Below are positions 1-64,000 of a stretch of DNA of 64,000 nucleotides, piece after piece. The first letter of the stretch is position 1, and each line of letters begins with the position of its first letter. The stretch covers positions 9,735,001 to 9,799,000 of the forward strand of contig NZ_CP030050.1 in assembly GCF_015291705.1 (NCBI RefSeq). The letters run 5' to 3'. The DNA comes from Bradyrhizobium arachidis. GTDB lineage: Bacteria > Pseudomonadota > Alphaproteobacteria > Rhizobiales > Xanthobacteraceae. Both the position numbers and the translations under genes were made by a program. Under the pieces are notes generated by a model. The model worked only from the letters and a program-made list of their open reading frames with translations. It was not told the origin of the DNA and made no database searches.

Positions 1-29
1 GCAATGATGAGGGCTGCGAGCTTCTTCAT
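1..29 (-). CDS. 5' end of a leftward gene, probably an exported protein (partial)
   Basis: Reading leftwards from an ATG at 29, the nine codons inside the window give MKKLAALII, a Lys-Lys start followed by a hydrophobic run as at the start of a signal peptide. The gene would be divergent from the HAD hydrolase at 138. No strong ribosome binding site is visible before the ATG. Too little is present to name a product, and chance is possible. Confidence 0.35.
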
Positions 30-137
30 GGGAACACGTATTGGAGCGGAGTCGATGCGGGCGCGGATTGCTTCGGACTGGTCCTTGCCGATAACGCATG
101 CTAGCGCTCTTGGAAAGGAATTGACGAGGGCAGGACA

Positions 138-773
138 GTGGCGATCGAGGCAGTGATCTTTGATTTTGGCGGCGTTTTGACCAGTTCGCCGTTCGAGGCA
201 TTCACACGGTTCGAGACGGAGCGCGGATTGCCCGCCGACATCATCCGCCGCACCAACGCTGCCAATCACCTGGAAAACGCCTGGGCCAAGTTCGAGCGGG
301 CCGAGGTCGACATCGACACGTTCGATGCCTTGTTCTCGGAGGAGTCGCGCGCGCTCGGCGCGCAAGTGCGTGGCCGCGACGTGCTGCCGCTGCTCCAGGG
401 CGATCTGCGCCCCGAGATGGTCGAGGCGCTCAAGCGCATCAAGGCGCAATTCAAGACCGGCTGCATCACCAACAATCTCCCCGCCAACGCCATCGGCAGC
501 ATGACCGGACGCTCGCTTTACATTGCCGAAGTGATGGTGCTGTTCGACCACGTCATCGAGTCCGCCAAGATCGGCCTGCGCAAGCCCGATCCGCGAATCT
601 ACGGGATGATGGTGGAGACGCTGAAGGTCGATCCGAAGAAGTGCATTTATCTCGACGATCTCGGCGTCAACCTGAAGCCGGCGCGGGAGATGGGCATGAC
701 CACGATCAAGGTCACGAGCGGCTCGCAAGCGATCGCGGAGCTCGAGGCGGCGACGGGGTTGAAGCTGAGCTAG
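138..773 (+). CDS. HAD-superfamily hydrolase (HAD-IA type)
   Basis: This 211-residue protein has the full set of HAD motifs. The nucleophile is Asp9 in IFDFGGVL, motif II is in ITNN near residue 112, the lysine motif is SAKIGLRKPDP and the distal acids are in YLDDLG. It resembles the phosphatase-like domain found at the N-terminus of epoxide hydrolases and in ACAD10. The residue two after the nucleophile is Gly11, where most HAD phosphatases carry the general acid Asp. This is common in the FDFGGVL subgroup and makes the reaction uncertain. The start is GTG, with a purine-rich GAGGGCAGGA just upstream. It converges on mtnA, with a palindromic repeat between the two. Substrate unknown; cytoplasmic. 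Confidence 0.9.
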   Translation: MAIEAVIFDFGGVLTSSPFEAFTRFETERGLPADIIRRTNAANHLENAWAKFERAEVDIDTFDALFSEESRALGAQVRGRDVLPLLQGDLRPEMVEALKRIKAQFKTGCITNNLPANAIGSMTGRSLYIAEVMVLFDHVIESAKIGLRKPDPRIYGMMVETLKVDPKKCIYLDDLGVNLKPAREMGMTTIKVTSGSQAIAELEAATGLKLS

Positions 774-785
774 CTCGCAAAGACC

Positions 786-863
786 GTAGGGTGGGCAAAG
801 CGGAAGCGTGCCCACCACAAGCAGATGGTGGGCACGGCGCTTTCGCGCCTTTGCCCACCCTAC
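786..863. repeat. Intergenic palindromic repeat, family B (copy 1)
   Basis: The element begins GTAGGGTGGGCAAAG and ends CTTTGCCCACCCTAC, with an inner GTGCCCACC / GGTGGGCAC pair, so it can form a long double hairpin. It sits between the convergent HAD and mtnA genes. Related copies are at 13527, 14611 and 59311. Confidence 0.9.
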
Positions 864-868
864 GAGAC

Positions 869-1975
869 CTATTCCGCCGCAGCAGCAATCCGCTCGGGGA
901 ACGCAGCAGCCAGCGAAGCTCGATCCGCCTTCAGCACGCCGCGCTCAGTGATCAACCCCGTCACCAGCCGCGCGGGCGTCACGTCGAAGGCATAGTTCGC
1001 CACCGGTGATCCCTCCGGCACGATGCGAACCGTTTCCAGCCTTCCATCCGCGGTGCGGCCGGTCATGTCGGTGACTTCCGTGCCGCTGCGCTGCTCGATC
1101 GGGATGTCTCGGATGCCGTCATCGACGGCGAAATCGATGGTCGGCGACGGCAGCGCGACGTAGAACGGCACGCCGTTGTCGTGCGCGGCGAGCGCCTTCA
1201 AGTATGTGCCGATCTTGTTGCAGACGTCGCCATTGGCGGCGACGCGGTCGGTGCCGACGATGGCGAGATCGACCATGCCGTGCTGCATCAGGTGTCCCCC
1301 GGTGTTGTCGGGGATGACCGTGTGCGGCACGCCGTGATGGCCGAGCTCCCACGCCGTGAGCGAGGCGCCCTGGTTGCGCGGGCGGGTCTCGTCGACCCAG
1401 ACATGGACCTTGATGCCGCGCTCATGCGCGAGATAGATCGGCGCCGTTGCCGTGCCCCAGTCGACGGTCGCGAGCCAGCCGGCATTGCAATGGGTCAGCA
1501 CGTTGACCACTTCGCCCGGTTTCTTCGCCGCGATCGCCTCGATCAGCTTCAGGCCGTTGCCGGCGATGCCGCGGTTGATCTCGACGTCCTGCTCGACGAT
1601 CTCGTCGGCGCGCGCATAGGCGGCTTCCGCCCGCTCGGCCGGATCGATTGGCGCGAGCGTCGCACGCATCTCGTCGAGCGCCCATTTCAGATTGATCGCG
1701 GTCGGCCGCGCCACGACCAGCGTCTCATAGGCGCGCTTCAGGCCGGCGTCGGAGGCGTTCTCGCGCATCGCGAGCGCCATGCCGTAGGCCGCGGTGGCGC
1801 CGATCAGCGGCGCACCGCGCACCAGCATGTCGCGGATGGCGACGGCCGCATCCTCGCACGAGGTCAGCTTCGCAACGACGAACTCATGCGGCAACCGGCG
1901 CTGATCGATCGCACCGACCGACCAGCCATCGCGCTCGCGCCAGATGCTTCGGAAATGCTTGCCGTCGACCTTCAT
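869..1975 (-). CDS. mtnA: S-methyl-5-thioribose-1-phosphate isomerase
   Basis: MtnA converts methylthioribose-1-phosphate to methylthioribulose-1-phosphate in methionine salvage. At 368 residues it has normal length. Visible family motifs are [13 protein letters not shown] near residue 53, [10 protein letters not shown] with catalytic Cys163, and [10 protein letters not shown] with catalytic Asp243 followed by the conserved NKIGTY. It lies 30 bases downstream of mtnP on the same strand, so the two consecutive salvage enzymes are probably co-transcribed. The ATG at 1975 is preceded only by a weak AAAGGC site, which fits translation within an operon. Related eIF2B-like subunits are excluded by the catalytic Cys/Asp pair. 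Confidence 0.97.
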
Positions 1976-2005
1976 GGCATTCTGCCTTTTCGTTCTTCTT
2001 GCGTC

Positions 2006-2881
2006 TCACCCGCGCAGGATGCGCCCGGCCACCGCATCGAGCTTCTTCAGGAGTTCGGGATCGCGCGCCTCGGGTGCGGTGATCAGCGCGGTGTCGAGCG
2101 CACGGTCCGAACCGATCGGGCACGGCTCGTGCTCGCGCGGAAAATCCTTTGCGAGCCGCGCCACCAGCGCCTTGGCCTTGTCGGCGTTCGAGTTCAGCAC
2201 GCGGATGATGTCCTGCACGGTGACGGCGTCGTGATCGGGATGCCAGCAGTCGAAATCCGTCACCATCGCGACGGTGGCATAGCAGATCTCCGCCTCACGG
2301 GCGAGTTTCGCTTCCGGCATGTTGGTCATGCCGATCACGGAGTAACCGTGCGTCTTGTAGGTCATGCTCTCCGCATAGGTGGAGAATTGCGGGCCCTCCA
2401 TGCAGACATAGGTGCCGCCGCGCGCGATCGCGATGCCCTCGGCTTCGGCCGCCGCTGCAAGATGGATGCGCAAGCGCGGCGAGACCGGATGCGCCATCGA
2501 CACGTGCGCGACACAGCCGCGGCCGAAGAACGAGCTCTCGCGCTTGTAGGTGCGGTCGACGAACTGATCGACGAGAACGAACGTGCCGGGCGGCAGTTCC
2601 TCCCTGAAGGAACCGCAGGCCGACAGCGAGATCAGGTCAGTGACGCCGGCGCGCTTCAGCACGTCGATGTTGGCGCGATAGTTGATGTCGGAGGGCGACA
2701 ACCGGTGGCCCTTGTCGTGCCGCGGCAGGAATACGATGGGCAGGCCCGCGATGGAGCCGCGGCGGAGCGGCGCCGATGGCTCGCCCCAGGGGCTCTTGAT
2801 CACCTCTTCGTGCGCGCCCTCAAGGCCCGGCAGGTCGTAGATGCCGGAGCCACCGATGATGCCCAATACCGCCTGCGCCAT
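2006..2881 (-). CDS. mtnP: S-methyl-5'-thioadenosine phosphorylase
   Basis: MtnP phosphorolyses methylthioadenosine, the by-product of polyamine and homoserine-lactone synthesis, to adenine and methylthioribose-1-phosphate, the substrate of MtnA. The 291-residue protein starts with the phosphate-binding GGSGIYD and carries FLPRHDKGH, SACGSFRE, the purine-site CMEGPQFST and GMTNMPEA, all typical of the PNP/MTAP trimer family. GGAG lies five bases before the ATG. It is the first gene of the leftward mtnP-mtnA pair. A purine nucleoside phosphorylase specificity cannot be fully excluded, but the adjacent mtnA favours MTA. Confidence 0.95.
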   Translation of the reverse strand: MAQAVLGIIGGSGIYDLPGLEGAHEEVIKSPWGEPSAPLRRGSIAGLPIVFLPRHDKGHRLSPSDINYRANIDVLKRAGVTDLISLSACGSFREELPPGTFVLVDQFVDRTYKRESSFFGRGCVAHVSMAHPVSPRLRIHLAAAAEAEGIAIARGGTYVCMEGPQFSTYAESMTYKTHGYSVIGMTNMPEAKLAREAEICYATVAMVTDFDCWHPDHDAVTVQDIIRVLNSNADKAKALVARLAKDFPREHEPCPIGSDRALDTALITAPEARDPELLKKLDAVAGRILRG

Positions 2882-3009
2882 GCCTGCTCCACCCTGTCCG
2901 CTACATGCGACATGGTTAAGCTATGCCAGTTTTGCTGGGGTTTTGGAACGGGGGTGGTGGGTCGGATGCCGCTGACGTGAGGAGCGGTGGCGCGGTCCTC
3001 ACACTCGAT

Positions 3010-3136
3010 GTCGTCCCCGCGAAAGCGGGGACCCATAACCACAGGCCGTTGTTTGGCGAAGACTCGCAGTTCGGTACCGCGACCTTCAACGATCGATAGA
3101 TTCCGCGGTATGGGTCCCTGCGTTCGCAGGGACGAC
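3010..3136. repeat. Intergenic palindromic repeat, family A (copy 1)
   Basis: The element is bounded by GTCGTCCCCGCG and CGCAGGGACGAC. Inside are the family signature CCCATAACCACAGG and TTGGCGAAGACTCG. It lies between the starts of mtnP and the end of the carrier protein gene. Five further copies are in the window (6951, 29631, 35974, 48807, 51235). Confidence 0.92.
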
Positions 3137-3158
3137 ACCGGGAGAGAGTTACGACCTA

Positions 3159-3431
3159 TTAAGCCGCGGCCGCCAGCTTCAGCTGGGTCGCAACCATCCG
3201 TTCCAGCGTCTCGACCGACTGGAAATTCTCCGGCGTGATCTCGGCTTGCGGGATGGTGAAGTCGAACTCGGCTTCGACACCCAGCATCAGATTGACCATG
3301 TCCATCGAGGTCAGGCCGACGTCGACGAGCTTCGCCTGTGGCGTGACATCAGCGCTGAGCGAGTTCTGCGCGAGGATGCCCTTCACCAGCTTGATGATGC
3401 GATTGCGCAATTCGGTGTCGAAGGCCTGCAT
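3159..3431 (-). CDS. Acyl carrier protein-like protein, probable aminoacyl carrier
   Basis: This 90-residue protein has the fold of phosphopantetheine carriers. It is helical, with the attachment motif VDVGLTSMDMV, in which Ser42 would carry the 4'-phosphopantetheine arm; TSM replaces the usual DSL. I chose the ATG at 3431 because GGGAA lies at ribosome-binding distance; an in-frame ATG at 3455 would add eight residues. It is divergent from the acyl-CoA-dehydrogenase-like gene and close to the amino acid:carrier-protein ligase. In B. japonicum the corresponding ligase charges a small stand-alone carrier encoded nearby (established knowledge), so this is the likely partner. It is not the fatty-acid AcpP, which carries DSL and sits with fab genes. 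Confidence 0.92.
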   Translation of the reverse strand: MQAFDTELRNRIIKLVKGILAQNSLSADVTPQAKLVDVGLTSMDMVNLMLGVEAEFDFTIPQAEITPENFQSVETLERMVATQLKLAAAA

Positions 3432-3788
3432 CGGTAAATTCCCATCTGTCATCAAAGTCGGACCGGTCGCCGGCTACGATGGGCACGGCCAGCCGATCTC
3501 GCAATGGGCGTCACCATTACTTCGGGTTTCTTAGTAAACGATGACTCAGATTGTCTGGAATTCGCCCTTCTTCCAGAACCCTAACGCGAGCTTCGAATTT
3601 CCGGCGATGCAAACAACCGGACCTTAACTGTCCATTCGGAATTGGGCTTCGTTTACCCTCTATTTCATCGACGAATTTGAATTAAATCCGTAGCCTCGTC
3701 TCACAAGCAAAGATGGTCGGGGGATCGCTCTACACGGCGTCGCGAATGATGCCGGCGATCCTGAACGGCAAACCGGAGGCGGACGAGT
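3432..3788. other. Divergent control region of the carrier-protein/ligase unit
   Basis: This 357-base spacer separates the leftward carrier-protein gene from the rightward dehydrogenase-ligase-GNAT genes. From about 3530 to 3690 it is clearly more AT-rich than the flanking genes, which fits promoters on both strands. I could not assign a convincing -35/-10 pair or an RpoN site. GGAGG at about 3775 is the ribosome binding site of the rightward gene. No gene is seen. Confidence 0.5.
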
Positions 3789-5006
3789 ATGAACGTGCGT
3801 GAAGCGGTCCTCACTGTCGACGATACACAAACGAGTTTTCTCGAACAGGGTCCCTCCCTGATCGAGCGCGCTGCCCGGACCGCCGCTGCGGCGGCTGCCG
3901 ACGCAGACGGCGTCGATCGCGACGCCCGCTTTCCCCATAAAGCGTTCGACGTCGCACGGGAGCAAAAACTGCTCGGCGTCATGATCCCGGTCGAGTTCGG
4001 CGGCTTCGGTGCCTCGATCCACGACGTCACCGACATCTGCTACACGCTCGGGCGCGCCTGCGCCTCGACCGCGATGATCTACGCGATGCACACGACAAAG
4101 GTCGCTTGCGTGACCAGGCACGGCCACGGCATTCCCTGGATGGAAACCATGATGCGCCGGGTCGCGCGCGACCAGTGGCTGCTCGCCTCCTCCACCACGG
4201 AAGGCCAGAACGGCGGCAACGTCCGTTCCAGCGCGGCGGCGGTGGATCACGCCGACGACACCATCTCGCTGGTGCGCGACGCCACAGTGATCTCCTACGG
4301 TGCCGAGGCCGACGGTCTCGTCACCATCGCCCGCCGCGCCACCAATGCTGCCGCTTCCGACCAGGTGCTGCTGGCGCTCGCCAAGGACGACTATTCGCTG
4401 AAGCAGACCCAGGGCTGGGAAACGCTCGGCATGCGCGGCACCTGCTCCACCGGTTTCGAGCTGAAGGTCGATTGCCCCGCCGACCGCGTCTTCCCCGAGG
4501 CCTATGACAAGATCCACGCCCAGACCATGACGCCGTTCGCCCATCTGTGCTGGTCGTCGGCCTGGGCCGGCATTGCCGCCGCCGCCGTCACGCGCGCGCA
4601 GGCCTTCATCCGCAAGGCGGCCCGTTCGTCCGGCGGGCAGATGCCGCCAGCCGCCGCCCATTTCACCGCTGCGAAGATGTCGCTCGCAAAACTGCGCGCG
4701 CTGATCGCGGCCAATATCGATGCCTTTGCCCGCGCCGAGCATGACGAGCGCGCGCTCGGCTCGCTCGACTTCCAATCCTCGATCACGCTGCTCAAGGTGC
4801 AGGCCTCCGAGCTCGCGGTCGAGACCGTGATGCACGCGATGCGCACCGCCGGCCTCTCCGGCTACCGTAATGACGGCGAATTCACCATGGGCCGTCACCT
4901 GCGCGACGTGCTGTCGTCGCCGATCATGATCAACAACGACCGCATTCTGGCCAACGCCGCGACCTCGACGCTGATGAGCGGCGTGCCGGCAAGCCTTCAT
5001 GACTGA
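3789..5006 (+). CDS. Acyl-CoA dehydrogenase-like flavoprotein
   Basis: The 405-residue protein has the three-part acyl-CoA dehydrogenase fold: an N-terminal helical part to about residue 125, the FAD-contacting beta part with LLASSTTEG near 135, and a C-terminal helical bundle ending RHLRDVLSSPIMINNDRI. In medium-chain dehydrogenases the catalytic Glu lies in the YEGT that follows the same RxxRD helix. Here the aligned positions read MINN, so the usual base is absent. The enzyme may use another base or may be a flavin oxidase or monooxygenase. It opens the rightward transcript, with GGAGG before the ATG, and is followed 39 bases later by the ligase. Oxidation of a carrier-bound aminoacyl group, as in prolyl-carrier oxidases, is an inference. 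Confidence 0.9.
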   Translation: MNVREAVLTVDDTQTSFLEQGPSLIERAARTAAAAAADADGVDRDARFPHKAFDVAREQKLLGVMIPVEFGGFGASIHDVTDICYTLGRACASTAMIYAMHTTKVACVTRHGHGIPWMETMMRRVARDQWLLASSTTEGQNGGNVRSSAAAVDHADDTISLVRDATVISYGAEADGLVTIARRATNAAASDQVLLALAKDDYSLKQTQGWETLGMRGTCSTGFELKVDCPADRVFPEAYDKIHAQTMTPFAHLCWSSAWAGIAAAAVTRAQAFIRKAARSSGGQMPPAAAHFTAAKMSLAKLRALIAANIDAFARAEHDERALGSLDFQSSITLLKVQASELAVETVMHAMRTAGLSGYRNDGEFTMGRHLRDVLSSPIMINNDRILANAATSTLMSGVPASLHD

Positions 5007-5045
5007 AACAACAAGAACAATTTTCAGATAGCAGGACACCATCCC

Positions 5046-6026
5046 ATGAACATTGCCGTCCTCCCCAACTCGCCCGAGACCGCGCCTGAAATTGCCGATC
5101 CGCTCGATCATCTCGCCGACAAGCTGTTCCACCGCATGGGCTCGGACGGCGTCTATGCGCGCACCGCGCTCTATGAGGGCGTCGTCGAGAAGCTCGCCGC
5201 GCTGATCACTCGGCATCGCGAGGCCGGCACCGAAGCGCTGCGCTTCCCGCCGGTGATGAGCCGGGCCCAGCTGGAGAAATCAGGCTATCTCAAGAGCTTT
5301 CCGAACCTGCTCGGCTGCGTCTGCGGCCTGCACGGCACCGAACGCGAGATCAACGCCGCGGTGAGCCGCTTCGATGCCGGCGGCGACTGGACCACCTCGC
5401 TCTCGCCGGCCGACCTCGTGCTCTCGCCCGCCGCCTGCTATCCGGTCTATCCGATCGCGGCGAGCCGCGGCCAATTGCCAAAGGGCGGCCTGCGCTTCGA
5501 CGTCGCCGCCGACTGCTTCCGCCGCGAGCCGTCGAAGCATCTCGACCGGCTGCAATCGTTCCGGATGCGCGAATATGTCTGCATCGGCACGCCCGATGAC
5601 GTCGCCGATTTCCGCGACCGCTGGATGGTGCGCGCGCAGAAGATCGCGACCGACCTCGGCCTGACCTTCCGTGTCGACTATGCCAGCGACCCCTTCTTCG
5701 GCCGCGTCGGCCAGATGAAGGCGGTGAGTCAGAAGCAGCAGCAGCTCAAGTTCGAGCTCTTGATCCCGCTGCGCTCGGAAGAGCAGCCGACCGCCTGCAT
5801 GAGCTTCAACTATCACCGCGAACATTTCGGCACGACCTGGGGCATCCAGGACGCCAATGGCGAGCCCGCTCACACCGGCTGCGTCGCCTTCGGCATGGAT
5901 CGCCTCGCCGTCGCCATGTTCCACACCCACGGCACCGACCTTTCCGCCTGGCCCGCCAAGGTGCGGGAGATCATGGGCATGCAGTCGCAGATCGCGACTG
6001 AAGCCCATGGCGAAGGCTGGCGCTAA
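5046..6026 (+). CDS. Amino acid:[carrier protein] ligase (seryl-tRNA synthetase homologue)
   Basis: This 326-residue protein is a class II aminoacyl-tRNA synthetase catalytic core without the tRNA-binding arm. Motif 2 is seen in FDVAADCFRREPSKHLDRLQ and motif 3 in GCVAFGMDRLAVAMF. Cys131, Glu176 and Cys279 fall exactly where I recall the zinc ligands of the characterised B. japonicum enzyme Bll0957, which is also 326 residues. That enzyme activates glycine or alanine with ATP and loads it on the phosphopantetheine of a small carrier protein instead of tRNA (established knowledge). The carrier is probably the product of 3159-3431. The gene lies between the dehydrogenase-like and GNAT-like genes. 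The downstream use of the aminoacyl thioester is not established. Confidence 0.96.
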   Translation: MNIAVLPNSPETAPEIADPLDHLADKLFHRMGSDGVYARTALYEGVVEKLAALITRHREAGTEALRFPPVMSRAQLEKSGYLKSFPNLLGCVCGLHGTEREINAAVSRFDAGGDWTTSLSPADLVLSPAACYPVYPIAASRGQLPKGGLRFDVAADCFRREPSKHLDRLQSFRMREYVCIGTPDDVADFRDRWMVRAQKIATDLGLTFRVDYASDPFFGRVGQMKAVSQKQQQLKFELLIPLRSEEQPTACMSFNYHREHFGTTWGIQDANGEPAHTGCVAFGMDRLAVAMFHTHGTDLSAWPAKVREIMGMQSQIATEAHGEGWR

Positions 6027-6067
6027 CTCAACTCACGAGGCCTCCCATTTCCACGGGCAAGACGAGC

Positions 6068-6943
6068 GTGATCCACACCAAGGTCCGATGCCGCGAGATC
6101 ACCGAAGCCGACGTCGAGAAGGTCGCAGACCTGTTGACGCGCGGCTTTGTCGGCCGCTCGTACAATTACTGGATCCAGGGCCTGCGCCGGCAGGCCTTCC
6201 GGCCTGTGCCGGAGGGCTACCCGCGCTTCGGCTACATGCTCGACAATGACGGTACGCCGGTCGGCGTGCTGCTGCTGATCTACACGACGCGCAAGGTCGG
6301 CGAGGAGACCGCCATCCAGTGCAATTTGTCGAGCTGGTATGTCGATCCGGCCTACCGCAACTATGCGCCGCTGCTGACCAAGATCGCGCAGCGGCACAAG
6401 GACGTCACCTATCTCAACATCTCGCCGGCGCCGTGGACCTGGCCGATCATCGAGACCCAGGGTTTTCGCGCCTATTGCCGCGGCATCTTCTTCTCCGTGC
6501 CGGCGCTGACGCGCGCCCCGCGCTGGAGCAAGATCGAGGTCATCCCGCAGCACGCCAAGGCCATCGAGGGACTTTCCGCCGAGGAGACTGAGCTGTTGAC
6601 GCGGCATGCGCGCTACAATTGCCTCAGCCTGGTCGTCCGCACGCCGAAGGGAACGTTCCCGTTCATCCTGCAACCAGTGCGCATCCGCCGCGGCTTCATC
6701 GCGCCGCCCGCGATGAAGCTGATCTATTGCCGCAGCGCCGCCGAATACGCCGCCTGCGCCGGCCGCATCGGCCGGCTCTTGCTGCGGCTCGGCAAGATCT
6801 CGGTCGCGGTCGATGCCAACGGCCCGATCCCCGGCCTCGCCGGCATTTATACCGAGCGGCGCGGCCGCAAATATTTCAAGGGCCCGCACCGCCCGCAGCT
6901 CGGCGACCTCACCGACACCGAGCTCGTGCTGTACGGACCGTAG
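6068..6943 (+). CDS. GNAT-like acyltransferase, putative acceptor step of the carrier-protein system
   Basis: The 291-residue product begins like a GNAT domain. It has CREITEADVEKVADLL at the N-terminus, the beta strand PVGVLLLIYTTR near residue 65, and a turn-helix YVDPAYRNYAPLLTKIAQ where acetyl-CoA binding would occur, followed by a second less clear half. The start is GTG at 6068, 41 bases after the ligase stop, so it is the last gene of the rightward transcript. Because its neighbours make an aminoacyl thioester on a carrier, this protein could accept that thioester instead of acetyl-CoA; this is inference. It ends just before a family A repeat that could act as terminator. Confidence 0.75.
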   Translation: MIHTKVRCREITEADVEKVADLLTRGFVGRSYNYWIQGLRRQAFRPVPEGYPRFGYMLDNDGTPVGVLLLIYTTRKVGEETAIQCNLSSWYVDPAYRNYAPLLTKIAQRHKDVTYLNISPAPWTWPIIETQGFRAYCRGIFFSVPALTRAPRWSKIEVIPQHAKAIEGLSAEETELLTRHARYNCLSLVVRTPKGTFPFILQPVRIRRGFIAPPAMKLIYCRSAAEYAACAGRIGRLLLRLGKISVAVDANGPIPGLAGIYTERRGRKYFKGPHRPQLGDLTDTELVLYGP

Positions 6944-7299
6944 GCCTCTTGTCGTCCCTGCGAACGCAGGGACCCATACCGCGGAATCTATCGGTAAACG
7001 CAAGGTCCCAGTAACGCGGCAAAGCCTCTTCACGGCCAGTCTTCGCCAAACGTCTTCCTGTGGTTATGGGTCCCTGCGTTCGCAGGGACGACAGCGGAAC
7101 AGCGGAGTTTGCTGCGCGCTCTCGGGCCAACTCTGGCTTGCAGGCACTTCCGCATTCGCGTGCCGGCACAGACCTTTCCCCATCGCCAGTCACCCTCCGT
7201 AAACTACTGCGCTTAAGGGAATTTTCCCGCCTGTTCGCTACCCTCGGCGCCCGAATTACGTTGCGTTAAGTCTATTGCCCGCCGAGACCCGCCGATCCC
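6944..7299. other. Spacer with a family A repeat, no gene seen
   Basis: The 356-base spacer between the GNAT-like gene and the GGDEF/EAL gene holds the family A element at 6951-7092. The remaining 200 bases, up to the ATG at 7300, show no supported open frame. They presumably contain the promoter of the GGDEF/EAL gene, for which I see no clear hexamers. Confidence 0.5.
6951..7092. repeat. Intergenic palindromic repeat, family A (copy 2)
   Basis: Bounded by GTCGTCCCTGCG and CGCAGGGACGAC, this copy carries CCTGTGGTTATGGG near its right end, so its core lies opposite to copy 1. It starts eight bases after the stop of the GNAT-like gene, a position suited to transcript termination or 3'-end protection. 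Confidence 0.92.
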
Positions 7300-10167
7300 A
7301 TGACGTCGACCCGCGACAATGAGCTTGGTGCACGCCGCGAGCAGGGCCCGGAGGCCCTGGTCGGGCTGAGCCAGCTTGCGCTCGATCACATGGAGCAGGG
7401 CGTCTGCGTCTACGATGCCGACAACCGGATCGTGCTGGTCAATCAGCGCTACCTCAGCCTGTTCGACATGTCGGCCGACATCGTGCGGGTGGGCGCGAGC
7501 TACCGCGAGGTGCTTGCGCACAGCGCGAGGCGCGGCAACTTTCCCGAGGACGAGCTCGACACGCTGTATTCGGCGCGGATCGCGCAGATCGCAGCGGGCA
7601 AGCCGTTCCGGACCGAGCAGCGGCTTGCGACCGGCCTCGTCATGTCGCTCGAGCTGAAGCCGCTTCCCGGCGGCGGCTGGATGACGATCTGCGACGACGT
7701 CAGCCGCCTTGCCCGGCTCGAAGCGGAATTGCGTTTGCAGACCGAGCGCAGCCAGCACGCGCTCGCCAACATGTCGCACGGCCTCATCATGTATGATGCC
7801 GACAGCCGCGTCGTGGTCTGCAACGAACGCTTCCTGAACCTCTACGATCTCGACCCCGAGGTCGTGAAACCGGGCGTCACGCACTGCACGGCGATCGACC
7901 ATTGGCTGTCGCGCGGCAATTTGCCGGGCATGTCGGCCGACGAATTTCTTGGCACCAGGCTGGAGGACGTGCGCGAAAGGAAAGCGAAAACCCTGCTGGT
8001 GATGCGCTACGACGGGCGGATGGTGCAGGCGGTCTCGCGCTTCCTGCCCGACGGCGGCTGGGTGACCGTGCACGAGGACGTCACCGAGCGGCTGCAATAC
8101 GAGGAGACGCTGCGGCAGCAGAATTTCATCCTTGATGCCGCGCTTGAGAACATGGCGCACGGGCTCGCCTTCTACGACAGCGACATGCGTCTGCGCGTCT
8201 GCAACACCACCTACCGCACCATCTACCGGCTGTCGCCGGAGGAGACCAGACCCGGCACGCATCTCGGCGAGCTGATCGAGCGCTCGATAACGAACGGCGC
8301 GTTCTCCTCGGAATACAGCCCGCAGCAGATCCTCGAAGCCGCCCGCGCCCGGATCGCCAGCCGCGACTCCTCGCCGATGCGCCGGAGCATGTCGAACGAC
8401 ACCGTGATCTCGGTGCGCTATTGCGCGCTGGCCGAGGGCGGCTTCGTCGCCACCTACGAGGACATCACCGAGCGCGAGCGCGCGGTCGAGGAGCTGAGCG
8501 AGCAATACCGCCGCTTCGATGCGGCGCTGAACAACATGAGCCAGGGCCTGTGCATGCTCGATGCCAGCCTGCGCGTCATCGTGTGCAACCGCCGCTACAT
8601 CGAGATGTACGGCCTCTCCCCGGACGTGGTGAAGCCCGGCGTCTCGATGCGCGAGATCATGGAGCACAGCTGCGACCTCGGCATCCATCCGAATACGACC
8701 GGGGCCACGCTCTATGCCGATTATGTCGAGCGGCTGCGGGAAGGCGAGCACACGCTGCACCGTCATTTGAGCGATGGCCGTATCATCAAGCTCAACCACA
8801 AGCGGATGGAGCATGGCGGCTGGGTCGTCACCTATGAGGACGTCACCGAGCGCCACAAGGCGCAGGCGCGCGTGGCGCACATGGCGCGGCACGATTCCCT
8901 GACTGACCTGCCCAACCGCACGCTGTTCCGCGAGAAGATGGGCGAGGGGCTGAACCAGGTCGCGATCGCCGGCGGCGCGATGGCGGTGCTCTGCTTCGAC
9001 CTCGACAATTTCAAGACCGTCAACGACCGCCTTGGCCATGCTGCCGGCGACCGGTTGCTGCGCTGGGTCGCAGCGCGGCTGAAGGAGAATGTCGGCGAGA
9101 ACGACACAGTCGCGCGCCTCGGCGGCGACGAATTCGCCGTGCTCCAGCGCGGGCCGCAGCCGGAATCGGCCGAGAAGCTCGCCCGCCACTTGGTCGAGAT
9201 CATCGGCCATCCGCCGGCGCTGGAAAGCCAGTCGATCCATGTCGGCGTCTCCGTCGGCATCGCGATCGCGCCCGATCACGGCCTGGATGCCGACGAGCTG
9301 ATGAAATGCGCCGACCTCGCGCTGTACCAGGCCAAGGCCAGAGGCCGCGGCGCCTATCAGCTGTTCGAGCCCGAGATGGAGGAAGAGGCGCGCAGCCGCC
9401 ACGCGCTGGAGCACGACCTGCGCACCGCACTGGAGCGGCGCGAATTCCATCTGGTGTTCCAGCCGCAGGTGCGGCTCGACACCACCGAGCTCACCGGCTT
9501 CGAGGCGCTGCTGCGCTGGAAACATCCCTCGCGCGGCTTCGTCTCGCCCGCCGAGTTCATTCCGATCGCGGAAGAGAATGGGCTGATCGTCCCGATCGGC
9601 GAATGGGTGCTGCGCACCGCCTGCGCCACGGCCGCCTCATGGCCTGATGTCACCGTCGCGGTCAATCTGTCGCCCGTGCAGTTCCGCTCGCGCGGGCTGG
9701 TCGCGATGGTCACGAGCGCGCTGGCGGAGGCCGGCCTGCCGCCGCAGCGTCTCGAGCTCGAGGTCACCGAGACCGCCCTGCTCGACGACAGCGAGGCGAC
9801 CATCGAGATCCTGCATCAGCTTCGCGCGCTGAGCGTCCGCGTCAGCCTCGACGATTTCGGCGTCGGCTATTCCTCGCTGAGCTACCTGCGCAAGTTTCCG
9901 TTCGACCGCATCAAGATCGATCGCTCCTTCGTCGGCACGCTCGGCGAAAGCCCGGAAAGCGTTGCCATCGTCCGCACCATTGCCAGCCTCGGCTCCGTGC
10001 TCGGCGTCGAGACCACGGCGGAGGGCGTCGAGACCATCGAGCAGCTCGACTTCGTCCGCGGATGCGGCTGCACCGCCGTGCAGGGATATTATTTCGGCAA
10101 GCCGTGCCCGGCAGCCGAGGTCGGGCGTACCATCGAGACGCTGAACGCGGTTCGCCGCATGGCGTAA
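7300..10167 (+). CDS. Cyclic-di-GMP turnover protein with four PAS domains, GGDEF and EAL
   Basis: The 955-residue cytoplasmic protein has four PAS units of about 125 residues. Each starts with a motif like NMSHGLIMYDADSRVVVCN, and the repeats begin near residues 22, 150, 275 and 405. A GGDEF domain follows with an intact GGDEF at residues 608-612, then an EAL domain with EALLRW at 735. The phosphodiesterase residues are present (NLSPVQF, EVTETALL, LDDFGVGYSS, TTAEGVET). The inhibitory RxxD before GGDEF is missing, since the position reads GEND, so product inhibition of the cyclase would be weak. No membrane segment is seen. Both activities look possible, so direction would depend on PAS signals, which are unknown. 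It is monocistronic. Confidence 0.96.
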   Translation: MTSTRDNELGARREQGPEALVGLSQLALDHMEQGVCVYDADNRIVLVNQRYLSLFDMSADIVRVGASYREVLAHSARRGNFPEDELDTLYSARIAQIAAGKPFRTEQRLATGLVMSLELKPLPGGGWMTICDDVSRLARLEAELRLQTERSQHALANMSHGLIMYDADSRVVVCNERFLNLYDLDPEVVKPGVTHCTAIDHWLSRGNLPGMSADEFLGTRLEDVRERKAKTLLVMRYDGRMVQAVSRFLPDGGWVTVHEDVTERLQYEETLRQQNFILDAALENMAHGLAFYDSDMRLRVCNTTYRTIYRLSPEETRPGTHLGELIERSITNGAFSSEYSPQQILEAARARIASRDSSPMRRSMSNDTVISVRYCALAEGGFVATYEDITERERAVEELSEQYRRFDAALNNMSQGLCMLDASLRVIVCNRRYIEMYGLSPDVVKPGVSMREIMEHSCDLGIHPNTTGATLYADYVERLREGEHTLHRHLSDGRIIKLNHKRMEHGGWVVTYEDVTERHKAQARVAHMARHDSLTDLPNRTLFREKMGEGLNQVAIAGGAMAVLCFDLDNFKTVNDRLGHAAGDRLLRWVAARLKENVGENDTVARLGGDEFAVLQRGPQPESAEKLARHLVEIIGHPPALESQSIHVGVSVGIAIAPDHGLDADELMKCADLALYQAKARGRGAYQLFEPEMEEEARSRHALEHDLRTALERREFHLVFQPQVRLDTTELTGFEALLRWKHPSRGFVSPAEFIPIAEENGLIVPIGEWVLRTACATAASWPDVTVAVNLSPVQFRSRGLVAMVTSALAEAGLPPQRLELEVTETALLDDSEATIEILHQLRALSVRVSLDDFGVGYSSLSYLRKFPFDRIKIDRSFVGTLGESPESVAIVRTIASLGSVLGVETTAEGVETIEQLDFVRGCGCTAVQGYYFGKPCPAAEVGRTIETLNAVRRMA

Positions 10168-10371
10168 GGGCTCAGGCTCCCGCAAATTCCGCCTCTCGGC
10201 ACACCTCCAAACGACGAATTGTCGCACGCCCCGTTTCCGCCGGGATAGCAGCCTCGACCGCCCTGCCCGGTCCGCGCAACGCGCTTTTCTTCTCGCGTGA
10301 TTTCAGGAACAATCGCCTCACAAGAACGAGAGACGGCGGTCCAGCGAGGCCGCTGCGCGGGAGGAATTTCG

Positions 10372-11346
10372 ATGTCGCGATACGGGCTGAAGACGTTCGC
10401 CTTTGCCGCCATGCATATTGTCGGCGCCTTGCTTGCAACTGCCGCCGGTGCGCAGGACTATCCCAGTAAACCCATCACGCTGATCGTGCCATGGCCGGCC
10501 GGCGGCTCCACCGACATCTCAATGCGCGCCATCGCCGACAGCGCCTCGAAGGTGCTGGGGCAGCCGATCGTGATCGACAACAAGGCCGGCGGCGGCGGCA
10601 CGGTGGGACCGGCGACCATGGCCGCGGCCGCCAAGCCCGACGGCTACACCATTGCGCAGATTCCTATCACCGTGTTCCGCCTGCCCCTGATGCAGGAGGT
10701 GTCGTGGGATCCGGCCAAGGACTTCACCTACATCATCCACCTCACCGGCTACACCTTCGGCGTGACCACGAGCGCGGAATCGCAGTTCAAGTCCTGGAAG
10801 GATGTCGTCGACTTCGCCAAGGCCAATCCGGGCAAGGTGACCTATGCGACTCCCGGCACCGGCACCTCGCTGCATATCGGCATGGAGCAGATCGCGGCGA
10901 TGTCCGGCATCAAGCTCACGCAGGTGCCGTTCAAGGGCGGCGCGGAGACCAACGCCGCCGTGCTCGGCCAGCACACCATGCTGCAGGCCGACTCCACCGG
11001 TTGGCGGCCGTTGGTCGACGCCGGCAAGCTAAAGCTGCTGATGGTGTGGACCGGCGCACGGTCGCCGAACTATCCCGATGTGCCGACGCTGAAGGAGCTC
11101 GGCTATCCCATGGTCTATGATTCCCCGTTCGGCGTTGCCGGACCGAAGGGCATGGATCCCAAGATCGTCGCCAAGCTGCACGATGCCTTCAAGAAGGCGG
11201 TCGAGGATCCCGCGGTGATCGCGACGCTCGCGAAATACGACATGGTGCCGAACTACAAGAACACCGAGGACTACAAGAAATTCGTCGTCGAGGTCACGGA
11301 GTCCGAGCGCAAGGTGATCGACAGCCTCGGGCTTGCGAAGAAGTAG
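10372..11346 (+). CDS. tctC: Tripartite tricarboxylate transporter substrate-binding protein
   Basis: This is a periplasmic solute receptor of the TTT (TctC/Bug) family, 324 residues. It has a signal peptide ending ATAAGAQDYP and the family hallmarks KPITLIVPWPAGGSTD near residue 30, VIDNKAGGGGTVG and ATPGTGTSLHIG. The ATG at 10372 is chosen because GGAGG lies about eight bases before it and the signal peptide begins there. The tctB and tctA genes follow, so it feeds a TctAB permease for citrate-like or other carboxylic acids; the ligand cannot be read from sequence. A palindromic repeat separates it from tctB, which may keep the receptor at a higher level than the permease. Confidence 0.95.
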   Translation: MSRYGLKTFAFAAMHIVGALLATAAGAQDYPSKPITLIVPWPAGGSTDISMRAIADSASKVLGQPIVIDNKAGGGGTVGPATMAAAAKPDGYTIAQIPITVFRLPLMQEVSWDPAKDFTYIIHLTGYTFGVTTSAESQFKSWKDVVDFAKANPGKVTYATPGTGTSLHIGMEQIAAMSGIKLTQVPFKGGAETNAAVLGQHTMLQADSTGWRPLVDAGKLKLLMVWTGARSPNYPDVPTLKELGYPMVYDSPFGVAGPKGMDPKIVAKLHDAFKKAVEDPAVIATLAKYDMVPNYKNTEDYKKFVVEVTESERKVIDSLGLAKK

Positions 11347-11370
11347 GACTGAATTGCCACACATGCCGGC

Positions 11371-11499
11371 GTCATCCTGAGGTGCGAGCCGCGGTTGCGG
11401 CTCGCCTCGAAGGATGGATCGTGGCACCGTCGCCCTTCGAGGGCCGTTGAAGAAGCGGCCACCTCAGCGACAACGGCTTCGCCGTTGCGCAGGGGTGAC
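11371..11499. repeat. Intergenic inverted repeat between tctC and tctB
   Basis: The segment starts GTCATCCTGAGGTGCGAG and contains the hairpin GCGAGCCGCGGTTGCGGCTCGC and a second stem around ACGGCTTCGCCGT. It ends CAGGGGTGAC, the inverted form of the GTCATCC edge. It fills nearly all of the tctC-tctB gap. Confidence 0.75.
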
Positions 11500-11520
11500 G
11501 GCGATCTAGAGGTGCTTCGA

Positions 11521-12006
11521 ATGAGCAACCAAACCAACGTCAAACTCCGCCTCAACAACTCCGAGCTCTGGGGCGGGCTGATCGGGCTTGCGCTCGGCGG
11601 CTTCGTGATCTGGCAGGGATTGAAGCTCAAGCTCGGCACCATCAACGATCCCGGCTCCGGCTATGTGCTGTTCTACACGGGCATCCTGATGTGCGTGTTC
11701 GCGGGCAGCATCATCATCGCAGCGATCACCGAGGGTGGCCCGACGCTGGCCTCGCGCTGGGAGAATGCGCGCTGGAGCAAGCCGCTGCTCGTCATCGCCT
11801 GCCTCACGGCGTTCTCCTTCGCGCTGGAGCCGCTGGGATTTCTGCTATCTTCGATCCCGCTGATGCTGCTGCTACTCCGACTGATCGATCCCGTGCGCTG
11901 GACGCTGGCGATCCCGATCGCTGTGCTGGTGCCATCAGGCATGTGGTGGGTGCTCAAGCGGCTGCTGTTGATCCAGCTGCCCTCGGGCCTGTTCGGGATC
12001 GGCTGA
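11521..12006 (+). CDS. tctB: Tripartite tricarboxylate transporter small membrane subunit
   Basis: This 161-residue protein has four predicted membrane segments and the TctB (DUF1468) layout. It starts at the ATG at 11521, preceded by GAGG; an upstream extension in frame would be translated repeat DNA and is rejected. TctB is the poorly conserved small subunit that assembles with TctA in the inner membrane. It lies between tctC and tctA, and its stop is four bases before the tctA start, so these two are translationally close. Confidence 0.92.
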   Translation: MSNQTNVKLRLNNSELWGGLIGLALGGFVIWQGLKLKLGTINDPGSGYVLFYTGILMCVFAGSIIIAAITEGGPTLASRWENARWSKPLLVIACLTAFSFALEPLGFLLSSIPLMLLLLRLIDPVRWTLAIPIAVLVPSGMWWVLKRLLLIQLPSGLFGIG

Positions 12007-12010
12007 TCGC

Positions 12011-13519
12011 ATGGACACACTTGCTAATGTCGCACATGGGTTCGGCGTCGCGCTGCTGCCGATCAACCTGCTCTACTGCTTCATCGGCGTCTTCATCGGT
12101 ACGCTGGTCGGCGTGCTGCCCGGCATCGGGCCGATCTCGGCGATGTCGCTGCTGCTGCCGGTGACGCTGTCAGGCACACCGGAATCCGGCATCATCATGA
12201 TGGCCGGCATCTATTACGGCTCGATGTATGGGGGATCGACCACCTCGATCCTGGTCAACATCCCCGGCGAAGCCGCCTCCGTCGTCACCTGCATCGACGG
12301 CCACCAGATGGCAAAGCAGGGCCGCGCCGGTCCCGCGCTCGGCATCTCCGCCTTCGGCTCCTTCATCGCCGGCACCTTTGCGCTGATCGCCCTGATGCTG
12401 GTGGCGCCACGGCTTGCGAGCATCGCCATCGCGTTCGGCCCGGCCGAGTATTTCAGCCTGATGGTACTCGGCCTCGTGGTGCTCACCTTCCTCACCCAAG
12501 GCTCGATGCCGAAGGCACTGCTGATGGCGTGCATCGGCGTCGTGCTCGGATTGATCGGGCTCGACAGCATCACGGCGCAGCCGCGCCTCACCTTCGGCCG
12601 CATGGAGTTGATCGACGGCATCGGCCTCGTGCCCGTGGTGATGGGCCTGTTCGGCGTCGCCGAGGTGCTGCTCAACACCGAGCAGGCGATCAAGCGCGAC
12701 ATCATCAACGCGAAGATCACGCAGCTGTTGCCCAACAGGGCCGATTGGCAGGCGAGCACCGGCCCGGTGGCGCGCGGCACGCTGCTCGGCTTCCTGCTCG
12801 GCATTCTCCCGGGCGGCGGCGCAGTGGTGGCTTCGTTTGCCTCCTACGCGCTGGAGAAACGGCTGTCGAAAACGCCCGAGCGGTTCGGCCACGGGGCGAT
12901 CGAGGGCGTCGCGGGTCCGGAGTCAGCCAATAACGCGGCGGCCGGCGGCGCATTCATTCCGTTGATGACGCTCGGCATCCCGCCGAACGTGGTGATGGCG
13001 CTGCTGCTGGGCGCCTTTGTCATCCACGGCCTGCAGCCGGGACCGCTGCTGATCACGCAAAACCCCGGCCTGTTCTGGGGCATCGTCGCCAGCATGTATA
13101 TCGGCAACGTCATGCTGCTGATCCTGAACCTGCCGATGATCGGCATGTGGGTGCAGCTCCTGAAGCTGCCCTACAATATCCTGTTCCCGCTGATCATCCT
13201 GTTCACGATCCTCGGCGTCTACTGCTCCAGCAACAACGTGTTCGACGTCTATGTGATGATCGCGTTCGGCATCATCGGCTATTTCATGCGCAAGCTCGGC
13301 TACGAGCCGGCGCCGCTGGTGCTCGCCTTCGTGCTCGGGCCGATGCTGGAGAACAATCTGCGCAAGTCGCTGATCCTGTCGCAGGGCGATCTCTGGACCT
13401 TCGTGCAGCGGCCGATCTCGGCGGCGTGCCTCGTGCTGGCACTGATCCTGCTGATCGCGCCATTGCTACCGTCGTTGCGCAAGAAGCGCGAGCTGGTGGC
13501 GCTGGATGAAGGGGTATAA
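12011..13519 (+). CDS. tctA: Tripartite tricarboxylate transporter large permease subunit
   Basis: The 502-residue protein carries the conserved TctA signature: GTLVGVLPGIGPISAMSLLLP near residue 35, YGSMYGGSTTSILVNIPGE near 70, and a second inverted copy GFLLGILPGGGAVVASF near 258. About 11 to 12 membrane segments are apparent. It is the translocation channel for the carboxylate delivered by TctC, driven by an ion gradient (family knowledge). It ends just before a family B repeat and converges on the MarR gene. No tctDE two-component genes are nearby. Confidence 0.96.
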   Translation: MDTLANVAHGFGVALLPINLLYCFIGVFIGTLVGVLPGIGPISAMSLLLPVTLSGTPESGIIMMAGIYYGSMYGGSTTSILVNIPGEAASVVTCIDGHQMAKQGRAGPALGISAFGSFIAGTFALIALMLVAPRLASIAIAFGPAEYFSLMVLGLVVLTFLTQGSMPKALLMACIGVVLGLIGLDSITAQPRLTFGRMELIDGIGLVPVVMGLFGVAEVLLNTEQAIKRDIINAKITQLLPNRADWQASTGPVARGTLLGFLLGILPGGGAVVASFASYALEKRLSKTPERFGHGAIEGVAGPESANNAAAGGAFIPLMTLGIPPNVVMALLLGAFVIHGLQPGPLLITQNPGLFWGIVASMYIGNVMLLILNLPMIGMWVQLLKLPYNILFPLIILFTILGVYCSSNNVFDVYVMIAFGIIGYFMRKLGYEPAPLVLAFVLGPMLENNLRKSLILSQGDLWTFVQRPISAACLVLALILLIAPLLPSLRKKRELVALDEGV

Positions 13520-13526
13520 AGGTTTC

Positions 13527-13603
13527 GTAGGGTGGGCAAGGGCGCGCACGCGCCGTGCCCACCATCTCTCTATGGTGGGCACGCTACGCTTTGCCCACCC
13601 TAC
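13527..13603. repeat. Intergenic palindromic repeat, family B (copy 2)
   Basis: The edges are GTAGGGTGGGCAAGG and CTTTGCCCACCCTAC, with the inner pair GTGCCCACC / GGTGGGCAC. It lies between the convergent tctA and marR genes, starting eight bases after the tctA stop. Confidence 0.9.
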
Positions 13604-13635
13604 GGCACCTGCGCAAGGAGCGCGGCACGGCGCGA

Positions 13636-14100
13636 TCACCCCTCGCCGCTTCCCGCCAGCCGGTCGCGCAGGGCGCCGATCACGCGATGGGCCGTCTCGA
13701 TGTCCTTCACCGACAATCCATCCGACAGGCCATTGACCCACGGGACCTGCAAGCGGCCGGCGACATCGTAGATCTGCCTGCCCTTGTCGGTGAGCACCAC
13801 GAGCTGCGCCCGGCGATGATGCGGGTTGGTCTCGAATACGACGAGACCGTCCCGCTCCAGATCGTTGACGATGCGCTGCACGTTCTGGCGGTTGGCGCCG
13901 AGATTGCGCGCCAGCCAGGCGACGGGCTCCGGCCGCTCGGCATCGACGATCGCCCCGAGGATCTGCCAGCGCGCGCTGGTGAGGCCGAGCGAGGCGACCA
14001 GCCGGTCACCTGCGGTCAGGAGCAGGCCGTTGGCCCGGAACAGGTCGAGGATCAGGCCGGTCAGGGCATCGCCCACCGGGGTCCGCTTGGTCCTGGTCAT
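13636..14100 (-). CDS. MarR-family transcriptional regulator
   Basis: The 154-residue protein has the winged-helix MarR fold, with LTSARWQILGAI near residue 40, the recognition region NLGANRQNVQRIVNDLERDGLV, and the wing NPHHRRAQLVVLTDKGR. It is divergent from a small monooxygenase-like gene. Two 18-base inverted repeats lie in the shared spacer, one about 19 bases before each start codon, so it probably represses both itself and the neighbour. Its inducer is unknown. Confidence 0.93.
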   Translation of the reverse strand: MTRTKRTPVGDALTGLILDLFRANGLLLTAGDRLVASLGLTSARWQILGAIVDAERPEPVAWLARNLGANRQNVQRIVNDLERDGLVVFETNPHHRRAQLVVLTDKGRQIYDVAGRLQVPWVNGLSDGLSVKDIETAHRVIGALRDRLAGSGEG

Positions 14101-14119
14101 TTGTAACGATTGCTCCGTA

Positions 14120-14137
14120 TTGACATCATCATGTCAA
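14120..14137. promoter_or_regulatory. Operator 1 of the MarR/monooxygenase pair
   Basis: TTGACATCATCATGTCAA is an inverted repeat with seven-base arms TTGACAT / ATGTCAA around four bases. It lies 19 bases upstream of the marR ATG. Its centre is 42 bases, close to four helical turns, from that of operator 2. Confidence 0.75.
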
Positions 14138-14161
14138 ACTCATATGTCATATCTTGTCGAA

Positions 14162-14179
14162 TTGACATGATGATACCAA
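14162..14179. promoter_or_regulatory. Operator 2 of the MarR/monooxygenase pair
   Basis: TTGACATGATGATACCAA matches operator 1 with an imperfect right arm. It lies 18 bases upstream of the monooxygenase ATG. A shorter palindrome, ATATGTCATAT (14142-14152), lies between the two operators and shares the ATGTCA half-site. Confidence 0.65.
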
Positions 14180-14197
14180 ATTAGACGGAGTGATGCC

Positions 14198-14566
14198 ATG
14201 CCCCAGATGCGCCCTCTCGACCCCGCCTTCCCGATCGACCGCCAGATCGCGCTCGATGCCGGTCCCGTGGTGCTGGTCAATCTGTTCACGCTCGATGCCG
14301 CGGATGAGCAGAGTTTTCTGACGAGCTGGCAGGACGATGCCGCCTTCATGAAGCGACAGCCGGGTTTCATCTCGACCCAGCTCCACCGTGCCGTCGGCGA
14401 CAATCCGACCTATCTCAATTACGCAGTGTGGGAATCCAACGCGCATTTCCGCGCGGCGTTCACCCACCCGGAATTCCGCGCCAAGATCGCGGACTACCCG
14501 GCGTCGGCAGTCGCCAGCCCGCATCTGTTCCAGAAGGTCGCGGTGCCAGGAATTTGCGTGGCGTAG
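14198..14566 (+). CDS. Antibiotic-biosynthesis-monooxygenase (ABM) domain protein
   Basis: The 122-residue protein has the ferredoxin-like ABM fold. It has VVLVNLFTLDAADEQSFLTSW near residue 25, FMKRQPGFISTQLHRAV near 50, NYAVWESNAHFRAAF near 75 and a C-terminal strand. Family members include cofactor-free quinone-forming monooxygenases and heme-degrading enzymes. No catalytic residues here allow a choice. It is divergent from the MarR gene and under a clear operator, which suggests induction by a small aromatic or quinone-like compound (inference). A family B repeat follows. Confidence 0.88.
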   Translation: MPQMRPLDPAFPIDRQIALDAGPVVLVNLFTLDAADEQSFLTSWQDDAAFMKRQPGFISTQLHRAVGDNPTYLNYAVWESNAHFRAAFTHPEFRAKIADYPASAVASPHLFQKVAVPGICVA

Positions 14567-14610
14567 CTGCGCCGCAATGGCGGGCGCAAAGTTACCCCAC
14601 GCACACGATC

Positions 14611-14703
14611 GTAGGGGTGGGCAACGGTGCGCTCGCGCCGTGCCCACCATCTCTCCCCGAATGCAACAGACGTCGTGGGCACGCTTCGCTTTGCCCACCC
14701 TAC
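14611..14703. repeat. Intergenic palindromic repeat, family B (copy 3)
   Basis: The edges are GTAGGGGTGGGCAACG and CTTTGCCCACCCTAC, with inner CGTGCCCACC and CGTGGGCACG arms. It lies between the convergent ABM and second GGDEF/EAL genes. Confidence 0.88.
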
Positions 14704-14713
14704 GGCATCTCAA

Positions 14714-16417
14714 CTACCGCACCTCAACCGCCGCAGGCAGCGCGCTGTCCGGCGGTGCGCCCCATGGGCGGTCGGCTGAGGCGAGGCCGATCAGGCGGCC
14801 CTGGATGTAGTCGCAGCCCCAGTCGCGCAGCATGTTTGCGGCCTCCTCGTCCTGCACCCATTCGGCGACGGTCTTGATGTCGAGACGGCGGGCGAGGTCG
14901 ATCAGGGTCTGCACGAAGGCGCGGTCGTCGGCGGAATGGGTGATGTTCTGCACGAAGGCGCCGTCGATCTTGACGATATCGACGCCGAGCTTGCGCAGGT
15001 TGCGGAACGAGGTGTAGCCGGCGCCGAAATCATCGATGGCGATGCGGCTGCCGAAATGCTTGAGCCGCCCGACGAAGGCGCGGACATCGTCGATGTCCTG
15101 GATCGCGACAGTCTCGGTGATCTCGACGATCAGCCGTTCGGCAACGCCGGGATGGGCCTGCATCAGCGATTCGATTCCGGCCCACCAGTCCGGATCCATG
15201 GTCGTATCCGGCGAGATGTTGAGGCTGAGGCAGATGCCGGGCGCCGCCGCAAGCTCGGCGACCACGAGCTCGAGCACGCGGTGATCGACCAGGCGGATCA
15301 GGCCGAGGCGCTCGGCGACCGGCACGATGTCGGGCGCGAGCAGCACCTGGCCGTCGCCCTGATCCATCCGCACCAGGCATTCGTGGAATGCGCGCTCGCG
15401 CGAGGCGGCCGCGACCACCGGCTCATAGGCGAGCCTGATCCGACGCTCGTTCAGCGCGGTCACGATCTCGTCGGTGACGCGGATGTTGACGCGGCGCTGC
15501 GCGTCGCGCGCGGCATCCGGACGCCAGGCCGCGAACGAGCCGGCGCGGCGCCGCTTGGCGGCATCCAGCGTCTCATGGGCTCGATTGACCGCCTCGTCGG
15601 TGCTGCGGGCGTAGCGCGGCACGCTGACCGCGCCGATCGAGGCCGTGACCGAGACCGGCCCGGATTTGGTCGGCACCACCTCGTCGCGGATGCCGGCGAG
15701 GAAGCGTTCGGCGGCAACGTTCATGTCGTCGACGGTGCAGTTCTTCAGGATCAGGCCGAACTTGTTGCCGGAGAAGCGCCCGAGCACATCGCCGCCGCGC
15801 AGCCGCGCGCGGATGCGCTTGGCGACGTCGAGAATGACAGCGTCGGCGACGTCGAAGCCGAAGGCGTCGTTGACGCGGGCGAGATGATCGATGCCCACCA
15901 GCATGAAGGCGGCGGTCGAGCGGAAGCGGGTCGTCTCCTCGATCGACTCGGCCAGCGCCGCGATCAGATGCGAGCGGTTCAACTCGCCGGTCAGCGGATC
16001 GAGCCGAGCGAGCCTCGTCAGCTCCTCGTCGCGGGCGTGACGCTCATTGTTGATGCGGATGGAGCCGATCGCGCGCGTGGGGCGGCCATCGGCGCCGGCG
16101 AACCAGCGGCCGGTCTCTTCGATCCAGACCACGGGATCGGCGGCGCTCATGCGCACACCATACTCGACCCGGTAGGGCGTGCCGTCGGCGCCGTGCACCG
16201 CGGAGGTCTGGGTCAGCGAGGCGGTCCGCAGCGACTGCGAAGGCTCGATCAACTTGGCGAATTCAGCGCCGGTGGCGAGCCGCTCAGTGGGGATACCGGG
16301 GAAGACCGCGCCGACTTGGTCGCCCCAGGCAATGGCGTCACTGGCGATGTCCCAGGCGAATACGGCTTGGCCAAGCGCGGCCAGGATGTCGGAGGCTTGC
16401 GGCAATGCGGGGATCAA
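14714..16417 (-). CDS. Degenerate GGDEF / EAL-domain protein with PAS input
   Basis: The protein is about 567 residues from a TTG at 16417, which has GAGG seven bases upstream; a TTG at 16438 is the alternative, and no ATG fits. It begins with a PAS-like segment (ALGQAVFAWDIASDAIAWG), followed by a GGDEF domain with LDPLTGELNRSHL. The active-site loop reads RFSGNKFGLIL instead of GGDEF, so cyclase activity is not expected. In the EAL domain the signature is ECL, but NISPDTT, EITETVAI, IDDFGAGYTS and KTVAEWV keep several metal ligands. It could be a phosphodiesterase, a c-di-GMP sensor or inactive. It is convergent with the ABM gene. Confidence 0.92.
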   Translation of the reverse strand: MIPALPQASDILAALGQAVFAWDIASDAIAWGDQVGAVFPGIPTERLATGAEFAKLIEPSQSLRTASLTQTSAVHGADGTPYRVEYGVRMSAADPVVWIEETGRWFAGADGRPTRAIGSIRINNERHARDEELTRLARLDPLTGELNRSHLIAALAESIEETTRFRSTAAFMLVGIDHLARVNDAFGFDVADAVILDVAKRIRARLRGGDVLGRFSGNKFGLILKNCTVDDMNVAAERFLAGIRDEVVPTKSGPVSVTASIGAVSVPRYARSTDEAVNRAHETLDAAKRRRAGSFAAWRPDAARDAQRRVNIRVTDEIVTALNERRIRLAYEPVVAAASRERAFHECLVRMDQGDGQVLLAPDIVPVAERLGLIRLVDHRVLELVVAELAAAPGICLSLNISPDTTMDPDWWAGIESLMQAHPGVAERLIVEITETVAIQDIDDVRAFVGRLKHFGSRIAIDDFGAGYTSFRNLRKLGVDIVKIDGAFVQNITHSADDRAFVQTLIDLARRLDIKTVAEWVQDEEAANMLRDWGCDYIQGRLIGLASADRPWGAPPDSALPAAVEVR

Positions 16418-16638
16418 AATCGCCTCATTTCGGGACAACAGGGGAGTCCGGAGCCGGCACAGGATAGAGCCAGATTCGCCCCCGACCCTAGGCAAAGTTG
16501 ATAAACAATTTGGAAACCACGTTTCTGCGCGCGGCGGAACCAAACCGGCCCGCGCGGCATAGGCCTTGCGAGTACTGACTCGCACCCGGCGCCAGCGTCC
16601 CGAAACGCGACATCTTCGCCGGATCAACGGTGATTGCG

Positions 16639-16899
16639 ATGTTGGGTACTGATCGATCGAACGTGGTGGAAGCCGGCACGGGCACGGCCCTGGTGCCGGT
16701 CGTGCCCACGCTTGCGTGGGTTCATAAGATGCCGCTGCCGCGCCCCGATCCGAGCTTCGTCACCCAGCTGATCGCCAATGCCGAGCACCTGCCCCAGACC
16801 ACACGATTGCGCCGCGGCTCCTCTGAAGACGCGCGGATGGCCTATGGCAGCAAGCGCCCGCTCGGAAGCGTCGCCGCACGCACGCGGCAGGTGGCTTGA
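16639..16899 (+). CDS. Small hypothetical protein
   Basis: This 86-residue frame (an in-frame GTG lies nine bases earlier) is divergent from the degenerate GGDEF/EAL gene. It contains PLPRPDPSFVTQLIANAEH followed by a basic Arg-rich tail. I recall similar short proteins with PRPDPxFVTxLIA in bradyrhizobia, which supports a real gene, but no function is known. No strong ribosome binding site is visible. It ends 31 bases before a repeat element. Confidence 0.5.
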   Translation: MLGTDRSNVVEAGTGTALVPVVPTLAWVHKMPLPRPDPSFVTQLIANAEHLPQTTRLRRGSSEDARMAYGSKRPLGSVAARTRQVA

Positions 16900-16930
16900 G
16901 ATTGATTTGAAGTGAGACGGCGCTTCTTAC

Positions 16931-17063
16931 CTCTCCCCGCTTGCGGGGAGAGGTCGGATCGCTCTTGCGATCCGGGTGAGGGGGGGTACAGGTCCCACGG
17001 CTATCTCATCCTTGGAGAGAGGCCCCTCACCCCGACCCTCTCCCCGTAAGAACGGGGTGAGGG
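16931..17063. repeat. Intergenic palindromic repeat, family C (copy 1)
   Basis: The first hairpin is CTCTCCCCGCTTGCGGGGAG, then GGATCGCTCTTGCGATCC. The element closes with CTCACCCC...GGGGTGAG and CCGTAAGAACGG. It lies between convergent genes. Copies 2 and 3 are at 20034 and 23850. Confidence 0.9.
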
Positions 17064-17106
17064 AGCACACTGCCGCCGCGGTGCGATGCGAGCAAATCCA
17101 GAGAAA

Positions 17107-17847
17107 TCAGCGCGGCGCGTCGGGAGACGACGGCGTGCCGTTGCCCGGCTGGAGATGCGGCGAGGGGATTTCCGGCGAGGGCGGGTTCACCGGCTTCGGC
17201 GCGGGATGATCCATCAGCACGGATTCGGCGACCGACTGCGCCGAGGGCGCGGGCGGCACGACAGGCGCTGCCTGTGGCGCGGGCGCCGGCTCGAACCTGG
17301 GCTCGGACAATTTGGGTTCGGACGGGGGTTCGTCCGCCGGCGCTTCAGCCTGACGCTTGGCCTTACGCGGCGCCGGCACCGTCTCGGCGACATAGGCGAC
17401 GCGGCGGCGCGTGCGCTGGGCGATGCCGCCGAAGAAATCGGCCATCGCGAGCAGCACCAGCAGGAAAAAAGTGGAGTTGCCGAACTTGGGCCACATCACG
17501 AATTCGGCCGCGGCCGCGCCGAACACGATCAGCGACAGCAGATGATCCATCACGAATTTCGAGCCGGGCCGCGCGCCTTTGACCACCTCGAGCAGCAACA
17601 GCACCACGCCGAGTGCGAGCAGGAGATCGGCCAGCGTCACCGGCCAGGTCTCGCCCGTGATCATCGGCACCTTGAACAGCACGTCCGTGAAGGACACGCT
17701 CGGCATCAGGAAGGCGATGATGTTGTAGACCGCGAGCGGAATCAGGAGCAGCGGGAAACCGACCATCGGCGAAATGCCTTCTCGATCAAGATATCCAGAC
17801 AGGACAATGCGGCGGCGAAGCATTGGCTCCGCCGCCGTCACTGTCAT
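17107..17847 (-). CDS. Inner-membrane protein with a Pro/Ala-rich tail, function unknown
   Basis: Up to 246 residues; the ATG at 17766, giving 219 residues and starting MVGFPLLLIPLAVYN, is an equally good start and removes a polar leader. Four hydrophobic segments are seen (about residues 28-50, 68-90, 100-117 and 124-140). A long proline- and alanine-rich cytoplasmic or periplasmic tail without recognisable domain follows. It lies downstream of rpmF on the same strand, with a 63-base gap. I do not recognise a family; no function is proposed. Confidence 0.75.
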   Translation of the reverse strand: MTVTAAEPMLRRRIVLSGYLDREGISPMVGFPLLLIPLAVYNIIAFLMPSVSFTDVLFKVPMITGETWPVTLADLLLALGVVLLLLEVVKGARPGSKFVMDHLLSLIVFGAAAAEFVMWPKFGNSTFFLLVLLAMADFFGGIAQRTRRRVAYVAETVPAPRKAKRQAEAPADEPPSEPKLSEPRFEPAPAPQAAPVVPPAPSAQSVAESVLMDHPAPKPVNPPSPEIPSPHLQPGNGTPSSPDAPR

Positions 17848-17910
17848 ATCTCATGGGTTGGCCGAAATCAGGCAGGTCAAATCGTCCTGCCCCAAGAAAG
17901 GTCCTGAAAC

Positions 17911-18093
17911 TCAGGACTCTTTCTTCTTCAGGACCTGACGGCCCTTGTACATGCCGGTCTTGAGGTCGAGATGGTGCGGACGACGGAGCTCGCCGGAGTC
18001 CTTGTCTTCCACATAGGTCGGCTTCTTGATGGCGTCTGCCGAGCGGCGCATGCCACGGCGCGACGGCGAGGTTTTTCTTCTCGGAACGGCCAT
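17911..18093 (-). CDS. rpmF: 50S ribosomal protein L32
   Basis: The 60-residue basic protein begins [17 protein letters not shown], the L32 signature, and continues with [25 protein letters not shown] lies seven bases before the ATG. It is a component of the large ribosomal subunit. It lacks the zinc-binding Cys pairs found in some L32 forms. In this window it is flanked by mtgA upstream, not by plsX/fabH as in enterobacteria. Confidence 0.98.
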
Positions 18094-18262
18094 TTCAATA
18101 TCCTCTAGGGATTGGTGTCATCAGGGCATCGTCCGCGAGGGGACGGCTCAGCACCCGCAATACGAGGCGAGCTGAATGCCGATCAAGGCCGCGCTTATAG
18201 AGGAAGGCTGGCCGTAAAGCTAGGCTCTTGGGCCGGAAAATATGCCCCAAATGGGCCCGAAA

Positions 18263-18937
18263 TCAGCGATTTTCCCGCCAGCAGGTCACAAGCGAGGTCG
18301 CCTGCCCCCTCGCCATATAGGTCGCCGCCAGCCGCCGGACACCCGGGCCGGGGGTCCGGGCGCTGCGTTTGACCGGGTTCGGCAGGATCGAGGCCAGAAG
18401 CGCGGCCTCCCGAGGGGAGAGGTTCTCGGCCGATTTGCCGAAGGCATAGGCGCTGGCCGCCTCCACCCCGAACTGGCCCTGGGGGCCGAGTTCGGCGATG
18501 TTGAGGTAAATTTCCAGGATCCGCGCCTTGGGCAGGACGAGGTCGATCCACAGCGCCAGCGGGAATTCCAGCGCCTTGCGGACGAAATCCCGGCCCTGCC
18601 AGAGGAACAGGTTCTTCGCCACCTGCTGGGTGATGGTGGAGGCGCCCCGGAAAGCGGTGCCGTCCTCCCTGGCGTCGTCGATGGCCTCGCGTAGCGCGCC
18701 CCAATCGATGCCGTGATGCTTGCAGAAATGGGCGTCCTCGGCCGCCACCACTGCGCGCGGCAGATAGGGCGACATATCAGCCAGATCGATCCACTCCCGC
18801 TGCATCGGCGCGCCGCGCAAGCTGCGCCAGGCCATCAGCGTCGAAACCGGATGGCCAATGCGGTAGAACGGCGTGATCACATAGGGCATGAGAACCACGA
18901 TCGCGAGCAGCGCCAGCAGGATTTTAACGATGCGCAA
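18263..18937 (-). CDS. mtgA: Monofunctional biosynthetic peptidoglycan transglycosylase
   Basis: The 224-residue enzyme has one N-terminal membrane segment ([18 protein letters not shown]) and a GT51 domain. The catalytic motif is [12 protein letters not shown], then [34 protein letters not shown] and [10 protein letters not shown]. It polymerises lipid II into glycan strands on the periplasmic face. No transpeptidase domain follows, separating it from the PBP1-type protein at 61529. It lies upstream of rpmF on the same strand, with a 169-base gap. Confidence 0.97.
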
Positions 18938-19097
18938 ATCGACCTTTCCGGCGGAAAACGAAACGCGGCCACGAGCCCGGCATTAAGTCTGTGATAATTC
19001 GGGCCTTTTCCAGCACTTTTTACGCCTTCCAAACGATTGACTGGGGCTGGCGCATAAAGGATTGTCCGGCCGAATTTTAGTTCTGGAGCCCTTCTTG

Positions 19098-20021
19098 ATG
19101 ACCGGCACGTCCCCGTCCGATTTCGCCAAACGTCTGGACAAGACCGCTGATGATACCGAGGCCCTGCTCGGGCGCCTGCTGTCGGACGACATCCTGCACG
19201 ATGAGATCGCCCGGCCCAAGCGACTGATGGACGCAATGCGCTATTCGAGCCTCAACGGCGGCAAGCGCCTGCGGCCGTTCCTGGTGGTCGAGAGCGCGGC
19301 CGTGTTCGGCGTGCCCCGCGAAGCGGCGCTGCTCGCCGGCGCCGCGCTCGAATGCATCCATTGCTATTCGCTGATCCATGACGACCTGCCGGCGATGGAC
19401 AATTCGGACCTGCGCCGCGGCCGCCCCACCCTGCACAAGAAGACCGATGACGCCACCGCGATCCTCGCTGGCGACGGGCTCCTGACGCTCGCCTTCGACA
19501 TCATCACCCGCGACGAGATCCATCGCGACGCCAATGTGCGCCTGCTGCTAACGCGCGCGCTGGCGCGCTGCGCCGGCATCGGCGGCATGGTCGGCGGCCA
19601 GATCCTCGATCTCGCCGGCGAAGGCCGCTTTGGCGGCAACGAGCCGATCGATGTCGCCCGCATTCAGCAGATGAAGACCGGCGCGCTGCTGCGTTACGGC
19701 TGCATCGCCGGCGCGATCCTCGGCCAGGCCTCGCAGAAGGAATATCAGGCGCTCGACGATTACGGCCGCGCGCTCGGCGAAGCCTTCCAGATCGCCGACG
19801 ACCTGCTCGACGTCGAAGGCGATGCGGCTGCGCTCGGCAAGCCGGCCGGTGCCGATGCTGCGCTCGGCAAGACCACCTTCGTCACCCAGCTCGGCATCGA
19901 AGGCGCCAAGCAGCGCGTGCGCGACCTGCTCGCGCGCGCCGACAGCGCGGTGTCGATCTTCGGCGATCGCGCCGCCGTGCTGCAGGCCGCCGCGCGGTTT
20001 GTGGCCGAACGGAAGAGCTAA
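19098..20021 (+). CDS. ispA: Short-chain polyprenyl diphosphate synthase (farnesyl/geranylgeranyl type)
   Basis: The 307-residue protein has both aspartate-rich motifs of trans-prenyltransferases, DDLPAMDN near residue 98 and ADDLLDVEGD near 235, plus GGKRLRPFLV and MKTGALLRYGC. It condenses isopentenyl diphosphate with allylic diphosphates, giving C15 or C20 products for quinones, hopanoids and carotenoids. The two-residue insertion in the first motif (DDxxxxD) is the bacterial FPP synthase type. I start it at the ATG at 19098, with GGAG upstream; an in-frame start at 19062 would add 12 residues. Together with ispG at 29.8 kb it marks the non-mevalonate pathway. Confidence 0.94.
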   Translation: MTGTSPSDFAKRLDKTADDTEALLGRLLSDDILHDEIARPKRLMDAMRYSSLNGGKRLRPFLVVESAAVFGVPREAALLAGAALECIHCYSLIHDDLPAMDNSDLRRGRPTLHKKTDDATAILAGDGLLTLAFDIITRDEIHRDANVRLLLTRALARCAGIGGMVGGQILDLAGEGRFGGNEPIDVARIQQMKTGALLRYGCIAGAILGQASQKEYQALDDYGRALGEAFQIADDLLDVEGDAAALGKPAGADAALGKTTFVTQLGIEGAKQRVRDLLARADSAVSIFGDRAAVLQAAARFVAERKS

Positions 20022-20033
20022 GGTTGGGTTTTC

Positions 20034-20155
20034 ACCTCTCCCGCTTGCGGGAGAGGTCGGATCGCGACAGCGATCCGGGCGAGGGCACTCTCCTCTTGGG
20101 GGGTCTCGCTTGTGGAGACACCCTCTCCCCACCCCTCCCTCGCAAGCGGGAGAGG
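20034..20155. repeat. Intergenic palindromic repeat, family C (copy 2)
   Basis: The element begins CCTCTCCCGCTTGCGGGAGAGG, followed by GGATCGCGACAGCGATCC, and ends in CTCGCAAGCGGGAGAGG. It lies between ispA and the DUF1345 gene, both rightward. Its last arm, GAGAGGAAG, is the only purine-rich stretch before the ATG at 20169. Confidence 0.9.
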
Positions 20156-20210
20156 AAGCGCACCGGCGATGCGGCGACAAGGCGAGTTGATCGAGACGGT
20201 CGAAGTCGAA

Positions 20211-20900
20211 ATGGCCACTGACAAGGAAGATCCCGTCCTCGTTCACTTCCGCCAGATGTCGCGGCCGGTGCGGCTGATCTATGCGCGGCCGCGGACCTTC
20301 ATCTCGCTTGGCGTCGGCATTCTCGTCTGCCTGCTATTGCCGGGTTCGCACCGGCTGGTGACGCGGCTGTTGTTCGGCTGGGATGCCCTGATCGCGGTCT
20401 ATCTCGTGCTGGTTTACACGATGATGCTCTGCAACGATCACCTGCACATCCGCCGCGCGGCTGCGATGCAGGACGACGGTCGCTTCGTGATCCTGCTCGT
20501 GACGGCGATCGGCGCCTTCGCCAGCATTGCCGCAATCGTCTCAGAACTCGGCACGCCGCAGCGCGGCGCCGCCGAGCTGACCGTCGCGATCAGCACCATC
20601 GCGCTGTCATGGGCCGCCGTGCACACGACCTTCGCGCTGCATTACGCCCATGATTACTATCGGAACGCCAAGCCGGGCGGTCTGCAGTTTCCGAGCGGCG
20701 ACAAGGACGTCCACGCCGACTATTGGGACTTCGTCTATTTTTCCTTCGTCATCGGCATGACCGCGCAGGTCTCCGACGTCGGCATCACCGACAAGACCAT
20801 CCGCCGCACCGCCACCGCGCATGGCATCGTGTCATTCATCTACAACACGGCCTTGCTGGCGCTGACGGTGAACATCGCGGCGAGCGCGATCTCGAACTGA
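20211..20900 (+). CDS. DUF1345 family membrane protein
   Basis: A protein of 229 residues from the ATG at 20211, or 243 from the ATG at 20169. Five or six hydrophobic segments are seen, with the family hallmarks SWAAVHTTFALHYAHDYY near residue 140 and DFVYFSFVIGMTAQVSDV near 185, ending in a segment containing FIYNTALLALTVN. DUF1345 proteins are uncharacterised inner-membrane proteins. The N-terminus cannot extend further upstream because that DNA is the family C repeat. Transcription may be shared with ispA, but the repeat lies between them. Confidence 0.9.
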   Translation: MATDKEDPVLVHFRQMSRPVRLIYARPRTFISLGVGILVCLLLPGSHRLVTRLLFGWDALIAVYLVLVYTMMLCNDHLHIRRAAAMQDDGRFVILLVTAIGAFASIAAIVSELGTPQRGAAELTVAISTIALSWAAVHTTFALHYAHDYYRNAKPGGLQFPSGDKDVHADYWDFVYFSFVIGMTAQVSDVGITDKTIRRTATAHGIVSFIYNTALLALTVNIAASAISN

Positions 20901-20940
20901 TCTGTCATCCCGACGTTCGCCGGGACGACCCAGAGCAGTG

Positions 20941-22755
20941 TCAGTAGCACACCTCGGCATTGGCATCGTTGCCGGGGCCGCCGCCGCCGCGATATTCGAG
21001 GTGGCAGCCGCGGTTGACCGGACGGCATCCGCCGCTGTTGCAGAAGACCTGCCCGCCACCCGAGCGACGGCCGGCGCCGGCGGCGGCAGCGATGCCGGCA
21101 GCTGCACCGTAGCCGCCTGCCGCACCGCCGGCCTGGCGACGCTGCCGGGCTGGACGCTCATCGCCGTCGTCGCGCTTGGCCGTTGCAGGCTTGGCCGGCT
21201 TGGCGGCACGCTGCTTCTCGCATTCGTTGTCGTCGTTGACCGCATAGCCCTCGCGGCAGACGATCTTGGTGCATTTGTCGCCGTCGGCCTTGAAGCCGTG
21301 CTCGCAAACCAGCGGGCAGACGCGCGACTGCTTGGCCTTGACGGTACCGAGCGCATCGGTGCTCGCCACCTTCACGTCGAGCTTGGTGCCGGCGTAACGG
21401 TTGAACTGCGACAGCGACCGCTGCGAGGACGTATTCCAGTTGCCATCGGCCTGTCCGGAGAAGCAGCCGACGCGGCCGAGTTCGGTCTGCACCGAGCGGG
21501 TGAGATCGGCTGGCGTCGCCGCCGGCGTCAGCGAGGCGACATTGGTGCCGGTCGGGCTCGCCGTGCTGGCCGGCGCAGTGTTGGGTGCCGCGGCGGCGAG
21601 ATTGACGCGCTGCTGCTCGGCGGCAGCCGCCTGTTGCTGTGCCTGCTCCTTGGCCTTCTGCGCAGCGAACTGCGCCTGCTCGGCGGCATTGGCGTCAGCC
21701 GCGGCCTTGGCCTGCGCCTCCTTTTGCGCGCCAAGCGCGGCGAGACGATCGCGCTCGGCCTCGGCCTGCTTCGCCTTCTCGGTCGCCGCGGCATGCGCCT
21801 GCTCGGCGCCGATTTTCTCGAGCTGCAGCTTGGCAAGGTTCGCATAGAAGCCATCGGGATGTTGGGCGAGAAACGCTTCCCATGCCGCCCTGTTGCCGAC
21901 CTGGAGCGAGAGCTCATAGTCGCGGCGGATATCGGCTTGCGGATTCGCCACGGGCGCCGTGGGCGCCGCGGCCACCGCCTTGACCGGCACCAGCGGCACG
22001 TCCTCGCCGCCGAGCGAGCCGTACACGAACGGCTCCTGCTTGTTGCCGGTCGATTTGAGCACGTCGTCGCGCACGAAGCCGAAGGCGCGGCGGACGTCGA
22101 GGCCCGGCGTCGTCAGATGCTTCGACAGCGCCACCGTGAACGGGCTGTTGGCGCCATCGCCGTCCTGCGCGGTGAAACCGGCCTTGGCCGAATAGGCGAT
22201 CAGCGTGTTGGGGCTGGTCGGCTCGACCTGGGCGAGGCCACGGCCGATGCCGCGCGTCGCGATCGTGCGCTTCATGGTCTTGCCGAACGGATTGTCGCGG
22301 CAGGCATCCAGGATCACCAGGCGCAGCTGCTTGGCGGGCTCGACCGCGACCAGGACACGGTCGAGCGACAGCGCCTCGTCGTACACGTCGGTGTCGCGCT
22401 CGAGCTTGGCGTCGACAGGGATCAGATAATTCGAGCCTTCGACCTCGATGCCGTGGCCGGCATAATAGACCACGGCGATGTCGGCATCGCGGGTCGCATC
22501 CGCAAAGTCGCGCAGCACGCGGCGCGTGTCGAGCGCCGAGAGATCGTGCCTGGACTCGACAACGTCGAATCCGGCTTCCTTCAGCGTCTTCGCCATCACC
22601 GAACCGTCACTGACGGGGTTCGCCAGCGAGGGCGCGTGCTGATAGGCCGAGTTGGCGAGCACCAGCGCGACGCGCTTTCCGGCAAAAGCGGGCCCGGCGC
22701 CGAACAGTAGCGCGGCGGCGAGCAGAAGCGGGCAAAGTCTGAGCAGATTGCGCAT
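20941..22755 (-). CDS. Secreted caspase-like (peptidase C14) protein with Cys-rich tail
   Basis: The 604-residue protein has a signal peptide ending in PAFAGK, then a caspase-fold domain (about residues 27-245). The catalytic dyad is His101 in VVYYAGHGIEV and Cys152 in VILDACRDNPF. Residues 300-390 are an Ala/Gln/Glu-rich coiled-coil stretch. After this comes a segment like a peptidoglycan-binding domain (VQTELGRVGCFSGQADG, SLSQFNRYAG), then a Cys-rich part (CPLVCEHGF, CREGYAVNDDNECEK) and a Gly-rich C-terminus. Bacterial metacaspase-like proteins of this type are common in bradyrhizobia; substrates are unknown. It is followed by no partner gene. The export signal places it in the periplasm or outside. 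Confidence 0.93.
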   Translation of the reverse strand: MRNLLRLCPLLLAAALLFGAGPAFAGKRVALVLANSAYQHAPSLANPVSDGSVMAKTLKEAGFDVVESRHDLSALDTRRVLRDFADATRDADIAVVYYAGHGIEVEGSNYLIPVDAKLERDTDVYDEALSLDRVLVAVEPAKQLRLVILDACRDNPFGKTMKRTIATRGIGRGLAQVEPTSPNTLIAYSAKAGFTAQDGDGANSPFTVALSKHLTTPGLDVRRAFGFVRDDVLKSTGNKQEPFVYGSLGGEDVPLVPVKAVAAAPTAPVANPQADIRRDYELSLQVGNRAAWEAFLAQHPDGFYANLAKLQLEKIGAEQAHAAATEKAKQAEAERDRLAALGAQKEAQAKAAADANAAEQAQFAAQKAKEQAQQQAAAAEQQRVNLAAAAPNTAPASTASPTGTNVASLTPAATPADLTRSVQTELGRVGCFSGQADGNWNTSSQRSLSQFNRYAGTKLDVKVASTDALGTVKAKQSRVCPLVCEHGFKADGDKCTKIVCREGYAVNDDNECEKQRAAKPAKPATAKRDDGDERPARQRRQAGGAAGGYGAAAGIAAAAGAGRRSGGGQVFCNSGGCRPVNRGCHLEYRGGGGPGNDANAEVCY

Positions 22756-22937
22756 GACACGACTTCCGAAGTTCAGAGGCAGTTCGAGCCCCTTTGGGAC
22801 CGCTTTAGCAGGACCCGCTGCGGCCGCTTGTGATCGAGGTCACGAAGGCGGCGCCGGCAGTGGGCCGAAAGACCCTTTATGTTTGTCGCGCCAGCGCGGT
22901 CGGGGTTCGCCGACAAAGGCCCGCCGGCCCGGTTCCC

Positions 22938-23366
22938 CTAGGTATCCCCGACGTGCCCCCGATACTGCGGCAGATTGTCCGTAATCTCGTGCCAGGGCGC
23001 CTTCGACCCCACGAAGATGTGGGCGGTCGGCCTGATCGAGGGAGCATCGACCAGGGTTCCCATGGCGACATGAACCCATTTCCCCTCGCGCACCCGGGAA
23101 TAAAGCAGCGAGCCGCAGCACGCGCAGTGGGCGTCATGGGTCAAGTCATCGCCGTAGATCAGGCGCTGGTCCGCGCCTTGGACAAGGCGGAGCTTGTGCT
23201 GCTCGATCCCGGCGAACGGCTTGAAGGCCGAACCGGTGGTGCGGCGGCAATTCGAGCAGTGGCAGTTCATCGCATAGGAGAACGCATCCGCCACCTCTAA
23301 GCGCACGCTGCGGCAATAGCATTCGCCGGTGAGGATACGAGCGTTCGAATTTTCTGATCCGGTCAT
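22938..23366 (-). CDS. GFA-family (glutathione-dependent formaldehyde-activating-like) protein
   Basis: The 142-residue protein shows the zinc-binding pattern of the GFA/CENP-V fold: GECYCRSVR near residue 13, NCHCSNCRRTTGSAF near 35, and HCACCGSLLYSR near 85. Most such proteins are of unknown substrate; true glutathione-formaldehyde activity is proven for few. I start it at the ATG at 23366; an upstream in-frame ATG at 23408 would add 14 residues lacking family similarity. It is divergent from the NTF2-like gene at 23461. Confidence 0.9.
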   Translation of the reverse strand: MTGSENSNARILTGECYCRSVRLEVADAFSYAMNCHCSNCRRTTGSAFKPFAGIEQHKLRLVQGADQRLIYGDDLTHDAHCACCGSLLYSRVREGKWVHVAMGTLVDAPSIRPTAHIFVGSKAPWHEITDNLPQYRGHVGDT

Positions 23367-23460
23367 GACAATGTCTTCGCGCAAATGGCTGACACACCCA
23401 TAGCGCATTCTGATGTGTACGACTAAGTTCCTCGCAAGACATCATGCAAAAGGATGACCC

Positions 23461-23835
23461 ATGAGCCAGAACCGTGCGAGCGTCGAAGCCGTCGTGCAAT
23501 CCTATTTCGACGGGCTCTATGAGGGTGACGCCGAAAAGCTCGGCGCCATCTTCCATCCCTCCGCCGATTTGCGCTGGGTCGAGAAGGGCGAATTGCAGGT
23601 GCTGACCGTGCCGGACTGGCTCGACCGCGTGCGCAAGCGCCCTTCCGGCAAGGCCGAAGGCAAGCCGCGTGAGGATTTCATCGTCACCATCGACCGCTCC
23701 GACGACAAAACCGCCTTCATCAAGGTCCGCTGCCAGCTGCCGCCGCGCTACTTCACGGACTATCTGGTGGCGATGAAGCTCGCCGACGGCTGGCAGATCG
23801 TGTCGAAATCGTATCGGTATGATTTGAGAGAGTGA
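23461..23835 (+). CDS. NTF2-like protein (putative lumazine-binding family), copy 1
   Basis: The 124-residue protein has the cone-shaped NTF2 fold: SVEAVVQSYFDGLYEGDAEKL at the start, IFHPSADLRWV near residue 28, and the C-terminal GWQIVSKSYRYDL. It matches the family annotated as putative lumazine-binding, whose biochemical role is unproven. The protein at 56490 is a paralogue with the same layout (YFDAAYEMDAEKFASIFHPS). GGATGACCC precedes the ATG. It is divergent from the GFA gene. No catalytic residues can be named. Confidence 0.88.
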   Translation: MSQNRASVEAVVQSYFDGLYEGDAEKLGAIFHPSADLRWVEKGELQVLTVPDWLDRVRKRPSGKAEGKPREDFIVTIDRSDDKTAFIKVRCQLPPRYFTDYLVAMKLADGWQIVSKSYRYDLRE

Positions 23836-23849
23836 GGTTAGATGCGCCC

Positions 23850-23956
23850 CCTCTCCCCGTTCTTACGGGGAGAGGGTTGGGGTGAGGGCTGCTTCCGCGA
23901 ACGCAGTGACAGTTGCGCTCGCGGAGAGTGCCCCTCGCCCCGCAAGCGGGGTGAGG
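23850..23956. repeat. Intergenic palindromic repeat, family C (copy 3)
   Basis: It begins CCTCTCCCCGTTCTTACGGG, continues GAGGGTTGGGGTGAGGG, and ends CCCCGCAAGCGGGGTGAGG. It lies between the NTF2-like gene and the beta-lactamase gene. Confidence 0.88.
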
Positions 23957-24055
23957 CTAAGAAAACGCCCTCGCGCCACACATTCGTCTTTTCGATGGAT
24001 GAATGCGGAGTTCGTTCGCATAACCCCCGCTCGCACTTCCATTTGAAAGTCCCCC

Positions 24056-24925
24056 ATGCCTCTCGACCGCCGCTCCCTGCTCGCCTCGCTGTGCTGGATC
24101 GCCGCCTCTCCTGCGTTCGCCGCGGAGGCGCCGTCTGAGCTCGAATCCTACGAGCGCGAGAGCGGCGGGCGGATCGGGCTTTACGCCGAGAACCTCGCGA
24201 CCGGCGCCAGGCTCGCCTGGCGCGCCGACGAGAGATTCGTGATGTGCTCGACGTTCAAGGCCTCGCTGGCGGCCTGCGTGCTGGCGCGTGTCGATCGTGG
24301 CGACGAGCAGCTTGCGGCGATGATCCCTTACGGCCAGGCCGACCTGCTCGACTACGCGCCGGTCGCCAAGCAAAATCTCGCCGCCGGCAAGATGTCGGTC
24401 ACTGACATGTGCAAGGCGATCGTCGAACTCAGTGACAACACCTGCGCCAATCTGCTGCTGGCGCGGGTCGGCGGGCCAGCCGCACTCACCGCGTTCTGGC
24501 GATCACTCGGCGATGCCACTTCGCGGCTCGACCACAATGAGCCCGAGCTCAATCGCTCGCCGCCCGGCGATCCCCGGGACACCACGACGCCGGCGGCGAT
24601 GGCCGGCAATCTGAAGCGGCTGATAGTGGGCGAGGCGCTGTCGCCGGCCTCACGCGCGCAGCTCACCGAGTGGATGGTGAACTGCAAGACCGGCGCGAAC
24701 CGGCTGCGCGGCGGCCTGCCCGCGGGCTGGAAGATCGGCGACAAGACCGGCAACAACGGCAGGGACGCATCCGGCGATATCGCGGTCGTCTGGCCCAAGC
24801 CTGACAACAAGCCTGATGCACCGATCCTGATCACGGCCTATACCCAGGGCGGCACGCCGAACGCCGCCCAAATCGAAGCCGCGTTTGCACGCATCGGACG
24901 TATGGTGGCCGAACGGCTGAGGTGA
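24056..24925 (+). CDS. Class A beta-lactamase
   Basis: The 289-residue enzyme hydrolyses beta-lactams in the periplasm. Active-site motifs are complete: CSTFK with Ser65 and Lys68 (Ambler 70 and 73), SDN at 126-128 (130-132), EPELN with Glu162 and Asn166 (166 and 170), and KTG at 230-232 (234-236). The leader MPLDRRSLLASL has a twin-arginine look, so Tat export is possible. Cys precedes the serine as in KPC-type carbapenemases, but after KTG the sequence is NNG with no partner cysteine, so their disulfide cannot form. No AmpR-like regulator is adjacent. Substrate range cannot be read from sequence. Confidence 0.95.
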   Translation: MPLDRRSLLASLCWIAASPAFAAEAPSELESYERESGGRIGLYAENLATGARLAWRADERFVMCSTFKASLAACVLARVDRGDEQLAAMIPYGQADLLDYAPVAKQNLAAGKMSVTDMCKAIVELSDNTCANLLLARVGGPAALTAFWRSLGDATSRLDHNEPELNRSPPGDPRDTTTPAAMAGNLKRLIVGEALSPASRAQLTEWMVNCKTGANRLRGGLPAGWKIGDKTGNNGRDASGDIAVVWPKPDNKPDAPILITAYTQGGTPNAAQIEAAFARIGRMVAERLR

Positions 24926-24964
24926 GGCGTTGACCTTGCGATTGCTTCCGGGCCAAGACAGGCC

Positions 24965-26575
24965 ATGATCGCAGCGAAGTTCCAGACCTTTCTCATCCTG
25001 CTCGCGGTGCTGGCGGGCACCGCGCTGGTCGCCCGCCGCTTCAACATCGCGCCCGCCATTTTGCTGATGCTCTCCGGCGTCGGCCTCGCTTTCATACCCG
25101 GCATGCCGCCGGTGGAACTGCCGCCGGAACTGGTGCTGCTGATGGTGCTGCCGCCGCTGATCTACTCGGCGAGCGTTGCGATGAGCTGGCGCGAGTTCAA
25201 GAACAATCTGCGGCCAATCGTGCTGCTCGCGGTCGGCGCGGTGATCTTCACCGCGGCCATGGTAGCCGCCGCCACGCACTATCTGATCGGCCTGCCCTGG
25301 ACCATCGGCTTCCTGCTCGGGGCGATCGTCGCGCCGCCCGACGTGGTGGCGCCGCTCGCGATCGCGCGCCGGCTGAACCTGCCGCGCCGGCTCGTGGTCA
25401 TCCTCGAAGGCGAAGGGCTCGCCAACGATGCCACCGCGCTGATCCTCTACCGCTTCGCGCTCGCCGCCATCATGGTCGGTCACTTCTCGCTGCCGCTGGC
25501 GGCCGGTGAATTCGCCCTCATCGTCGCCGGCGAGATCGCGTTCGGCATCGGCGTCGGCTGGCTCTCCCTGCGTTTCCGCAAATGGTCCGGGGATCCGCAG
25601 GTCGAGCTGACGCTGTCGCTGATCACGCCCTACGTCTCCTACTGGCTGCCCGAGCATGTCGGCGGCTCCGGCGTGATCGCCACGGTCGCCTGCGGCCTCT
25701 ATGTCAGCTGGAACGGCCCGCTGCTGATCTCGTCGGCGACGCGCCTGCAGGGCATCTTCTTCTGGGACCTCATCATCTACCTGATCGAGGGCCTGCTGTT
25801 CCTGCTCACCGGCTTCCAGATGCGCGCGCTCTACGAGAAATCGAAGACGTTCCCGCTCGACGACATTCTGATCGCAACTGCCCTGGTGCTGATGATCATC
25901 GTGATCGCGCGCTTCACCTGGCTCTATCCGGCGACCTATCTGCCGCGAATCCTCTCGAAGTCGCTGCGCGAGCGCGATCCCTCGCCGCCTTGGCAATGGC
26001 CGTTCGTGCTCGCCTTCACCGGCGTGCGCGGCGCGGTGTCGCTCGCGGCCGCGCTGGCGCTGCCGTTCACGCTGCCCGAGGGCGATGCCTTCCCGTATCG
26101 CGACCTGATCCTGTTCGTCGCCTTCGGCGTCATCTTCGTCACCCTGATCGGCGTCGGCCTGACGCTGCCGCCCGTGGTGCGCTGGCTCGGCGTCGCCGAA
26201 GCTGGCCGCAACGAGCACGTCGCCGAGCACGAGGCCGAGATCGCGGCGCGTCGCCAGGCGCTCGACGCCGCGCTGAAATCGCTGGACGAGCTCACCGCGG
26301 AGAAGGAAGTCTCCGACGAGGTGATGCGGCTCCTGCGCGCGCGCCACGAGATCCGCGTCAACCAGCTTCCGGACTCACTCGATCCCGCGCACCACGACGT
26401 CTCCGCCGCCGGCACCGCGCTGACCCGCGAGCTGATCGCCGCCGAACGCAAATTCATCCACGAACTCCTCCGCGACGGCCAGATCACCGACGAGACAAGA
26501 CGGCGGATCGAGCGCGATCTGGACCTGGAGGAGGCGAGCCTGGCGAACCGGGAGTATCGGGGGGTGCCGCTGTAG
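24965..26575 (+). CDS. Na+/H+ antiporter, CPA1 family
   Basis: The 536-residue protein has about 12 membrane segments, then a charged cytoplasmic tail of about 120 residues rich in Glu and Arg. The ion-binding core is seen in GAIVAPPDVVAPLAIARRL near residue 118 and EGEGLANDATALILYRFAL near 150, with FTGVRGAVSLAAALALP near 350. These are the bacterial NhaP/YjcE-like motifs of CPA1 exchangers. It would exchange sodium or potassium for protons in pH and salt balance. It follows the beta-lactamase by 39 bases and could share its transcript. It converges on the amidase. Confidence 0.94.
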   Translation: MIAAKFQTFLILLAVLAGTALVARRFNIAPAILLMLSGVGLAFIPGMPPVELPPELVLLMVLPPLIYSASVAMSWREFKNNLRPIVLLAVGAVIFTAAMVAAATHYLIGLPWTIGFLLGAIVAPPDVVAPLAIARRLNLPRRLVVILEGEGLANDATALILYRFALAAIMVGHFSLPLAAGEFALIVAGEIAFGIGVGWLSLRFRKWSGDPQVELTLSLITPYVSYWLPEHVGGSGVIATVACGLYVSWNGPLLISSATRLQGIFFWDLIIYLIEGLLFLLTGFQMRALYEKSKTFPLDDILIATALVLMIIVIARFTWLYPATYLPRILSKSLRERDPSPPWQWPFVLAFTGVRGAVSLAAALALPFTLPEGDAFPYRDLILFVAFGVIFVTLIGVGLTLPPVVRWLGVAEAGRNEHVAEHEAEIAARRQALDAALKSLDELTAEKEVSDEVMRLLRARHEIRVNQLPDSLDPAHHDVSAAGTALTRELIAAERKFIHELLRDGQITDETRRRIERDLDLEEASLANREYRGVPL

Positions 26576-26600
26576 CAGCCCGTCATTGCGAGCGCAGCAG

Positions 26601-27416
26601 CTACCGCCTGTCGCAGAACTCCCCGACCCCCGCCGCGACGGCCTCCGCAATCATCTCCTGCCGCTCGGATGAGTTCAACTCCATCTCCTCGTCGCGGTTG
26701 ATGATCGAGCCGGCCTCGAGCAGCACGGCAGCACTCCGTGTCCGCGACAGCACGATGAGCCCGTCATAGCGGTAGACGCCGACATCCTTGTCGAGCAGCT
26801 GGCGGCGGTAGCGGCCCATCACCGGCAGCGTGTACTGGCTGGCGTAGTGAAGGCCCTGCTGCTTGAGCTGCCTGCCGATCATCCGCGCCAGCAGCAGGCT
26901 GGTGGCGAAGTGCGGATTCTGCTGCGACACGAACAGCGAGTGACCCGAGAAGCGGTCGCTGAAATAGCTCTTCGCGCCGTCGAATTCCCAGGTCTCGAGC
27001 AATTTATCCGGCACCGAATCGTGATGGATCGACAGGAAGAGATCGGCCCGACCGTCATTGGCGGCACTGACGCGCTTGAACAGGCTCGGCCGCGCCTTGC
27101 CGTCCGTGACGAGCAGGCGGGTTGCGGCAAAGCCTTCGGACTTGAGTTTGGCCGTGATCAGCTTTGCGAGAACGAAGTTGAAGCCGAACTCCGGATCATT
27201 GCGCGCACTGAGCGCGCCGTAGGCGTCCGGGGTATGCCCGACATCGACGACGATGCGGAATTTTGGCTTCTCACATTTGAACGGCGGCTGCGTCGACTGT
27301 GACTTGAGTTTCGTTGTCTTTCGCGTGGCGGCGGCTTGGCCACTGCCAACAGGCGCAAGCGACGATAGCAGGATGAACGCGACGAGCCCGGCGACGATGC
27401 TCCGCGCGTGCGACAA
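26601..27416 (-). CDS. N-acetylmuramoyl-L-alanine amidase
   Basis: The 271-residue protein has a signal peptide (IVAGLVAFILLSSLAPVGSG) and an amidase_3-type zinc domain. The ligand motifs are VVDVGHTPD, SIHHDSV and the catalytic-glutamate region LLEAGSIIN. It cleaves the bond between MurNAc and the stem peptide in the periplasm. The start is TTG at 27416, supported by GGAG seven to ten bases upstream. That site overlaps the end of the short Rieske-like frame at 27420-27512, whose stop codon is three bases before the TTG, so coupled translation is possible. It has no repeat or SPOR domain. Confidence 0.9.
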   Translation of the reverse strand: MSHARSIVAGLVAFILLSSLAPVGSGQAAATRKTTKLKSQSTQPPFKCEKPKFRIVVDVGHTPDAYGALSARNDPEFGFNFVLAKLITAKLKSEGFAATRLLVTDGKARPSLFKRVSAANDGRADLFLSIHHDSVPDKLLETWEFDGAKSYFSDRFSGHSLFVSQQNPHFATSLLLARMIGRQLKQQGLHYASQYTLPVMGRYRRQLLDKDVGVYRYDGLIVLSRTRSAAVLLEAGSIINRDEEMELNSSERQEMIAEAVAAGVGEFCDRR

Positions 27417-27419
27417 ACC

Positions 27420-27512
27420 CTACTCCGCTGCCCAGAAGCGCTGCAACAGCGCGCCGATTCGCGTTCCGAGGCCGGACTCGATCAGGAATTTGTTGTCCTC
27501 GGCGCGGAGCAT
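27420..27512 (-). pseudogene. N-terminal remnant of a Rieske-type ring-hydroxylating oxygenase
   Basis: This 30-codon frame reads MLRAEDNKFLIESGLG then TRIGALLQRFW, and stops with TAG. It matches the extreme N-terminus of phthalate-dioxygenase-like alpha subunits, which typically read ML..EDN..L..VGPGTPMG.L.R.YW. Nothing of the Rieske or iron domains follows; the amidase begins at once. A very good ribosome binding site (GGGAGGA, eight bases before the ATG) is kept. The remnant may now act as a translated leader for the amidase. A chance similarity is possible but the match covers the whole peptide. Confidence 0.6.
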
Positions 27513-27726
27513 GGCTGATCCTCCCGACTCCCTTTCGGGAAGATTGGCGCAGGCGACGCGGGGCGTCAACGCGTAGACTTGCGGCGCGCTGGCCCCTCCT
27601 TTTTCATCATGGCGACCACGCTTTCGGGAAATTTCCCCGGTGTTGCAGATGGGTGACGGACTTGGGCGCGGCGGACGCCGTAACTTGTCGGCATATTGAA
27701 ATCTGATTTGGCTGGGGGCCAAAGAG

Positions 27727-28566
27727 ATGGTGAAGAGCGCGCTGAGGATCGCGGCTATTTCTGTTTCCGTGTTGATGCCCGGCGTCGTTTCCGCGGCCGA
27801 CATGGCGGTGAAGGCTCGCCCCGCACCAGTCCCGGTTTTCTCCTGGAGCGGCTGCTATGTCGGCGGCAACGCAGGCTACTCGCGCGCCGAGGTCAGGTCG
27901 GATGGCACCCCCAACGCCATCTTTGCGGGCCTGACGCCGGTTGGCACCGCCGCGATATTGACGTCGGCATCCGCCGCAAAAGTTACGCCGGATGGCGTCA
28001 CCGCAGGTCTCGGAATTGGTTGTAACTACCAAAAGGGCATCTTCGTCATCGGCGCCGAAGGCGATATCAACTACAGCGATCTTGGCGCACAACAAATTCG
28101 AGGCCCCTTTGCAAACGCGGCGCCCATCTCTCCCTACACCTGGGAAGAGCGTTTCCATTCCAATTGGTTTGCAACGGCGCGAGCGCGGGCCGGCGTCGTG
28201 GTCGCCGAGCGCAGTTTGTTGTACGTGACCGGCGGCGCGGCCTTTGCCGAATTCAATTGGCTCAAGGCACTCGATTTTCCGGGATTCGTAGGCTTCCGGT
28301 ATCAAGCTAGCGCGTCTGACACCAAGCTCGGGTGGGTCGTGGGCGCCGGCTGGGAGTACGCGTTCAACAACAATTGGTCCGCCAAAGTCGAATATTTGCA
28401 CATGGATTTCGGAAGCTCGTCCGGAATCACTCCGACGCCTCCTGCTCCCGCTGCCGGAGCAGGCGCAGGTGCGGCCTGGTCGATCTCGAATAATTTCCGT
28501 GAAGACGTGGTACGCCTGGGTGTCAACTATCGCTTTAGTGGCGGTGCGATCGTCGCGAAGTACTGA
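27727..28566 (+). CDS. Outer-membrane beta-barrel protein (Omp31/Omp25-like)
   Basis: The 279-residue protein has a signal peptide cut near VVSAADMAVKA, then the rhizobial Omp pattern: FSWSGCYVGGNAGYS near residue 38, GLGIGCNYQKGIFVIGAEGD near 95, TARARAGVVVAERSLLYVTGG near 150, GWVVGAGWEYAFNNNWSAKVEYLHMDFG near 205, and a C-terminal strand VVRLGVNYRFSGG. About eight strands are expected. It is a surface or structural porin-like protein. It is divergent from the Rieske remnant/amidase unit and convergent with the dioxygenase at 28653. A Pro/Ala-rich loop near residue 240 is unusual for the family. Confidence 0.93.
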   Translation: MVKSALRIAAISVSVLMPGVVSAADMAVKARPAPVPVFSWSGCYVGGNAGYSRAEVRSDGTPNAIFAGLTPVGTAAILTSASAAKVTPDGVTAGLGIGCNYQKGIFVIGAEGDINYSDLGAQQIRGPFANAAPISPYTWEERFHSNWFATARARAGVVVAERSLLYVTGGAAFAEFNWLKALDFPGFVGFRYQASASDTKLGWVVGAGWEYAFNNNWSAKVEYLHMDFGSSSGITPTPPAPAAGAGAGAAWSISNNFREDVVRLGVNYRFSGGAIVAKY

Positions 28567-28652
28567 CGGCCTGCGGACCAAAGGACTTCAAAAGCCTCGG
28601 CGTTGCCCGGTGCTTTCTTTGTTCATGCTGGGCTGCCCACATCGCAGCCCCT

Positions 28653-29549
28653 TCACACCGGCCTTTCCCCCTTCACCGTCACCCGCGTGCCCGAGCGCGT
28701 ATGCGGCCAGTAGTCCCACATGGCGCGGTGCTGGGTGCAGCGGTTGTCCCAGAACGCGATGGCGTTCTCGGTCCAGCGGAAGCGGCACTGGAACAGCGGG
28801 TTCTCGGCGTGCTGGTAGAGATAGGCGAGCATGGCGTCGCTCTCGTCGCGCGGGATGCCGTTGATGTGGCGGGTGAAGCCGCGGTTGACGTAGAGTGCCT
28901 TTCTGCCCGTGACCGGATGCGTGCGCACCACGGGGTGCTCCGCGTTCGGATATGACGGACGGTCGGCGACGCCATAGTTCGCGTAGAGCCCGCGATAGAT
29001 CGGCTCGCCGTCATGCAGCGCGGTCAGGCCGTCGAGATAAGCCTTCATGCGATCCGACAGCGCCTCATAGGCGGCGTACATGTTGGCGAACAGCGTGTCG
29101 CCACCGCGCGGCGGACACTGCTTGATGTAGAGGATCGAGCCCATCGGCGGCTCGAGATCGCAGGACACGTCTGAATGCCAGCCCTCGCCATTAGCGCGCG
29201 GCGAGTTCTTGTCGGCATAGATCTTCATCAGCGCCGGGTCTTCGTCCTCGTGGGGAGCTGCGGGATGGAAATGCAGTTCGCCGAACTTGCGGCCGAAGGC
29301 GAGATGCTGCTTTGGCGTGATTTGCTGGTCGCGAAAGAAGATCACGAGGTTTTCGGCGAGCGCACGATGGATCTCGTCCATCTGCCGGTTGGAGCGCGCG
29401 TCGCCCTCGACGAGCTGGCCGATATCGACGCCGGAGATTTCCGCGCCGATGATGGGCGTGAGCTTCTCGACCGCGATGGTCTCGTAAGGAGCGCCGTCGT
29501 CCGCGGTGTGGCGATAGCGCGGACCTTGCTTGCCGGCGAGTGAGCTCAT
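28653..29549 (-). CDS. TauD/TfdA-family Fe(II)/2-oxoglutarate dioxygenase
   Basis: The 298-residue enzyme shows the iron-binding facial triad: HxD in GEGWHSDVSCD and the distal His in WDNRCTQHRAMWDY, followed by an Arg-rich strand (RVTVKGERP) for 2-oxoglutarate. It would hydroxylate a small substrate such as taurine, a sulfonate or an aryloxyacid. The closest match by pattern is TauD-like, but the ligand is unknown. The ATG at 29549 has GGGAGAC upstream; longer frames would run into a repeat. It lies downstream of ispG with a family A repeat between them. The ssu/tau-like importer is 20 kb away. Confidence 0.93.
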   Translation of the reverse strand: MSSLAGKQGPRYRHTADDGAPYETIAVEKLTPIIGAEISGVDIGQLVEGDARSNRQMDEIHRALAENLVIFFRDQQITPKQHLAFGRKFGELHFHPAAPHEDEDPALMKIYADKNSPRANGEGWHSDVSCDLEPPMGSILYIKQCPPRGGDTLFANMYAAYEALSDRMKAYLDGLTALHDGEPIYRGLYANYGVADRPSYPNAEHPVVRTHPVTGRKALYVNRGFTRHINGIPRDESDAMLAYLYQHAENPLFQCRFRWTENAIAFWDNRCTQHRAMWDYWPHTRSGTRVTVKGERPV

Positions 29550-29630
29550 GGCGTGTCTCCCGATCATTGTTGATTGGGGGCCATCGTAGCGTGCGGAGAC
29601 AGATACGCAATCTCCGCTGCAACCACAGCT

Positions 29631-29763
29631 GTCGTCCCGGGGCGCGCGTAGCGCGAGCCCGGGACCCATAACCACAGGATCAGGTTTGGCGAAGACTCGG
29701 AGTGGCAGCCTGCCGCAACCACAACGCCTTGTGGTTATGGGTCCCTGCTTTCGCAGGGACGAC
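29631..29763. repeat. Intergenic palindromic repeat, family A (copy 3)
   Basis: It carries CCCATAACCACAGG and TTGGCGAAGACTCG on the left and GTGGTTATGGGTCCCTGC on the right, bounded by GTCGTCCC and GGGACGAC. It lies between ispG and the TauD-type gene, both leftward. Confidence 0.93.
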
Positions 29764-29792
29764 CGCGGAGTGTAAGGCGCTAGCGGAGTGAA

Positions 29793-31076
<1,284 letters not shown>

Positions 31077-31088
31077 GGGGTCCAAATA

Positions 31089-32042
31089 TCAGGTTTTGGT
31101 GGCATTCAGCAATGCATCGCGCGGCGCCGCAGCCTCTCGGCTCGGACGGTTAACCAGAAAAAGCCCAGCAATTACAAGGACGGCGGCCGCCCCGAAAGCA
31201 AGGCTCAGAGTGTCGTGCATGATGAAATAGCTACCCACCACGCCAAACAAAGGGGTGATGAAGGTAAAAGCCGACAATTTGCTGGCTGAATAGGCCTTCA
31301 CCAGTGCGAACCAAAGCGTGAACGTGGTTCCGACCACCCAGATCGCCTGGAAGGCCATCAGGCCGAGCGACAGCGGCGACGGCGTATGAGTGATGGTCTC
31401 CCCGAACAGATACGCCGCCAGCCCGAGGATCGGGATCGAGGTTGCGACCTGATAGCCGAGCGCCTTCTCGGGAGCTGCGAAGCGCAGCCGGGTGCCCTTG
31501 GCCACCAGCGTGGTCGCGGCCCATAGCGCGGCGCCGCCGACGATCAGGAGATCGCCGAGCAGGACATGCGCGTCGACATTGGGCTGCGGCACGCCGATCG
31601 CGAGCGCGACACCGGCAAAGCTGATGGCAAGGCCGAGCCATTGCGAGGCGCCGAGCCGCTCGCCGAGCACCTGATACGAGCCGAGCGCCACGAAGAACGG
31701 CGCGGTGTAGAGGAACACCACCGCGCGGGAGGCGGAGGTGAGGCGCAGGCCCTGGAAGATCAGCACGAACTCGATGCCGAACATCAGTCCTGCGATCAGG
31801 CCGGGCTTCCAGGTGCCGTCCCGTTCGAAGAATTTCACGCCGCGCAAGGTGCCGATGATGAACAGCACCGGCAGCGCGCCCATCGAGCGGATCATCGCCT
31901 GGAGCATCGGCGGGATATCCGGCAGCACCAGCTTCACCGCGATCTGGTTGAAACCCCAGGTCAGGCACAGCATGAGCATCAGGGCGATGGCGCCGGCACT
32001 GAGGGGACGACCGGCGGACGGGATGGCTTGAGGTGTGGGCAT
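31089..32042 (-). CDS. DMT-superfamily (EamA) transporter
   Basis: The 317-residue protein has ten membrane segments in two EamA repeats, with LTWGFNQIAVKLVLPDIPP near residue 28 and the typical SASRAVVFLYTAPFFVAL near 100. It is probably an inner-membrane metabolite exporter of the RhaT/YdcZ type; the substrate is not predictable. AGGAAAC lies five bases before the ATG. It sits 34 bases after the Zur-like gene and 12 bases before ispG, all leftward, suggesting one operon. Confidence 0.93.
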   Translation of the reverse strand: MPTPQAIPSAGRPLSAGAIALMLMLCLTWGFNQIAVKLVLPDIPPMLQAMIRSMGALPVLFIIGTLRGVKFFERDGTWKPGLIAGLMFGIEFVLIFQGLRLTSASRAVVFLYTAPFFVALGSYQVLGERLGASQWLGLAISFAGVALAIGVPQPNVDAHVLLGDLLIVGGAALWAATTLVAKGTRLRFAAPEKALGYQVATSIPILGLAAYLFGETITHTPSPLSLGLMAFQAIWVVGTTFTLWFALVKAYSASKLSAFTFITPLFGVVGSYFIMHDTLSLAFGAAAVLVIAGLFLVNRPSREAAAPRDALLNATKT

Positions 32043-32076
32043 GTTTCCTGTGATCCGGCTTTGCGCCGTTGTTGCT

Positions 32077-32571
32077 TTATGCAGCTTTCTGACAATGGGT
32101 GCAGACGCCCGTGATCTCCACCACGGACAATTTGGGGGCGAAACCTGAGCTGCGCGCCGCGGCGTTGAGATTCCCGGCGAAGGATGCCGAGGGTATCTCG
32201 CCGACGAGGCCGCAGCGCTCGCAGATCAGGAACGCCACCGCAGAGGTCGAATCGTGGTCGTGGGCGGCGCAGGCGAGATAGGCATTGCGGCTTTCGATGC
32301 GGTGCACGAGGCCGTTGGCCATCAGGAAATCGAGCGCACGGTAGACCGTGATCGGCGCCGGCCGCGCCATCGACTTGGCGAGTTCGTCGATCACCTCATA
32401 GGCGCCGAGCGGGCGATGGCTGGAGAGCAAGGCGCCCAGCACCTGACGGCGGATCGGCGTGAATTTCTGCGCGCGCTGCTCGCAGACCGCCTCGGCATGC
32501 GCCAGCGCGTCCGCAGTGCAGCGGCCGTGATCGTGGTCGGGCGCAGGAAAGGCCGGCTTTGCGAGGGTCAT
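32077..32571 (-). CDS. zur: Fur-family regulator, Zur-like
   Basis: The 164-residue protein has a winged helix with PITVYRALDFLMANGLVHRIES near residue 73, the metal-site stretch ACAAHDHDSTSA, and two CxxC pairs, ICERCG and CTHCQ at the C-terminus. A His/Asp-rich N-terminus (PDHDHGRC) is extra. The pattern is closer to Zur, the zinc uptake repressor, than to Fur or Irr: two structural-zinc CxxC motifs and HDH. It precedes the DMT exporter gene by 34 bases. No znuABC genes are in the window, so the zinc role rests on family resemblance. Confidence 0.85.
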   Translation of the reverse strand: MTLAKPAFPAPDHDHGRCTADALAHAEAVCEQRAQKFTPIRRQVLGALLSSHRPLGAYEVIDELAKSMARPAPITVYRALDFLMANGLVHRIESRNAYLACAAHDHDSTSAVAFLICERCGLVGEIPSASFAGNLNAAARSSGFAPKLSVVEITGVCTHCQKAA

Positions 32572-32684
32572 GCCGGCAGCGTTCTAGCATTTCGGTGAGG
32601 GAACCCAAAGCGCGACACCGAACGCGGCTGCCAGCCATGCTCCCCCCGCGGGACAGCATCCCGGCAATCCGCCATGAAATAATC

Positions 32685-32720
32685 ATAAGCTTGCTTATTA
32701 TATGCCAAGCTTATTGGAGA
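32685..32720 (+). promoter_or_regulatory. Operator/leader region of the marR-emrAB operon
   Basis: An inverted repeat ATAAGC-TT-GCTTAT lies at 32685-32698. The half-site GCTTATT is repeated in direct orientation at 32693 and 32708. GGAGA at 32716-32720, eight bases before the ATG at 32729, is the ribosome binding site. The arrangement suits autorepression by the MarR protein. Confidence 0.6.
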
Positions 32721-32728
32721 CCAAGCTT

Positions 32729-33211
32729 ATGACCCGCGGGTCTGTCGACCAGAACTTCCTGTTCACGCTCGCCGAGCTCTACCGCCTCTTGCGTGTCTAC
32801 GCCGACAAGGAGGCCTCGCGCTTCGGCATCACCCGCGCGCAATGGGCCGTGCTGGCCAAGGTCGAGCGCAGCGAGGGCATGAAACAGTCGGAACTCGCCG
32901 AGTTGCTGGAGATGCAGCCGATCACGCTGACCCGGCTGATCGACAAGCTGTGCGACAACGACTGGATCGAGCGCCGCAGCGATGCCTCGGACCGCCGCGT
33001 CAAGCGGCTCTATCTGAAGAAAGCCGGGCGGCAATTGCTCGGCCGGATGAGCGGGCTGAAGTCCGAGCTCACGGCCAATGCGCTGGACGGCATCAACCCG
33101 GCGGACGCCCACCGCCTCCTCACCCAACTCGAAACAATCAAGGAAAACGTGCGTAACGCGATCCAGAATAGCGGAGCGGAACAAGCGCGTAAGGAGCAGC
33201 GCTATGGCTGA
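32729..33211 (+). CDS. MarR-family regulator of the emr efflux operon
   Basis: The 160-residue protein is a MarR/SlyA-type winged helix: FGITRAQWAVLAKVERSEGMKQ near residue 32, ELLEMQPITLTRLIDKLCDNDWIERR, and the wing DASDRRVKRLYL. The ATG at 32729 is chosen by the ribosome binding site; an ATG at 32702 is in frame but lies inside the presumed operator. It overlaps the emrA start by eight bases. This marR-emrA-emrB order is the classical multidrug efflux operon in which the regulator releases its own promoter when bound by a toxic compound. Confidence 0.94.
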   Translation: MTRGSVDQNFLFTLAELYRLLRVYADKEASRFGITRAQWAVLAKVERSEGMKQSELAELLEMQPITLTRLIDKLCDNDWIERRSDASDRRVKRLYLKKAGRQLLGRMSGLKSELTANALDGINPADAHRLLTQLETIKENVRNAIQNSGAEQARKEQRYG

Positions 33212-34379
33212 TCAAGTCCTCAAGTTCCAGCCCGAGCAGAAGATCGACAGCGGCAAGCCGACCAAGAAGGCCGGCACCGATCCGCGCCGCCGGTTCGTGG
33301 CGGGCCTGCGGCGCTATCGCCGCTTCCTGCTGATGGTCGTGCTGCCGATCGTGGTCGCCGTCGGCGGCCTCACCTTCTATCTCAATGGCGGCCGCTATGT
33401 CGGCACCGACGATGCCTATGTCGGCGCGCAGAAGGTGCTGGTGACGCCCGACATCTCCGGCAAGATCGAGAAGGTCGTGGTCAAAGAAGGCCAGCTCGTC
33501 CACCAAGGCGACGTGCTGTTCGAGATCGACCCCGTGCCGTTCCGCCTCGCGGTGGACGAGGCCAAGGCGCAGCTGATGCAGGCGCAGAGCACCTACGACA
33601 ACCTCCGCGCCAACATCAAGATCTACGGCGACATGCTCAACCTCGCCCAGCAGGGCGTCGACCTCAAGCAGCGCGATGTCGAACGCAAGCAGGCGCTGGT
33701 GAAGAACAGTTACGGCTCGCAGCTCGACCTCGACAACGCCGCGAACGCACTGGTCACGTCGGGCTCGATCGCGCAATATGTCAAGCAACAGATCTCGACC
33801 GCCAAGACGCAATTGCTCGGCGACACCGACCTGCCGCTGGAGAAATTCCCGCCCTACGCGCAGGCCAAGGCCAAGCTCGACAATGCCGAGCGCAATCTCG
33901 ACCACGCCGTTGTGCGCGCGTCGATGAGTGGCGTGGCGACGCAGGTCGAGCAGATCCAGCTCGGCCGCTACGTCAGCGCCGGCACGGCGGTGTTCTCCAT
34001 CATCGACGTCGCCCATCCCTGGGTCGACGCCAATCCGAAGGAGAGCGACCTCACCTATGTCACCGAGGGACAGCCCGTGACCCTCGAGGTCGACGCGTTC
34101 CCGAACCACGTCTTCAAGGGCAAGATCGGCTCGCTCTCGCCCGGCACCGGCGCGCAATTCGCGATCCTGCCGCCGCAGAACGCCACCGGCAACTTCGTCA
34201 AGGTGGTGCAGCGCGTGCCGATCCGCATCTATTTCGACGAGACCGACAAATATGTGAGGAAGCTGAAGGCCGGCATGAGCGTCTATGCCACCATCGACAC
34301 CGGCCACAAGCGCTCGCTCGCCGGACTGTTCGGCCTGCCGGCGACCGCAAGCCAAGACAAAGACCACGACAAGGACTGA
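33204..34379 (+). CDS. emrA: HlyD-family membrane-fusion protein of an EmrAB-type pump
   Basis: The 391-residue protein has a cytoplasmic N-terminus, one membrane segment (FLLMVVLPIVVAVGGLTFYL, about residue 42), a biotinyl-lipoyl-like part (TDDAYVGAQKVLVTPDISGKI), a coiled-coil hairpin (about 130-230), and a beta-barrel end. This is the EmrA plan: it links the inner-membrane EmrB to an outer-membrane channel. Its ATG overlaps the regulator's stop, showing translational coupling. emrB follows after four bases. No TolC-like gene is adjacent. Confidence 0.95.
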   Translation: MADQVLKFQPEQKIDSGKPTKKAGTDPRRRFVAGLRRYRRFLLMVVLPIVVAVGGLTFYLNGGRYVGTDDAYVGAQKVLVTPDISGKIEKVVVKEGQLVHQGDVLFEIDPVPFRLAVDEAKAQLMQAQSTYDNLRANIKIYGDMLNLAQQGVDLKQRDVERKQALVKNSYGSQLDLDNAANALVTSGSIAQYVKQQISTAKTQLLGDTDLPLEKFPPYAQAKAKLDNAERNLDHAVVRASMSGVATQVEQIQLGRYVSAGTAVFSIIDVAHPWVDANPKESDLTYVTEGQPVTLEVDAFPNHVFKGKIGSLSPGTGAQFAILPPQNATGNFVKVVQRVPIRIYFDETDKYVRKLKAGMSVYATIDTGHKRSLAGLFGLPATASQDKDHDKD

Positions 34380-34383
34380 TCCG

Positions 34384-35940
34384 ATGTCCGGCCCCAATGC
34401 CAGCCTGATGGTCCCCGGCCTGCGCCGGAACATGGTGACGATCTGCGCCATGACCGCGACCATCATGCAGGCGCTGGACACCACCATCGCCAACGTCGCC
34501 CTGCCCTACATGCAGGGCACGCTGTCGGCCTCGCAGGACCAGATCAACTGGGTGCTGACCTCCTACATCGTCGCCGCGGCGATCATGACGGCGCCGGTGG
34601 GCTGGATCGCCAACCGCTTCGGCCGCAAGCGCATCTTCATCATCTGCTCGGCCGGCTTCACCATGGCCTCCGTGCTGTGCGGCCTCGCGCAGGACATCAA
34701 CCAGATGGTGCTGTTCCGCCTGTTGCAAGGCGTGTTCGGCGCCGCGCTGGTGCCGCTGTCGCAGTCGGTGATGCTCGACTATTACACGCTCCAGGAACGC
34801 GCCAAGGCGATGTCGATCTGGGGCATGGGTGTGATGATGGGCCCGATCATGGGCCCCTCGCTCGGCGCCTGGCTGACCGAGACCTATTCCTGGCACTGGG
34901 TGTTCTTCGTCAATCTGCCGTTCGGCGCGATCACCGTGATCGGGCTCATCGTCTTCATGGACGAGACCAAGAAGGACCTCACCCTCAGATTCGACTGGCT
35001 CGGCTTTGCCGCGCTGGCGATCGCGATCGGCGCCCTCCAGCTCGCGCTCGACCGCGGCGAGCAACTGGGCTGGCTCGAATCGAACGAGATCATCGCGGAA
35101 TTCATCGTCTCGGCCGTTGCCTTCTATTTCTTCCTCGCGCACTCCTTCACGACCTCGACGCCGTTCATCCGCTTCGCGCTATTCCGGGATCGCAATTTCG
35201 TCACCGGCTGCATGTTCATGGTCGTGATGGGCCTCGTGCTGTTCTCGACCATGGCGCTGGCCTCGCCCTACATGCAGAACGTGATCGGCTATCCCATCAT
35301 CACTGCCGGCCTGCTGCTGGCAAGCCGCGGCTTCGGCACCTTCTTCGCCATGATGCTGGTCGGCCGCATGATGCGCTATTTCGAGGCGCGTACGCTGATC
35401 ATCACCGGCCTCACGCTGACCGCGGGCTCGCTGTTCCAGATGACGGGCTGGACCGACCTGACCCAGGTGCCGGAGATCGTGACCGTCAGCGTGATCCAGG
35501 GCTTCGGGTTCGGCCTCGTGTTCGTGCCGCTTTCGACGGTGGCGTTCCTGACGCTGCCGAACAATTTGCGCACCGACGGCACCGCGATGCTGACGCTGAT
35601 GCGTAACGTCGCGAGCTCGGTCGGCATTTCCGTCGTCATCGCCGAGCTGACGCAGGGAACGCGGCGAACCTATGCGATCCTCTCCGAGCACATCAACCCG
35701 TTCAACCACGCGCTGCAGATGCCCGACGTGCGCGGCATGATCAATCTGTCGACCGATGCCGGCCGCGCGATGGCCGACAGGATGGTCAGCGTGCAGGCGC
35801 AAATCATCGCCTTCGCGCACGACTACCAGCTGGTGATGTTCTTCATCCTCTTCACCATCCCGCTCGCCCTACTGATCGGCTCGACCAAGGCCACGCTGCG
35901 CAAGCAGGCCGCCGGGCCGGAACATGCGGTGATGGAGTAG
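34384..35940 (+). CDS. emrB: DHA2-family drug:H+ antiporter of an EmrAB-type pump
   Basis: The 518-residue protein has 14 membrane segments and the DHA2 motifs: ALDTTIANVALPYMQG near residue 31, WVLTSYIVAAAI near 55, and motif A in GWIANRFGRKRIF. It exports toxic compounds by proton exchange together with EmrA. It ends the operon; a family A repeat follows 33 bases after its stop and separates it from the convergent phosphotransferase. Confidence 0.95.
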   Translation: MSGPNASLMVPGLRRNMVTICAMTATIMQALDTTIANVALPYMQGTLSASQDQINWVLTSYIVAAAIMTAPVGWIANRFGRKRIFIICSAGFTMASVLCGLAQDINQMVLFRLLQGVFGAALVPLSQSVMLDYYTLQERAKAMSIWGMGVMMGPIMGPSLGAWLTETYSWHWVFFVNLPFGAITVIGLIVFMDETKKDLTLRFDWLGFAALAIAIGALQLALDRGEQLGWLESNEIIAEFIVSAVAFYFFLAHSFTTSTPFIRFALFRDRNFVTGCMFMVVMGLVLFSTMALASPYMQNVIGYPIITAGLLLASRGFGTFFAMMLVGRMMRYFEARTLIITGLTLTAGSLFQMTGWTDLTQVPEIVTVSVIQGFGFGLVFVPLSTVAFLTLPNNLRTDGTAMLTLMRNVASSVGISVVIAELTQGTRRTYAILSEHINPFNHALQMPDVRGMINLSTDAGRAMADRMVSVQAQIIAFAHDYQLVMFFILFTIPLALLIGSTKATLRKQAAGPEHAVME

Positions 35941-35973
35941 ACGCGTTATCGCGGCGTTGCCTCATACTCCCCC

Positions 35974-36105
35974 GTCGTCCCGGACAAGCGCAGCGCCGAT
36001 CCGGGACCCATAACCACAGGGAGTGGTTTGGCGAAGACTCGGAGTTGCCGGCTCGCGCCGCAACTGCTTCCTGTGGTTATGGGTCCCCGCGTTCGCGGGG
36101 ACGAC
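35974..36105. repeat. Intergenic palindromic repeat, family A (copy 4)
   Basis: Bounded by GTCGTCCCGG and CGGGGACGAC, with CCCATAACCACAGG at left and CCTGTGGTTATGGG at right. It lies between the convergent emrB and phosphotransferase genes. Confidence 0.93.
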
Positions 36106-36130
36106 AGCGAGAATGTTGAAGCAGCGCCGG

Positions 36131-37219
36131 CTACAACAACTCCTCACACCCCAAATCCTCGACCGCCATCATCACCCGCTCAAGGTTGTTCCACCAGATC
36201 AGCGGAGGAATGTTGATGCTCCATTGCCAGACCGGCTTGGTGATCTGCCAGAGCACCGACAGGCGATAGTCCTGATCGAGCGCGCCGCGCGTGTAGCCGG
36301 TGACACCATTGGCCATCAGCGTCTCGTGATAATGATTGAGCAGCGGCCGCTCGAGCGCCTGCCGTTGCTGCGGATACCATTGGGTCGCCATCATGTAGGC
36401 GAGATCGGTCGTCGGCACGTTGATGCGCCACTGGTCGAAATCGAAGATGCGCACGGTGTCTGCGACGCCGGGACGCGGCAGCAGGAAATTCCAGATATGG
36501 GCATCACCATGGGCGATGCTGATGTGACGCCGTGACTGATAGCGCTGGGATAGCCGGCCCGAATGCTCGATCAGGCGGCGATAGAGGGTGCGGCGCTCTT
36601 CGCTGAGGCGGTCGCCGAGCATATCGGCAAAACGATCGTAATGGCCGGCAAAGGTCTCCATGTGCTGCGCGCGGTCCTCGGCGCTTGCCCAGCTGCCGAC
36701 GGTATCGCCAAGGCCGGGATGGTCCCACCATGCTGCATGCCAGCGCGCCAGGGTCGTAACGATGGCCATCGCCTGCTCGCGCGACGGGGGCAAAGGCCAT
36801 TGGGTCGCGATCACATGGCTGTCGGTGAGATCCTCGAGCAGGAGATGCCAGGCCTGGCTCTCCTCGTCGAAGCTTCCGTCGAAGCAGCGCGGCGCGAGTC
36901 CCCGCGGCATGTTCGGCGCAAGTTGCGTGTAGAAAGCCACCTCGTGCCGGCCGGCATCTGCGAGCGATTTTGCGAAGGCGGCATGCGCGGTCTTCAGGAT
37001 CAGCGATTGCGGCGCGCCGCCGGATTCTCCGACATAGCGCAGGCCAAGGCGGATGATGTGCGACAGGACGGTGTCGCGCTGGTGCAGCACCTTCACCTCT
37101 CGGACGGCGCCAGCATCCAGCACACGCCCCCTGCGCAGCGCGGCGGTCAGTTGGGCGGGCTCAACGACCGCCGGCAGTTGTGGAAGTGTCATGACCACGA
37201 TGCCCCCGTCCCGCGCCAT
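36131..37219 (-). CDS. APH-fold phosphotransferase
   Basis: The 362-residue protein (353 from an ATG at 37192) has the aminoglycoside/choline kinase fold. A lysine-bearing strand SLILKTAH lies near residue 72, a linker LLLEDLTDSHV near 128, the catalytic loop SIAHGDAHIWNFLLP near 235, and the metal site IFDFDQW near 258. It resembles the ecdysteroid-kinase-like/DUF1679 group found with acyl-CoA dehydrogenases more than true aminoglycoside resistance enzymes. The phosphorylated substrate is unknown. It is convergent with emrB. Confidence 0.87.
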   Translation of the reverse strand: MARDGGIVVMTLPQLPAVVEPAQLTAALRRGRVLDAGAVREVKVLHQRDTVLSHIIRLGLRYVGESGGAPQSLILKTAHAAFAKSLADAGRHEVAFYTQLAPNMPRGLAPRCFDGSFDEESQAWHLLLEDLTDSHVIATQWPLPPSREQAMAIVTTLARWHAAWWDHPGLGDTVGSWASAEDRAQHMETFAGHYDRFADMLGDRLSEERRTLYRRLIEHSGRLSQRYQSRRHISIAHGDAHIWNFLLPRPGVADTVRIFDFDQWRINVPTTDLAYMMATQWYPQQRQALERPLLNHYHETLMANGVTGYTRGALDQDYRLSVLWQITKPVWQWSINIPPLIWWNNLERVMMAVEDLGCEELL

Positions 37220-37259
37220 TCTGCACGATCACATCCCCGGGCACCAGTTGATGCCCGGC

Positions 37260-38948
37260 TTATGCAGCGGCAGTCGAGTCCCGCACGGTCCGGACCACGA
37301 CCGACCGCAGCTGTTCGAGATTGGCCGCCATGCCGGCGATCGCCTGCCTGACCTCCGCGGCGCGTTCATCCACGGAGGCGGCGTCGCGGCTGACATTGTC
37401 GATCTTGGCAGAGACCTCCTTGGCGGCGGACGCCGATTCGGAAATCGACCGGGCGATCTCCCGCGTCGCGGCGTCCTGCTCTTCCATCGCGGCGGCAACC
37501 GAGGTGGCGACGCCGTCGATCTCGACGATGTGGCCTCCCATGCTCTCGACGGCATCGACGGCGGCCTGGGTCGAAGCCTGGATCTCGGCGATCAGCCGCG
37601 TGATCTCCTCGGTGGATTTGGCGGTCTGGTCCGACAGCGACTTCACCTCGGCGGCGACCACCGCGAAGCCGCGACCGGCCTCGCCGGCGCGCGCGGCCTC
37701 GATCGTGGCGTTGAGCGCCAGGAGATTGGTCTGGCCGGCGATGCCGCCAATGAGATCCGAGACTTCGGCGATCTTCTTCACCGCGCCCGCCAGCGCCTGG
37801 ATGGTCGAACGCGCCTGCTCGCGGCCGGCGACCGCCGATTTGGTGACGGTCGAGGTCCGCGCCACCTGGGTCGCGATCTCCCGGATCGAGGCGCTCAGCT
37901 GTTCGGCTGCGGCCGAAACGGTCTGCGAGCTGCCCAGCGCCTGGGTGGAGGCCGCGGCCACCGCCTGCGATTCCGCCGACAGCGACCTCGCGATCTCGGA
38001 CAGGCTGGAGGCGGCCCGCTCGACGCCCTGGCTCGCCGCGCTCGCGGTGTCGACCGAGCGGCCGGTCTCGCGCTCCACGGTCTCGGCCATCTGGTACAGG
38101 GCGCCACGCTTGGCGCGCGCGGCCTCCTGCTCCTGGCGCAGCTGCTCCTCGCGCAGGCGGGAATTCTCGATTGCCCCCTGCTTGAACACCTGCAGGGCTG
38201 CGGCCATAGAGCCGACCTCGTCCTGACGGTGCGCGAAAGGAATATCGGCGGCGAGATCGCCGGTTGCGAGCTTCTGCATCGCCCCGGTCATGCGCACGAT
38301 CGGTCGCACCACGCCGAGGGCAACGCCGAGCAGACCCGCGGCAATGAAGGCGAGAACGGCGGCGGAGACGCCGAGAAGGATGTAAAGCATCGAGCTGTCG
38401 CGGTCCGCGGCCAGCTTCTCCATGGCGGCGTTCTGCTTGTTGGCGTTCTCGACGATGCTGTCGATGACGGCGCGATGCGCGGTGTAGGCATCCTTGAGCT
38501 GCGCATAGGCGCGCTCGGCGGCAGCCGTGTCCTTGGCCTTGAGGGCCGGCAGCAGTTGGTCGGATGCCTTCCAGAATTTCTGCACCTCGGCATCGGATTT
38601 CGATACCAGAGCCGTCTTCAGGTCGGCCGAGAGGCTGGAGGCGACCCAGTAAGCCTTGCGCTCGTCGTAATCCTTGCGGAGCTGGACCAGGCGCTCGCCA
38701 TGGGCCGCCAGTTGATCCGGCTCGCGCATGGCGAGGGTGGCTTCGAGATAGGCCTCGATGACATATTCCGGCGGCGGCAGGATGTCGGCGATGAGGTCAT
38801 TGCCGAGCTTGATGTCGGAATAGAGCGGACCGCCGACCTTGAGCTCGCGCAGCGCATAGAGGCTGGTGGAGACGACCGCAGTGAAGCCGATGGCAAGCAC
38901 GATCCCGAACGCAATAATCGCGGACGACAACGACAGGCGAATTTTCAT
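37260..38948 (-). CDS. Methyl-accepting chemotaxis protein, transmembrane
   Basis: The 562-residue receptor has an N-terminal membrane segment ([21 protein letters not shown]), a periplasmic helical sensor of about 160 residues, a second membrane segment ([20 protein letters not shown], about residue 195), a HAMP linker, and a signalling domain whose hairpin tip includes [20 protein letters not shown] near residue 410. The sensor looks like a four-helix bundle; its ligand is unknown. No CheR-docking pentapeptide is seen at the C-terminus. The gene stands alone, without che genes nearby. It is separated from the pca genes by a 229-base spacer without features. Confidence 0.95.
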
Positions 38949-39177
38949 GAGGCAATCCGGGCGCGAATCAAATCTGCACTGACCCTAGACCGCTGCGGTA
39001 AATACGGGCTTTCCTCGCGGAGAGGTTGCCGAAGAAAAGCTCCGCATAACTACGGGAATGGGATGTCGGTCAATCGGTTTGCGTCAATGAACTGATGCTC
39101 AAACGCGCGGCACTGGCTGCGATTGCGCTGAATGAGAAGCGCGTAGCGGCGACCGGGAATCGCCGCTCCGCATTGCC

Positions 39178-39780
39178 TTAGACGTCGAAGAACACCGTCT
39201 CGTTGTCGCCCTGAAGGTGCAGGTCGAGCCGGTAGAGCGGCTTGCCGGCCTCGCGCACCGCGGTCAGCGTGGCGCGGCGATCGGCCGGCACCAGCGCCAG
39301 CACGGGGTCGGCGGCATTGCCGGCCTCGTCGCTGAAATAGATCCGGGTGTAGAGATGCCGCAGCATGCCGCGTCCGAACACCGCAAGCACGATGTGCGGC
39401 GCCTGCGGCTTGCCGTCGGGGTCGGGCACAACGCCGGGCTTGATGGTGTCGAAGGAATAATTGCCGTCCTTGTCGGTGCCGCAGCGGGCAAAGCCGCGGA
39501 AGCTGGCGTTCGGCAGCGCGCGCTTGTCCTGCGGGTCGGCAAAGCGGCCCTGCGCATCCGCCTGCCAGATCTCCAGCATGACGTCGGGCACGACGACGCC
39601 GTCGCCGTCGAACACCCGGCCCTCGATACGGATGCGGTCGCCGGAGACGTCGGGCGTCAGCGTCGAGCTGGTGAACGCGTCGTTCCAGGCGTACTCGCCG
39701 TTCGGCGTCAGGCCGTATTTGAAGAACGGACCGACGGTCTGCGATGGGGTGATCCCGTTGGGCTTCACAGAATCCTGCAC
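39178..39780 (-). CDS. pcaG: Protocatechuate 3,4-dioxygenase alpha subunit
   Basis: The 200-residue protein starts at GTG 39780, one base after the pcaH stop, and begins VQDSVKPNGITPSQTVGPFF. It has the intradiol fold with GDGVVVPDVMLEIWQADAQG near residue 61 and KPQAPHIVLAVFGRGM near 140. As in other alpha subunits, the iron ligands are on the beta subunit. With PcaH it cleaves protocatechuate to 3-carboxymuconate. Tight coupling with pcaH is seen in the one-base gap. Confidence 0.95.
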   Translation of the reverse strand: MQDSVKPNGITPSQTVGPFFKYGLTPNGEYAWNDAFTSSTLTPDVSGDRIRIEGRVFDGDGVVVPDVMLEIWQADAQGRFADPQDKRALPNASFRGFARCGTDKDGNYSFDTIKPGVVPDPDGKPQAPHIVLAVFGRGMLRHLYTRIYFSDEAGNAADPVLALVPADRRATLTAVREAGKPLYRLDLHLQGDNETVFFDV

Positions 39781-39781
39781 T

Positions 39782-40483
39782 TTAGTGGTTCTCCATGGGC
39801 GTGGCGTTCTTGCCGCGCAGCACGATATCAAAGCGGTAGCACAGCGCCCATTCGGGCTGGGTGTTCTCGAGGTCGAACGACGACACCATCCGCGCCCGCG
39901 CCTTCTCGTCCGGCACCGAATTGAAGATCGGGTCGAACGGGAACAGCGGGTCAGCAGGAAAATACATCTGGGTCACGAGGCGCGTGACGAAGGAACGGCC
40001 GAACACCGATAGATGGATATGCGCGGGACGCCAGGCGTTGTGGTGGTTGCCCCAGGGATAGGCGCCGGGCTTGATGGTGACGAAGCGGTAATAGCCGTCG
40101 GCATCGCTCACGGTGCGGCCTGCGCCGGTGAAATTCGGATCGAGCGGTGCCGGGTGCTGGTCGCGGACATGGACATAGCGGCCGCAGGCATTGGCCTGCC
40201 AGATCTCGACCAGCGAGTTCGGCACGCCGCGGCCGTCCTCGTCGCGGACATGGCCGTGCACGATGATGCGCTCGCCGATCGGCTCGCCCGCATGCTGGGT
40301 GGTGAGGTCGTTGTCGCCCTGGCGCACGGTCTCGTGGCCATAGACCGGACCGGTCAGCTCCGACAGGGTGTGTCGCATCGGGATCAACGGCTTGTTCGGC
40401 GCGCGCTTGATCGAGCTCTTGTACTCGGGCGACAGCGGCAGCGGATGCGCCTTGTTGCTGTCGGTGGGATAGATGAATGTCAT
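39782..40483 (-). CDS. pcaH: Protocatechuate 3,4-dioxygenase beta subunit
   Basis: The 233-residue subunit bears the Fe(III) site: a Tyr in CGRYVHVRDQH, a Tyr in the GAYPWGNHHNAW region, and His-x-His in WRPAHIHLSVFG. It also has the N-terminal beta-subunit extension (HPLPLSPEYKSSIKRAPNKP). GGAGGAG lies seven bases before the ATG. It opens the pcaHG pair of the beta-ketoadipate pathway. An inverted repeat containing TATAAT lies 50 to 75 bases upstream and may hold its promoter. Other pca genes (B, C, D, I, J) are not in the window. Confidence 0.96.
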   Translation of the reverse strand: MTFIYPTDSNKAHPLPLSPEYKSSIKRAPNKPLIPMRHTLSELTGPVYGHETVRQGDNDLTTQHAGEPIGERIIVHGHVRDEDGRGVPNSLVEIWQANACGRYVHVRDQHPAPLDPNFTGAGRTVSDADGYYRFVTIKPGAYPWGNHHNAWRPAHIHLSVFGRSFVTRLVTQMYFPADPLFPFDPIFNSVPDEKARARMVSSFDLENTQPEWALCYRFDIVLRGKNATPMENH

Positions 40484-40610
40484 TGGCGAACTCCTCCCCG
40501 GCCATTTTGGTCCGGCCGGTCAACGCTTCCGCCAATCATTATAGGATATAACTAATTGGGGGAAGCGGGTTTAGTTGCGTTCCTGCGCCCGGCAGCGGGC
40601 CTATGTGCGT

Positions 40611-41504
40611 CTATTTGATCGGCGGCCGCGGTAACACGGCTTCCCCGGCCTCAAGCCGATAGGTGTGGTCGAGCGAGTACCAGGGCGCCACGACGTCGGA
40701 TGCGGTCGCATGCGGCGTATCGTGGCGCTCGAACTTGCCGATCAGCGCCTGCGTCACCCCGAACTGCACGTCACTGTCGATATGGGGATCGGCGGGATCG
40801 TAGACCTGCGAGATCAGCGTCTTGAATCCGGGCTTGAAGATCAGCGCGTGCAGATGCGCCGGTCGATAGGGATGCCGGCCCTGCGCCTCGAGCAGGCGGC
40901 CGACCACGCCGTTGGTCGGAATGGGATAGCCGACCATCATCACCAAGCTGAAGGCAAAGCGCCCATCCTGGTCCGTCGTGAACTTTCCGCGCAGGTTCAT
41001 GTCGGCCTGATCGGGGTCCTGGTTCTCGTAGAGACCAACCGGCGAAGCGTGCCAGACATCGACCTCTGCGCCTGCGACGGGACGACCGTCCTTGTCGACG
41101 ACACGGCCGCTGACGAACAGCGGCGCGCCCGGCGTCTCCGAGCGCACGATTGATCCGCCGTTCTCGACCCGCGGCGAGTTCAGCCGCCAGAAGGGCCCGA
41201 GCAGCGACTGATCGGTTTCGGTGTTGCCGTCGTCGCCGTTGTTGAGCAGGCACACCAGCGGGGAGACACCGAGCGAGCCGGCCAGCAGCACGACTTCATT
41301 ATGCGTGTCGGTGGTCAACTTGCCGAGCTCGGCCACGATCGCGGTGGCGTCGCGGAATTCCTGCTCGCTCAGGCGGACGTCGCGGACGAAGGCGTGCAGA
41401 TGCTTGACCAGGGAGACCATGATCTGGCGCAGCCGCGGATCGGCCGTCCGCTCCATCACCGCCAGTGCCGCGGCCGTGACGTCCTGCTCGCGCTCGATGA
41501 TCAT
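40611..41504 (-). CDS. Intradiol dioxygenase, hydroxyquinol/catechol 1,2-dioxygenase type
   Basis: The 297-residue enzyme has the N-terminal helical dimerisation part of catechol-type dioxygenases (LRQIMVSLVKHLHAFVRDVRL), then the barrel with LLGPFWRLNSP, DVWHASPVGLYENQDPDQ (Tyr ligand), and HPYRPAHLHALIFKPG (Tyr, His, His ligands). It is closer to hydroxyquinol 1,2-dioxygenases than to CatA by the DMNLRGKFTTDQDGRF segment, but this needs a tree. It lies between pcaF and pcaHG, all leftward. The three ring-cleavage polypeptides suggest convergence of several aromatics on beta-ketoadipate. Confidence 0.92.
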   Translation of the reverse strand: MIIEREQDVTAAALAVMERTADPRLRQIMVSLVKHLHAFVRDVRLSEQEFRDATAIVAELGKLTTDTHNEVVLLAGSLGVSPLVCLLNNGDDGNTETDQSLLGPFWRLNSPRVENGGSIVRSETPGAPLFVSGRVVDKDGRPVAGAEVDVWHASPVGLYENQDPDQADMNLRGKFTTDQDGRFAFSLVMMVGYPIPTNGVVGRLLEAQGRHPYRPAHLHALIFKPGFKTLISQVYDPADPHIDSDVQFGVTQALIGKFERHDTPHATASDVVAPWYSLDHTYRLEAGEAVLPRPPIK

Positions 41505-41525
41505 GGGACGGTCCCTTCACCTTGC

Positions 41526-41611
41526 GTCATGGCCGGGCTTGTCCCGGCCATCCACGACCTTCCTCTCGCGGCACCAAGAACGTGGATGCCCGGGACAAGC
41601 CCGGGCATGAC
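41526..41611. repeat. Intergenic palindromic repeat, family E (copy 1)
   Basis: GTCATGGCCGGGCTTGTCCC at the left edge and GGGACAAGCCCGGGCATGAC at the right are inverted copies. GGCCATCCACGA and CGTGGATGCC make an inner pair. It lies between pcaF and the intradiol dioxygenase gene. Confidence 0.9.
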
Positions 41612-41658
41612 GAGTCTGTGGCACACGGCCCCGGGATGACGGGACGCTGCGCGTTTCG

Positions 41659-42867
<1,209 letters not shown>

Positions 42868-43082
42868 CGTTGTTCTCCCTGAATGCCGCGATCCGGCCAA
42901 ATTCTTCAATGTCGGCGGAGTTTTAGGAGGGCGCCCGCGGCAGGTCAATTGACGGTTTCGCGCGGGATTCGAGGGGCGCACACGCCGGCAGCGCATGCCG
43001 TGGTGCGGACAACGTGGAAAACCTCCCCTCCCCGGCCAAACCGATAGGAGCAGGAGGCGAAATTTTGTAGGTTGCGCCGCCC

Positions 43083-45821
43083 ATGACGATGCAACAGCCG
43101 ATACCCGTACCGCCGCCCGACGAAGCACCCGCAGCGCCGGCGGAAGCCGCCGCGCGCGTCACACCGATGATGGAACAGTACCTCGAGATCAAGGCTGCGC
43201 ATCAGGGCCTGCTGCTCTTCTACCGGATGGGCGATTTCTACGAGCTGTTCTTCGAGGATGCCGAGATCGCCTCGAAGACGCTCGGCATCGTGCTGACCAA
43301 GCGCGGCAAGCATCAGGGCAACGACATCCCGATGTGCGGCGTGCCGGTCGAGCGCTCCGAGGATTATCTGCACCGCCTGATCTCGGCCGGCCACCGTGTC
43401 GCGGTCTGCGAGCAGACCGAGGACCCAGCGGCGGCGAAAGCGCGCGGCAACAAGAGCGTCGTGCGCCGCGGCGTGGTGCGCCTGGTCACGCCGGGCACGC
43501 TGACCGAGGACACGCTGCTCGACGCGCGTACCAACAATTACCTGCTGGCGATCGCGCGCGCGCGTTCGTCCGCCGGCGGCGACCGCTTCGGCCTTGCCTG
43601 GATCGACATCTCGACCGCCGAATTCATGGTCACCGAGGTTTCGGGCGGCGAGCTCGCCGCGACGCTGGCGCGCATCAACCCGAACGAGGCGATCGTCACC
43701 GATGCGCTCTATAGCGACAACGAGCTCGGCCAGACCCTGCGCGAATTGCCGGCGGTGACGCCGCTCACCCGCGACGTCTTCGATGGCGCCACCGCCGAGA
43801 AGCGCCTCTGCGACTATTTTGCCGTCGCGACCATGGACGGCCTGGCGCAGCTCACGCGGCTGGAAGCAACGGCTGCGGCCGCCGCTGTCACCTATGTCGA
43901 CCGCACCCAGGTCGGCAAGCATCCGCCGCTGCCGCCGCCCGCGCGCGAAGCATCCGGTGCGACCATGGCGATCGATCCGGCGACGCGCGCCAATCTCGAA
44001 CTGACGCGGACGCTCGCCGGCGAACGCCGCGGCTCGCTGCTCGATGCCATCGACTGCACGGTGACCTCCGCCGGCTCGCGTCTGCTGGCGCAGCGTCTGG
44101 CGGCGCCGCTGACGGATGCGCCGGCGATCGCACGGCGGCTCGACGCGGTCAGCACTTTCGTTGCCGACTCGGCCGCACGCGAGGACATCCGCAGCATCCT
44201 GCGTGGCGCGCCCGACATGTCGCGCGCGCTGGCCCGCCTCTCGGTCGGTCGTGGCGGCCCGCGCGACCTTGCGGGCCTCCGCGACGGTATCATCGCCGCC
44301 GATCAGGTGCTGACGCGGCTTTCCGAGCTCGACCAGCCGCCGCAGGAGATTGCGGCGGTGATGGCGGCCTTGCAGCGACCGTCGCGCGAGCTCGCGGCCG
44401 GCTTCGCAAGCGCTCTCGACGAGCAATTGCCGCTGATCAAGCGCGACGGCGGCTTCGTCCGCCAAGGTTACGAACCTGCCCTCGACGAAGCGCGAAACCT
44501 GCGCGATGCCTCGCGCCTCGTGGTCGCCTCGATGCAGGCGCGCTACGCCGACGCGACCTCCGTCAAGGCCCTCAAGATCCGCCACAACAACGTGCTCGGC
44601 TATTTCGTCGAGGTGACCGCGCAGCACGGCGACAAGCTGATGTCGGCACCGCTGAACGCGACCTTCATCCACCGCCAGACGTTGGCGGGCCAGGTCCGCT
44701 TCACCACGTCGGAGCTCGGCGAGATCGAAGCCAAGATCGCCAATGCCGGCGATCGCGCGCTCGGCCTCGAGCTCGAAATCTTCGAAAAGCTCTGCGCCAA
44801 GGCGCTCGAGATCAGCGACGACCTGCGCGCCGCAGCGCAAGGCTTTGCACTGCTCGACGTTGCGACCTCGCTCGCAAAGCTGGCGATCGACGAGAACTAT
44901 GTGCGGCCGGAGGTCGATTCGTCGCTCGCCTTCGCGATCGAGGCCGGCCGTCATCCCGTGGTCGAGCAGGCGCTCAAGCGCAATGGCGAGCCATTCATTG
45001 CCAATGCCTGCGATCTGTCGCCTGCGCCCGCGCAAAAATCCGGCCAGCTCTGGCTGCTCACCGGTCCCAACATGGCGGGTAAATCGACCTTCCTGCGCCA
45101 GAACGCGCTGATTGCGCTGCTGGCGCAGATCGGCAGCTTCGTGCCGGCGACGCGCGCGCGGATCGGTATCATCGACCGCCTGTTCTCGCGCGTCGGCGCT
45201 GCCGACGATCTCGCCCGCGGCCGCTCCACCTTCATGGTGGAGATGGTCGAGACCGCGGCGATCCTCAATCAAGCGGGCGAACGCTCACTCGTGATCCTCG
45301 ACGAGATCGGCCGCGGCACCGCGACCTTTGACGGCCTCTCCATCGCCTGGGCCGCGATCGAGCACCTGCACGAAAGCAACCGCTGCCGCACATTGTTCGC
45401 CACGCATTATCACGAGCTGACCGCACTCTCGGCCAAGCTGCCGCGGATGTTCAACGCGACCGTGCGCGTGAAGGAATGGCAGGGCAATGTCGTGTTCCTG
45501 CACGAGGTGCTGCCGGGCTCGGCCGACCGCTCCTACGGCATCCAGGTCGCCAAGCTCGCCGGCCTGCCGCCGGCCGTGATCACGCGCGCAAAATCCGTGC
45601 TCTCCAAGCTGGAGGCGCAGGACCGCGGCCAGACCGCGCGCGCCTTGGTGGACGATCTGCCACTGTTCGCCGTCCCCTCCCGCGCCGCCGCAGAAGCCGC
45701 CCCGCCGAGCGAGGCCGACCTGCTGATGGACGCCGTGAAGGCGCTGCACCCCGACGAGATGTCCCCGCGCGAGGCGCTCGATGCTCTGTATGCGTTGAGA
45801 GCCAAGCTGCCGAAGCAGTGA
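43083..45821 (+). CDS. mutS: DNA mismatch repair protein MutS
   Basis: The 912-residue protein has all MutS domains. The mismatch-reading GDFYELF (Phe-x-Glu) lies near residue 51, the connector and lever parts in the middle, Walker [15 protein letters not shown] near 660, and Walker [16 protein letters not shown] near 738. The C-terminal extension ends in the dimerising helix [20 protein letters not shown]. It recognises base mismatches and small loops and recruits MutL. An N-terminal Pro-rich leader precedes the first domain. It is divergent from pcaF, and the glnD gene lies 7 kb away on the same strand. Confidence 0.98.
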
Positions 45822-45829
45822 AATCGGCC

Positions 45830-45909
45830 GTCATTCCGGGGCGATGCGAAGCATCGAACCCGGAATCTCGAGATTCCGGGTTCGCCTCTTCGAGGCGCCC
45901 CGGAATGAC
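45830..45909. repeat. Intergenic palindromic repeat, family D (copy 1)
   Basis: GTCATTCCGGGGCG at left is inverted as CGCCCCGGAATGAC at right. The centre is the perfect palindrome GGAATCTCGAGATTCC. It lies between the convergent mutS and chemoreceptor genes, eight bases after the mutS stop. Confidence 0.93.
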
Positions 45910-45923
45910 AGTGTGGTTGCCGC

Positions 45924-47600
45924 CTACGCCCTTGCCGCGATCGCCGCGGCTTCCGCGGCGGCGCGCTGCATGCTGGTCGACATCTCGTTCGTCACCGTGC
46001 TCTGCTCCTCGACGGCGGCGGCGGTTGACGTCACGTATTCGCTGACGTTGTTGATCGCCTGCTTGATCGAACCGAGCGCGCTGACGACGTCGCCGGAGAT
46101 GCCGTTGAGGCTGCCGATCTCCTGGCCGATCTTGTCGGTCGCCTGCTTGGCCTGGTTGGCGAGGCTCTTCACTTCGGATGCCACCACCGCGAAGCCGCGG
46201 CCGGCCTCGCCGGCGCGGGCGGATTCGATCGTGGCGTTGAGCGCGAGCAGGTTGATCTGCCCGGTGATGCTGTTGATCATCTCGACGATGCCGCTCATCG
46301 CCTGCGCAGCCTCGGTGAGGCGCTGCGCCTGCGCGTCGGCGGCGGCGACCTGATCCACCGCGCTCATCGCGGTCTCGCGCGACTTGGTCATCGCCTCGGA
46401 GATCTCGCGCACCGAGGCGTTGAGTTCCTCTGAACCGGCGGCAACCGATTCCATCATGCCGCGGACGCGCTCGTTGCCCATGCGGACCAGCACCTGCCGC
46501 GTGGTGTCGGTGGCGTATTTCACCACCTTGAACGGTTTGCCGTTGAGATCGAGGATCGGGTTGTACGAGGCCTGGATGTAGACCTCCTTGCCGCCCTTGC
46601 CGATGCGCTTGTATTCGGCCGCCTGGTACTGGCCGCGATTGAGCGCGGCCCAGAACTCGCGATAGGCCGCGCCGTCGCGCTCCGTGGGCTCGACGAACAT
46701 GCTGTGGTGATGGCCCTTGATCTCGGCCAAGGAGTAGCCGAGCGTGGCGAGGAAGTTGGCGTTCGCCGTGATGATGGTGCCGTCCATGTTGAATTCGATC
46801 ACGGCCTGGGCCTTGTCGATCGCCGCGATCTGACCGGCGAGATCGGCGTTCTTCAGCTTCTCCGCGGTGACGTCGGTTGCGAATTTGACGACGCCGTACG
46901 GCTTGCCGCGCTCGTCGAGCAACGGATTGTAGGAGGCGAGAATCCAGACCTCGCGACCACCCTTGCCGATCCGCTTGAACTCGCCGGCCTGGTAGTCGCC
47001 GCGGTTGAGCTTGGTCCAGAGATCGCGATAGGCCACGCCGTCGCGCTCGGCAGGAGCGACGAACAGGCTGTGATGCCGGCCCTCGATCTCGGCCAGCGAG
47101 TAGCCGAGCGTCTTGCAGAAATTCTCGTTGGCGGTGACGATGGTGCCGTCGAGCTTGAACTCGATCATGGCCTGGGCACGGCCGATGGCGGCGATCTTGG
47201 AGGCCTCGGTCATGCCGCGAATCTTCTTCGCGGTGATGTCGGTCGCGATCTTCACGACCTTGACGGGCTTGCCGGCGGCGTCGAGCACCGGATTGTAGGA
47301 GGCCTCGATCCAGACCTCGCGGCCGCCCTTGGCGATCCGCTTGAATTCGGAGACCTGCGGCTCGCCGCGATTGAGTTGCGCCCAGAACGCCTGGTACGCG
47401 GCGTCCTCGCGCTGATTGGCCGGCATGAACATGGCGTGCTTCTTCCCCTTGATCTCGCCGAGGGAGTAGCCGAGCGCCGTCAGGAAATTCTGATTGGCGT
47501 TGAGGATCGTGCCGTCCATCGCGAACTCGATCACCGCCTGCGAGCGGCCGATGGCGGCAATCTCTGCGTCCGCATCGCTGCGGGACCTGCGACCAAACAT
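45924..47600 (-). CDS. Soluble chemoreceptor with three tandem PAS domains
   Basis: The 558-residue protein has no membrane segment. Three PAS/PAC units start at residues 14, 136 and 258 with [26 protein letters not shown] and [13 protein letters not shown], so each is exactly 122 residues long. The signalling domain follows, with [20 protein letters not shown] near residue 455, shorter than in transmembrane receptors. The layout recalls BdlA of Pseudomonas, a PAS-PAS-MCP protein controlling biofilm dispersal. Sensing of redox, oxygen or a cytoplasmic ligand through PAS is inferred. The start ATG at 47600 has GGAGA seven bases upstream. Confidence 0.95.
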
Positions 47601-47984
47601 CAAAGAATCTCCATCTCGAAATAAGCAGCGAGGATACGCCAGTCGGGATGTGCCCGTGCGGCGACTTACAAACTTCAATCGACAAATCCCGCAGGTCCGC
47701 ACAATCGGCTACAAATCGGACAAGTTTCACGCCGGCGACGGCGGAAGCGGGTACGCAAACACGATGCTAGGCGAAAAGGTCGAATAAAGTTCTAATGGAG
47801 TTGTCGGAAATCAGCAGCGGCAGTACTGCAAAACCATCGCGATTTTCCGGGAAAATTCGGCAAAAGTCGCGACGCGATCTGAAATGACGCTTGTCATTCA
47901 ACAGCTTGAAGACGTGGCGCGCATCGAATGATGGCGACACGCCGATTGGGCATTCGCGGCGTGATGTCACCAACGCCCGTCGTC
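47601..47984. other. Spacer upstream of the soluble chemoreceptor, no gene seen
   Basis: The 384-base spacer has lower GC content in parts (around 47760-47860). A perfect inverted repeat AATGAC-GCTT-GTCATT is at 47883-47898. It presumably contains the leftward promoter of the chemoreceptor. No open frame with supporting features was found. Confidence 0.5.
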
Positions 47985-48794
47985 TCACGGCGCGTGCCGC
48001 ATCCTATGCTTCGCGCGACGCCCGATCGCCCACAGCGTCAGGTTCCAGACGATGCAGGTTGCGAGTGCAAGGCACAGGCCGATGGCGGAGCCAAACCACA
48101 CGACCGCGACGTGCATGACAGCAATCGCCATGCCGAATCCGAGCAGCCCCCAGGCTGAATTGGCGAGCACGGCGGCGGTCGGCGGACCGCCGATGCGCGG
48201 ATGCAGGATCACCATGATGCTGGTGAACACGATCGGGTAGAGCGCGATGACGCCGCTCACCCGCGGGCCGACCCAGCCCGAGGTCGAGACCACGATCGCA
48301 ACCAACGTCGCCACCAGCGAGGCGCGGAACGGGATGTCGTACCAGCGGCGCGTCACCAGCGGCATCTTCGCGTGGCGGTATTTTGCGAGCAGAGGAATGC
48401 AGATGCCGAAGGCGACCAGGTTCACGGCAAGGCCGGCCGTCAAGCTCCAGTCGAACAGGCGAATGATGGAGGCCAGCACGATCCACACCGCGACCGCGCT
48501 TCCGACACTCACCAGCAGATTGTTCCGCTGCGCCAGCACGACATAGGTGAGCCCGAGGACGATCGTCGCCGCGTTGACCGGAAGGCTCGCCAGCGCGCCT
48601 TGCGCGATGAAGGCTGCGTCATGGTCGATCGCGAGGAAGACATAGGACGGCCCGGCCGAGATCGGCAGCGTCGCCACCAGCGCGCCGATCACCGGACCGG
48701 AGCGTTCGGTGATGATCGACGCCGACACGACGAACGCCGCCGCGATCGCCATGCGCAGGAGAAGAATGAGAATGAAGTGGAGGTCGAGGGACAT
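47985..48794 (-). CDS. Inner-membrane protein of unknown function
   Basis: The 269-residue protein has about eight hydrophobic segments. The most distinctive stretch is RSGPVIGALVATLPISAGPSYVFLA near residue 32, with a second IGGPPTAAVLANSAWGLLGFGMA near 200, suggesting two inverted halves. This is typical of bradyrhizobial hypothetical membrane proteins; I do not recognise a named family. It ends close to the long spacer and has a family A repeat before its start. No function is proposed. Confidence 0.85.
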   Translation of the reverse strand: MSLDLHFILILLLRMAIAAAFVVSASIITERSGPVIGALVATLPISAGPSYVFLAIDHDAAFIAQGALASLPVNAATIVLGLTYVVLAQRNNLLVSVGSAVAVWIVLASIIRLFDWSLTAGLAVNLVAFGICIPLLAKYRHAKMPLVTRRWYDIPFRASLVATLVAIVVSTSGWVGPRVSGVIALYPIVFTSIMVILHPRIGGPPTAAVLANSAWGLLGFGMAIAVMHVAVVWFGSAIGLCLALATCIVWNLTLWAIGRRAKHRMRHAP

Positions 48795-48806
48795 TTTTTT
48801 GTTTTT

Positions 48807-48953
48807 GTCGTCGCGGACAAGCGAAGCGCGAGCCCGGAATCCATAGCCACAGGCCGTGGTGGTTGAAGAGCTGGAGCTACGACCCGTCTGAAGTCACTAC
48901 GGCCTGGGGTTAGGGGTCCCAGGCTCGCGCCAAGCGGCGCGCCCCGGGACGAC
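48807..48953. repeat. Intergenic palindromic repeat, family A (copy 5, diverged)
   Basis: Edges are GTCGTCGCGG and CCGGGACGAC; the core reads CCATAGCCACAGG on the left and CCTGGGGTTAGGGGTCCC on the right, so it is more degraded than other copies. It lies between the OsmC gene and the membrane-protein gene, both leftward. Confidence 0.85.
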
Positions 48954-48979
48954 GCCGATTGTTGGGTTAGGCCCTCGCG

Positions 48980-49489
48980 TCACATCCGCTGCATCGACAC
49001 CGAAACCTTCGGGCCGTTCTTGATGGTCTGGTAGACCACGCAATAGCGCTCAGTGAGCTTGAGCAGGAGGTCGAGCTTGTCCTGCGGCGCATCGGTGTCG
49101 ACCTCGAAGCGCAGGCGGATCTCCGCGAAGCCGACCGGGGTCTCCTTGTCGACGCCGAGCGTGCCGCGGAAATCCAGATCGCCCTCGGCATAGACTTTGC
49201 CGGTTTTCAGCGGCACCTCGATCGCGGTCGCCACCGATTTCAGCGTGACGCCGGCGCAGGCGACCAACGCTTCCAGCAGCATATCGCCGGAGCAGAGTTC
49301 GAGGCCGGAGCCGCCGGTGGCGGGGTGCAAACCGGCCATCGCGATGGCGCGGCCGGTCTCGACCTTGCAGGCGATGCCTTCGCTGTCGGTGGAGCCCTTG
49401 GCCTTCAGCGTGATCATCGCGGCCTTGGGATCGGTCTTGTAGCGTTCCTTGATCGGGGCCTGCATCTGGCGCAGTTCGGCGGCGTCCAT
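48980..49489 (-). CDS. OsmC-family peroxiredoxin-like protein
   Basis: The 169-residue protein has the OsmC fold with the two redox cysteines, one in LLEALVACAGVTLKSVA near residue 78 and one in TERYCVVYQTI near 150. Family members reduce organic hydroperoxides in the cytoplasm. The sequence between (GSGLELCSGDMLLEAL) has the usual substrate-pocket pattern. It lies downstream of the sulfonate-type importer genes on the same strand, 54 bases from the ATPase gene stop. No regulator of the OhrR type is adjacent. Confidence 0.92.
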   Translation of the reverse strand: MDAAELRQMQAPIKERYKTDPKAAMITLKAKGSTDSEGIACKVETGRAIAMAGLHPATGGSGLELCSGDMLLEALVACAGVTLKSVATAIEVPLKTGKVYAEGDLDFRGTLGVDKETPVGFAEIRLRFEVDTDAPQDKLDLLLKLTERYCVVYQTIKNGPKVSVSMQRM

Positions 49490-49543
49490 GTTGTTCTCTC
49501 CCGGAAAATACGCCTGCCGATGTACCGGCTTAAGGAGCGAATG

Positions 49544-50329
49544 TCACCACCACATGGCCTGACCGGGACCCTGGGTTGCGTCACGGTCGGGCACGCTGCG
49601 GTCGAGCGAGCGGTCGAGTGACGTCAGCACACTCCGCTTGAAGGTCTCGAACAGCGGCGAATTGCGGTCGCGCGGCCGGCCGAGATTGATCTCGATCTGG
49701 TCGAACAGCCGGCCCGGCCGCGGCCGCATCACCAGCACGCGGTCAGCCAGCACCACGGCCTCGTCGACGTCATGTGTGACGAGGATCAAGGTCGGGCGCG
49801 TGTCGGCCCAGAGGTCGAGCAGATGATCCTGCAGATCCCTGCGGGTGAAGGCATCGAGCGCCGAGAACGGCTCGTCGAGCAGCAGCACCTCGGGCTGCGG
49901 CACCAGCGCCCGCGCAATCGCGACGCGCTGCGCCTGTCCGCCGGAGAGCTCGCGCGGCCAGGCCTGCGCCTTGTCGGCGAGGCCAACACGATCGAGCGCG
50001 CGCGCCACTTTCTCGCGCCGCTCGGCCGCGGGCAGATCCGCAAGGCCGAAACCGATATTGTCGGCAACGCTGAGCCAGGGCAGCAGCCGCGGCTCCTGGA
50101 AGATGATGCCGATCTTGGCGTGCGGCGAAGAGATCGCTTCGCTGTCGAGCGTCACGGCGCCGGAGCTGGCGCGGTCGAGACCGGCGATGGCGCGGAGCAG
50201 CGTGGACTTGCCGCAACCGGAGCCACCGATGATGGCGATGATCTCGCCCTGCCTGATCTGGGCGGAGAAGCGCGCCAGCGCCTCGACGCCGTTGGGATAG
50301 ATCTTGCTGACCCGGTCGAGCGCCAGCAT
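49544..50329 (-). CDS. ABC transporter ATPase, nitrate/sulfonate/taurine type
   Basis: The 261-residue ATPase has Walker A GGSGCGKSTLL near residue 36, the signature LSGGQAQRVAIARAL near 128, Walker B VLLLDEPFSALD and the switch His in THDVDEAV. It belongs to the SsuB/TauB/NrtD group. It is separated from the permease gene by four bases. Ligand type is inferred from the binding protein. Confidence 0.95.
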   Translation of the reverse strand: MLALDRVSKIYPNGVEALARFSAQIRQGEIIAIIGGSGCGKSTLLRAIAGLDRASSGAVTLDSEAISSPHAKIGIIFQEPRLLPWLSVADNIGFGLADLPAAERREKVARALDRVGLADKAQAWPRELSGGQAQRVAIARALVPQPEVLLLDEPFSALDAFTRRDLQDHLLDLWADTRPTLILVTHDVDEAVVLADRVLVMRPRPGRLFDQIEINLGRPRDRNSPLFETFKRSVLTSLDRSLDRSVPDRDATQGPGQAMWW

Positions 50330-50333
50330 CGTG

Positions 50334-51179
50334 TTACGCTCCCTTCGCGCGGGAGAAGGCGTCCTGCCAGCGCAGGAACGGCGCGGCTGCGACCTCGATC
50401 AGCCAGTCGGTGAGCTTGCCGAGGATGGCGAAGATCACGATGGCGGCGAGGATCTGCGCGGGCTTGCCGAGCTGCTGGCCGTCGAGCAGGAGATAGCCGA
50501 GGCCTTCGGAGGCGCCGATCAACTCGGCCGCGACGACGAACATCCAGCCGAGACCAAGGCCGACGCGCAGGGACACGACATAGGCCGGCAGCACCGCGGG
50601 CAGCAGGATGCGGCGGATCATGGCAAAGCCGGAGAGGCGGAAGGTGCGGCCGACCTCGACGATCTTGCGATCGACCGAGAGGATCGCGCCCATCACGCCG
50701 AGATAGACCGGGAAGAACACACCGGCCGCGATCAGCGCGATCTTGGAGGTCTCGAAGATGCCGAGCCAGAGGATGAACAGCGGCACCCAGGCGAGCGAGG
50801 GGATCGCGCGCAAGGCTTGTACCGTGGGATCAAGAAGCCGCCGCGCCAGCGACCAATAGCCGGAGATGGCACCTAACAGCGTGCCCGCGACCACGCCGAA
50901 GGCAAAGCCGAGACCGACGCGCCACAGCGTCGCGGCGATATGGCGGACCAGCTCGCCGGAGCGGGCGAGCTCGCTGATGGTGGCAAAGACGCGCGAGGGC
51001 GGCGGCACCAGGCGCCCGTTGGACCAGCCGGACCAGACCACCAGCTCCCAGCCGAGCGCGAGTGTCAGCGGCAGCAGCAGTCCCAGCATCGGCCGCCCGT
51101 AGCGCGACAGCCGCGAAGGCGCGGCGGCACGTTCGGCGGGTTCCGAAGTTTGTTGCAGGACTGGCGCGTCGGAGATCAT
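50334..51179 (-). CDS. ABC transporter permease, nitrate/sulfonate/taurine type
   Basis: The 281-residue permease has six membrane segments and the EAA loop EVGRTFRLSGFAMIRRILLP near residue 185. I start it at the ATG at 51179; longer frames would be translated repeat DNA. It pairs with the ATPase downstream and the binding protein upstream. It belongs to the SsuC/TauC group. A family A repeat lies in the 228-base gap before it. Confidence 0.95.
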   Translation of the reverse strand: MISDAPVLQQTSEPAERAAAPSRLSRYGRPMLGLLLPLTLALGWELVVWSGWSNGRLVPPPSRVFATISELARSGELVRHIAATLWRVGLGFAFGVVAGTLLGAISGYWSLARRLLDPTVQALRAIPSLAWVPLFILWLGIFETSKIALIAAGVFFPVYLGVMGAILSVDRKIVEVGRTFRLSGFAMIRRILLPAVLPAYVVSLRVGLGLGWMFVVAAELIGASEGLGYLLLDGQQLGKPAQILAAIVIFAILGKLTDWLIEVAAAPFLRWQDAFSRAKGA

Positions 51180-51234
51180 GGCCGGTAGGAAGCGCGTCTT
51201 GTGTGAGATTGCAAGGGTGCGCGGCAATCTCCGC

Positions 51235-51376
51235 TGTCGCCCCGGGCAAGCGAAGCGCAGATCCGGGGCCCATAACCACAGGACGACGTGGCTACGGGGA
51301 CTCGGAGTGACGCCTTCGCACCACAACCACTCCCTGGGGTTATGGGTCCCGGGTTCGCTTCGCGCCCCGGGACGAC
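51235..51376. repeat. Intergenic palindromic repeat, family A (copy 6), inside the importer operon
   Basis: It carries CCCATAACCACAGG on the left and GGGTTATGGGTCCCGGG on the right, with edges GTCGCCCCGG and CCCCGGGACGAC. It lies between the binding-protein gene and the permease gene of one transporter, both leftward. Confidence 0.93.
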
Positions 51377-51407
51377 GACGGAATGTGCTGCGCCGGCGTG
51401 CCGCTTA

Positions 51408-52379
51408 CTAATTCGTCGGCAGCGGGACCTGGTCGTCGATCAGCGCATCCAGCGTCGCCTTCACGTCGACCTTGGCGTCGACGACGCCGGCTTGCTGGAG
51501 CGCGAGGCCGGCGGCGAGGATCGACTCGCGCTGGGGCGCGCCGATGCGGCTGTGGGTCAGCTCGGTGCGCTCCTTGAGCTGCTTGTCGACGACCGCCTCG
51601 GGCAGCTTCGTCACCGCGATGAAGGTCTTCTTCAGCTCGTCGTAATTCGCCAGCGAATATTTTCGCGCCTCCTCATACACCGCGAGCACGCGACGGGCGG
51701 CGTCGGGATAGTCCTTCAAGAACTGCTCGCGCACATTGAGGATGCCCCAGGTGTTGGCGTCGGCCTTGCGATAGAACAGCTTTGCACCTTCCTCGACCTC
51801 GGCCTGCGCCATCATGGGATCGAGACCGGCCCAGGCATCAACGTCGCCGCGGATCAGCGCGGTCTTGCCGTCGGCGTGCTGGAGCAGCACCGGCGTGATG
51901 TCCTTCTCGGTGAGACCGGCACCGAGAAGTGCGCGTACCAGGAAGATGTGCGGATCGGTGCCGCGCGTCACCGCGACGCGCTTGCCCTTCAGATCAGCAA
52001 CGCTTGCGATCTTGGAATCCTTGCCCGTCACCAGCGCGGTCCACTCGGGCCGCGAATAGACATAGATCGACTTGATCGGATTGCCGTTGATGCGCGCGAC
52101 CAGCGCCGCCGAGCCGGCGGTCGAGCCGAAATCGATCGAGCCGGCGTTGAGGAATTCGAGCGCCTTGTTGGAGCCCGCCGACTGCACCCAGGTGATGGTG
52201 ATGCCGTCCTTGGCGAACTCCTTCTCCAGCAGCCCCTTCTGCTTCAGGACCATCGACACCGGGTTGTAGGTTGCCCAGTCGATGCGGATCTCCTTGAGCG
52301 GGTCCGCCGCCTTTGCCGCGGGGGTCGCGGCGAGCGCAATGGCTCCCGCGAGCAGAATGCGTCGTGTCATCCAGGTCAT
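51408..52379 (-). CDS. ABC transporter substrate-binding protein, aliphatic sulfonate type
   Basis: The 323-residue protein has a signal peptide with Arg-Arg (MTWMTRRILLAGAIALAAT) and the SsuA-like core: IRIDWATYNPVSMVLKQKG, WVQSAGSNKALEFLNAGSID near residue 65, and the GTDPHIFLVRAL loop. GAGGAGG, about seven bases before the ATG at 52379, fixes this start; an ATG 24 bases earlier would place the site inside the gene. Ligand could be an alkanesulfonate, taurine or nitrate; no ssuD or tauD lies in the operon. A repeat separates it from the permease. Confidence 0.93.
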   Translation of the reverse strand: MTWMTRRILLAGAIALAATPAAKAADPLKEIRIDWATYNPVSMVLKQKGLLEKEFAKDGITITWVQSAGSNKALEFLNAGSIDFGSTAGSAALVARINGNPIKSIYVYSRPEWTALVTGKDSKIASVADLKGKRVAVTRGTDPHIFLVRALLGAGLTEKDITPVLLQHADGKTALIRGDVDAWAGLDPMMAQAEVEEGAKLFYRKADANTWGILNVREQFLKDYPDAARRVLAVYEEARKYSLANYDELKKTFIAVTKLPEAVVDKQLKERTELTHSRIGAPQRESILAAGLALQQAGVVDAKVDVKATLDALIDDQVPLPTN

Positions 52380-52552
52380 GCCCAGCCTCCTCAAAAACTT
52401 CATTGTTTTTCAATGAGTTATATCTAGAGGTCAACGAGAAAATCCGACCCTTGAAAGCCTGCGGCGCGAGAACAATTTGCTCCCGGCCGGCCTTTTCCAG
52501 CATGGAACGACTATTGCCTGAGAATGGCGGGTGACAGCGCGGGTCACCTCTT

Positions 52553-52583
52553 ATATCCGATGAGACCCCATATTCGGTGAGAC
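52553..52583 (+). promoter_or_regulatory. Direct repeat over the glnD ribosome binding region
   Basis: ATATCCGATGAGAC (52553) and ATATTCGGTGAGAC (52570) are 14-base direct repeats 17 bases apart that match at 12 positions. The second one ends at the base before the glnD ATG. Such a placement could serve a repressor or RNA-level control; function is unknown. Confidence 0.4.
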
Positions 52584-55373
52584 ATGGATAGCGTCGCGAC
52601 TGAGCAGAAGCCTGAGGTGGACGATCGCTTCGATACCGCGCGGATCACAGCCGCGGTCGATGCGCTTGCCGAAAAGCATGAGGGACGCGAGGACGCGTTC
52701 CGCACTGCCGTCGCGCAGTTGCTCAAGGCCGAGCTGATCGCGGCGCGCGCCGCGGCGCAGGCGATCCTGCTCAAGGACCGCCACGGCCGCCGCTGCGCCG
52801 AGCGACTGTGCCATGTCCAGGACGAGATCATCCGCATCCTGTACTCCGCGGCGACGCGCCATCTCTACCGCTCGCCGATCCCGAGCGGCGCCGAGCGCAT
52901 GGCGGTGGTGGCGACCGGCGGCTATGGCCGCGGCCTGATGGCGCCCGAGTCCGACATCGATCTCTTGTTCATCCTGCCCTACAAGCAGACCGCCTGGGGC
53001 GAGCAGGTCGCCGAAGCGATCCTCTACTGCCTGTGGGACATGGGGCTGAAGGTCGGCCACGCCACGCGCTCGGTCGATGAATCGATCCGCCAGGCGCGCG
53101 GCGACATGACCATCCGCACCGCGATCCTGGAGACGCGCTTTCTCACCGGTGATCAGCCGCTCTACGACGAGCTGGTCGCGCGTTTCGACAAGGAAGTGGT
53201 GCAGGGCACCGCGTCCGAATTCGTCACCGCAAAGCTCGCCGAGCGCGAGGAGCGGCATCGCCGTGGCGGCCAGTCGCGCTATCTGGTCGAGCCCAACGTC
53301 AAGGACGGCAAGGGCGCGCTGCGCGACCTGCACACGCTGTTCTGGATCGCCAAATACGTCTATCGCGTGCGCGACACCGACGAATTGGTCGAGCGCGGCG
53401 TGTTCGACGCGCAGGAATACCGCAGCTTCCGCCGCTGCGCCGATTTCCTCTGGTCGGTGCGCTGCAATCTGCATTTCTATTGCGGCCGCGCCGAGGAGCG
53501 TCTCTCCTTCGACCTCCAGCGCGAGATCGCGATCCGGCTCGGCTACACCTCGCATCCCGGCATGCAGGATGTCGAGCGCTTCATGAAGCACTACTTCCTG
53601 GTCGCCAAGGAAGTCGGCAACCTCACCGCCATCCTCTGCGCCAAGCTCGAGGACCAGCAGGCCAAGCCCGCGCCGGTCTTGAGCCGGATGATGGCGCGGC
53701 TGCGCCCGACGCCGGCGAAGCGGCGCGTGCCTGACAGCGACGACTTCATCGTCGACAACAACCGCATCAACGTCGCCGCGCCTGATATCTTCAAGCACGA
53801 TCCGGTCAACCTGATCCGCATCTTCCGCCTCGCGCAGAAGAACAACCTCGCCTTCCATCCGGACGCGATGCGCGATGTGACGCGCTCGCTCGGCCTGATC
53901 AACGCGCAGCTGCGCGAGAATCCCGAGGCCAACCGGCTGTTCATGGAGATCCTGACCTCGGACAACGCCGAGATCGTGCTGCGGCGAATGAACGAGACCG
54001 GCGTGCTCGGCCATTTCATTCGCGCCTTCGGCAAGATCGTCTCGATGATGCAGTTCAACATGTATCATCATTACACCGTCGACGAGCACCTGATCCGCTG
54101 CATCGGCTTCCTCCAGGACATCGAGCGCGGCGGCATCGAGGAGTTCACGCTCGCCAGCGACCTGATGCGCAAGACCCGCCCCGAGCACCGCGCGGTGATC
54201 TACATCGCGACACTGCTGCACGACGTCGCCAAGGGTCGGCCCGAGGACCACTCGATCGCCGGCGCCAAGGTCGCGCGCCGGCTGTGCCCGCGGCTCGGCT
54301 TCAGCCCGGCCGACACCGAGCTGGTGGCCTGGCTGATCGAGGAGCACCTCACCATGTCCACGGTTGCACAGTCGCGCGACCTGTCGGATCGCAAGACCAT
54401 CGAGAATTTCGCCGCGGTCGTGCAGTCGGTCGAGCAGATGAAGCTGCTCACCATCCTGACCACCGCCGACATCCGTGGCGTCGGCCCGGGCGTGTGGAAC
54501 GGCTGGAAGGCGCAGCTCTTGCGCTCGCTCTATTACGAGACCGAGCCGGTGCTGACCGGCGGCTTCTCCGAAGTCGATCGCGGCAAGCGCCTCACAGCCG
54601 CCTACGCCGAATTCCGCAACGCCTTCGCCGAGTGGCCGGCGGACGAGCTCGATGCCTATATCGCCCGGCACTATCCGGCCTACTGGCTCAAGGTCGAGCT
54701 GCCGCGCAAGATCCGCCACGCCCGCTTCGTCCGCTCCAGCGAGCAGGCCGGCCACAAGCTCGCGATCAATGTCGGCTTCGACGAGGTGCGCGGCGTCACC
54801 GAGCTGACCATCTTCGCCGCCGACCACCCCTGGCTGCTCTCGATCATCGCCGGCGCCTGCGCCTCCGCCGGCGCCAACATCGTCGACGCCCAGATCTACA
54901 CCACGACCGACGGCCGCGCGCTCGATACGATCTCGATCTCCAGGGAATACGACCGCGACGAGGACGAGGGTCGGCGCGCCACGCGCATCGGCGAGATGAT
55001 CGAGGACGTGCTGGAGGGCAAGCTGCGCCTGCCCGAAGTGGTGGCGCGGCGCACCGTGCGCAGCAAAGCGCGCCCCTTCGTGATCGAGCCGGAAGTGACC
55101 ATCAACAACCAATGGTCCGACCGCTACACCGTGATCGAGGTCTCAGGCCTCGACCGGCCCGGTCTGCTCTACGAGCTCACCACCGCGATCTCGAAGCTCA
55201 ATCTCAATATCGCCTCGGCCCATGTCGCGACCTTCGGCGAGCGCGCCCGCGACGTGTTCTACGTCACCGACCTCCTCGGCGCACAGATCAACGCGCCGAC
55301 GCGGCAGTCCGCGATCAAGAGCGCGCTGACGCATGTGATGGCCGGCGACAAGGCGGTTCAGCCGGCGGCGTGA
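52584..55373 (+). CDS. glnD: [Protein-PII] uridylyltransferase / uridylyl-removing enzyme
   Basis: The 929-residue enzyme senses glutamine and modifies PII proteins. The nucleotidyltransferase motif GGYGRGLMAPESDIDLLFI lies near residue 112, the HD hydrolase domain with LLHDVAKGRPEDHS near 545, and two C-terminal ACT domains begin near 740 (TELTIFAADHPWLLS) and 850 (VIEVSGLDRPGLLYEL). All catalytic residues appear intact. In rhizobia glnD is often close to mutS, as here. It controls GlnB/GlnK, and through them nitrogen assimilation. Confidence 0.98.
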   Translation: MDSVATEQKPEVDDRFDTARITAAVDALAEKHEGREDAFRTAVAQLLKAELIAARAAAQAILLKDRHGRRCAERLCHVQDEIIRILYSAATRHLYRSPIPSGAERMAVVATGGYGRGLMAPESDIDLLFILPYKQTAWGEQVAEAILYCLWDMGLKVGHATRSVDESIRQARGDMTIRTAILETRFLTGDQPLYDELVARFDKEVVQGTASEFVTAKLAEREERHRRGGQSRYLVEPNVKDGKGALRDLHTLFWIAKYVYRVRDTDELVERGVFDAQEYRSFRRCADFLWSVRCNLHFYCGRAEERLSFDLQREIAIRLGYTSHPGMQDVERFMKHYFLVAKEVGNLTAILCAKLEDQQAKPAPVLSRMMARLRPTPAKRRVPDSDDFIVDNNRINVAAPDIFKHDPVNLIRIFRLAQKNNLAFHPDAMRDVTRSLGLINAQLRENPEANRLFMEILTSDNAEIVLRRMNETGVLGHFIRAFGKIVSMMQFNMYHHYTVDEHLIRCIGFLQDIERGGIEEFTLASDLMRKTRPEHRAVIYIATLLHDVAKGRPEDHSIAGAKVARRLCPRLGFSPADTELVAWLIEEHLTMSTVAQSRDLSDRKTIENFAAVVQSVEQMKLLTILTTADIRGVGPGVWNGWKAQLLRSLYYETEPVLTGGFSEVDRGKRLTAAYAEFRNAFAEWPADELDAYIARHYPAYWLKVELPRKIRHARFVRSSEQAGHKLAINVGFDEVRGVTELTIFAADHPWLLSIIAGACASAGANIVDAQIYTTTDGRALDTISISREYDRDEDEGRRATRIGEMIEDVLEGKLRLPEVVARRTVRSKARPFVIEPEVTINNQWSDRYTVIEVSGLDRPGLLYELTTAISKLNLNIASAHVATFGERARDVFYVTDLLGAQINAPTRQSAIKSALTHVMAGDKAVQPAA

Positions 55374-55421
55374 CTCTCGTCATTGCGCGCTCGCGGCTAA
55401 GGGGCCCAGACCGCTTACCAA

Positions 55422-56327
55422 TCATCGTGCCGGCTTTTGTTCGGAGTGCCGTAGCGCTTTCACCAGTGCTGACAGCGCGGCTGGTTGATGCTGGCGACTG
55501 GAATAATACATGAAGAAGCCGGGAATTGGCGGCGTCCAATCCTCCAGCACCCGAACAAGGCGGCCCTTCGCAATATATCCGGCGACCTGCTCTTCATAGG
55601 CGAGCCCGATACCAACTCCAGCGAGCGCTGCCTGAATCACCAGATGAGTATCGTCAATTATCAGTGGGCCGTTGACGTTGATCGTGACCGACTTTCGACC
55701 TTGCTCAAACTCCCACCGATATGGACCGCCGGCAAGACGCAGGGTAATGCACCGATGATCGTTGAGATCTTTTGGCTTTTCGGGGGGGCGTCGTGAAGCG
55801 AAATATCGTGGCGACCCCACAACCGCCAATCGCAGTTCGGGCGTGACACGAACCGCGATCATGTCCTTTTGAATGTACTCGCCGAGCTGGATACCCGCAT
55901 CGAACTCGCCTGCAACGAGGTCCACGGGGCCAGTGACCGTGACAACGTCCAGAATGATGCCAGGGTAGGCCTCAGCGAAAACTCTGAGCCGCGGCAACAA
56001 GACCATCACCGCAGCTGATCGCGACATTACAATTCGAAGGCGACCTTCGGGTCGGTGCCGAATGCTCCGGGCTTTGTCGAGAGCATGACGAATTTGCTCG
56101 AGCGCCGGAGACAAGTCTTCCAGGAGCGCTGCCCCCGCGGCGGTGGGCGAAACGCTCTTGGTAGTTCGAGCGAGCAGCCGCAGCTCAAGCCGTTGCTCAA
56201 GCCTCCGGATCGTATGGCTCAAAGCAGACTGAGACACACCCAGTTTTATCGCAGCGCGTGTAAAGCTTCGTTCACGGGCCACAATTGCAAACGTGGCGAG
56301 ATCGTTCATTTCGTTTGTCATCATCAT
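55422..56327 (-). CDS. LysR-family transcriptional regulator
   Basis: The 301-residue regulator has the N-terminal helix-turn-helix LATFAIVARERSFTRAAIKLGVSQSALSHTIRRLE in outline, followed by RLELRLLARTTKSVSPTAAG and a periplasmic-binding-like effector domain. An ATG at 56309 (MNDLATF) is an alternative start. It is divergent from the second NTF2-like gene, which is therefore its likely target. The 162-base spacer between them carries the palindrome CTCATGAG at about 56336. Effector unknown. Confidence 0.92.
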   Translation of the reverse strand: MMMTNEMNDLATFAIVARERSFTRAAIKLGVSQSALSHTIRRLEQRLELRLLARTTKSVSPTAAGAALLEDLSPALEQIRHALDKARSIRHRPEGRLRIVMSRSAAVMVLLPRLRVFAEAYPGIILDVVTVTGPVDLVAGEFDAGIQLGEYIQKDMIAVRVTPELRLAVVGSPRYFASRRPPEKPKDLNDHRCITLRLAGGPYRWEFEQGRKSVTINVNGPLIIDDTHLVIQAALAGVGIGLAYEEQVAGYIAKGRLVRVLEDWTPPIPGFFMYYSSRQHQPAALSALVKALRHSEQKPAR

Positions 56328-56489
56328 GAATATCACTCATGAGATCATGCCATTCAAGACGTCTATTCTCATAAGTTAGCTTGCCGTAGGTTTTGCGCGA
56401 GCACGGAGACGACCTGCCGCAGCTTTCTGCGAGGCAGGTAGACGCCGGGCCGCACCAATGAGTTCGATGCGACAGCTTTGAGGATGACA

Positions 56490-56858
56490 ATGGATACGGA
56501 CGTTCCCGCCTTGCGCTCCCTTGCGCAGACCTATTTCGATGCTGCCTATGAAATGGATGCTGAAAAATTTGCATCCATATTTCACCCCTCGAGTTCCGTG
56601 ACAAAAGTCGCCGAGGACGGCAACGTGGGCGTGACGCCGATTGCGTCATGGCTAGCAGTGGTCCGCAACACGAAGGCTCCGAAGCAACTGGGCTTCGAGC
56701 GAGAAGATCAGATCCTATCAATAGACGTTGAAAGAGAGCTTGCGCTTTTGAAAATCAGATTGCGCATTCCGCCGCGTTCCTTCACGGACCTGTTGTCATG
56801 CTTGAAGGTGAACGGGACCTGGAAAATAGTGCAGAAAGTGATGACCTCAAAAGTCTGA
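56490..56858 (+). CDS. NTF2-like protein (putative lumazine-binding family), copy 2
   Basis: The 122-residue protein is a paralogue of that at 23461: YFDAAYEMDAEKFASIFHPS, a central strand and a C-terminal GTWKIVQKVM match in order. GAGG six bases before the ATG at 56490 supports this start over ATGs at 56478 and 56484. Base composition is lower in GC than its neighbours, and so is the LysR gene, which hints at a shared and perhaps later arrival of this pair. No catalytic residues are evident. Confidence 0.87.
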   Translation: MDTDVPALRSLAQTYFDAAYEMDAEKFASIFHPSSSVTKVAEDGNVGVTPIASWLAVVRNTKAPKQLGFEREDQILSIDVERELALLKIRLRIPPRSFTDLLSCLKVNGTWKIVQKVMTSKV

Positions 56859-56940
56859 CGGATTCGGGTATGGCGGGCTGTGTCCACGATGCCGGTGCGG
56901 TCGTAGGCACGGTTCACTCAACACATTCTGAAACGGGCTC

Positions 56941-57471
56941 TCAGACCTCCACCCCTTCATGCCGCAGCAGCCACCTCTTCCGCTCCAGCCCGCCGCCATA
57001 TTTCACCAGTGAACCATCCGCGCCGATTAGGCGGTGGCACGGCAGAACCACGCTGATCGGGTTGGAGCCGTTGGCGTGGCCGACGGCGCGAATGGCCTTC
57101 GGCATCTCGATCCTGGCGGCCATCGCGCCGTAGCTCATCGTCGTGCCGGCCGGGATCTTTGCCAGCGCGGTCCAGACCTTCTGCTGGAACGGCGTCCCGG
57201 CGATCCGCCACGCGATGCCCGAGAGCTGACCGAGATCGCCTTCGAAATAGCGCGACAGCGCTGTCCGAATCGGTGCGGGCGCAGGCTGATCGGTCAGATC
57301 CACCGCGCCGTAATGCAGGCGCAACAGCTCGCGCATGCGGTGCTCGTAATCCTCCCAATCGAGCGCACGAAGATTGCCCTCGGCATCGGTGACGAGTAGC
57401 GCGATCCCAATCGGTGTCGGCAGGCGATCGAGGCGGAAGCTTACAGACGGTCTGGTTGATCGAGCGGGCAT
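56941..57471 (-). CDS. ogt: Methylated-DNA-[protein]-cysteine S-methyltransferase
   Basis: The 176-residue suicide repair protein has the acceptor cysteine in the PCHRLIG motif near residue 138, with the helix-turn-helix GTTMSYGAMAARIEMPKAIRAVG before it and the arginine finger region preserved. It removes alkyl groups from O6 of guanine. It lacks the AdaA domain, so it is the Ogt type. An ATG at 57471 is preferred; an in-frame GTG lies 24 bases earlier. It is divergent from the DUF1304 gene. Confidence 0.95.
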   Translation of the reverse strand: MPARSTRPSVSFRLDRLPTPIGIALLVTDAEGNLRALDWEDYEHRMRELLRLHYGAVDLTDQPAPAPIRTALSRYFEGDLGQLSGIAWRIAGTPFQQKVWTALAKIPAGTTMSYGAMAARIEMPKAIRAVGHANGSNPISVVLPCHRLIGADGSLVKYGGGLERKRWLLRHEGVEV

Positions 57472-57563
57472 TGCGGCACCATGGCGTCGAAACACAGCGT
57501 CGCGTTTGCCATGGCGGCCGTGCTAACGTCCACCCGAAAGCTGACGCTTTGGGGGAGCTCACC

Positions 57564-57926
57564 TTGATTCTGATCGCCAATGTCCTGGTGGCGCTGGTCG
57601 CCGCACTGCACGCTTATTTCCTGGTCCTGGAGATGTTCCTCTGGACCAAGCCGACGGGTCTGAAGGTGTTTCGCAATACGCCTGAGAAGGCCGAGATCAC
57701 GAAGGTGCTCGCTGCCAACCAGGGGCTCTATAACGGTTTCCTCGTCGCCGGCCTGATCTGGGGTCTGGTCCACGGCAATCCCGCGTTCGCGTTCCAGATC
57801 AAGGTGTTCTTCCTGCTCTGCGTGGTCGTGGCGGGCGCCTATGGTGCGGCGACCGTCAGCACGCGCATCCTGATCGTGCAGGCGCTGCCGGCGGCGATCG
57901 CGCTGGCTGCATTGTTCCTGGCTTAA
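57564..57926 (+). CDS. DUF1304 family membrane protein
   Basis: The 120-residue protein has four membrane segments and the family marks HAYFLVLEMFLW near residue 14, NQGLYNGFLVAGLIWG near 50 and GAYGAATVSTRILIVQALPA near 92. The start is TTG at 57564 with GGGGGAGC seven bases upstream; this gives the usual family length. Upstream in-frame codons would overlap ogt and are rejected. Function unknown. Confidence 0.9.
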   Translation: MILIANVLVALVAALHAYFLVLEMFLWTKPTGLKVFRNTPEKAEITKVLAANQGLYNGFLVAGLIWGLVHGNPAFAFQIKVFFLLCVVVAGAYGAATVSTRILIVQALPAAIALAALFLA

Positions 57927-58076
57927 TAGTCCTGACCTGAGACGCTACAACGCAGCGCCGCGATCCTTGCGCGGCACCTCGCGTTCCTCCACACTCTCCG
58001 GCAGCGATGGCGACCGTTGCAATCAACGGGAAAAAGACCGTCGGCCGGAAAATTCCGTCAGGAGGAACATCCCAAC

Positions 58077-59303
58077 ATGAAGACTCGCAGAGCCTATCTA
58101 GCTGCCACGGCGGCGCTCGCCTTCGCGTTCTCCGCCACCCAAGCTCTCGCCCAGAAGAAATATGACACCGGTGCGAGCGACACCGAGATCAAGATCGGCC
58201 AGACCGTGCCGTTCTCCGGCCCCTACTCCGTCTACGCCAACATCGGCAAGACGCAGGCCGCCTACTTCAAGATGATCAACGATCAGGGCGGCATCAACGG
58301 CCGCAAGATCAATCTCATCCAGTATGACGACGCCTATTCGCCGCCGAAGACCGTCGAGCAGGTGCGCAAGCTCGTCGAAGGCGACGAGGTGTTGTTCACC
58401 TTCCAGATCATCGGCACGGCCGCCAATGCCGCCGTGCAGAAATATCTCAACGGCAAGAAGATCCCGCAGCTGCTCGCCTCGACCGGCGCTGCCCGCTTCA
58501 ACGACCCGCAGAACTATCCCTGGACCATCGCCTATAACCCCAACTACGTGTCCGAGGGACGCATCTACGCCAAGTACATTCTCAAGGAGCATCCCAACGC
58601 CAAGATCGGCGTGCTCTACCAGAACGACGACATGGGCCGCGATTATCTCGCGGGGCTCAAGAGCGGCCTCGGCGACAAGGCCGCCAGCATGATCGTCGGC
58701 GAGGTGTCCTACGAGGTCACCGATCCGACGGTGGACTCGCAGGTAGTGAAACTGAAGTCGATGGGCGCCGACCTTTTCTACGATGCCTCGACACCGAAGT
58801 TCGCGGCGCAAGCCATCAAGAAGGTGGCCGAGCTCGGCTGGAACCCCGTGCATATCCTCGACATCAATGCGAGCCCGATCTCAGCGACCCTCAAGCCGGC
58901 CGGCCTCGACATCTCCAAGGGCATCATCTCCACCCAGTATGGCAAGGAGCCCAGCGATCCCCAGTGGAAGGACGATCCGGGCGTGAAAGCGTTCTTCGCC
59001 TTCATGGACAAGTATTTCCCTGAGGGCGACAAGCTCAACACGGTCAACACCTATGCCTATTCGGTCGCCGAGCTGCTGACCCAGGTGCTGAAGCAATGCG
59101 GCGACGACCTGTCGCGCGAGAACGTGATGAAGCAGGTCGCCAACATCAAGGACTTCACTCCGAGCTTCGCGCTGCCCGGCATCAAGATCAACACCGGGCC
59201 GAACGACTATCGCGTCAACAAGCAGATGCAGATGATGAAGTTCAACGGCGAACGCTGGGAGCTGTTCGGACCGATCATCGAGGACACGGGCCCGTCGGGT
59301 TAG
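58077..59303 (+). CDS. Branched-chain amino-acid type ABC binding protein, copy 1
   Basis: The 408-residue periplasmic protein has a signal peptide ending TQALAQKKYD, then the LivK-like type 1 binding fold: TEIKIGQTVPFSGPYSVYAN, NDQGGINGRKINLIQYDDAY near residue 80, and KIGVLYQNDDMGRDYLAG near 170. GGAGGAAC lies before the ATG at 58077. No permease or ATPase gene is adjacent, so it must work with a distant transporter or as a sensor. Its twin at 59552 has exactly the same length. Ligands of such orphan receptors include amino acids, amides and aromatic acids. Confidence 0.95.
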   Translation: MKTRRAYLAATAALAFAFSATQALAQKKYDTGASDTEIKIGQTVPFSGPYSVYANIGKTQAAYFKMINDQGGINGRKINLIQYDDAYSPPKTVEQVRKLVEGDEVLFTFQIIGTAANAAVQKYLNGKKIPQLLASTGAARFNDPQNYPWTIAYNPNYVSEGRIYAKYILKEHPNAKIGVLYQNDDMGRDYLAGLKSGLGDKAASMIVGEVSYEVTDPTVDSQVVKLKSMGADLFYDASTPKFAAQAIKKVAELGWNPVHILDINASPISATLKPAGLDISKGIISTQYGKEPSDPQWKDDPGVKAFFAFMDKYFPEGDKLNTVNTYAYSVAELLTQVLKQCGDDLSRENVMKQVANIKDFTPSFALPGIKINTGPNDYRVNKQMQMMKFNGERWELFGPIIEDTGPSG

Positions 59304-59310
59304 CGATGAC

Positions 59311-59423
59311 GTAGGGTGGGTTAGCGAAGCGTAACCCACCCTATTTCGATCTGCGGAAGCAGAAGTGGTGGGTTACGCCCAGCGGACTGCGCTTCGCGCA
59401 GCCGCAAGGCTAACCCACCCTAC
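59311..59423. repeat. Intergenic palindromic repeat, family B (copy 4)
   Basis: Edges are GTAGGGTGGGTTAGCG and GCTAACCCACCCTAC; inner arms GTAACCCACC and GGTGGGTTAC repeat the motif. The fill differs from other B copies (GGTTAG in place of GGCAAAG). It lies between the two tandem binding-protein genes. Confidence 0.9.
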
Positions 59424-59551
59424 GAACTGCGTGCCCTCCCCCACCTTGCGTCGCAACAACGCCTCCTCCACACTCGCCCTCAGCGGTGACGTCCGACGCG
59501 CGAGTGCACGCCGGTCAGATCACCTGCAATAACAAATTGAGGAAATTGCGA

Positions 59552-60778
59552 ATGAGGAATGGAGTACTGCATCTGGCCACGGCAACGGCGCTGACCCTCG
59601 CGCTGTCGATCTCTGCGGCCAGTGCCCAGAAGAAATATGATCCGGGCGCCAGCGACACCGAGATCAAGGTCGGGCAGACCATGCCGTTTTCGGGACCGGC
59701 GTCGGCCTATTCGTCGATCGGCAAGACCCAGGCCGCCTATTTCAAGATGATCAACGACCAGGGCGGCATCAACGGCCGCAAGATCAACCTGATTCAATAC
59801 GACGACGCCTATTCGCCGCCGAAAGCCGTGGAGCAGATCCGCAAGCTGGTCGAGAGCGACGAGGTGCTGCTGACCTTCCAGATCATCGGCACGCCCGTGA
59901 ACGCAGCGGTGCAGAAATATCTCAATGCCAAGAAGGTGCCGCAGCTGTTCGCGGCGACCGGTGCCTCGCGGTTCACTGATCCGAAGAACTTTCCGTGGAC
60001 CATGGGCTTCAATCCGAACTACTTCGTCGAAGGCCGCATCTACGGCCAGTACATTCTCAAGGAGCATCCGAACGCCAAGATCGGTGTGCTCTATCAGAAC
60101 GACGACCTCGGTAAGGATTATCTGAACGGCCTCAAGGCCGGCCTCGGCGACAAGGCCGCCAAGATGATCGTGACCGAAGCCTCCTACGAGGTCTCCGATC
60201 CGACCGTCGATTCGCAGATCCTCAAGATCAAGGACGCCGGCGCCGATCTGTTCTTCAGCGCGACCACGCCGAAGCAGGCCGCGCAGGCGATCAAGAAGAT
60301 CGCCGAAATGGGCTGGCATCCAGTGCAGATCGTCGACATCAACGCGACCTCCGTCGGCGCGGTGCTGAAGCCGGCCGGCCTCGAGGCCGCCAAGGGCCTC
60401 ATCAGCGTCAACTACGGCAAGGAACCGCTCGATCCGACCTGGAAGGATGATCCCGGCCTGAAGAGGTATTTCGACTTCATGGCGAAGTACTATCCCGACG
60501 GCGACAAGGACTCGAACTTCAACACCTACGGCTACAGCACGGCGCAGCTGCTGGTGCATGTGCTGAAGCAGTGCGGTGACGATCTGACGCGCGAGAACGT
60601 CATGAAGCAGGCGGCCTCGCTGAAGGACGTCACGAGCGACACCGCGCTGCCCGGCATCAAGGCCAACACCTCGCCGACCGACTACCGCGTCAACAAGCAG
60701 CTTCAGATGATGAAGTTCAGCGGCGAGCGCTGGGAGCTGTTCGGCCCGATCCTAGAGGATGCGGGTCCGGCGGGTTAG
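59552..60778 (+). CDS. Branched-chain amino-acid type ABC binding protein, copy 2
   Basis: The 408-residue protein is a tandem paralogue of that at 58077. After a different signal peptide (ALTLALSISAASA) it continues QKKYDPGASDTEIKVGQTMPFSG, nearly identical in long stretches and with no length change. Differences cluster in the binding face (for example NAKKVPQLFAATGASRF for NGKKIPQLLASTGAARF). This suggests duplication and divergence of ligand preference. Again no transporter partner lies nearby. A composite D/E repeat follows the stop. Confidence 0.95.
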   Translation: MRNGVLHLATATALTLALSISAASAQKKYDPGASDTEIKVGQTMPFSGPASAYSSIGKTQAAYFKMINDQGGINGRKINLIQYDDAYSPPKAVEQIRKLVESDEVLLTFQIIGTPVNAAVQKYLNAKKVPQLFAATGASRFTDPKNFPWTMGFNPNYFVEGRIYGQYILKEHPNAKIGVLYQNDDLGKDYLNGLKAGLGDKAAKMIVTEASYEVSDPTVDSQILKIKDAGADLFFSATTPKQAAQAIKKIAEMGWHPVQIVDINATSVGAVLKPAGLEAAKGLISVNYGKEPLDPTWKDDPGLKRYFDFMAKYYPDGDKDSNFNTYGYSTAQLLVHVLKQCGDDLTRENVMKQAASLKDVTSDTALPGIKANTSPTDYRVNKQLQMMKFSGERWELFGPILEDAGPAG

Positions 60779-60788
60779 TTCTCTCGCT

Positions 60789-60868
60789 GTCATTCCGGGG
60801 CGATGCGACAGCATCGAACCCGGAATCTCGAGATTCCGGGTTCTGCTCTCCGAGCCGCCCCGGAATGA
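60789..60868. repeat. Intergenic palindromic repeat, family D (copy 2)
   Basis: GTCATTCCGGGGCGATGCGA at left and GCCGCCCCGGAATGA at right, with the central palindrome GGAATCTCGAGATTCC. It is followed 11 bases later by an E-type half element, making a composite. Confidence 0.92.
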
Positions 60869-60879
60869 TTGAACACGAA

Positions 60880-60912
60880 GGCGTGGATGGCCGGGTCAAG
60901 CCCGGCCATGAC
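60880..60912. repeat. Partial family E element
   Basis: GCGTGGATGGCCGGGTCAAG followed by CCCGGCCATGAC is the right half of the element seen at 41526-41611, with its own small hairpin. It sits between a D element and the 3' end of the DUF1330 gene. Confidence 0.8.
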
Positions 60913-60935
60913 GGTGGAGATTCGCTCCGCCGCAA

Positions 60936-61361
60936 TCAAGTCGGTATCTCCCCAAAATTCTTCCCGACCGGCAGCACGGCGTGCCGGATCAGCCGCGAGT
61001 CCTCCACCGCCGCCTGCCTGTGCTTCACCGCCTCGCGATAGACGGGATCGCGGATCATCTCGACGAAGGCGGCGACGCTCGGATATTCCGCGATGAAGCA
61101 ATGGTCCCAGCGTTCCTCCTGCGGGCCGATCAGCATCAGCTCGAACCGGCCCTGCCAGACGATGCGGCCGCCGAGGCGTTCGAACACCGGGCCGCTCTCG
61201 CGGCCATAGGCGGCATAGGCCTCAGCGCCGCTCGCCTTGCGGCCATCAGGATAGGCGGCTTCTTTGCGCAGGCGCACCAGGTTGAGCATGTGGATCGGGC
61301 CCGGGCGGTCATTGTCCCGGAACTGCGCAAAGATCTCCTTGGTCGGATCGATGTGGCCCAT
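60936..61361 (-). CDS. DUF1330 family protein
   Basis: The 141-residue protein has a ferredoxin-like dimeric fold pattern: GPIHMLNLVRLRKEA near residue 27, AYAAYGRESGPVFERLGGRIVW near 50, and HCFIAEYPSVAAFVEMIRDP near 90. DUF1330 proteins are uncharacterised. GAGGGAG precedes the ATG at 61361; an upstream in-frame ATG at 61385 would include this site and is rejected. It is convergent with the second binding-protein gene and divergent from the penicillin-binding protein. Confidence 0.9.
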   Translation of the reverse strand: MGHIDPTKEIFAQFRDNDRPGPIHMLNLVRLRKEAAYPDGRKASGAEAYAAYGRESGPVFERLGGRIVWQGRFELMLIGPQEERWDHCFIAEYPSVAAFVEMIRDPVYREAVKHRQAAVEDSRLIRHAVLPVGKNFGEIPT

Positions 61362-61528
61362 GCGAACTCCCTCTTCTTTATGCATTCGATCCTAACTCCC
61401 ACGCCTCGGAAGCGGAACTGCGGCGGGCGAATGCCGCATCTCCTAATCGCGCGTTAACGCCGGGGTAACCGGGCCTTAAACAGCGACCGCTAGCGTGCGG
61501 CGGGGCGGTCTGACCGGGCGTTTTGCGT

Positions 61529-63751
61529 ATGGCGTGGGGAAAGAAGAAGGGTGGGCGGAAGGAGCCGTTGTTCGGCTTGCCCGCGGCGCTCGCCGATCTG
61601 CGCCTGACGGCCGCGGACCGCATCCCCGGCGGCGACGACACGCCGAAGAAGTCCACGAAATCATCCGCCAAGCGCAAAGCCGACGAGCCCGACGAGGAGC
61701 CGCCGCGCGAGCGGAAGGCTCAGCCAAGCCGCAGCGGCGCCAAGCGAAGGTCGAAGTCGCGCGGAGGGTTCGGCCTCGGCCGTCTCATCTATTGGGGCGC
61801 GGTGTTGAGCCTGTGGGGCGTGATCGCCGTGATCGGCGTCGTGATCTATGTCGGCGCCCATCTGCCGCCGATCCAGTCGCTGGAAATCCCCAAGCGCCCG
61901 CCGACGATCCAGATCGTCGGCATCGACGGCAGCATGCTGGCGCAGCGCGGCGAGATGGCCGGCGCCAATGTCGCGCTGAAGGATCTGCCGCCTTATCTGC
62001 CGAAGGCGTTCATCGCCATCGAGGACCGCCGCTTCTATTCGCATTTCGGCATCGACCCGATCGGCATCCTGCGCGCCCTCGTCACCAACGTGCTCCATCG
62101 CGGCGTGTCGCAGGGCGGCTCGACCCTGACGCAGCAGCTGGCGAAAAACCTGTTCCTGACCCAGGAGCGGACCATGCAGCGCAAGCTGCAGGAGGCGGAG
62201 CTGGCGATCTGGCTGGAGCGCAAGCACTCCAAGAACGAGATCCTGGAACTTTATCTGAACCGCGTCTATTTCGGCTCCGGCGCCTACGGCGTCGAAGCTG
62301 CCGCGCAAAAGTATTTCGGCAAGTCGGCGAAGAACGTCACGGTCGCGGAAGCCGCGATGCTGGCCGGTCTCGTCAAATCGCCCTCGCGCCTCGCCCCGAA
62401 CCGCAACCCCGAAGGCGCCGAAGCGCGCGCGCAAATCGTGCTCGCGGCGATGGCGGATGCGAAGTTCATCACCGACGCACAGGCGCAGGCCTCGATCGGC
62501 CATCCCTCCTACAATGTGAAGCCGGCCGGCGCCGGCACGGTCAATTACGTCGCCGACTGGATCGGCGAGGTGCTGGACGATCTGGTCGGGCAGATCGACG
62601 AGAGCATCAAGGTCGAGACCACGATCGATCCGAAGCTGCAGAGCGTCGCCGAAGCCGCCATCATCGACGAGCTCGCAGCCAAGAGCGTGAAGTTCAATGT
62701 CAGCCAGGGCGCGCTGGTGGCGATGACGCCCGATGGCGCGGTGCGCGCCATGGTCGGCGGGCGGAACTATTCCGAGAGCCAGTACAACCGCGCGGTCACG
62801 GCGAAGCGCCAGCCGGGCTCCTCGTTCAAGCCGTTCGTGTATCTGACCGCGCTCGAGCAGGGCCTGACGCCCGACACCGTCCGCCAGGACGCGCCGATCG
62901 AGGTCAAGGGCTGGAAGCCCGAGAACTACACCCATGAATATTTCGGCGCGGTGACGCTGACCCAGGCGCTGGCGATGTCGCTCAACACGGTCGCGATCCG
63001 CCTCGGCCTCGAGGTCGGGCCGAAGAACGTGGTGCGCACCGCGCACCGGCTCGGCATCTCCTCCAAGCTCGAGCCCAACGCCTCGATCGCGCTTGGCACG
63101 TCGGAAGTCTCGGTGGTCGAGCTGGTCGGCGCCTATGCGCCGTTCGCCAATGGCGGCTTCGCGGTGACGCCGCATGTCGTGACGCGGATCAGGACGCTCA
63201 GCGGCAAGCTGCTCTACATGCGCCAGCCGGACGAGCGCAATCAGGTGATCGATCCCCGCTATGTCGGCATGATGAACGCGATGATGCGGGAGACGCTGAT
63301 ATCAGGCACCGCAAAGAAGGCGGAGATCCCGGGCTGGCCGGCCGCCGGCAAGACCGGCACCAGCCAGGATTACCGCGACGCCTGGTTCATCGGTTACACC
63401 GCGAGCCTCGTCACCGGCGTCTGGCTCGGCAATGACGACAACTCGCCGACCAAGAAGGCGACCGGCGGCGGCCTGCCGGTGGAGGTCTGGTCGCGCTTCA
63501 TGAAGACGGCGCATGAGGGCGTGCCGGTGGCGGCCTTGCCAAACTCGCAAGCTAGCTGGGGCCTCTCGAACCTTGCGCAAGCGGCCTCGCAGATCTCGCC
63601 GCCGACACCGGCCGCGCCTGGACTTGCACCGGCGCCAGTCAGCAATGGCGGCTATCGCCCGCCACCGCCGACGCGCGCCAATGTGCGGCCGGAGGCAGCC
63701 GCGGGCCTGGATGGCTGGCTGATGGACCGGCTGTTCGGCGGGAATCGGTAG
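61529..63751 (+). CDS. Class A (PBP1a-type) penicillin-binding protein
   Basis: The 740-residue bifunctional enzyme builds peptidoglycan at the inner membrane. After a basic, Lys/Arg/Pro-rich cytoplasmic part of about 90 residues comes one membrane segment (LSLWGVIAVIGVVIYVGAHL). The GT51 domain has EDRRFYSHFGID and GGSTLTQQLAKNLFL. The transpeptidase has Ser431 in PGSSFKPF, SLN in AMSLNTVA and GKTGTSQDYRDAW. A Pro/Ala-rich tail ends it. The long charged N-terminus is typical of rhizobial PBP1 proteins. An in-frame TTG six bases before the ATG is an alternative start. Confidence 0.96.
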   Translation: MAWGKKKGGRKEPLFGLPAALADLRLTAADRIPGGDDTPKKSTKSSAKRKADEPDEEPPRERKAQPSRSGAKRRSKSRGGFGLGRLIYWGAVLSLWGVIAVIGVVIYVGAHLPPIQSLEIPKRPPTIQIVGIDGSMLAQRGEMAGANVALKDLPPYLPKAFIAIEDRRFYSHFGIDPIGILRALVTNVLHRGVSQGGSTLTQQLAKNLFLTQERTMQRKLQEAELAIWLERKHSKNEILELYLNRVYFGSGAYGVEAAAQKYFGKSAKNVTVAEAAMLAGLVKSPSRLAPNRNPEGAEARAQIVLAAMADAKFITDAQAQASIGHPSYNVKPAGAGTVNYVADWIGEVLDDLVGQIDESIKVETTIDPKLQSVAEAAIIDELAAKSVKFNVSQGALVAMTPDGAVRAMVGGRNYSESQYNRAVTAKRQPGSSFKPFVYLTALEQGLTPDTVRQDAPIEVKGWKPENYTHEYFGAVTLTQALAMSLNTVAIRLGLEVGPKNVVRTAHRLGISSKLEPNASIALGTSEVSVVELVGAYAPFANGGFAVTPHVVTRIRTLSGKLLYMRQPDERNQVIDPRYVGMMNAMMRETLISGTAKKAEIPGWPAAGKTGTSQDYRDAWFIGYTASLVTGVWLGNDDNSPTKKATGGGLPVEVWSRFMKTAHEGVPVAALPNSQASWGLSNLAQAASQISPPTPAAPGLAPAPVSNGGYRPPPPTRANVRPEAAAGLDGWLMDRLFGGNR

Positions 63752-64000
63752 CTTCGGCCTGGGGTCATCGAGGCCTCGAAACCGAACTGCGAAAACAACC
63801 CCATGCACAGTAGGTGGTGATATCAGGCGCTGTGCGCGGTGGATGGTGCGAAGCGCTTGAAGCGACGGGGCAAATGACGCGTCTCGCGCAAGGGTCGCGG
63901 AGTGTGGCGAGAATCGAGCAAGGCGCGCGGACGTCACCTCGTCCTCTGCTGTCATTCCCCGCGCAGGCGGGGAATCCAGTACGCCGCGGCTCCTCGATTC
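63752..64000. other. Terminal spacer, with the left edge of a repeat
   Basis: No gene is seen in the last 249 bases. At 63952 a segment GTCATTCCCCGCGCAGGCGG begins, a palindromic edge of the same style as the D and E elements, and it is cut by the window end. A leftward frame across 63302-63955 is antisense to the penicillin-binding protein and not supported. Confidence 0.5.

Follow-up and report, generated by a model that had tools for sequence, protein, structure and literature searches.

The window, by which we mean the whole stretch of 64,000 nucleotides of Bradyrhizobium arachidis DNA analysed here, carries a four-gene unit close to its start. The original prediction had placed a carrier protein, an acyl-CoA-dehydrogenase-like (ACAD-like) protein, a ligase and a GNAT-like protein here, and all four are present, arranged as follows.

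3159-3455, minus strand: stand-alone aminoacyl carrier protein (CP1), from PF00550 over its cut-off, PDB 4h2s_C and the motif LTSM
3456-3788, no strand: divergent control region, from the alignment of the window with 13 chosen Bradyrhizobium loci
3527-3553 and 3651-3697, no strand: conserved blocks, from the same alignment
3736-3753, no strand: near-palindrome, from the same alignment
3789-5006, plus strand: acyl-CoA-dehydrogenase-superfamily flavoprotein, from PF02771 and PF00441 over their cut-offs and from alignment columns in 196 sequences
5046-6026, plus strand: SerRS-like amino acid:carrier protein ligase, from NF005479, PDB 3mey and the zinc ligands
6068-6943, plus strand: tandem-GNAT protein of a family without a name, from an AlphaFold2 model with its fold matches and 2291 homologs

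CP1 scores 27.3 bits against PF00550 (cut-off 20.8), contains the serine of a carrier domain and matches PDB 4h2s_C, 'Aminoacyl carrier protein 1', with an E-value of 2.6e-46. Because this PDB ortholog aligns from residue 8 onward, the true start of the carrier is probably 3431 (90 amino acids); the serine of LTSM is expected to be its phosphopantetheine site. The carrier query also matches residues 42-96 of PDB 8zt4, 'Carrier protein,GNAT family transferase', an entry that is not among the matches listed for the GNAT query. The ligase scores 485.3 bits against NF005479 (Amino acid--[acyl-carrier-protein] ligase; cut-off 357) and aligns end to end with PDB 3mey (326 of 326 residues); by sequence it is an ortholog of Bll0957, whose small amino acid is glycine. 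Its class II core spans residues 123-291, the tRNA-binding domain is absent, the zinc ligands predicted for it (Cys131, Glu176 and Cys279) are all in place, and its cognate stand-alone carrier, with the 4h2s_C match, lies nearby at 3159-3455. Among phage records, the ligase had one weak match, to a faecal contig without annotation. As originally stated, no phosphopantetheinyl transferase (PPTase) lies within the window (PF01648 search), and three matches are found elsewhere in the genome. The passage of a 2022 review that deals with such ligases, citing 2013 work, describes the role of the amino acid they attach as unknown (PMC9437257).

The prediction of one divergent control region also holds, with the conserved blocks largely retained between the window and the 13 chosen loci. 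The near-palindrome at 3736 coincides with the place of the PhaR motif GGCATCGCGAAT that was predicted at -52 of bll0958 (PMC10888616), and the window differs from GGCATCGCGAAT by one base. In the phaR mutant, according to the same report, the RNA levels of bll0957 and bll0958 each rise 3.0-fold, and both proteins increase too (PMC10888616). In a search of 23 chosen loci for the promoter block, with up to 6 mismatches allowed, one locus (L139) contained it with 3 and five others only at 6, which we took as chance; it was absent at this threshold from 17 of the 23.

We found that the order of all four genes is identical in 80 of 80 Bradyrhizobium loci, which are the best 80 of 132, all Bradyrhizobium-like and with ligases at least 84% identical. 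A full-length flavoprotein gene stands at 194 of 200 ligase loci, is cut by contig ends at five more and is missing from one; the 80 Bradyrhizobium loci overlap partly with the other genomes surveyed, so that the 200 loci and the 196 flavoprotein sequences are not independent, and for weak ligase matches 11 of 23 loci were fetched. Carrier, flavoprotein and ligase are a real conserved cassette. The GNAT gene accompanies the ligase's own clade across genera, inversion and insertion notwithstanding. Conserved co-occurrence of the four genes was therefore borne out for the dehydrogenase, which is kept next to the ligase, but only partly for the GNAT gene, which is kept in only one of two ligase clades. 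In the other clade, the partners are DUF1839 and a GH2 glycosidase, and the locus has neither GNAT nor the second-carrier (CP2) arm described below; GNAT and DUF1839 occur together at 0 of 120 loci tested outside the 80 Bradyrhizobium ones, and two of nine type-B genomes hold GNAT elsewhere. A published account classes DUF1839 as papain-like and takes its context to suggest that acyl-CoA-dependent glycan processing at the cell wall is possible (PMC10318531).

The Bradyrhizobium unit is flanked by MTA-salvage and PAS-GGDEF-EAL genes. Paired palindromes around it were considered as the borders of a mobile element and rejected, since the palindrome recurs across the genome (65 sites when up to 2 mismatches are allowed) and lies on both sides in only 7 of 80 loci. 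Genes for BCAT-like, FadD-like, ThDP-enzyme and O-acetylhomoserine sulfhydrylase/MetA-like proteins recur by type-A clusters, too unevenly for inclusion.

The flavoprotein contains both superfamily domains above their cut-offs (PF02771 at 45.3 bits, PF00441 at 29.8 bits). Neither position of the catalytic glutamate holds Glu or Asp in any of the 196 flavoproteins: position 251 is Ala, Ser, Thr or Cys, and position 381 is Ile or Val. The neighbouring His252 is invariant (196 of 196). For comparison, 11 ACAD reading frames of the window's genome, which passed the profile from 10 loci after retrieval of 12 of the 53 genome matches, keep an acid at one or other position. With both glutamates lost and His252 invariant, the flavoprotein is, on sequence grounds, not an ordinary desaturase; any oxidation by it would proceed differently, since both known base positions are lost. 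His252 is a candidate base. The AlphaFold2 model, built from 16 close rows, has a pLDDT of 41, so the reading of the active site rests on alignments and the role of His252 is a putative one. The PDB matches include weak ones to prolyl-carrier dehydrogenases, and amine N-oxygenases are also among them.

The last gene was called GNAT-like, which is right as to fold and finds no counterpart among sequence families. Its AlphaFold2 model (pLDDT 93.1) has the GNAT fold, with tandem-GNAT proteins as fold matches. The protein matches no Pfam or NCBIfam family, PDB searches with sequence and profile returned nothing credible, and PF13480 appears at an E-value of 0.26 in one of seven members of A1, among the GNAT homologs. 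The fold matches listed are N-acyltransferases, and the top VIA-align row, a glucosamine N-acetyltransferase, is tied with many others. The viral contigs scanned held no relative.

The unit was also described as self-contained and minimal, and this part of the original prediction is not supported. In other genera, these genes are accompanied by a second carrier (CP2), an AMP-forming ligase (AMP-ligase) and an SDR. Beyond the 80 Bradyrhizobium loci, 32 of 120 have the AMP-ligase near the ligase, usually with CP2 and SDR and in no fewer than three arrangements; it occurs at 0 of the 80 Bradyrhizobium four-gene loci. The window's genome has the CP2/AMP-ligase/SDR operon approximately 663 kb away, unlinked, and we infer the link between the two arms there through relatives only. 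Among 248 genomes of the family, 41 contain this ligase type, with GNAT in 40 and AMP-ligase in 40 of them, counts that are concentrated in three genera and are not independent; the single genome missing them is 66% complete. Four ligase-less genomes of the window's genus lack all three genes, and three genomes have GNAT and AMP-ligase without this ligase type. These counts exclude eight GNAT genomes that scored no higher than 82 bits and six genomes with a weak ligase, and they include G161, where a contig end interrupts the ligase. Fisher p-values take no account of relatedness, and we make no use of them. All 43 genomes with AMP-ligase also contain GNAT; the GNAT gene pairs with the AMP-ligase operon at least as well as with the ligase. 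Within this ligase clade, two loci (L238, L239) have AMP-ligase and no GNAT nearby, and five (L137, L158, L236, L242, L243) have neither nearby. Of these five, L137 and L158 lie on short contigs; GNAT and AMP-ligase are both found on another contig of the L137 genome.

Two GNAT homologs adjoin polysaccharide (EPS) genes, with no ligase within 7 kb on each side. A GINT1_N gene lies next to the Shinella GNAT homolog and another next to the cluster in L237, and in two Rhodobacterales plasmids glycan genes and acyltransferase genes surround relatives of the CP2/AMP-ligase/SDR module. With the GH2 of the sister clusters counted as well, this genomic context points to a glycan or (amino) sugar as the likely acceptor.

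We tentatively favor the reading that the four genes are the amino-acid-loading, oxidising arm of a two-carrier acylation pathway, likely with a glycan or sugar acceptor, and put it a little below an even chance. A PPTase coded elsewhere in the genome would arm CP1, and the ligase would adenylate a small amino acid and load it, as others have shown for the ortholog and as we assume here. The flavoprotein may then act on the CP1-bound aminoacyl group, as its near-universal linkage suggests. Since both ACAD glutamates are absent and glycine lacks a beta carbon, the chemistry would most likely be at the alpha carbon and nitrogen (an imine, then glyoxylyl) or N-oxygenation, with His252 as the candidate base. 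The second arm, judging from its protein families, would load an acid on CP2 through the AMP-ligase for reduction by the SDR, and the tandem GNAT would transfer either acyl group, or join both, on an acceptor, for which a glycan or amino sugar would be likeliest. We base this reading on the CP-ACAD-ligase linkage, the proximity and co-occurrence of AMP-ligase, the glutamate loss with His252, the joint rise of bll0957 and bll0958 in the phaR mutant and the glycan context. Against it stand the lack of a glycan gene inside the four-gene unit, the two EPS-linked GNAT homologs with no ligase within 7 kb, co-occurrence counts dominated by three genera, the MTA-salvage and PAS-GGDEF-EAL flanks, arms linked by relatives only, L238 and L239 with the other five loci, and the two type-B genomes. 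A more detailed version, a two-carrier pathway of a new kind, is unlikely to be right in full: the ligase and a His252-dependent flavoprotein would produce a thioester of oxidised glycine (glyoxylyl, imino or N-oxygenated) on the first carrier, AMP-ligase and SDR would produce a hydroxyacyl thioester on the second, and the tandem GNAT would combine the two or install them on a glycan, with DUF1839/GH2 as a sister version using a papain-like transferase.

The presence of GNAT in all 43 AMP-ligase genomes, even the three without this ligase type, would also be expected if two separate pathways were neighbours, GNAT being the sugar or amine acyltransferase of the CP2/AMP-ligase/SDR arm only and CP1, ligase and flavoprotein making something else. 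The sister ligase clade manages without GNAT at its locus, which fits. We consider this somewhat unlikely, since 40 of the 41 genomes that contain this ligase type have both arms, and GNAT adjoins the ligase in the 80 Bradyrhizobium loci, where AMP-ligase is not found. The invariant order in those best 80 loci of 132, and a GNAT gene that follows the ligase clade across genera, suit a self-contained pathway, with the flavoprotein as oxidase of the loaded aminoacyl group and GNAT as the enzyme that hands this group to an acceptor. The near-constant presence of AMP-ligase, in-cluster in other genera, and the three genomes that have GNAT and AMP-ligase without this ligase type make such a pathway quite improbable. 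It is slightly harder still to see the flavoprotein as an ordinary alpha,beta-dehydrogenase converting alanyl-CP to dehydroalanyl-CP, in the way that proline is handled by prolyl-PCP dehydrogenases; superfamily membership by Pfam and the weak matches to prolyl-carrier dehydrogenases agree with this, and the loss of an acid from both catalytic positions in 196 of 196 sequences argues against it. LuxI enzymes have a GNAT-like fold, and MTA phosphorylase and MtnA, which could recycle the by-product of a LuxI-like signal synthase using S-adenosylmethionine, adjoin the unit in 77 of 80 Bradyrhizobium loci, but such a role for GNAT is hardly credible, as no MTA-salvage match lies within approximately 6 kb at the loci of other genera or at L126 and L143 of the same genus, and the listed N-acyltransferase fold matches contain no LuxI rows, which excludes nothing.

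If true, the more detailed two-carrier version would give SerRS-like amino acid:carrier protein ligases a biological role, and the placing of the four genes in one arm of a larger pathway offers a concrete lead on the purpose of these tRNA-synthetase-like enzymes. The gene sets can now be named. One is a near-invariant oxidising partner whose active site has changed; others are two transferase modules that serve as alternatives and track the ligase tree. The second-carrier operon, at its distance of approximately 663 kb, could not have been guessed from the window.

The ligase and carrier are orthologous to the known SerRS-like systems of Bradyrhizobium and Agrobacterium (Bll0957, PDB 3mey, 4h2s-4h2y). 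In the literature surveyed, work on those ends at loading, whereas here a flavoprotein, a GNAT and an unlinked second-carrier operon are tied in. Prolyl-PCP dehydrogenases (RedW, PDB 4irn) and other carrier-bound ACAD-like enzymes likewise place an ACAD-superfamily flavoprotein beside a carrier and an amino-acid-loading enzyme; ours differs in its weak profile scores, the missing catalytic glutamate and, putatively, in amino acid and reaction. ACAD-fold amine N-oxygenases (KijD3, DnmZ, nitrososynthase) are among the PDB matches of the flavoprotein, with scores no better than those of dehydrogenases. The KijD3/DnmZ type is not known to have the dehydrogenase glutamate, and its substrates are sugar nucleotides. 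The DUF1839 clusters share the CP-ACAD-ligase cassette and differ in their separate ligase clade and in a locus without GNAT and CP2 arm. In Dlt and AlmEFG, a dedicated transferase moves an amino acid or acyl group from a stand-alone carrier to an acceptor, as reported in PMC12930378, and BtrH is reported to do so in butirosin (PMC10318531). Unlike these, the system described here has a different ligase fold, a flavoprotein step and GNAT or DUF1839 as the likely transferase.

Our data favor reading the unit as a single arm of some larger pathway that includes an unusual flavoprotein step. The observation behind the original prediction was confirmed, while its interpretation is only partly supported. 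Within a host genome of one contig (9.87 Mb), assigned to Bradyrhizobium from protein matches, the four genes have the predicted positions and strands:

3159-3455, minus strand, carrier (CP1), aligning with 4h2s_C, the crystallised partner of Bll0957
3789-5006, plus strand, flavoprotein resembling acyl-CoA dehydrogenases (ACADs)
5046-6026, plus strand, SerRS-like ligase, aligning over its full length with Bll0957 (PDB 3mey)
6068-6943, plus strand, GNAT-like gene

Gaps of 39 and 41 bases separate the three plus-strand genes. The zinc ligands named for the ligase (Cys131, Glu176, and Cys279) are present in its sequence, and the window indeed contains no PF01648 (PPTase) gene, three of which lie elsewhere in the genome. 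The unit adjoins genes for MTA phosphorylase and MtnA (869-2881) and is flanked by paired, inverted, palindromic REP-like repeats (3010-3136 and 6951-7092). Since this repeat has 65 sites genome-wide (two or fewer mismatches) and flanks the unit on either side in 7 of 80 relatives, we regard the pair as an ordinary repeat.

We found that the order of all four genes is identical in 80 of 80 named Bradyrhizobium-like loci (the best 80 of 132). In this same set the neighbors are also kept, with MTA phosphorylase and MtnA each at 77 of 80 loci and a match to a PAS-GGDEF-EAL protein at 72 of 80, and therefore synteny within Bradyrhizobium carries little information on the unit. Unlike in Bradyrhizobium, MTA phosphorylase and MtnA were undetected within approximately 6 kb around the loci of other genera. 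B. japonicum SZCCT0153 has the locus twice, approximately 386 kb apart on one contig with equal gene identities, which is either a duplication or an assembly artefact.

The ligase model NF005479 matched 58 of 248 family genomes (51 over the cut-off), 70 of 297 order genomes (64 over), and 44 of 398 genomes of a phylum sample (28 over), samples that overlap in genomes. Loci were compared across 52 and 75 stretches from these samples plus six plasmid loci, and the cassette was counted at 200 loci with a ligase above 200 bits, including the 80 named ones. The predicted conservation of the dehydrogenase beside the ligase held, as a full ACAD is present at 194 of the 200 loci and five more have one cut by a contig end. 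Only a Tsukamurella plasmid locus lacks it on the stretch shown; there, ligase, carrier, and PPTase sit in an exopolysaccharide cluster among glycosyltransferases. No ACAD was seen in a contrast set of 12 stretches whose ligases score 80-124 bits against that of the window. Lower-scoring ligase relatives from several families (L146, L246-L256), below the NF005479 cut-off, had no detected ACAD. A ligase-like protein of remote relationship (24% identity) comes from a faecal 'Bacteriophage sp.' contig, and the carrier was undetected at two loci (L242 and L243). A Priestia megaterium plasmid carries AcpS-CP-ACAD-ligase adjoining a DMT transporter, ATP-grasp ligase, alanine permease, and alanine racemase, a neighborhood hinting at an alanine-based peptide.

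Across 196 flavoproteins, one from the window and the rest from 195 loci, the invariant residues include His101, Glu138, Tyr170, Arg216, His252, Trp255, Trp259, Arg369, Arg372, Asp373, and Asn383. Position 381, the Glu/Asp of the YEGT motif in canonical enzymes, is Ile in 188 and Val in 8, and position 251, the Glu of the ER pair in other enzymes, is Ala in 143, Ser in 48, Thr in 4, and Cys in 1. Judged by these residues, the flavoprotein is no ordinary desaturase, because it has no acid at 251 or 381 while each of 11 ACAD ORFs of the same genome (from 10 of 12 fetched loci, among 53 genome matches overall; two ORFs resemble one gene counted twice) keeps one. The amino acid of Bll0957, which we take to be glycine, has no beta carbon and fits this reading. 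In the PDB, the flavoprotein matches dehydrogenases as well as amine N-oxygenases (KijD3, DnmZ, and nitrososynthase) at similar scores, which favors neither reaction.

The GNAT gene was expected to be conserved beside the ligase, which holds only for the ligase clade of the window (type A). Among the 120 loci outside the 80 named ones, 67 contain DUF1839, in most cases with a GH2 glycosidase following it (type B), 42 contain the GNAT, two only the AMP-forming ligase described below, and nine none of these; DUF1839 and GNAT never share a locus (0 of 120). A ligase tree (126 rows, quick method, midpoint root) places 50 type-A rows and five others on one branch (support 100) and 67 type-B rows and two others on another (support 91). 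Genome-wide the split is imperfect, with a GNAT elsewhere in 2 of 9 type-B genomes of the family. Annotated type-B clusters occur in Rhizobium, Azospirillum, Shinella, Mycetohabitans, and Caballeronia. Type-A surroundings (L109-L159, L234-L243) include BCAT-like aminotransferase (17/50), FadD-like synthetase (13/50), ThDP enzyme (10/50), O-acetylhomoserine sulfhydrylase (7/50), and MetA-like (7/50) genes, none of which was found near the 67 type-B clusters.

The unit had been proposed to be self-contained and minimal, which our data do not support. In Rhodopseudomonas, a second carrier (CP2), an AMP-forming ligase (approximately 460 aa), and a FabG-like SDR sit between ligase and GNAT. Elsewhere this module takes other positions, after a convergently oriented GNAT (another genus) or upstream of CP1 (two genomes from the window's genus). 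The AMP-ligase is at 0 of the 80 named Bradyrhizobium loci (best 80 of 132). In the window's genome, whose AMP-ligase shares 70% identity with the Rhodopseudomonas enzyme, the module is encoded at a distance:

C1:9,073,075-9,075,467, CP2/AMP-ligase/SDR operon, approximately 663 kb from the unit

Among 248 family genomes (GNAT above 150 bits, AMP-ligase E up to 1e-80), ligase, GNAT, and AMP-ligase occur in 52, 45, and 43, respectively. GNAT and AMP-ligase are each present in 40 of 41 type-A genomes, counts that are concentrated in three genera and hence non-independent; the sole genome without both (G068) is 66% complete. Without a type-A ligase, AMP-ligase occurs in three genomes and GNAT in five, and all 43 AMP-ligase genomes have the GNAT. 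In the window's genus, the three genes are together in 13 genomes and all absent in four.

Several blocks of the unit's intergenic region are conserved (window and 13 chosen Bradyrhizobium loci). A near-palindrome at 3736-3753 occupies, with one base different, the place of the PhaR motif predicted 52 bases upstream of bll0958 (PMC10888616). The same paper reports that in a B. diazoefficiens phaR mutant at 0.5% oxygen bll0957 and bll0958 RNA each rose 3.0-fold and their proteins 2.5 and 1.7 log2 units; this parallel rise lends support to co-expression of ligase and flavoprotein.

Genomic context gave us the idea of a glycan as acceptor. In Shinella and Methylocystis, plasmid-borne GNAT homologs adjoin polysaccharide genes, and a GINT1_N-domain gene adjoins the Shinella GNAT and recurs in a type-A stretch (L237), with homologs in two more (L238, L239). 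Furthermore, type-B clusters contain GH2, and relatives of CP2, AMP-ligase, and SDR lie among glycan genes with acyltransferases on two Rhodobacterales plasmids (identities in Qingshengfaniella to the counterparts in the window's genome: AMP-ligase 37%, SDR 49%, and carrier 56% across 57 residues). Against this idea, the unit in the window contains no glycan gene, and no ligase lies within 7 kb on each side of either EPS-type GNAT (Shinella, Methylocystis).

We found no earlier description of this cluster, a weak negative with most subscription literature outside coverage. PMC9437257 calls the role of the amino acid loaded by these ligases unknown. PMC2922099 describes, by context, MetRS paralogs with ACP, ACAD, GNAT, and BtrH-like proteins, which appear comparable to the unit and yet form a different set.
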